DNA from: a virus
Length of the DNA: 23,740 nucleotides
Strand: one strand, 5' to 3'
Virus record (IMG/VR): IMGVR_UViG_3300031227_000435
Location: 1 to 23,740 of that record
The notes under the pieces are model-generated. The model did not search any database, was not told the DNA's origin, and saw nothing but the letters and a program-made list of their open reading frames with translations. Below, piece after piece: positions 1 through 23,740 of this stretch. The position numbers and the translations under genes were made by a program. Every line of letters begins with the position of its first letter. The first letter of the stretch is position 1.

Positions 1-480
1 AATCGTGCTGCCACCCGGATCTGACGCGGAACCGTCGCTATAGATTTCCGCCTGTACAGCGGCCATCGTTACGTTACTTGCTAGTGCCACGTCGGGCAAA
101 TGCAGCGTACCGCGCATGGCGATACCCGTTCCAGTTACGGTTCCTGTCGCGCCGAAGTTAAGGCTGATGTGCGCGCCATGTGCTGTTCCTGCAGCCACAT
201 TCTCGACCGTTGTGAATACTCTAAGTGCTTCTCCGCCACCACCTGCCCCAGTTAGATACTGACGCAGATATATACCGCGATTGTCACCAGACGTCGCGCC
301 ATTGTCAAAGTACATTGCAACGAACTTCATGTCAGCAGTGTCTTCTACAATACGCGCCGCGCTAGTGCCGAACTTCATTACGCCACCGTCAGTGTTGCTG
401 CTATTGACGTTGACCTTAGAGAAGTCTAGGCGGCTGGCCATGTTGGAGAGATAAAGTCTCCCCCTTTTCTTGAATGGCAT
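1..480 (-). CDS. Phage structural-like protein, 3' end beyond left edge
   Basis: Open frame of 160 codons starting at the ATG at 480-478 and running off the left edge without a stop. It begins MPFKKRGRLYLSN and is rich in Gly, Ala, Ser and Thr with alternating beta-type stretches (for example VFTTVENVAAGTAHGAHISL). That composition is usual for phage head or tail surface proteins, but I recognise no specific family. The start is well supported: a GGAGG lies 8 bases upstream, and the ATG shares its A with the TAA stop of the preceding zinc-finger gene (TAATG), so translation is probably coupled. Its place directly downstream of the major capsid protein fits a head, neck or decoration role; this is inference from position. 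Confidence 0.7.
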   Translation of the reverse strand, partial: MPFKKRGRLYLSNMASRLDFSKVNVNSSNTDGGVMKFGTSAARIVEDTADMKFVAMYFDNGATSGDNRGIYLRQYLTGAGGGGEALRVFTTVENVAAGTAHGAHISLNFGATGTVTGTGIAMRGTLHLPDVALASNVTMAAVQAEIYSDGSASDPGGSTI

Positions 481-755
481 TATTTGCCTCCGTGCATCTT
501 GTTACCGTGAGTCTCTAATGTAGAGTGATCACGGAAAGTTTTTCCGCATTCAGCGCATCTAGGAAGCGATCCAGAGTTTCCTGCAAAGGGCTCAGTGTAA
601 CGTCCGAGTTTCGGATGTCCCTCCACCGTGATCCCCCAAATCGCATCGTCGTTGCGCATTCCTTTTAGCTGGAAAACTTCACCGATATACCGTTGTGAAC
701 CGGCGTATCCGAAAGACTTCCTGGCTACTACCCATTTACCAGTATAGTTTCCCAT
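480..755 (-). CDS. Small protein with C-terminal C2H2 zinc finger
   Basis: A 91-residue protein. The C-terminal quarter holds a textbook C2H2 pattern: Cys67-x2-Cys70-x12-His83-x4-His88, with Phe at the usual core position (CGKTF). The first 60 residues look like a small beta domain (KWVVARKSFGY...GEVFQLKG) that I do not recognise. It lies between the major capsid protein and the next structural-like gene, 13 bases after the capsid stop, and its stop overlaps the next start by one base. An AAGGG lies about 11 bases before the ATG. C2H2 fingers in phages often bind DNA or stabilise small proteins. Its position among head genes means it could be a late regulator or a virion component; the sequence does not decide between them. 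Confidence 0.8.
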   Translation of the reverse strand: MGNYTGKWVVARKSFGYAGSQRYIGEVFQLKGMRNDDAIWGITVEGHPKLGRYTEPFAGNSGSLPRCAECGKTFRDHSTLETHGNKMHGGK

Positions 756-768
756 TCGTCAAAATCCC

Positions 769-1746
769 TTAGGCTACTGCGTCTACACAATCGCTGAGGA
801 ATAATCCAGCATTTTCGACAATTGACTTCTGATCGTAATAGCTGCGAACCTCAACCCAATCTCCGCCACGAACGTCGTCGCGGTACTTGCGCATGTACTG
901 GATTCCATTGCCCATCCCGGTATTCCACACGAATGTGTATCCGGCGGAGGGTGTGAAGATGCTCGGGCGACTGGGCGCATAAAGCATCAGCGCGTCGTCA
1001 TCCCAGCTAGCAGTATAAGACACGCTAGCCTCAGCGGTACCTTCGGCGTCAGCGGTATAGATGCTCTCGCCAACCAGCACGCGGTCCATATCGAACAGCG
1101 CGGCCAAGAGGTCAGTGGTGGCAATTCCGCGCTCGGTGTACTTGATGCGCTCTAGAACGTCAGGATGATCGATCAGCACATCGCGAGTTAGGTCGCCAAG
1201 CACCAAGGTGTTCGGGTTTCGCCCAATCATGCGGCGGATGGTGCGTTTGTATTCGCGCATCACCTCAACAGGCTCGCTCGAACCGTAATCCGAGAACTTG
1301 TCGAAGTCAGTCCCGCCAACTTTGTCCGTGGTCCAAACGCTGGTCTTCCAGAAATCAGAAACCCAGGCGCGCTCGCGCTGTAACGACAGTGCATTCGTCA
1401 CTAGGAATGTGGCGTCTCGGTCAGAATCGAACGGGGCGTCCTCATTTGCACGGCGGTCATCGGAGATAAAGTGCCGCAAGGCATGCTTGTTGCAGCGATA
1501 CGTGCTAGACGTGTCAACCGAATAACCGATCGCGGCAGGAATATCAGCCTCGCCCAGAGGGATGTCGCCCTGGTTGCGGAAGAAAGCGGACTGCTCGACT
1601 TCCGGGATAATGTCCGTCTGCTTAGAGACGGTTACAACGGGAAAGATCTGGTCTGCGATGTACTCAAGATTCTCGTAACCTACAAGAACCTCAGTCAACA
1701 TCTTGTTGACGTGTACGTCAGACGCTGAAGGCATATAAACTGGCAT
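769..1746 (-). CDS. Major capsid protein
   Basis: A 325-residue protein, a usual size for a HK97-fold capsid subunit. It reads like the family of phage major capsid proteins whose N-terminus starts with a 'DVHVNxxLT' segment followed by 'YIADQIFPVVTVSKQTD' (about residues 29-45). A central 'DDRRANEDAPFDSDRDAT' stretch and 'RNPNTLVLGDLTRDVLIDHP' (about 178-196) are further family-like segments. The C-terminal part has the expected strands (SYTASWDDDALMLY, YTFVWNTG). It follows the decoration-like gene by 14 bases, with AGGAGA about 8 bases before the ATG. No long N-terminal delta domain is visible; scaffolding is probably supplied by the acidic C-terminus of the protease gene upstream. Confidence 0.9.
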   Translation of the reverse strand: MPVYMPSASDVHVNKMLTEVLVGYENLEYIADQIFPVVTVSKQTDIIPEVEQSAFFRNQGDIPLGEADIPAAIGYSVDTSSTYRCNKHALRHFISDDRRANEDAPFDSDRDATFLVTNALSLQRERAWVSDFWKTSVWTTDKVGGTDFDKFSDYGSSEPVEVMREYKRTIRRMIGRNPNTLVLGDLTRDVLIDHPDVLERIKYTERGIATTDLLAALFDMDRVLVGESIYTADAEGTAEASVSYTASWDDDALMLYAPSRPSIFTPSAGYTFVWNTGMGNGIQYMRKYRDDVRGGDWVEVRSYYDQKSIVENAGLFLSDCVDAVA

Positions 1747-1760
1747 TTTCTATTCTCCTA

Positions 1761-2141
1761 TTATTGCGCCCGACCGCGCGGCAGCAAAATCATCTCGCCA
1801 ATCTCGCCGGAGCTGCCACCCACAGTGCAGATGCCAGCAACATAGACGGTGGTATCAGTTCCAGCAACGACTGTGTCAGCCGTGCCGGTCGTGCTCGTGC
1901 CGACCAACTGCCCAGCAGTAACGGTCTCGCCAAGCGTAATCTTCGTGTGTCCAGCGATTCGGACGCTGCAGCCCTGGCCTGTGGTTCCACCATGCTGTAA
2001 CACGCCAACAACAACATCAGTGGCCCCAGAGCACACATCGGCAATATCGTTACCATTCATAGCAACAAAATAGTAAGCGTAGTCCGACATATCATCGTAA
2101 GCCTTGAGTGGGATGTCAATCCCTTCATATTGCTTTGCCAT
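1761..2141 (-). CDS. Capsid decoration/cement-like protein
   Basis: A 126-residue, mostly beta protein rich in Gly, Thr and Val. It opens with 'MAKQYEGIDIPLKAYDDMSDYAYYFVAMNG' and contains 'VVVGVLQHGGTTGQGCSVRIAG' and 'GETVTAGQLVGTSTTGTADT'. This layout, with a hydrophobic core followed by 'G..V..G.LVG' repeats, matches small capsid stabilising proteins (DUF2190-like or lambda gpD-like) that sit between protease/scaffold and major capsid genes, exactly as here. A TAGGAGAAG motif precedes the ATG. The start lies one base after the stop of the protease gene, so the two are probably translationally coupled. Family assignment is by composition, motif style and position. Confidence 0.72.
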   Translation of the reverse strand: MAKQYEGIDIPLKAYDDMSDYAYYFVAMNGNDIADVCSGATDVVVGVLQHGGTTGQGCSVRIAGHTKITLGETVTAGQLVGTSTTGTADTVVAGTDTTVYVAGICTVGGSSGEIGEMILLPRGRAQ

Positions 2142-2142
2142 A

Positions 2143-3300
2143 TTATACTTCTCCTACAATATCAATACTAGAAATATTCTTCGTGTGTTCCGCATCGTAT
2201 TCTGCATATAGCTCAGGATGCTCGCTGAATACAGCTACCAGGGCCTCGCCGCGCGACATTCCACCGGCCTCACTTGTGGCTACAAGCTTCTCAATTTTGG
2301 AGTCATTTGATTCTGCGACATGACCCTCATGGCCAATCTCGCCAAACAGCGCGGCCATCTTCTCGCGGTTCCCCAATGTCTCAAGAACACTCACGACTCG
2401 TGCGAAGTAGACTTTCCCCTCGCTGCCGTCACTGTCCTCTAGCCATAGAAGAACTTCTGCGAAATCAGCAGCCTCTTCAGGCAGCCCCTCAATCTTGCTG
2501 GCAGTGTCAGAGAATTTAAGCATTCGCAGTTCGCGCTCTGTTTTCTCTTTTGCTTCGTTGTACGCAACTAGCTCACTGTCTTTTTCCGACAACGCCTCTT
2601 GGAGAGCGGTGATCTCAGCATCTTTTCCCTGCAGCTGATCAGCAAACTCCTGTGCATTGTCTTCGCCAGCATCCTGCTCGCTTTCGTTGTCCTCGATCGC
2701 GGGTTCACTCTTGAACAAACTGGTAAGCCATTCGCCAAAGTTATGCTTTACAGCATCTTCCGCGATCTGCTTAATCTGCTCAACGTTATCCTCGCTCAAG
2801 GCGGTGATGTCTTCAGACATAGATTCCTCCGAATTATTTTGCTCTACCCAATTTCCGTCTTCGAATACAAGCGTCGCTGACCCGAGTCTCGGGCGCGGCG
2901 TAATTGCCATGCCAAGTGCAATGTTGTTATAGTATTTTCCGCTTACGTCTTCATACCCGTTGAACCACACCTCTGGCGAGGAGTATAAATAGCCCTTGCT
3001 CTTTAATGTGTCAACGGCGCCTTCCCTGAATTCAGGAAGCCATTCGACGCCACGGTCCGAGATTCGTAAATCACTAACGAATCCGTAAATACCAGCACTG
3101 TCATCGTGTCTCTCATTGACAGGCAACTTGTAGTCTGGCACGGGACGCTTGAAGTTCGTTACCATCTCTTCACCATCTTCTATTGTGAAGTCTTTGGTAA
3201 TGCCCATGTGATGCACTTCCCTGAATGGGAAGAATAGCCGCCATCCATCGTCGGATGTGTATCCCTCGAATGGAATTAGAAAATGTAAATCGTTTTGCAT
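2143..3300 (-). CDS. Mu I-type capsid maturation protease with scaffold tail
   Basis: The N-terminal half (about residues 1-155) resembles the Mu gpI-like protease family. Visible segments are 'GITKDFTIEDGEEMVTNF', 'PVNERHDDSAGIYGFVSDL', 'GVEWLPEFREGAVDTL', 'YLYSSPEVWF' and 'NIALGMAITPRPRLG'. The second half is acidic and helical (about 175-270, rich in Glu, Asp, Gln and Ala, with coiled-coil character), as expected of an internal scaffold later cleaved. I chose the ATG at 3300 (385 residues) because AGGA lies 7 bases upstream of it; the ATG seven codons earlier, at 3321, has no ribosome binding site. It lies directly before the decoration and capsid genes, the standard order for protease, cement and capsid. 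Confidence 0.82.
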   Translation of the reverse strand: MQNDLHFLIPFEGYTSDDGWRLFFPFREVHHMGITKDFTIEDGEEMVTNFKRPVPDYKLPVNERHDDSAGIYGFVSDLRISDRGVEWLPEFREGAVDTLKSKGYLYSSPEVWFNGYEDVSGKYYNNIALGMAITPRPRLGSATLVFEDGNWVEQNNSEESMSEDITALSEDNVEQIKQIAEDAVKHNFGEWLTSLFKSEPAIEDNESEQDAGEDNAQEFADQLQGKDAEITALQEALSEKDSELVAYNEAKEKTERELRMLKFSDTASKIEGLPEEAADFAEVLLWLEDSDGSEGKVYFARVVSVLETLGNREKMAALFGEIGHEGHVAESNDSKIEKLVATSEAGGMSRGEALVAVFSEHPELYAEYDAEHTKNISSIDIVGEV

Positions 3301-3329
3301 TGTGCTGTCCTGTGTATACATTTATGCTA

Positions 3330-3359
3330 ATTCTAACAACAGTAGCAAACTACGCGCAA
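3330..3359 (-). promoter_or_regulatory. Possible weak promoter before the capsid genes
   Basis: In the 72-base gap before the protease start, the minus strand holds TAGAAT (3335-3330) as a possible -10. A weak TTGCGC -35 (3359-3354) lies 18 bases away. It is the largest gap in the head gene cluster apart from the insertion at 6348-6908. The match to the sigma-70 consensus is modest, and read-through from upstream is equally possible. Confidence 0.25.
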
Positions 3360-3372
3360 CCTTAAAGCAGTT

Positions 3373-3570
3373 CTATAGCCCGCTGTCGGTCCCATGTTCA
3401 CGAATATCTATCCATGAATTTAGGGATCGTTGCTTTTGCACCCTGGCTATTTTAACAGGCCTTTTGCCATGCATTGTGATTACATAGTTTCCGTATCCGT
3501 TATTGTCTTCAAGATACCTGATCAGTGATAGATATCTCACCACCACGTCTGCTGATATTTCCTGTTCCAT
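3373..3570 (-). CDS. Hypothetical protein, 65 residues
   Basis: Small protein beginning MEQEISADVVVRYLSLIRYLEDNN, then a short basic part (GKRPVKIARVQKQRS). I recognise no family. Support for it being real: a GAGG lies 5 bases upstream of the ATG, and its start follows the upstream gene's TAA by two bases in the same leftward operon. The N-terminal half is predicted by eye to be helical. It has no Cys pairs, signal peptide or membrane segment. Confidence 0.6.
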   Translation of the reverse strand: MEQEISADVVVRYLSLIRYLEDNNGYGNYVITMHGKRPVKIARVQKQRSLNSWIDIREHGTDSGL

Positions 3571-3572
3571 AT

Positions 3573-4085
3573 TTACCTCAGATGATCGTGTATTTGACGC
3601 AATTCTAATATTCTTATTGCATCTTTTGTCCCGAATCTGTTATACGGTTTGTCTACAATAAATGTTTTGCATATCTTTGATAGCATGCGCGCATCGTCTG
3701 CGTTTGATTCTATAAAGAAGTCTAGATCAAGATTTTGTACCTCTTCTGACTTCATGTGCGTGCATATTACCGGGAGACCATCAAGCCCGTTCTCAGAAAG
3801 CCATTCACATGTTACTCTTAGTAGCTCTGGTATTCTGTTAGTAATTGCATATACGTCGTATTGTAGCAGCAGTTCATTTACGCAGCTTATAGAGTTCTGA
3901 ATGGCTGGTATTTTTGCGTATGTACTTCTACTTTCTAGCCATAAGCATATGTCCCTGTCAGATACTGTCGGATACATTTCTTGTATGCTGTATGCTTCAG
4001 GTTGCCTCGGGTCTCCGAACGCTTTGTATGCAGACGCCAGGAGATCGCATACAACTCCATTGATCTCTATACCTATACGACTCAC
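3573..4085 (-). CDS. HAD-family 5'(3')-nucleotidase-like protein with altered motif I
   Basis: About 170 residues with the layout of the NT5C-type HAD phosphatases, which remove phosphate from deoxynucleotides. An N-terminal 'RIGIEINGVVCDLL' lies at residues 3-16. 'YAITNR' (about 79-84) corresponds to motif II, and 'DFFIESNADDA' plus 'FIVDKPYNR' (about 142-150) correspond to the later motifs. The usual motif I is DxDGV; here the nucleophile Asp is Glu7 and the acid/base Asp is Asn9, so ordinary phosphatase chemistry is doubtful. I chose the GTG at 4085, which overlaps the upstream gene's TGA as GTGA; a second GTG at 4094 is possible. Neither has a ribosome binding site, so coupling is likely. 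Confidence 0.68.
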   Translation of the reverse strand: MSRIGIEINGVVCDLLASAYKAFGDPRQPEAYSIQEMYPTVSDRDICLWLESRSTYAKIPAIQNSISCVNELLLQYDVYAITNRIPELLRVTCEWLSENGLDGLPVICTHMKSEEVQNLDLDFFIESNADDARMLSKICKTFIVDKPYNRFGTKDAIRILELRQIHDHLR

Positions 4086-4189
4086 AATATGCACAAGACT
4101 ATTACCGTCCCGAGGAATGTGAGGAATACCAACCCTATAATCTGAGCTAGGTCTTCGTGCTCTAGCAGATACTTAGAAATTGCGTCCAT
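4082..4189 (-). CDS. 35-residue single-pass membrane peptide
   Basis: Short frame MDAISKYLLEHEDL followed by one strong hydrophobic segment (about residues 15-35, QIIGLVFLTFLGTVIVL) that ends at the stop. It starts inside the last codons of the portal gene (the portal stop is at 4173), and its TGA overlaps the GTG start of the next gene, typical of small coupled phage genes. No clear ribosome binding site precedes the ATG at 4189, which lowers confidence. Its topology would suit a small membrane or lysis accessory peptide, but no function can be assigned. Confidence 0.45.
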   Translation of the reverse strand: MDAISKYLLEHEDLAQIIGLVFLTFLGTVIVLCIL

Positions 4190-6194
4190 GATATTTGTAT
4201 GTGATGTAGCAACGGTCGCTGCCTCCGCACAACCTTTGCCCAATGGGCTTAATGTTCTTGGGGTCAGTCCATCCAAGATCCTCTAGCTCTTCACATTCAG
4301 AGCATACGCGCTCGTCGTTCTCAGTGAAATTCTTTGCTAGTACGCCGTCGCTGTATATGCGTCCTATCTTCCAGTCCATCTGCACTTTGTTGCGCGGGAA
4401 TACATTGTTTATGCGTAACTTAGCCCTCCACGCTGTTGCATGATTCCCAAAGATCTTGTATGAAGAGCTAGCGTACATGCGTAATCTATACGTAAATGAC
4501 GCCATGACGCCACGTATAGCATCTACTATAATGTCTTTGGAATTCCCTCCTAGCTCTCTTAGTTTGTCAATGATTGCCACTGATAGAGACTTTCTTAGAT
4601 TCGTGTCTAGGTAGTGAGCTTGGAACATCAGCTCGTCAACGATTGCCTTGTAGCCTTCTAGTGGAGGACGGTCCCCAACAAACTTAATCCATGCCGCAAT
4701 CATTCCCTCTGCAAGGCTTCCCTTAACTTCGTCTAAGAACTTATCCATATAGACGTCAATAAGGTCGGCCCATTCATCTTCGTCCTTACCGGCGAGATCC
4801 TCTGGTAGTGCTCCAAGCTCTCGTTCGTAGATGCGGAGCACCTCCTGCGCGACAGATGCTGTGAATGCCCCTGCTGAACCGGCTGTGTATGAATTCGCAA
4901 ACTCAGACATTTCAACGTCTTGCTCTGCTGGAAGTTTTACCTCATCAGCCTCTTTGCCGTCTGGCGGTTCTCCTGGAGATTGCTGCGCGGGCAGGTTGGG
5001 CTTTAGCAATAGTCCCGGCTCATCTATTTGCTCAATACCTATCATCCGTCTTACCTGATTCTCGGTCTCCATATTGTATGTAATGGCGCCCGCGTTGAAT
5101 AGTGAGCTGATGATGGTCGCGAAGTCCCCAACATCAATCTTGGAGATCTTGTCGAAGTAGACTTCTGGTAGCGCGTCGGTCTCGGGCATATTGTTTAGCT
5201 CGAATAGGCGCGTGACTGCATGGCGATTGATAACCGCTGCTATTTTGTTCAAATATGTGTTTAGCGCGATGATATATAGAGACGACTTGTCCTTAATCAT
5301 TGCGTACGAGCCGCCGCTTCCGCCGATCATGATAAAATCCATCATCATTGTTCTAGCTTCGTCTTCTTGATGGCGCTTAATAACTTCGCCTATGCTAATG
5401 GCTGGCCCATGCGCAGGCATTTTGTACTCAAAGCCCCATCCGTAAGGCAGGGTTAGGCCCATATCGTCGCCGAGCTTGATGTTTCTTGCTACTCGCTTTG
5501 CGCGGATTACGTCTGCACTACCTTCATCTGTCTCTGCGTTTTCTGGTAATGTGACTGTCGGCGTTCCAGATAGGCGCTCGCATACAACTGCCTCTAGGAT
5601 AGACAAGTTCTTAACAAAGAACCATGATGTATAACTTGACTCAAAGCAGCTAATGCCCTCGACGTTGTTCTTACCAGCTCCTGTAGTGGTGAAATGCAGC
5701 AACTTCTCAATAGGAATAAAAACCTCTTTCCCCTGCCACGACTGCCACATTCCGCTTAGTCCGCCGGATTCATCGAACTCCCAGCGGTCTAATGTTACTG
5801 GATGCCTCGGAGCCCACTTGCGCCACTCTACGCCGCCTTCGTCTCCCTTTTTGTAGACGATCTCCATATCCATCCATCCGTAAACAAGGAAGTATACGAT
5901 ATCGCCAATAACGTCCTCGAATGACTTCGACATATTGTGGAGATTGCGCTCAAGGAACGCGGCCTTGTCTTTGTCTGCTGACGTGTCGCCGCCTTCCTTC
6001 ACATGCAAACGCGCGCCCTGAAGAAACATGCGTGTGGTCTGGAGCATGGCTCCACCAACCGGATCAAGACGACTAATCTCATCGAAGACTTTTATCTTGC
6101 GCGCGCTAGATCGTAAGTCTCTAATCCAAGACTCTGAAATTACTCCATTATACTGAAGGGCGCCGGGCACCCCTAATTCATTGTATTTAGCCAT
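4173..6194 (-). CDS. Portal protein (Mu gp29/DUF935-like) fused to MuF-like C-terminus
   Basis: A 673-residue protein. Residues about 1-400 resemble the Mu-type portal family: 'SARKIKVFDEISRLDPVGGA', 'FEDVIGDIVYFLVYGWMDMEIVYK', 'WAPRHPVTLDRWEF' and 'LLHFTTTGAGKNNVEGIS'. After a Pro/Glu-rich linker (about 400-430), residues about 440-673 look like the head morphogenesis (MuF/gpF-like) domain. It ends with a Cys set at 631, 634, 656 and 662 (NDERVCSECEELEDLGWTDP...) that may bind metal. I chose the ATG at 6194, which overlaps the stop of the upstream ORF by eight bases and has GGTGAT upstream; the ATG at 6233 would add 13 residues inside that ORF. Portal and MuF domains are usually separate genes. 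Confidence 0.85.
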   Translation of the reverse strand: MAKYNELGVPGALQYNGVISESWIRDLRSSARKIKVFDEISRLDPVGGAMLQTTRMFLQGARLHVKEGGDTSADKDKAAFLERNLHNMSKSFEDVIGDIVYFLVYGWMDMEIVYKKGDEGGVEWRKWAPRHPVTLDRWEFDESGGLSGMWQSWQGKEVFIPIEKLLHFTTTGAGKNNVEGISCFESSYTSWFFVKNLSILEAVVCERLSGTPTVTLPENAETDEGSADVIRAKRVARNIKLGDDMGLTLPYGWGFEYKMPAHGPAISIGEVIKRHQEDEARTMMMDFIMIGGSGGSYAMIKDKSSLYIIALNTYLNKIAAVINRHAVTRLFELNNMPETDALPEVYFDKISKIDVGDFATIISSLFNAGAITYNMETENQVRRMIGIEQIDEPGLLLKPNLPAQQSPGEPPDGKEADEVKLPAEQDVEMSEFANSYTAGSAGAFTASVAQEVLRIYERELGALPEDLAGKDEDEWADLIDVYMDKFLDEVKGSLAEGMIAAWIKFVGDRPPLEGYKAIVDELMFQAHYLDTNLRKSLSVAIIDKLRELGGNSKDIIVDAIRGVMASFTYRLRMYASSSYKIFGNHATAWRAKLRINNVFPRNKVQMDWKIGRIYSDGVLAKNFTENDERVCSECEELEDLGWTDPKNIKPIGQRLCGGSDRCYITYKYHGRNF

Positions 6195-6342
6195 ATTTAT
6201 CACCAGGCAAATTGGCGCGAATAAAATCCTCATACTCTGATATTGGTAGTTTATAATTCGGATACAACATTATCACCCCACGACTATCTAGGATACGCTC
6301 TTTAATAGCGTCATTACTTTTTCGTCTCTCTAGGCCACTCAT
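6187..6342 (-). CDS. Small ORF, possibly 5'-truncated by the adjacent insertion
   Basis: A 51-residue frame (MSGLERRKSNDAIKERILDS... to ...NLPGDKYG) overlapping the portal start by eight bases. I recognise no family; it is charged and partly helical. Its ATG lies six bases beyond the end of the 91-base structured repeat at 6348-6438. The only ribosome-binding-like sequence (GGGGAGAG, about 15 bases upstream) belongs to that repeat and is too far away. The frame stays open upstream through the repeat to 6402. It is either a genuine small gene or the 3' remnant of a longer one cut by the insertion. Confidence 0.45.
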   Translation of the reverse strand: MSGLERRKSNDAIKERILDSRGVIMLYPNYKLPISEYEDFIRANLPGDKYG

Positions 6343-6347
6343 ATCGA

Positions 6348-6438
6348 AGTGACGACTCTCCCCGCTAAAGCAGGGAGCTTCCCAGGCTACGCTTGATCCC
6401 ATGATCTACGTTATCGCCTGGCGGCTCCGTCCGAGCCG
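6348..6438 (-). ncRNA. Omega-RNA-like structured RNA, left copy
   Basis: Read on the minus strand, three stems are visible. The first is CGGCTC/GAGCCG around a GGAC loop. The second is a long-range CCAGGC/GCCTGG. The third is a terminal CTCCCTGC-TTTA-GCGGGGAG hairpin. The sequence ends in GAGAGTCGTCACT. It aligns without gaps to the plus copy at 6818-6908, with 72 of 91 positions identical by hand count; many differences preserve pairing. I see no strong promoter of its own, so it may be transcribed as part of the late leftward operon. If it acts like a TnpB omega RNA, the guide would be the flanking bases starting TCGATATGAGTGG, at the start of the small ORF before the portal. Confidence 0.55.
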
Positions 6439-6802
6439 ACTTGATCGCTAAATGGAAAAGCTCAACAAATTCAAAGTGCTGCCTTCCCTGATATTCAAAG
6501 CTGATCATCAGTTTTTCATTGAAGCCGTCTATTTCAAGTTGGTATCCAGATTCATTTCTTAGCCAATCCGGTGTAACTGTCGGGAATTCTGCGCTGGCCA
6601 CATTCTCAATTGCCTTCCTGAATAGATTCTCGTGAACATTATTATTTTTTGCGCATACGGGACACCAAGAATTATGCGAGGCCACAGAATGAAAGCTGGT
6701 TTCCCATAATTCTCTCCGTAGGGGACTCCCTGCTTCAGCGGGGAGGGGAATTGCCTCCCCGATTTGCTTTAAGGTTATTATACCTTGACTTATATTATAC
6801 AA
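6365..6802 (-). pseudogene. Fragment of zinc-finger/PD-(D/E)XK homing-type nuclease
   Basis: The frame encodes 145 residues from a TTG. Only the middle (about residues 33-116) looks like protein: 'ETSFHSVASHNSWCPVCAKNN' is half of a treble-clef finger with one Cys pair, and 'YQLEIDGFNEKLMISFEYQGRQHFE' is a PD-(D/E)XK core (Asp, then Glu-Tyr-Gln). Full-length relatives have an earlier zinc half before this point and further sequence after the QHFE motif. Here both are replaced by insertion sequence: residues 18-30 translate the hairpin and residues 119-145 translate the 91-base repeat. The putative TTG start lies inside an AT-rich promoter of the opposite strand. I therefore call it a doubly truncated remnant, although the frame is open and expression cannot be excluded. 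Confidence 0.55.
6726..6745 (+). repeat. Third copy of the terminal hairpin, candidate left end
   Basis: CTCCCTGC-TTCA-GCGGGGAG is an 8-base stem with a 4-base loop. It differs from the hairpin at the end of the left omega-like copy by a single loop base. In IS200/IS605 elements the left and right ends each carry a subterminal hairpin of similar sequence. This could therefore be the left end of a roughly 190-base element ending at 6908. Its 3' arm can instead pair with CCTCCCC at 6754-6760. Confidence 0.45.
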
Positions 6803-6812
6803 TTAATATATT
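6785..6812 (+). promoter_or_regulatory. Sigma-70-like promoter for the right omega-RNA-like copy
   Basis: TTGACT (6785-6790), a 16-base spacer and TATATT (6807-6812) on the plus strand. A start about 6-8 bases downstream would fall at 6818-6820, at the first base of the first stem of the structured repeat. It points against the surrounding leftward operon. No U-rich terminator follows the repeat, so transcripts could continue antisense to the holin gene. Confidence 0.55.
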
Positions 6813-6817
6813 AAACC

Positions 6818-6908
6818 TGGCCCGGACGGGGCCATCGGGTGCTAACGTAGACAACGGTGTCATGCGTAGCCCGAGAAGCTCCCTGTTTTAACAGGGAGAG
6901 TCGTCACT
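6818..6908 (+). ncRNA. Omega-RNA-like structured RNA, right copy
   Basis: This is the plus-strand partner of 6348-6438. Its stems are TGGCCC/GGGCCA around GGAC, TCGGG/CCCGA, and the terminal CTCCCTGT-TTTA-ACAGGGAG hairpin followed by GAGAGTCGTCACT. Relative to the left copy, paired positions change together in all three stems, so selection on RNA or single-strand DNA structure acted on it or its ancestors. A promoter lies immediately upstream. If it is a TnpB-type omega RNA, the guide would start CTACTCTTCCGTGG, which reads the holin stop codon and the 3' end of the holin gene in antisense. The TnpB-type assignment rests on motif resemblance; the structure itself is seen directly. Confidence 0.6.
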
Positions 6909-7280
6909 CTACTCTTCCGTGGTGTCGATGCCTAGCTTTTTCATAATAATATCTGGGATTGGGACGCCAAGTGTTTTGAGGTTTTCCATTAGGTCTGCAG
7001 CTAGCCTAGTTTCAATAAGCAGTATGACAACTGGCGTGAGAGCTGCTAGCCCAATTGCTCCACCGAACGCTTCAGTAATAGCCAGTAGCCCAATGTATGG
7101 CAAAAGCTTGCGGTATAGGAACTCTATCACCCTCGCTAGCCTGAACTGGGCGCTCACGATCGACGTGAGTAATGCTACAGAAACGTTGAATAGTACATGG
7201 TACGTAATGAACTGCACGTACCACAAAGACCACAAATAAACAAATGCCTGGCTGAGCCATGTTAGAATAACGATTTCCAT
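6909..7280 (-). CDS. Holin, PF05105/TcdE-like
   Basis: A 123-residue membrane protein with hydrophobic segments at about residues 3-20, 28-45 and 60-90. It ends in the characteristic amphipathic tail 'ETRLAADLMENLKTLGVPIPDII', close to the family's 'E..SI.EN...LGVPIP' signature. Such holins form pores in the inner membrane and time lysis. GGGAG lies 7 bases before the ATG. Its place between large terminase and portal is unusual, since holin normally lies next to lysin; here the lysin is on the opposite strand about 6 kb away. Its stop codon directly abuts the omega-RNA-like repeat, so the insertion did not damage the coding region. Confidence 0.78.
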   Translation of the reverse strand: MEIVILTWLSQAFVYLWSLWYVQFITYHVLFNVSVALLTSIVSAQFRLARVIEFLYRKLLPYIGLLAITEAFGGAIGLAALTPVVILLIETRLAADLMENLKTLGVPIPDIIMKKLGIDTTEE

Positions 7281-7362
7281 TCCTGCGCTCCCGTTGCCTT
7301 AATTTTTGATTGTATCCACAACAATATTCTATTGCGTTATTGAACCAGGGTAAACCTTAACG

Positions 7363-9030
7363 CTAATACGGACTCCATCTACCGCCTCCGAACGCGTTGT
7401 CTATTGACTCACGCATAAACTCACTCCTGTTCCGCGCTGGCATTGTGTCTTGCTCTGGGAGCGGAGCTGATGTTTTACTGCCGCCAACAAATGCATATCG
7501 CAATGCGTCCGCGAAGTCAGATCCCTTTTTGCCAAACGTATCTCTGTCAAATGTCCCGTCTGGCAATTGCTTGCAGCGATACTCTTCAGATATGGCAGTG
7601 TCTAATCCCTTGCATCTCGCCTGATCTATTTTTAGCGATACCACATCTGCGTTGTCTAGAAACCCATCACGCACTAGGCTTACGCCGTAGGCAACGCTTG
7701 ACACTTCTTTAGGAATCTGCCGGGCGCCAAGGTCTTTCGGGAACCCTCGTATCAAATCTGCGGCAGCCTTCTCTCCCCAGAATACAGATATTGGTATTCC
7801 GAATCTTGCCATGACATCTACTTTGATCTTTCTGCACGCTGCAATAATTATGCTCGGAGTATTTTTGTCGCTCTTCCACTCAGCTACGACCCACCTGAGC
7901 TTTTTGCCATTTTCAAGAAGGTCTGGAGATTCTAGCATTACCACGATTCTCCCCCTACCTCGCATGTCAATTCCCGCAAATGCTTTCCATCTCTCAAGAT
8001 CTGTGAGGGAGTGTTCATTGAAATCAAATGGTTTGCGATTGTAACTGCCGTATTGCGGGTACACCATTCCCTGAGCGCTACCAGACATGAGCAGATACTG
8101 TAGCGCGAATGACTCAACGTCTATGACATCATGGTATTTCTTTACAGCGTCACGGTATGTATAATGCCCCTCAGCTCTAGTCCCTCTACCATTACAGAGA
8201 TCCTCTCTTGTGCCAGTGTACGGATTTGTCCATTCATATAGAGGGCATTCGCTGCACTCGTCTGGGTAGACTCTCCCGCAGCTTTCCATAATATCGAAGA
8301 GATCGAACTTATAGACTTTGATATTTCTTTCGTCAGCCTTATCAAGTATCATTTGCATCGTGCCAGTGGAGTGGTACTGAGACGATGCCATCATTGTGAC
8401 TGATTGATAATCTTTTGTGCTCTGCGCCATCCCCATTGCCGTGCTGAGAGGCTTGGGATCAATATGGTCAAGCTCGTCAATGATAAGGACTTGCGGGTGG
8501 GGGCCAGATACAGATTTCTCAGAGCCGCCAGTCCTGATTTCTATTCTCGACCTGTTATTAAGAACGGTCTTGGTTACTTTGGGCTCTTCTGTAATTAGAT
8601 GCTTGAAATGCTCTCCGAAGATTAGTCCCTCAACTCCATCTTTCTCTGAGTTCCCGCTGAGGTAGGCATAGCCGTCCCTGGCCTGGCCTTCACTACCAGC
8701 AACCGCAACGACCCATATGCCAGGCTTGAATACCATCGTGGCAAGCTCGAAGATTGCATAGTTGAGTGTCTTCCCACCGCCACGCGGGCCTTGTGCTAAC
8801 AGCGTTGGGTATCTCTCGAAATACGCGTCTGCAATAAATTGGAATGGAGACTGATGATCTGGGTGTGTTGGGTTCCTTGCTATTCTATAGCCGAGGACGT
8901 CGCGAATCCATTCATATAGTTCGTCGTCATTCTCTGGGGACTTGAGTGCCTTATTCGATATCCTGCGAGTCTTCTCCTGCATCGCGTCCACCAACATCTG
9001 CTGCGTCAATAACTCTTGCTGATTCTGCAT
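7363..9030 (-). CDS. terL: Terminase large subunit
   Basis: A 555-residue packaging motor. ATPase: Walker A 'GPRGGGKT' (81-88), Walker B 'VLIIDELD' (181-188, Asp185 and Glu186), and a motif III-like 'MMASSQYHST' (213-222). Nuclease: 'FAGIDMRG' with Asp355, and 'SDFADALRY' with Asp505 and Asp508. Between them is a Cys group at 251, 259, 262 and 279 that could bind a metal. It cuts concatemeric DNA and pumps it into the prohead through the portal. The start at 9030 has GGAGAGG six bases upstream, inside the end of the small subunit gene, giving an 80-base overlap; the internal Met codons are less well supported. Confidence 0.93.
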   Translation of the reverse strand: MQNQQELLTQQMLVDAMQEKTRRISNKALKSPENDDELYEWIRDVLGYRIARNPTHPDHQSPFQFIADAYFERYPTLLAQGPRGGGKTLNYAIFELATMVFKPGIWVVAVAGSEGQARDGYAYLSGNSEKDGVEGLIFGEHFKHLITEEPKVTKTVLNNRSRIEIRTGGSEKSVSGPHPQVLIIDELDHIDPKPLSTAMGMAQSTKDYQSVTMMASSQYHSTGTMQMILDKADERNIKVYKFDLFDIMESCGRVYPDECSECPLYEWTNPYTGTREDLCNGRGTRAEGHYTYRDAVKKYHDVIDVESFALQYLLMSGSAQGMVYPQYGSYNRKPFDFNEHSLTDLERWKAFAGIDMRGRGRIVVMLESPDLLENGKKLRWVVAEWKSDKNTPSIIIAACRKIKVDVMARFGIPISVFWGEKAAADLIRGFPKDLGARQIPKEVSSVAYGVSLVRDGFLDNADVVSLKIDQARCKGLDTAISEEYRCKQLPDGTFDRDTFGKKGSDFADALRYAFVGGSKTSAPLPEQDTMPARNRSEFMRESIDNAFGGGRWSPY

Positions 9031-9544
9031 CTACAACCTCTCCAATAATGATTTCAGTGACGTCGCCCTTGCTATCGATTGCGCCCTGCAGCCTCTCTAT
9101 TAAAGAGTCCAGTTTGTTGTCGTCGTATCCACCAAAGTCAAATACATTCACAGTCTGCGTGCGCTTGTCAACTGTTCCATGGGCCTGAGACCCTTCCTCC
9201 TTGCGGATATAGTCTAGTATATCAAGCGGATCGAGATCTGATAGTGGCGCGCCATCGCGCATGCGCCTTTCGAGTTGGTCGTCAAGAAACGTTTTTGCAT
9301 ATGCGACACGGCGCTCTTTGTCTGCAATGGGAATATACTTTAGTCTACGATTGATCTCGGCATTAATACGCCTGCCGGTGTCGTTAGTGGCATTTACAAT
9401 CGTGCTCACATAACCTATCGAGCATCCAGAAGCTTCACTGATAGATTGGTAGTCATGTGGAGTCACCACGCCGAGCCTGGCTATGATGCAGTCCATTACT
9501 CTCGTTTGCTTGTCTGTGAACGCACGCTTCGCTAGAGGTTTCAT
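8951..9544 (-). CDS. Probable terminase small subunit
   Basis: A 197-residue protein with an N-terminal helix-turn-helix (about residues 10-55, 'TPHDYQSISEASGCSIGYVSTIV'), a central charged helical part (about 72-125) and an acidic C-terminal tail. This is the usual plan of a DNA-recognising small terminase. It overlaps the large subunit start by 80 bases, and it is the first gene of the leftward late operon. The tail reads EIIIGEVVDAESARV and then Asp/Gly-rich. No clear ribosome binding site precedes the ATG. The assignment rests mainly on HTH plus position. A phage transcription regulator is the alternative. Confidence 0.68.
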   Translation of the reverse strand: MKPLAKRAFTDKQTRVMDCIIARLGVVTPHDYQSISEASGCSIGYVSTIVNATNDTGRRINAEINRRLKYIPIADKERRVAYAKTFLDDQLERRMRDGAPLSDLDPLDILDYIRKEEGSQAHGTVDKRTQTVNVFDFGGYDDNKLDSLIERLQGAIDSKGDVTEIIIGEVVDAESARVIDAADVGGRDAGEDSQDIE

Positions 9545-9594
9545 ATGTTCATCATATTATTAATTTTAAGGTACGTGAACCTTGGACTACATGG

Positions 9595-9622
9595 TTGAAT
9601 AAGAAGAAATATATGTTATAAT
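9595..9622 (+). promoter_or_regulatory. Promoter for the rightward block
   Basis: TTGAAT (9595-9600), a 16-base spacer and TATAAT (9617-9622), which is a consensus -10. It lies in the 78-base gap between the divergent small terminase and HNH genes. The expected start, near 9629, coincides with the second ATG of the HNH gene, so that transcript would have almost no leader. I see no equally good promoter for the leftward genes in the same gap. Confidence 0.6.
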
Positions 9623-9976
9623 ATGTGTATGGGAAATAGAGGAGACATTGTCAAGAGGCTCAAACTAGAGTACGATCCTGTTGTTATAGAGCGCGAACGA
9701 GGGATGTGTTTCGTTTGCGGCGCAAAGGGACGCGACGTGCACGAAGTTCTGTCAAAGTCGCACTTTGCTACTAATGGCTTAGAGCAATGTATCAGCCCAA
9801 TGAATATGGTGTTGCTGTGCCGAAAGCACCATAATGTTGTCCAAGGGATTGCTGGATGGATGGGGCATTTGTTTAGAGAAATGCATTCCAAATACGGATA
9901 CGATTACACTCATACTGAATTCTATTGGTACTTCATCAACGAATTTCCAGAACGACTATGGGAGCTTCATGGCTAA
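9623..9976 (+). CDS. HNH endonuclease
   Basis: A 117-residue protein with a compact HNH finger: Cys29-x2-Cys32, 'DVHEVL' with His40-Glu41, 'SPMNMVLLC' with Asn61 and Cys66, and 'RKHHN' with His69-His70. This is the beta-beta-alpha metal fold, with zinc held by the Cys pairs and His70 or His69 binding the catalytic metal. It is either a free-standing homing nuclease or a packaging-associated HNH; position next to the terminase genes is common for the latter. The start is uncertain. The ATG at 9623 is inside the promoter and the ATG at 9629 is at the predicted transcript start; neither has a ribosome binding site. The coding end overlaps the next start by eight bases. Confidence 0.82.
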   Translation: MCMGNRGDIVKRLKLEYDPVVIERERGMCFVCGAKGRDVHEVLSKSHFATNGLEQCISPMNMVLLCRKHHNVVQGIAGWMGHLFREMHSKYGYDYTHTEFYWYFINEFPERLWELHG

Positions 9977-11213
9977 CAAATATAGCTGGGACGATGTTTA
10001 TGCGAAAGCAAAGAAAGTAGCGCACACTTGTGAGGGGTGGGGTAGTCTGTCGCGGGCTATAGAGATGCCAAGAAGGACTCTGAGAGACGGACTCAAGAGG
10101 GAGTTCGGTGTAATGGAATTCTCAGATCTCTTAGACGGAACTGTTGGCGACGATACGTTTAATTCATTTATGGATAACTACGGGGATAAAGAGCACGAGC
10201 GCGTAACAAAAGCCTTGCTCAATAAGCAGCAGCGCTTGCTGGCGAATAGGAACTGGATTGCCGACGCGATTAAAGACGCCGTTGTATCAATGCCGGAGCC
10301 GCATGTTATCACCGAGTTCGAAGACTCTAAGAATGACGTTGCTATGCTGGCGTTGTTTGGCGATTGGCATTGGGGGCAGGACACTCCGAAGCAATTGATG
10401 GGGGAGTATCAAGAGTATTCTACAAGCGTCGCAGATAGACGTCTTGCAGAATATATCCACGAGATTGATTTGTCTATTGCCGCCGCGACCGCGCGATATG
10501 GCAACATTGATATATACTTCGCCATGCTTGGCGATATGGTTGAGGGTAGCGAGATTCGTGATACGCAGGCGCGAGTTATATCGTCTGGGATTGTTACTCA
10601 GATGTTGCAGTTGTTCTCTCTCCTGGCGTCGTATATTGAAGGCTTAGTGAATAAATACTCAGATTGTAAGTTCACTATTATCGGAGTCCCAGGTAATCAC
10701 ACCAGGCTGTCAAAGACTAAGACCGACGTGATCCCCACAGAGACAATGGATTACGCTGGCTATAATTATATGATGGCGCTATTGCGCGGGGTTGGCAATA
10801 TCCACTTCTCTATCTCTGAATCCTGGCATTGGTATGATAAAATACAAGGATATGGGTTCTATTTTATGCATGGCGATGGCATCCGCTCGTACCAAGGACT
10901 GCCGTCATATGGGCTCACGAAGGCAGGGCATTATATTCAGTCGTCGCTCCTCGTAGAAGATAAAGCACTTGCACGAGACAATCCGAGTATGCCAGCTAGC
11001 GATATCCGCTTTGTCGATTACATTATCGTAGCTCACTTCCATACGGATAATATGCTTGAGGACGTTGATATTGAGATTGTTACAAATGGCGCGCCGGTTG
11101 AGACTAGCCCGTTTATAGCTAAGGAATTACGCAAGACTGGTAGGGCGTCGCAAAGTATTCTACTAATCAATGAGGATGGTGTATTCTGCAAACTGAAGAA
11201 AGTGCTCAAGTAG
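9969..11213 (+). CDS. Calcineurin-like phosphoesterase with N-terminal HTH
   Basis: A 414-residue protein. Residues about 5-50 ('SWDDVYAKAKKV...GSLSRAIEMPRRTLRDGLKREFG') look like a helix-turn-helix. The catalytic domain follows with all metallophosphoesterase signatures: 'GDWHWG' (Asp132, His134), 'GDMVEG' (Asp189), 'GNH' (Asn243, His244), 'HGD' (His301) and 'AHFH' (His356, His358). These bind two metals for phosphodiester or phosphomonoester cleavage. HTH-fused versions are frequent in phages, and a nuclease role on DNA is likely but not shown. I chose the ATG at 9969, preceded by GGGAG and overlapping the HNH stop as ATGGCTAA; the longer frame from 9834 lies entirely within the HNH gene. 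Confidence 0.85.
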   Translation: MANKYSWDDVYAKAKKVAHTCEGWGSLSRAIEMPRRTLRDGLKREFGVMEFSDLLDGTVGDDTFNSFMDNYGDKEHERVTKALLNKQQRLLANRNWIADAIKDAVVSMPEPHVITEFEDSKNDVAMLALFGDWHWGQDTPKQLMGEYQEYSTSVADRRLAEYIHEIDLSIAAATARYGNIDIYFAMLGDMVEGSEIRDTQARVISSGIVTQMLQLFSLLASYIEGLVNKYSDCKFTIIGVPGNHTRLSKTKTDVIPTETMDYAGYNYMMALLRGVGNIHFSISESWHWYDKIQGYGFYFMHGDGIRSYQGLPSYGLTKAGHYIQSSLLVEDKALARDNPSMPASDIRFVDYIIVAHFHTDNMLEDVDIEIVTNGAPVETSPFIAKELRKTGRASQSILLINEDGVFCKLKKVLK

Positions 11214-11425
11214 AGCCAGTAGAGTTTAAGGTAGGCGATCTGATTATTCACTCTGGCGACAATGAGGTTATGCAGGTCATATGGGCTGGCGTTGTCGGCG
11301 GCGGCCCAGGGTTTGGTATACAAGGGTTCAATGGCGGGTCTGTGAGGTTTATTGACTTGAGAGATATGAGACTTTTCAATGTCGTGCATAAGATTGAAGA
11401 GCGGCAAGTGGGGTTTGTGGCATAA
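11186..11425 (+). CDS. 79-codon hypothetical gene with non-ATG start
   Basis: An open frame fills the 211 bases between the phosphoesterase and the next gene and ends in TAATG, sharing one base with the next start. It reads (L)QTEESAQVEPVEFKVGDL and then a compact beta-type segment with 'VGDLIIHSGDNEVMQVI', 'GFGIQGFNGGSVRFIDL' and 'RLFNVVHKIEE'. This looks like a genuine small-barrel fold. The only start codons upstream of the conserved part are CTG (11186) and ATT (11183); GAGG lies about 10 bases before the CTG, inside the phosphoesterase gene. The in-frame ATG at 11270 would remove the N-terminal third. I recognise no family. Confidence 0.5.
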   Translation: MQTEESAQVEPVEFKVGDLIIHSGDNEVMQVIWAGVVGGGPGFGIQGFNGGSVRFIDLRDMRLFNVVHKIEERQVGFVA

Positions 11426-11928
11426 TGGCACGAGAGAGAGGCCAAGCAGACAAAGAGGCTGGCACATCAATGCGCAAGCTTGGGTTTAATGCCGTGAAGT
11501 CAAGGGACGCCTTGCGCTGTATGCATTGCGGGAAGCTTATGTTTCCTCAAAGTAAAGCTGGCGTTTTTGACTTCCCGAATGTGTATATTCCGCTAGATCG
11601 CGCAGATGTGCGTTATGTTGACGTTGAAGTAAAAGCTGGTAGTTCTAGCTTCGCGTTCTCGGAGTTCAGCGACGATCAGAGGGCGTGGGCGGATGAAGAC
11701 AACGAGCATGAAAAGTGGCTATGGATATGTATTGGAAAGGCCATACGCAGTAAGAAGCATCCGCGTAAGACATGGCTTATTCCGCTGCAGGTTTTCTATG
11801 ATCTGGAGGTATCTATCGGAAGGAAGTCTATCCCATATGAATGCCATAGCCTAGATATGTATGAATTAACATGGCTTGGGGGTGGCGTCTGGGATATCCC
11901 AGGGTGTCACCCGTTCTGGAGAGAATAA
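11425..11928 (+). CDS. PD-(D/E)XK-like nuclease, possibly resolvase type
   Basis: A 167-residue protein. The core 'VYIPLDRADVRYVDVEVKAGSSS' (residues 53-75) contains Asp66-x-Glu68-x-Lys70, the acidic and Lys residues expected of a PD-(D/E)XK active site. It is followed by 'FSEFSDDQRAWADE', a Gln/Arg helix common in such nucleases. A Cys32-x2-Cys35 pair with 'MHCGK' precedes it and could hold a metal with another ligand. Phage relatives of RecU-type Holliday junction resolvases and VRR-NUC enzymes share this layout. Its place directly upstream of RecA, linked by a TAATG overlap, supports a recombination role. The exact family is not certain. Confidence 0.65.
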   Translation: MARERGQADKEAGTSMRKLGFNAVKSRDALRCMHCGKLMFPQSKAGVFDFPNVYIPLDRADVRYVDVEVKAGSSSFAFSEFSDDQRAWADEDNEHEKWLWICIGKAIRSKKHPRKTWLIPLQVFYDLEVSIGRKSIPYECHSLDMYELTWLGGGVWDIPGCHPFWRE

Positions 11929-12974
11929 TGTCAGACGAAATAGATAAGCTCAATAAAAAGTATCACGGATATATCAAGCTGCCCGGCGAAGAATACAAAC
12001 ATCCTGCTGGTGGATATATTCCGACCGGCAGCATTGGACTTGACTTACTTCTCGGAGAAAGGGGTAGGCTGTGTGGCGTACCAAGAGGGCTAGTCACCTC
12101 ATTTTGGGGGAGGGAGGGAGCAGGGAAGAGTACGCTCGTAGCGTCATGTATGGCGCAGGCTCAGGCGTACGGGTTGGTTGCCTTCGCAAACACGGAGCTG
12201 CGCTTCGATCCAGAATACTTCGCTCGCATCGGCGTGGATATCAATCAGCTTACAGTGATTGACCTTAACTATTACAATGGCGTGTTTGGAGAACAGATAG
12301 GGCAAGCAATTATTAATCTCGCGAAGACTGGGGATTACTCTATGATCGTCTGTGATAGCATGGCTGCGCTGACGCCGAAAAGGATAGCCGAGAGCGAGGT
12401 TGGTGAATCGAATCCAGGTCTTAGGGCAAGGCTCATTAAAGAGATCTTGGAAAAGGTTATCAGCCCTATCAAGCGCAATAATGTAGCCATGTTATTCACG
12501 TCGCATAGATCCGCTAACTTCGGCGCCGTTGGGTTCGGCACCCCAAAGACCATGATGGTCGGAGGTAATGCAGTCAAGTTTTATAGCTCTGTGCTTGGTA
12601 GGATTGATTATATAGGGAAGGTCTTGGGTTCCAGGGAGTCTAAAAAGGAACCAATTGGCATTGAGACTAAAGTCACGCTTCAGAAGAATGTTGGTATTTC
12701 ATGGGGCTCAGCAACATTCAAGATTACTGACGGGCTGGGCATCGATGTCGCTAGAGAGTTGATAAGTTATGATGAGGTTGTATATCGTCGAGGTGCATAT
12801 TATTATTATGGAGATGCAGATACTGGCGAAGAAATGAAATTAGCGCAGGGCGAATTGAATGCTGTTGATGAATTGAGGAATAATAGCGATTTGCTTAATA
12901 GCTTAATTGATAGGCAGAGGCGGATACTAGACCCGCCGAAGGAGAGTCATGACGAACTTGTTGTTGAACCCTGA
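11928..12974 (+). CDS. recA: RecA/UvsX-like recombinase
   Basis: A 348-residue strand-exchange ATPase, about the length of bacterial RecA. Walker A is 'GREGAGKST' (61-69), the catalytic Glu is in 'NTELRFDP' (Glu90), and Walker B is 'SMIVCDSMAAL' (138-148). Then comes 'TSHRSANFG' (191-199) followed by 'VGGNAVKFYSS', the RecA L2/KFY region. The RecA allosteric Gln in the 'NQ' motif is His193 here, as in T4 UvsX. Residues 20-45 carry the usual 'PTGSIGLDLLLG' segment. It polymerises on single-strand DNA for repair and recombination-dependent replication. The start at 11928 shares one base with the upstream stop; the longer frame from 11871 overlaps the nuclease gene. It overlaps the lysin gene by 26 bases. 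Confidence 0.92.
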   Translation: MSDEIDKLNKKYHGYIKLPGEEYKHPAGGYIPTGSIGLDLLLGERGRLCGVPRGLVTSFWGREGAGKSTLVASCMAQAQAYGLVAFANTELRFDPEYFARIGVDINQLTVIDLNYYNGVFGEQIGQAIINLAKTGDYSMIVCDSMAALTPKRIAESEVGESNPGLRARLIKEILEKVISPIKRNNVAMLFTSHRSANFGAVGFGTPKTMMVGGNAVKFYSSVLGRIDYIGKVLGSRESKKEPIGIETKVTLQKNVGISWGSATFKITDGLGIDVARELISYDEVVYRRGAYYYYGDADTGEEMKLAQGELNAVDELRNNSDLLNSLIDRQRRILDPPKESHDELVVEP

Positions 12975-15900
12975 TTTAATCTATGTCGCGGAAGATGATC
13001 CGCATCGCACCTGGTGCTATACAACCAGCGACCAAGATCAAGAATTTTACACAACCAGCTTACGCCACCAACTCACTCGCCCAAAGCATTGGGAAATATG
13101 GTTTGAGCATGCAGAGGAGTTTAGGCCGCCGTGGGATCTCGCTAATGAGTCTGGCTGGATCGTTCCAGAAGTTAAGCTAACAGAAGCGCTCTTTGACGTC
13201 GCCGGTAATGTTATTAAGAAAGTTTTCCCCGAGCGATGGTGTGGCGACGCACGCGGCGTGGCGTTCTTTAATACGAACGCAATCAGTCGCGGCGGTAACT
13301 ACCAGCAAGTCGGTGTTGTTCCTGGCGATGAATACAAACTCTCTGGATGGGCTCACGGCTGGAGCAGCGACAGGCACGATCCGCTGTGCTCTGACGGTGT
13401 TGGACATGGGCCTTTTGCAATGAGCTGGGCTGATATCGTTAGCGAATTCGCTGACGATCTAAAGCGTGTAGATATGCTGCAATCACTCTCGTTCCGCGTT
13501 GGCGTTGACCCAACTGGTGGCGTAAACCCGTTCAGCCCTGATGTTGTATGGTCTGAGCCGTACGCTATCTACAATGAATACTCTGAATTGCCAAGCGTAA
13601 CAGTGACAGCAGAGTCAAACGTGGTCACTGTGTTCTCCTGGTGTGATAACCGCTGGCGTAATCATCATAATGATCGCTATATGACCAAGTTCTCTCTCAA
13701 AGCAATAGACGAAGCAGAGGTTCTGTTACCAGACCCGCCTGCGAACGTTGAATATAATTATCCAGTGGTCGAGACAGGCTCGAAGTGGCACCCGCATGGA
13801 ATTGGAGAGGCCGGGGCATACGATATTCTTAAACGCATGGCAGACGAGGGAAGCCCGCTACCGTACTGCAAGATCGTAGCGCCAGAGCACAAAGACATGC
13901 TGGCAGTCCGTAATCTCAAAACTCTTTCTCCCACCACTAAGTTTATCGTACGCCTAATGCACGGAACCGATCCGAATATCAATATCGAAGGCCCGGATTT
14001 CAATGGCAGCGCCATGGCATATATGAATAGCCTAAAGCCTATCATTGATGAGTACCGTGATGTTGTAGAATACTGGGAACTCTGGAATGAGCAAGACCCG
14101 CCCTCTCATGTGATGATGGCAATCTTTTCTAGTGAATGCATGCGCATTGCTGATGAGTGGGGTATCAAGCTGGCTCTGATGAGCTACTCTACCGGTGTAC
14201 CTGAAATGCAGGACTGGTGGGACATCTGGGAGTACACTGACTTCTTCCCGCTGGCTAAGGCAGGCGGGCATATCCTGAGTCTACATGCGTACTGCAGGAG
14301 CATCTACCCGGAAGAATGGAAATCGCATTTATTGCGCCCGAAGCAGCTGTACGACGAAATCCTTATCCCAAACAATTGTGTTATCCCGTTCATTTTCACT
14401 GAGTATTCTATTACAGAGATTGGGGCTGGCGGAATCTGGGATCATCCAGAGTATCCTACAATTGATAGCCTGACTACTGAGTTTGCGAAAGCGGACACGG
14501 CTATGTCTAAGATGTATTACTGCCTCGGGTTGTCCGGGTTCTCAATGGGTGAGGGATGGTCGCGGTATGATATGCGCACTATGTGGCCTGAGCTGTGTGA
14601 TATGATGCTGCGGGTTTCCGGTAGAGAGAATGCTCTGCCGCCAGACGTTGCCCCACAGCCCCCTGTAAACGTGCTGCCTGTGGCGCCATATGACAAACGA
14701 TATAATGTAGTTGAGGCAGATATCCCTCTTGCGCGACGCTTTGAGATCTACGCCTTCTGCGCAGAGACTCAACAGACAGTTGGCCCTGCTGCAACAGATG
14801 CAGTATCCTGGGCCACAGAGCTACTTGATGCAGGGAAGTCCGTCGTAATGGCAGTGTGGGATCGTAAAACAGAAGATCGTCCCGCTTGGATAGTCTGGGC
14901 GTATAATATCGATCCGCGTATCGAGGTGGAGTTCATGGGGACTTCGCCCCCAGACGTAATCTGGGATCGCGATGTCACAGAAGGGCTGCCGTATAGAACT
15001 GATATTCCAGAGTTCCCTGAAGGATGGTCTCTGCGCAGCCTAGATGAAATCGATGCGCTAACATTCCACCATACATATGGCGCCGTAGATCCTGCAGATA
15101 TGTACTGGTATGTGTACGAGAAAGATGGTGTCGGCAGGCCGTCGCAGCCGTATACGTTGTGGATTATGGGAGACGGCGAGATCGTTAAGGCTAATGAACT
15201 GGAGTGGGCATGCTATCACGACCACACCGGATACCCAAACTACCATCTGTCAGTCGGTGTTGCAGGGCGGCTCGATACGGCTCCCCCTACACAGGCTCAA
15301 TTGGAATCTATGGTGAAGGTTGCTAACTGGGCAGTTGACCATCCTGAGATGCAGATCTTAGACAGTGATATCACAGGTCATATGGACTGGACAACTACAG
15401 AATGCCCCGGCTGGTCCTCTCAGGGAAGCGGGTACTGGAAAAACACGTTCTTGAATATGTGGCACCCTGTCGATTCACAGGTTACTGGCGTACACGCAGC
15501 TCCAATTCTATCTGCGCCAGTCAATGGCATGGATAACGAGATTAGCAGGCTGCGATCTCTTAGGGAAATACCGAATTGGTACAAGCTATTATACAATGGC
15601 GACCACGGCATGCTAACATGGATTCGTTTGCTGAAGGACTCTGGTATCGAGCCCGTCGTTAGGCTTTATGAGCCCGGCTCACATCTCCCAGGTAGAAATC
15701 CTAGAGTCGTTTTGCATGCGGCTGAGGTTGTGGCGGCGGGCGGCGAGTTTATCGAGGGTATGAATGAGCCAAACATCGAGATGGCTAATGCTGATTGGCA
15801 TAATCTAAGCCAGGCTAATACACTTGCCCAGTCCTGGTGGGATGATGCGATGTATATTATCAGCGTTGGTGGTAAGGCTGCGTTCCCAGCGATGGCGCCC

Positions 15901-16440
15901 ACCGATCGCGGCGCGGTCAACCAAACAGTATCTGGCGTAGAGTGGTTCAATAGGATTATGGATTGGGCTGTTGATTATCATTACGAAGAATTCAAGTCAT
16001 ATGTTGAGCAAGGCAAGATTTGGTTGGCTGTGCATGTCAGCCCGTTCAATAAGCTGTTCGACTTCGATCCCGAGCAAGATGGATATGTAGACGACTTCTG
16101 TATTCTGTATTATGAATATCTACAGGATCAATTCTATGAAGAACTTGGTTCAATCCCAGTTACTATCTCCACAGAGGGCGGTGCATATAGTCCGTCACAT
16201 ATGCATGATCTTACGTTCCCAGTAGTCAACGGCTTTGTGGTTGACGGCGACGGATTGCCTATATATAATGACGCGGGGTGGGGTGATTACACATGGGATC
16301 TAGATAGCTTCTTGCGTAAGCATAACACACTAGACGGGATGTGCTCCTGGACGTTCTCTGACCAGGGCGTAGCAGATCAAAGATGGGTAGGTAGTGGGTG
16401 GTATGATAAAAACGGCGCACCTCGCTCGCCAGCGCTATAG
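12949..16440 (+). CDS. Giant multidomain lysin: CBM-like, GH-like, amidase_2, GH-like
   Basis: A 1163-residue protein. Residues 1-265 include a carbohydrate-binding-like sandwich ('GGNYQQVGVVPGDEYKLSGWA'). Residues about 268-560 resemble a clan-A TIM-barrel glycosidase with acid/base 'WELWNEQDPP' (Glu381) and nucleophile-like 'FIFTEYS' (Glu485). A beta linker follows (about 573-690). Residues about 700-840 are an N-acetylmuramoyl-L-alanine amidase (amidase_2/PGRP) with His707/His708, 'GHMDW' His811 and Cys819; the eight-residue His-Cys spacing matches T7 lysozyme. Residues about 870-1163 are a second glycosidase-like barrel with 'EGMNEPN' (Glu940) and 'ISTEGGAYS' (Glu1076). There is no signal peptide, so release would need a holin, or it could be virion-borne. 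AGGAGAG precedes the ATG. It would cut both peptide links and glycans. Confidence 0.82.
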   Translation: MTNLLLNPDLIYVAEDDPHRTWCYTTSDQDQEFYTTSLRHQLTRPKHWEIWFEHAEEFRPPWDLANESGWIVPEVKLTEALFDVAGNVIKKVFPERWCGDARGVAFFNTNAISRGGNYQQVGVVPGDEYKLSGWAHGWSSDRHDPLCSDGVGHGPFAMSWADIVSEFADDLKRVDMLQSLSFRVGVDPTGGVNPFSPDVVWSEPYAIYNEYSELPSVTVTAESNVVTVFSWCDNRWRNHHNDRYMTKFSLKAIDEAEVLLPDPPANVEYNYPVVETGSKWHPHGIGEAGAYDILKRMADEGSPLPYCKIVAPEHKDMLAVRNLKTLSPTTKFIVRLMHGTDPNINIEGPDFNGSAMAYMNSLKPIIDEYRDVVEYWELWNEQDPPSHVMMAIFSSECMRIADEWGIKLALMSYSTGVPEMQDWWDIWEYTDFFPLAKAGGHILSLHAYCRSIYPEEWKSHLLRPKQLYDEILIPNNCVIPFIFTEYSITEIGAGGIWDHPEYPTIDSLTTEFAKADTAMSKMYYCLGLSGFSMGEGWSRYDMRTMWPELCDMMLRVSGRENALPPDVAPQPPVNVLPVAPYDKRYNVVEADIPLARRFEIYAFCAETQQTVGPAATDAVSWATELLDAGKSVVMAVWDRKTEDRPAWIVWAYNIDPRIEVEFMGTSPPDVIWDRDVTEGLPYRTDIPEFPEGWSLRSLDEIDALTFHHTYGAVDPADMYWYVYEKDGVGRPSQPYTLWIMGDGEIVKANELEWACYHDHTGYPNYHLSVGVAGRLDTAPPTQAQLESMVKVANWAVDHPEMQILDSDITGHMDWTTTECPGWSSQGSGYWKNTFLNMWHPVDSQVTGVHAAPILSAPVNGMDNEISRLRSLREIPNWYKLLYNGDHGMLTWIRLLKDSGIEPVVRLYEPGSHLPGRNPRVVLHAAEVVAAGGEFIEGMNEPNIEMANADWHNLSQANTLAQSWWDDAMYIISVGGKAAFPAMAPTDRGAVNQTVSGVEWFNRIMDWAVDYHYEEFKSYVEQGKIWLAVHVSPFNKLFDFDPEQDGYVDDFCILYYEYLQDQFYEELGSIPVTISTEGGAYSPSHMHDLTFPVVNGFVVDGDGLPIYNDAGWGDYTWDLDSFLRKHNTLDGMCSWTFSDQGVADQRWVGSGWYDKNGAPRSPAL

Positions 16441-16449
16441 GGGGATTAA

Positions 16450-16656
16450 ATGTTTGGTGGTATAATTGCTGTAATGTTCGCAGCCGCGACGATGTTCTAC
16501 TGGTACATGGGTATCATGGGACTCGCCAATGGGATAGCGATGTCTGTGTGTGGATTACTACATCTGGTAATCTGTGTTCTGTTTTCAATTATGACATGGG
16601 GGAATAATGCCAAAAAGCTTAACAAAAGTGTGGCTGAAAAGAATCAAGGAGTTTAG
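16450..16656 (+). CDS. Two-helix membrane protein, possible second holin or spanin-like factor
   Basis: A 68-residue protein with two hydrophobic segments (about 3-22, 'GGIIAVMFAAATMFYWYMG', and about 28-50, 'GIAMSVCGLLHLVICVLFSIM'). A short basic, polar tail follows (NNAKKLNKSVAEKNQ). It starts nine bases after the lysin stop, with GGGGGA upstream, so it is translated with the lysin. Small two-helix proteins next to lysins are often holins or antiholins; since a separate PF05105 holin occurs at 6909-7280, this one may be an antiholin or modulator. I recognise no specific family. Confidence 0.62.
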   Translation: MFGGIIAVMFAAATMFYWYMGIMGLANGIAMSVCGLLHLVICVLFSIMTWGNNAKKLNKSVAEKNQGV

Positions 16657-17092
16657 GGATTACTGCTCTGACAATAGCACCGAGTGGATTACGTACAATG
16701 ATATGGCTGCTATTGCCAACATCAGTAAGTCTAATATCTACGCAAAGATGTCAGAGATTATTGAGGAAATCCCAGATGCGTATGTAGAGGAGACTGATGG
16801 GCCAGCTAAGAAGTTTAAGTTTAACTTCGACGCGATGCTTGGTGATATAGACGAGGAGCCTGAGAATCCAGACATTGTACCCGATTGGCTTAATAATAAT
16901 TCCTATGACAATCTGAGAAAAAGACTCTCTGGTGATGTCGGTGACGGGCGCTATCTGAAGTTTGGTAAGCATGGAGCGTTTAATATTAGGTTCCAGAGAG
17001 GTGGCGTGACAGTAGAGTGCTACGAAGAGGGGCACAGGCACCCTGAGTGGGAGAAGATACTCAGAGTTGACAATTGCGTTGTGCTGAACTGA
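16607..17092 (+). CDS. Hypothetical HTH-like protein
   Basis: A 161-residue protein, the last gene before the terminator. Residues about 5-55 ('KRIKEFRDYCSDN...ITYNDMAAIANISKSNIYAKMSEIIEEIP') look like a winged-helix or HTH DNA-binding domain. An acidic linker (about 80-105) follows, then a small basic C-terminal domain ('GRYLKFGKHGAFNIRFQRGGVTVECYEEGHRHP'). It overlaps the membrane protein by 50 bases in another frame. The ATG at 16607 has GGGGGA five bases upstream, which supports it. Position at the end of the rightward operon and the HTH suggest a regulator, but this is inference. Confidence 0.62.
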   Translation: MPKSLTKVWLKRIKEFRDYCSDNSTEWITYNDMAAIANISKSNIYAKMSEIIEEIPDAYVEETDGPAKKFKFNFDAMLGDIDEEPENPDIVPDWLNNNSYDNLRKRLSGDVGDGRYLKFGKHGAFNIRFQRGGVTVECYEEGHRHPEWEKILRVDNCVVLN

Positions 17093-17135
17093 AAAAAAGG
17101 GAGGGGCTCCTAAATTTGGAGCCCCTGATTTTTTT
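17092..17135. terminator. Bidirectional intrinsic terminator between convergent operons
   Basis: Perfect 9-base stem AGGGGCTCC (17102-17110) / GGAGCCCCT (17118-17126) with a 7-base loop. It is followed by GATTTTTTT on the plus strand and preceded by a run of seven A (17092-17098), which is a U tract for the minus strand. It ends both the rightward block (stop at 17092) and the leftward ribonucleotide reductase operon (stop at 17140). Confidence 0.92.
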
Positions 17136-17139
17136 GTGT

Positions 17140-20115
17140 CTAAAGTGAACAAGTCCCGGTCGTGCATCGCTCCCCAAATATGTCTTGAGAATCTACATGC
17201 ATCTTTAGCCCTACTTCACTCAGGTCAGGCACTTTCTTTTCTGTGCCGATAGATACAACTTGCACATTGCGACTCCCGTCTCTGTAAAGCGTCGTTGACT
17301 TGCACCCAGATTCCCATGCATGCATAAATGCATTCTCGACGTCTTCTATTGTCGCGGAATTCGGGGCGTTAATCGTCTTGCTCACAGCCGAGTCCATATG
17401 TCTTTGCCATACCGCTTGCATATCAACATGCCTGCGCCATGGTATTTCTTGACCTAGCCTAAATAAATCCCGTATATCACCGGCGATGTCAGTCATGCTT
17501 GAAACTGTACCACTACGGGCTACTCTATGCATTAATTCGTCGCTATACAAACCTCGTTTTTTCATCACTGACTCAAACATTGAGTTAGTTTCTACGAATT
17601 GTCCTAATACGCTATTTTTAATATACGCAAGCCCGAAGAGCGGTTCGATGGACGGGCTTACATTAGCAAGTGTCGCTATAGATCCTGTAGGGGCAATACT
17701 TGTAAGCGTCGTATTCAGCCTTGTCCCATGCTGCTCTGCATAGCTCCCCGCAGCCTCATTTGCCATACTCTCAAATGTTGCAGCTAGCCATTCCGAGAAT
17801 TCTATTGCATAGTCACTGTCATATGGGATTCCTAAAGCAATAAGCATATCTGCCAGGCCCATTACGCCAAGGCCTATGTTGCGATACTTTAATGTATTGT
17901 CGCGCAACTTATCAATAGGCCACCAGGCATGGTTAATGCTGTCGTTGAGGAACCACACGCCAGTGCGTATTGATTTGCGCAGTCTGCGTAAGTTGATTGA
18001 ATAAGATCCATCTGGAGATTCGTCTAGCGCACTAACTAAATTTATACTCCCGAGATTGCAGCTTGTGTAGCCGGGCATTGGTTGCTCAGAGCAAGCATTG
18101 GTTGCCTCTATAGGCTCTGGGAAATTGTTGTATCTATTAATTGTGTCGAGAAAAATTACACCAGGCTCTCCATTATTCCAGGCATGCCTGGCAATCCTGT
18201 GGTATAAATTCCTAGCAGATATTTTTCTATATACTATCCCTCCAAAGTGTAGCGCCCATTCTTTATCTCCTTTGACAGCCTTCATAAAATCATCGCTGAT
18301 CCCAACACTGATATTGAAATTAACCATGTCTGTCTCGGCGTCTTTCATTGTAATGAATTTCTCGATGTCTGGATGGCTCACGTCAAGAATACCCATTTGA
18401 GCGCCTCCCTTATTCCCGTTACGCGTAATGCACTTAGTGACACTATTATAGAGCTGCATAAAACTTATTGGTCCAGATGCATTCCCGCGAGTAGTAGAGA
18501 TTATATTCCCCTCTGGGCGTACATGGCTGAAGTTATAGCCTGTATTATGCACGACAACAAAGTCCCCGGACCCACTTGGAGCCGCTAGATACGTTTGATT
18601 ACCAGGCACTGTTAAGTCATACAGAACTTTCCCGTCATCAAGTTGATCAACGCTGTATACAATCTGGCTTGATAAAATCGATTGAGCTAATTCGATATCC
18701 CCGCATGCCTCCGCGATGATTGATGCTGTATCGCGAGTTGCCTTGCCGCGCTGTAGCCAGTTTGCTATTGAGGTTGTGCGCCCATTGATATTAACTGGAC
18801 CCCGGTACTCGGCGCGCCCTATTTTTACGCCAATCGCCCGCAACTTTTCGCGCCAACTTTTGCTTAAATCAACAGCGCCCCTAGTATGGTGACTCTCTTG
18901 CAAGCCGCTGTATGTAGCGCTGGTATCCATCACCGCGCTGAACATCGCCTGAGATTTTAGATATATTATTTCCCATATTGGGCTTTCGTTGTCCTTTCTT
19001 GACTTTCGCAGCCTAGTACGAGTGCGTATACCGAGGCTGCCAGCGAGGGCCACAAGGCCGTGTGCCAAGTCATCGCTAATTGTCGCTGCCTCAAAACGCT
19101 TTTTCTCTTTGTTGTACCAACCATCGGAGTCAAGGTGTCCGACAATAAAGGAAAACTTGGCCTCCGGCGCCGCCGTCCATAATTCGCCTGGAACATGTTT
19201 TGTTTTAGCTGTCATAAAGCCGCCGAATGCGCTTTTAATGTCTTCGGCTTTTTCGCCGTAAGCGCCGAACTCCCACATATTAACCTTGTATCTATCGTCC
19301 ACGGCTGGTCGATATGCTACGCCCATAATACTGGCGGCGCGACTAATCGCAGATTCGCTATCATCCTTAACGCGCACTCTTACGTATCCGTTGCCGTTTT
19401 TAGAGATGCATCCGTCTCCGGCTAAGTATCCAAGGAGCCATCCCCTGTCGTTATAGCCCCTCTCGCTAGCAGACGATCCAATGATTGCCATACCATGCTC
19501 CAATTCGTCTGCGCGAACTTGCACAACGCCTTCACCATCAAAAACGAAAAATGGATGCCAATCGCTTACCTCAATACTTGAGCTCGGCGCGCCGTTGCTG
19601 TGAGCGAATGTGATTCTATATACTCTTCCCGGCGGCGTGTCTACAATATGCCACTCCCCGATAGTGGAGAGTCCCATTTTTTTAGTTTGCTCATTATATG
19701 ACAGAACTTGAATTTCAGGATTTTGTTGTTTTACTAAATCGCTCATGGGCATCGGGCCATTACTGGTTATGACAACGCTATCTCCATCAATGCATCCTCC
19801 TCCGAACGCCTGTACTTCAGCCATGTCTCGCAAGACGCTAAAGATGCTATCGCGGGAATCTTCGATAGGCCCCAAAACAAAGCATGAGCTACAGAACGGT
19901 TTCTCTGTGCCCATATATGGCATGCGGCTGGGAATGAATCGCTGACGAACAATCTCCTCCCAGTATAGGGACGCCTTTATTCTGTCTAGGCTATCGTCCC
20001 CAGGCGCCGCATGCTTAGCAGCCCTCGCTGCAAGATCCTCCCAAGACTCTCCTGGCAAGAGATATCTTGTGTTCAATAAACGTCGGGCGGTCTCGGTTAA
20101 TGTATAATCCAACAT
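17140..20115 (-). CDS. nrdJ: Ribonucleotide reductase, class II (NrdJ)-like, with intein
   Basis: Encodes 991 residues: 107 + 417 (intein) + 467, giving a mature enzyme of about 574. It makes deoxynucleotides from ribonucleotides. Visible motifs are 'PFCSSCFVL' (Cys75/78), the 'GGG/TGYNFS' loop split by the intein, 'NACSEQP' with Asn673, Cys675 and Glu677 (active site), 'SCNLGSINL' (685-693), 'SIAPTGSIA' (807-815) and the C-terminal redox pair Cys984/Cys989 in 'CTTGTCSL'. There is no N-terminal ATP cone, and no small-subunit gene in the window. Together with the 'GGGTGxNFS' style this suggests the B12-dependent monomeric class; class I alpha is the alternative. GGAGAT precedes the ATG at 20115. 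Confidence 0.88.
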   Translation of the reverse strand: MLDYTLTETARRLLNTRYLLPGESWEDLAARAAKHAAPGDDSLDRIKASLYWEEIVRQRFIPSRMPYMGTEKPFCSSCFVLGPIEDSRDSIFSVLRDMAEVQAFGGGCIDGDSVVITSNGPMPMSDLVKQQNPEIQVLSYNEQTKKMGLSTIGEWHIVDTPPGRVYRITFAHSNGAPSSSIEVSDWHPFFVFDGEGVVQVRADELEHGMAIIGSSASERGYNDRGWLLGYLAGDGCISKNGNGYVRVRVKDDSESAISRAASIMGVAYRPAVDDRYKVNMWEFGAYGEKAEDIKSAFGGFMTAKTKHVPGELWTAAPEAKFSFIVGHLDSDGWYNKEKKRFEAATISDDLAHGLVALAGSLGIRTRTRLRKSRKDNESPIWEIIYLKSQAMFSAVMDTSATYSGLQESHHTRGAVDLSKSWREKLRAIGVKIGRAEYRGPVNINGRTTSIANWLQRGKATRDTASIIAEACGDIELAQSILSSQIVYSVDQLDDGKVLYDLTVPGNQTYLAAPSGSGDFVVVHNTGYNFSHVRPEGNIISTTRGNASGPISFMQLYNSVTKCITRNGNKGGAQMGILDVSHPDIEKFITMKDAETDMVNFNISVGISDDFMKAVKGDKEWALHFGGIVYRKISARNLYHRIARHAWNNGEPGVIFLDTINRYNNFPEPIEATNACSEQPMPGYTSCNLGSINLVSALDESPDGSYSINLRRLRKSIRTGVWFLNDSINHAWWPIDKLRDNTLKYRNIGLGVMGLADMLIALGIPYDSDYAIEFSEWLAATFESMANEAAGSYAEQHGTRLNTTLTSIAPTGSIATLANVSPSIEPLFGLAYIKNSVLGQFVETNSMFESVMKKRGLYSDELMHRVARSGTVSSMTDIAGDIRDLFRLGQEIPWRRHVDMQAVWQRHMDSAVSKTINAPNSATIEDVENAFMHAWESGCKSTTLYRDGSRNVQVVSIGTEKKVPDLSEVGLKMHVDSQDIFGERCTTGTCSL
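18544..19794 (-). other. Intein with LAGLIDADG homing endonuclease inside the reductase
   Basis: 417 residues (108-524 of the precursor). It starts with Cys108 in 'CIDGDSVVITSNG' and ends 'GDFVVVHN' (His523-Asn524), followed by Thr525 as the +1 nucleophile. Block B-like 'SDWHPFF' carries His187. The endonuclease has two LAGLIDADG helices: 'LLGYLAGDG' (Asp234) and 'FIVGHLDSDG' (Asp331), both with the metal-binding Asp, so it may still cut intein-free alleles. The insertion splits the conserved Gly-Gly-Gly/Thr-Gly loop of the enzyme, which must be spliced for activity. All splice-junction residues look functional. Confidence 0.9.
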
Positions 20116-20130
20116 ATTACAAAATATCTC

Positions 20131-20757
20131 CTAAGATTTGTTAAAACTGTTTACCAAAAGCTGCGACCAGCTCTCGTACTCTAGATTTCCAAGACTCTTT
20201 ATCGGAACGTACCCGCAATGCTCTTCGATGAACGAGCCTGGCTCATTCAGCTTGTATTCGTCACTATCCACATATACTCTCATGACAATGCCGATGTGGT
20301 CTCTGCCAACTGAATTCGAGTTGTCATTAATAATGTTTGTGTATTGTAGCGCTCCATATTTTCTAAGTCGTACTTCCTCGAATAACTCCCTGCGCGCAGC
20401 TTTGTATATAATCAATTCTAGCCCCTCTCCGTCAATGACATCCCCGATGCTGATATGCCCACCAACGCCAATCGAGTAGAGTCCGCTCAGCCTGACCTCT
20501 CCTCTATTGCGTTTGTATACAAATATCGACCGTGCCGTTCGGTACTCGGCGTATATGTATGTAATTACTTGTTTCCATAGAGGGTTGCCTTCTAGGTCAC
20601 TTCTGTTGGCGACGATGGCGTATTCTGATAGTTGGCTCAGCTCCTCTATTTCATCGAAGTCACATCTCTGTACTTGACGCTTGAACAGTGCGTTTACTTT
20701 ATCGGCTGGCAGAGCAAATACTTGCTCCCCAATACCTAGTTTGTTCTTTGAAAACAT
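20131..20757 (-). CDS. Nudix hydrolase
   Basis: A 208-residue protein with a Nudix box: 'GVGGHISIGD' (97-106), then a 14-residue insertion, then 'AARRELFEEVRL' (120-131) with the RE...EE metal-binding core. It hydrolyses a nucleoside diphosphate linked to another group; the substrate cannot be told from the sequence. The longer spacer between GGH and REL and the N-terminal 75-residue extension resemble the isopentenyl/NTP-type phosphoesterases that read 'SIGVGGHI'. I chose the ATG at 20757 because AAGGAAGAG lies just upstream; a frame to 20805 is open but crosses the leader hairpin. It is followed 15 bases later by the reductase gene, consistent with nucleotide metabolism or pool cleaning. 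Confidence 0.85.
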   Translation of the reverse strand: MFSKNKLGIGEQVFALPADKVNALFKRQVQRCDFDEIEELSQLSEYAIVANRSDLEGNPLWKQVITYIYAEYRTARSIFVYKRNRGEVRLSGLYSIGVGGHISIGDVIDGEGLELIIYKAARRELFEEVRLRKYGALQYTNIINDNSNSVGRDHIGIVMRVYVDSDEYKLNEPGSFIEEHCGYVPIKSLGNLEYESWSQLLVNSFNKS

Positions 20758-20784
20758 TCGCTCTTCCTTTTTGGGATAAAATAT

Positions 20785-20810
20785 GGGCAGCATCGTGGGT
20801 GACACTGCCC
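20785..20810 (-). promoter_or_regulatory. Hairpin in the Nudix leader
   Basis: GGGCAG (minus strand, 20810-20805) pairs with CTGCCC (20790-20785) around a 14-base partly pairing loop. It lies between the predicted transcript start (about 20817) and the ribosome binding site of the Nudix gene. No U run follows, so it is a poor terminator. A stabilising or translation-control hairpin fits better. Evidence is limited to the pairing. Confidence 0.3.
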
Positions 20811-20823
20811 TGATATTACTTAT

Positions 20824-20851
20824 ATTGTACTAAAAGTCGCAAGCTTGTGAA
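20824..20851 (-). promoter_or_regulatory. Promoter for the Nudix-reductase genes
   Basis: On the minus strand, TTCACA (20851-20846), a 16-base spacer and TACAAT (20829-20824). It lies in the 106-base gap between the LAGLIDADG-like gene and the Nudix gene, giving a leader of about 60 bases. Both boxes are close to the sigma-70 consensus. Confidence 0.5.
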
Positions 20852-20863
20852 AGGTTAATCCGA

Positions 20864-21769
20864 TTAAATTTTTCCAACAAGTATGGAGCCTGTCCACGTA
20901 TGAATCTCTGGAGCGGATCTGTCGGGAGGGTTCGATATGTCAGGGAGTGAATTATACAGCTCTCTAAAATCTCTATCTGCCGTTCTAGCTGTTTCACCTT
21001 CAATAAAAGCAGCTCTTCGTCTTGAGATATAGAACTTTGGGTGGGTTCTGCTATACAGCACATCATAAGCCCCCTTAATATCATCGGCTGATTTGAAATA
21101 ACTCACAAAGTTACGCTCGTTCCGGTAATGCATCTCCACGCCTGGGAGCGCCCTCTCGTTTAACTCCTCTAGTATATGTGGCGATAGCGATGTGAATCCC
21201 CTTTTCTCCCACCATCCACGCGCAAAGTCTACGCACGTTTCTCCGTGCAGCTCAGGGAGCATGAGGTTGGCATGAGATCCCATAGGAAGCCCTAACTCTA
21301 ACATCCTACGCGATAACTCTACGCTGTTCACTACAGACGCCCACATTGTAGAGGTACCGTCTTGTTCAATGCAGTCTGGGAATGATTGCATTTTCAGTAA
21401 CTCTTTGAGTTTCGAGCATATATCTATGTTCTCGTCCCCACACATCAAGTTAATCCTTGATCCGACTGTATTATACCCGCCTCCCCATATAAGCCCCATT
21501 GCGTACGCCTGCAACGGGCCTATCTCGTCGAAGAATCTTTCGTCAAAATTGTGTATTCGCTTGTGCGTCCTGCTCTTCTTTACCGCAAGCGTCCTGGATT
21601 CGCTTTTGTCCCTCAACTCAAATCCGAACTCCCTGACTCTGTTCATAATTGTTGTTTGGGTTGTTCCAAGGCGCTCTGCAACTTCTCTCAGAGATAGCCC
21701 CTCGTCTAGATAGAGCTTTTGTATATCCTTTTTGGATACCTTTGCTTTCGATCTTCGTCTTTTGGACAC
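20864..21769 (-). CDS. HTH protein with degenerate LAGLIDADG domain
   Basis: A 301-residue protein. A basic N-terminus (MSKRRRSKAK) is followed by a resolvase-type helix-turn-helix (residues 13-50, 'KKDIQKLYLDEGLSLREVAERLGTTQTTIMNRV'). From about 85 onward it follows the two-repeat LAGLIDADG layout: 'AYAMGLIWGGGY' (88-99) and 'DFARGWWEKRGFTSL' (181-195). In active enzymes each motif ends in Asp-Gly; here the positions read Gly97 and Lys/Arg, so neither catalytic Asp is present. It probably binds DNA without cutting. The start is GTG at 21769, with AGGAG eight bases upstream; the upstream ThyX stop lies 11 bases before it. Confidence 0.72.
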   Translation of the reverse strand: MSKRRRSKAKVSKKDIQKLYLDEGLSLREVAERLGTTQTTIMNRVREFGFELRDKSESRTLAVKKSRTHKRIHNFDERFFDEIGPLQAYAMGLIWGGGYNTVGSRINLMCGDENIDICSKLKELLKMQSFPDCIEQDGTSTMWASVVNSVELSRRMLELGLPMGSHANLMLPELHGETCVDFARGWWEKRGFTSLSPHILEELNERALPGVEMHYRNERNFVSYFKSADDIKGAYDVLYSRTHPKFYISRRRAAFIEGETARTADRDFRELYNSLPDISNPPDRSAPEIHTWTGSILVGKI

Positions 21770-21780
21770 CTGGCTAACTC

Positions 21781-22584
21781 CTAATTATCAATCCGCCAGT
21801 CAAAGAAGCTGTTTTCGTCCTTAGCTAGCTGTAACATCTCGCGCGCAAGCTCCTTAATTTCCGCTTGCGCATGCTTTGTAGTGCGCATTTCAAGGAAGTG
21901 TTTGAAGTATTGCGCTTTCATTGTGACTACGATATTCGTCTTTGTCCCTATTGGCAATACTGCCCTAGCGTCTTCTTTCTTTACCCCTAAAGACAGGAGC
22001 TTAGAATAGGCGGCGAAAGAATCACCAATAGCTTTATCAAGCACAGAATTCTGCTCGTCATTTAGACCTTCTGGGTATACAGCGCCCGATTCGCTTACAT
22101 CACAATACCGCATTGAGCGCTCTGAGTACGATGCGGCACGGTGGCGCACTAGCTGATTCGCACATGCCTTACTTATACTCTCGATGTAGAATGTCAGTGC
22201 TCCATGTACCATCTTCTCATTGTCTGACAGCTCGTCAAAGTTCAAGAATGACCCATCCTCAACAGGGAGAGCATGCACCATCTCTATTGACGTCCTTCCG
22301 TTCATGCTGATTATTGGCGGGGCATATCCATCCATCGTGACGTCTGTGCCATATTTGTATCCGCCGCTCCATAGCTGCCGATATAAGCTTTCCCCGAATC
22401 CTGACATACCCTTGCACCACACTCCATGCTCAAATGGCGATAGATGCCCCCACTCTACTAACTTTCCAAGAAGCCTGTCGTCGTCATCGCCTATAGAGGT
22501 ATGACACACGCGAGCGGCCTGTGCGATTAGACGTTCCTTATTCAGATCTACGTCTGGTTGAATTGCCCATAGCGTTACTTTCAT
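21781..22584 (-). CDS. thyX: Flavin-dependent thymidylate synthase ThyX
   Basis: A 267-residue enzyme making dTMP from dUMP with FAD, NADPH and methylenetetrahydrofolate. The ThyX signature lies at 147-160, 'RHRAASYSERSMRY' (RHRxxSxxExSxRY), with Ser at 154 where many members have Asn. An N-terminal 'HLSPFEH' (47-53) and 'TKTNIVVTMKAQYFKHFLEMR' near residues 214-234 are further family segments. Its ATG overlaps the upstream TGA as ATGA, so it is translated with the phosphatase-fold gene. It belongs with the reductase in phage DNA precursor supply. Confidence 0.94.
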   Translation of the reverse strand: MKVTLWAIQPDVDLNKERLIAQAARVCHTSIGDDDDRLLGKLVEWGHLSPFEHGVWCKGMSGFGESLYRQLWSGGYKYGTDVTMDGYAPPIISMNGRTSIEMVHALPVEDGSFLNFDELSDNEKMVHGALTFYIESISKACANQLVRHRAASYSERSMRYCDVSESGAVYPEGLNDEQNSVLDKAIGDSFAAYSKLLSLGVKKEDARAVLPIGTKTNIVVTMKAQYFKHFLEMRTTKHAQAEIKELAREMLQLAKDENSFFDWRIDN

Positions 22585-23435
22585 AGATATCCTAGCGCTT
22601 TTAGTCTATCATGTAGATTGCTCTTCCCAACATCATGCGACGAGTGGTAACTATCGTTGTAATTGAATCCGTCCCTATCGACAACGATTTTCTTGCCGCC
22701 GTGTATCGTGATGAATTTCCAGTCGTCGTCCATCGGCCCCTCTGTCCATATCTCTGTTACATCGCTTGGTGCGGAATGATCATATAGGTATTTGCCAAAA
22801 TGCATAAAGCGCTGGATGTACTTGTTACAGAATGGCCCTCCGGCTATGCCGCCGTGCACGTTCTTACCAAAGGTCGGCACCCGCAATACCTCGAAGCTGT
22901 CGTTGTTGTGGTGCGCATACCTTTGATCGCGAGCAGAGAAATCTTCTCCGTGATCGCCAGTAACCATAATTGGCACATCAAGTTCTAGGAGTGGCTCCAT
23001 TTCGTAATCCATCCATTGTAACCTGCGAAGGTATGCCTCCTCAAGCCTTTCGTGATTACCCGCCTCGGCTAGCAACATAGCCTTTTCTTGATCTAGCCCG
23101 TATGGTGCGTGTGGTATCCTATAGAATAGGTGCGCCGTGCCAGTTCTATCCCATTCGTCAACCAGCTTACGCGCATCGCCGACCCCATGATCAAAGTCTA
23201 GATCTGCCCACTCATTCCACCCAAGGTTGGTCCATGCAAGCTCTGGCTCTTGCGGATTCTCCCATTCCTGACGCCCAGTAAGCACCGCGACCGTCCCAGG
23301 TATTGTCCATGTGGAACTTGCGTATGTTGGTATCTCTACTTCCGCGAGCTTGCTCATGACAGGCAGCTTGTGCAGATTCTTTTTCCATAAGCGATAGTTA
23401 AACGTGCATACTACAACGATTACACCGTTGAGCAT
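22581..23435 (-). CDS. Alkaline-phosphatase/sulfatase-fold protein
   Basis: A 284-residue protein. 'TYASSTWTIPGTVAVLTG' (37-54) corresponds to the nucleophile loop, with Thr/Ser instead of the Cys/Ser of arylsulfatases. 'VPIMVTGDHGEDFS' (154-167; Asp161, His162) is the metal-binding loop, and 'HAPYG' (109-113) plus 'HHNND' are further metal or substrate residues. The N-terminal strand 'GVIVVVCTFNYRLW' has Cys10 where a metal-binding Asp is expected. It lacks the sulfatase CxPxR signature, so a phosphoesterase or transferase role is likelier than sulfatase. There is no signal peptide, so it acts inside the cell. GGGAG precedes the ATG. Its role in a nucleotide operon is unknown; nucleotide or cell-envelope head-group substrates are both possible. 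Confidence 0.68.
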   Translation of the reverse strand: MLNGVIVVVCTFNYRLWKKNLHKLPVMSKLAEVEIPTYASSTWTIPGTVAVLTGRQEWENPQEPELAWTNLGWNEWADLDFDHGVGDARKLVDEWDRTGTAHLFYRIPHAPYGLDQEKAMLLAEAGNHERLEEAYLRRLQWMDYEMEPLLELDVPIMVTGDHGEDFSARDQRYAHHNNDSFEVLRVPTFGKNVHGGIAGGPFCNKYIQRFMHFGKYLYDHSAPSDVTEIWTEGPMDDDWKFITIHGGKKIVVDRDGFNYNDSYHSSHDVGKSNLHDRLKALGYL

Positions 23436-23451
23436 TTATTCATTCTCCCTA

Positions 23452-23740
23452 TCACTCAAAGTCATATCTGCGCATCTCATGCACTACCTGCACCCTAGCC
23501 CCTCTCCCAACCACTCCCCATCTCAGAGCTGTCTCGTAGCCGATCTCCATTATGATGTTGTTCCTCTCCATCCAGTTTGTAGTTTCCTGATGCCCAGAGC
23601 AGTCAGCCACCATTAGGTATTCGTCGTACTCATTATACCTCACTCTGACTATTTCGCCAATCCTCTGGCAATCAACCACTGCTATGAATCCGCTAACCCG
23701 GCTTGGGATCTGCATCGGCAATGAGTATGCCGTCAGCCCC
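23452..23740 (-). CDS. 3D/RlpA-like double-psi barrel protein, 5' end beyond right edge
   Basis: The frame is open from the right edge; only the last 95 residues are in the window. They read 'GLTAYSLPMQIPSRVSGFIAV', then 'EYLMVADCSG', then 'NNIIMEIGYETALRWG' and 'RGARVQVV'. This order, with AYS, an Ala-Asp-Cys-Ser-Gly loop and a 'I..I....A..WG.RG..V' end, resembles the 3D and RlpA-type barrels of lytic transglycosylases and wall-associated enzymes. The TTG at 23721 could be a start but the frame runs on upstream. The stop is 16 bases before the phosphatase-fold gene. A wall-degrading role is inferred; the catalytic Asp pattern is only partly visible. Confidence 0.55.
   Translation of the reverse strand, partial: GLTAYSLPMQIPSRVSGFIAVVDCQRIGEIVRVRYNEYDEYLMVADCSGHQETTNWMERNNIIMEIGYETALRWGVVGRGARVQVVHEMRRYDFE

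Follow-up and report, generated by a model that had tools for sequence, protein, structure and literature searches.

In TnpB systems of the ISDra2 type, the guide RNA (reRNA, or omegaRNA) has a scaffold that spans the 3' end of tnpB and the right end (RE) of the element, stops at the RE boundary and is followed by flanking DNA that serves as the guide (PMC8612924, PMC10278001). It forms stems plus a pseudoknot, and the element inserts 3' of a short motif. The two repeats described here resemble it in these features, the guide and the insertion motif being putative, but their elements lack tnpB and tnpA, their putative TAM is CCAT where ISDra2 has TTGAT, and their recognisable scaffold is shorter (91 nt) and absent from Rfam 15. 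The PATEs, or terminal-only IS605 elements, of Haloquadratum are known as core-deletion derivatives, in a study that did not discuss their RNA (PMC3119063). Like our elements they are transposase-free, have subterminal palindromes and an IS605-type core deletion, and in some cases keep part of the tnpB C-terminal region; ours, however, keep a complete omegaRNA scaffold, and structural selection is evident in one tnpB-less family. Standalone, trans-acting omegaRNAs of IscB, encoded at guide-RNA loci apart from the nuclease gene, were reportedly described by Altae-Tran and colleagues in 2021. Our loci are likewise separated from the nuclease gene, but they are of TnpB type, would take their guide from the 3' flank and sit in phage-borne mobile mini-elements. 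Phages also carry free-standing homing nucleases of the I-Bth0305I type, which combine zinc ribbons with a domain of Vsr-like (EDxHD) kind. A gene interrupted at our locus resembles these in its treble-clef modules (DUF4379 in the homologue L058) and its EYQGxQH ... D..K motifs, but here it is a pseudogene without the N-terminal modules, split by the left of our two repeats.

The DNA analysed, hereafter the window, is a 23.7-kb fragment (23,740 nucleotides) of a viral genome. Our main reading, with a probability of roughly 0.85, is that both repeats are right ends of TnpB elements devoid of tnpB, the right one belonging to a core-deleted mini-element 3' of CCCAT and the left one being an RE-only remnant in a nuclease gene; we infer that the mini-element goes back to core deletion, that the left copy most likely came from a further deletion, and that TnpA and TnpB would act in trans. 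A repeat search returned one inverted pair, by far the longest in the window (6348-6437 and 6819-6908, 80% complementary). With boundaries refined, the two copies are:

6349-6439, minus strand: left copy, omegaRNA scaffold/RE (106.8 bits, E 3e-20 with covariance model R1; sharing about 95% identity over 74 nt with the right end of tnpB in L093)
6817-6907, plus strand: right copy, omegaRNA scaffold/RE (105 bits, E 5e-20 with R1; aligned with TnpB right ends)

The final T is counted as flank because homologues diverge after ...GTCGTCAC. A sequence-only reading of this DNA had described two gapless 91-base inverted copies, about 79% identical, with covarying stems. The alignment is indeed gapless, with a measured identity of 78% (20 differences over 91 model positions), and on each strand the fold energy is lower than in all 200 of 200 shuffles (z = -3.6 and -4.1). 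Sixteen of the 20 differences fall in paired columns: among 30 consensus pairs, seven changed on both sides, two on one side through G-U and none was broken, a preservation equalled in 0 of 20,000 random placements of 20 substitutions. In large part this covariation reflects how TnpB-bearing lineages have diverged. The left copy is so close to the RE of an intact tnpB in a related phage that covariation between the copies is, alone, no proof of present function, and the copies' own covariation may predate the loss of tnpB. All pairs of the right copy are intact, several of them found in no other copy, and our searches found no close tnpB-bearing relative of it. ARAGORN found no tRNA. At the gathering score neither HEARO/IscB omegaRNA nor any other Rfam 15 model matched the repeats, and a permissive threshold gave only a chance-level match (E 2); blastn of the region against named phages found nothing.

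It is nearly certain that the repeats represent no new RNA class but the right end, with its omegaRNA scaffold, of an IS200/IS605 TnpB family. A degenerate pattern built from the terminal hairpin and searched against 84,980 species genomes matched a complete IS200/IS605 element of Desulfacinum hydrothermale (L012), encoding a TnpA of 129 aa (transpos_IS200) and a TnpB of 393 aa (NCBIfam guided_TnpB, E 2e-93), as well as copies in two Chloroflexi (Chloroflexota) MAGs. The TnpB reading frame of L012 terminates inside the scaffold repeat, so that scaffold and last tnpB codons overlap, and the position at the 3' end of tnpB recurs in L093, L103, L104 and many Chloroflexota loci. Of 301 Chloroflexota genomes searched with a covariance model built on 11 copies, 19 contained the structure, and about half of the loci fetched had a tnpB gene or a tnpB 3' end directly upstream. 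The model also placed it 3' of tnpB in nine further distinct viral contigs. Over 51 sequences, 95.8% of cells are paired and 28 of 32 pairs show double changes, as in 0 of 500 shuffles and far above shuffled and slid controls. A pseudoknot, a known feature of TnpB reRNA (PMC10711439), is formed by a 4-bp helix between the loop of stem 1 and the 3' end. It reads GACG/CGTC in both window copies and is replaced elsewhere by GGCA/TGTC, GATG/CATC or GGCC/GGTC (92.7% paired in the 51 sequences, double changes in three of four pairs). In the window copies and their homologues alike, similarity stops after GTCGTCAC, and the flanks of the two copies differ. The position at the 3' end of tnpB, the covariation and the pseudoknot therefore show each repeat to be the RE and omegaRNA (reRNA) scaffold of an IS200/IS605-type TnpB element minus tnpB. 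The sequence-only reading had thus guessed the right kind of RNA, and had rightly noted the lack of tnpA and tnpB: the window holds only remnants of the last tnpB codons. It had also named, as what would refute it, an absence of TnpB right-end matches and of structured copies in related phages; both were found. Simple-pattern matches in the viral loci L006, L007, L009 and L010, and likewise L121, had no covariance-model match and were discarded as chance.

The right copy lies at the end of a compact element:

6703-6707, plus strand: CCCAT, target motif (putative TAM) 5' of the element (CCAT precedes the left end in L016, L018, L023, L087 and L119/L120; CTAT in L012)
6708-6907, plus strand: whole mini-element of 200 bp, with left end (LE), promoter-like site and scaffold/RE, without tnpB (LE alignments with L012, L016, L018 and L023; same architecture in the phage element L119/L120)
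6726-6745, plus strand: third hairpin CTCCCTGCTTCAGCGGGGAG, LE subterminal palindrome (sequence and LE alignment)
6785-6812, plus strand: promoter-like site TTGACT-16-TATATT (10/12), 4 nt before the scaffold (sequence match; a site at the same place in L120)
6908-6927, plus strand: flank directly after GTCGTCAC, the would-be guide by analogy with TnpB biology (PMC8612924, PMC10278001), comprising the holin stop codon and 3' end

The third hairpin, missed in the earlier reading, and its 5' flank (6708-6760) align with the LEs of L012, L016, L018 and L023. The order is left end, about 60 bp, scaffold; both ends have subterminal palindromes and there is no transposase-type ORF. The promoter-like match alone is not significant, 1.1 such sites per 800 bp being expected by chance. 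The same order follows TATCCAT in L119/L120 (contigs of 22.7 and 47.4 kb), with TTGACT-17-TATAAT, an extended -10 and an intact scaffold, and in L012 the corresponding site upstream of tnpA reads TTGACA. Core deletion thus appears to put the element's own promoter directly 5' of the guide RNA, in an architecture repeated in L119/L120, L023 and L016/L018. CCCAT precedes the LE, in line with the homologues; with the nuclease gene missing from this locus in the sister phage, no exact empty site is available there. A shorter form is seen in L087:271-361 (G003:C310): this terminal-only copy follows GATCCAT and consists of fused LE and RE hairpins, so that about 50 bp of an IS605 element remain.

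The left copy has a different setting:

6329-6348, minus strand: flank 3' of the left RE, directly after GTCGTCAC, the would-be guide; it equals the nuclease gene just past the break
6349-6451, minus strand: RE-only insertion in the nuclease gene, carrying the last 28 or so tnpB codons (LAIKSARTEPPGDNVDHGIKRSLGSSLL, stop at 6365-6367); its 5' boundary is uncertain by a few nt
6452-6455, minus strand: CCAT immediately 5' of the insertion, the motif found at other insertion sites
6452-6707, minus strand: 5' part of the nuclease pseudogene, with the last zinc ribbon and first catalytic motifs (...EYQGRQHFEFVELFH; 46% identity to L058 when joined to the 3' part, PHROG matches)
6187-6348, minus strand: 3' part of the nuclease pseudogene (FDMSGLERRKSNDAIKERILDSRGVIMLYPNYKL...), whose stop overlaps the portal start (ATG at 6194; alignment with L058)
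6195-6908, no strand: whole stretch missing from the sister phage (L089:5998-6006)

As a right-end-only remnant 3' of CCAT, the left copy interrupts the gene for a Vsr-like (EDxHD-type) homing nuclease, situated between the holin and portal genes. Between the repeats, the ORF consists of the nuclease's 5' part fused to the 28 terminal tnpB codons of the RE, and because it is half a gene joined to a tnpB tail, on its own it gave only weak matches in Pfam, PHROG and PDB. Once the two nuclease parts are joined, PHROG E-values improve to 6e-9 and 1e-7, from 0.02 and 4e-4 for the 5' part, and the product aligns end to end with the uninterrupted 371-aa nuclease L058, encoded elsewhere in the sister phage (46% identity over 129 aa; a gap of 2 residues falls close to the junction). 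The frame is kept across the break if 97, 100 or 103 nt are set aside. No full catalytic domain lies in one open frame of the window nuclease, split as it is by the left RE, and the N-terminal zinc modules of L058 are missing, so the gene is doubly damaged; tblastn of the joined nuclease against named phages gave no match. No LE was found between CCAT and the left RE. Two histories would account for this: insertion of a full element with later loss of everything as far as the tnpB 3' end, or movement of an RE-only unit. The claim that a nuclease lies between the copies accordingly holds for its homology to nucleases, not for its extent, since the remainder of the gene is outside the pair (6187-6348). 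Nor do the two copies bound a single element, as had been proposed: the right copy has its own LE and the left one breaks the nuclease, and the layout is that of two separate insertions around a target, not of one element around cargo.

Portal homologues point to a sister phage (L089/L090, 89%) and, less closely related, the group L091-L094 (72%). In the sister phage only 3 nt separate the holin stop from the portal ATG, and the whole of 6195-6908 is thus an addition in the window; the sister contigs yielded neither a scaffold nor a TnpB. The earlier suggestion to look for a TnpB gene elsewhere was rewarded in the distant group: L093/L094 carry an intact TnpB of 399 aa, with OrfB_IS605 and Cas12f1-like TNB domains, just 5' of the terminase small-subunit gene. 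The L093 protein has RuvC-type motifs by inspection (GIDMG, IEDL, DRDTNAA), and the right end of its gene shares 94.6% identity with the left window copy over 74 nt. Directly upstream of this tnpB is a small ribbon-helix-helix-like ORF that is not TnpA (L093:2022-2174). In L105, too, tnpB adjoins a terminase small-subunit-like gene, and in L103 tnpB and scaffold (5001-6186 / 6211) are inserted directly 5' of the ribonucleotide reductase gene; phage TnpB thus seems to favour the starts of essential genes. Two phage tnpB genes have a tandem pair of omegaRNA scaffolds behind them, spaced 37-58 nt apart and each continuing into a downstream sequence of its own (L105:6283-6504, on the same contig as L122, and L107:6176-6417), which could be guide duplication.

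Other features of the window deserve mention. A 991-aa ribonucleotide reductase ORF (17140-20115, minus strand) has an insert of about 417 aa (residues 108-524) that is absent from its homologues in L103 and L059 and resembles an intein. A different insertion occurs farther along in L059. A 301-aa protein with an N-terminal helix-turn-helix (20864-21769, minus strand; Pfam HTH only) is possibly another homing endonuclease. The near-identical contig L005 (IMGVR_UViG_3300005915_000630) ends at window position 6751 or so, inside the LE hairpin of the right element, probably through an assembly break at the repeats.

Are the guide RNAs of such elements still used? One answer, which we put a little below even odds, is that the repeats are pure debris, decayed ends of TnpB elements that have no present role and whose structure survives only through recent deletions. 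The left copy fits this well, having no left end, no promoter of its own and an RE still almost that of a functional-looking tnpB, in a nuclease gene that is itself a pseudogene; moreover, core-deleted IS605 elements are common, and those of Haloquadratum were explained by repeat-mediated deletions (PMC3119063). The right copy fits it less well, being fully paired, with pairs of its own and no close tnpB-bearing relative found. The recurrence of the promoter and scaffold architecture in another phage (L119/L120) and in bacteria also speaks against debris, as does a tnpB-less family that keeps stems 1-3 by compensatory change.

This family, in Chloroflexota, comprises elements of about 280 bp in six distinct copies, 12-28% divergent, with no tnpB within 1.5 kb. 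The core is homologous throughout, and tnpB was therefore lost before the copies diverged. Double changes affect 12 of 29 scaffold pairs, 97% of cells pair, and compensatory change covers stems 1-3. Stems 1 and 2 are maintained, although transposition alone should need neither. Selection after tnpB loss is demonstrated nearest to our case in this family, and not in the window phage. Together with the phage mini-elements, this upkeep of the fold suggests trans-acting guides, and the orphan guide RNAs of such elements may still be in use. In the open-access literature, where our search was not exhaustive, we found no earlier report of tnpB-less elements with a maintained guide RNA.

For the window copies themselves, a role as trans-acting guides is doubtful on this comparative evidence. 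Its fullest form, likewise on the unlikely side, would make the mini-elements dedicated orphan phage guide-RNA genes (promoter, TnpB scaffold and flank guide), selected to program the TnpB of a co-infecting relative or of the host, such that any phage whose nuclease gene is uninterrupted or whose site is empty would be cut and converted.

A role in transposition only, with hairpin ends recognised by TnpA and no guide RNA, is less probable still. IS200/IS605 ends do need subterminal hairpins, and the terminal hairpin (CTCCCTG...CGGGGAG) resembles that of the LE; however, one hairpin suffices for the LE, whereas covariation here extends to stems 1 and 2 and to the pairing of loop and 3' end, 30-85 nt inside the end, the latter being a pseudoknot known from reRNA (PMC10711439). 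Finally, a composite mobile element, its nuclease gene mobilised between two inverted omegaRNA-like ends, is hardly credible: the inverted copies do flank the larger part of the nuclease ORF, which reads into the left RE, but we rejected this arrangement once the 3' part of the gene proved to run on past the left RE, beyond the pair. In addition, the right RE has an LE of its own between the copies, the full-length sister-phage nuclease has no REs nearby, and no other locus so arranged was found.

Under our main reading of two tnpB-less right ends, core deletion would have joined the promoter-bearing left end to the 3' end of tnpB. The product would be a minimal unit in which a promoter precedes the scaffold and a guide drawn from the flank, and which a Y1 transposase (TnpA) could move in trans. 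If transcribed, the mini-element RNA could load a TnpB likewise supplied in trans, such as that encoded by the related phage L093, host elements being another source. TnpB would then be directed to the empty insertion site, and phages without the insertion would be cut and converted. A further deletion most likely produced the left copy, which, lacking a promoter of its own, would, if it works at all, be read from a passing late-gene transcript.

Core-deleted IS605 elements are usually viewed as debris or as passengers of TnpA. Our data suggest that in phages and bacteria a subset of them keeps a complete, promoter-led TnpB guide RNA after the loss of tnpB. A covariance model is now available for this omegaRNA family absent from Rfam, and the phages described here provide a concrete pair for tests, one with TnpB and one with orphan scaffolds. 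If confirmed, non-autonomous elements would share in RNA-guided homing in trans, and one mobile element, of TnpB type, would be seen silencing another, a homing nuclease, inside a phage.
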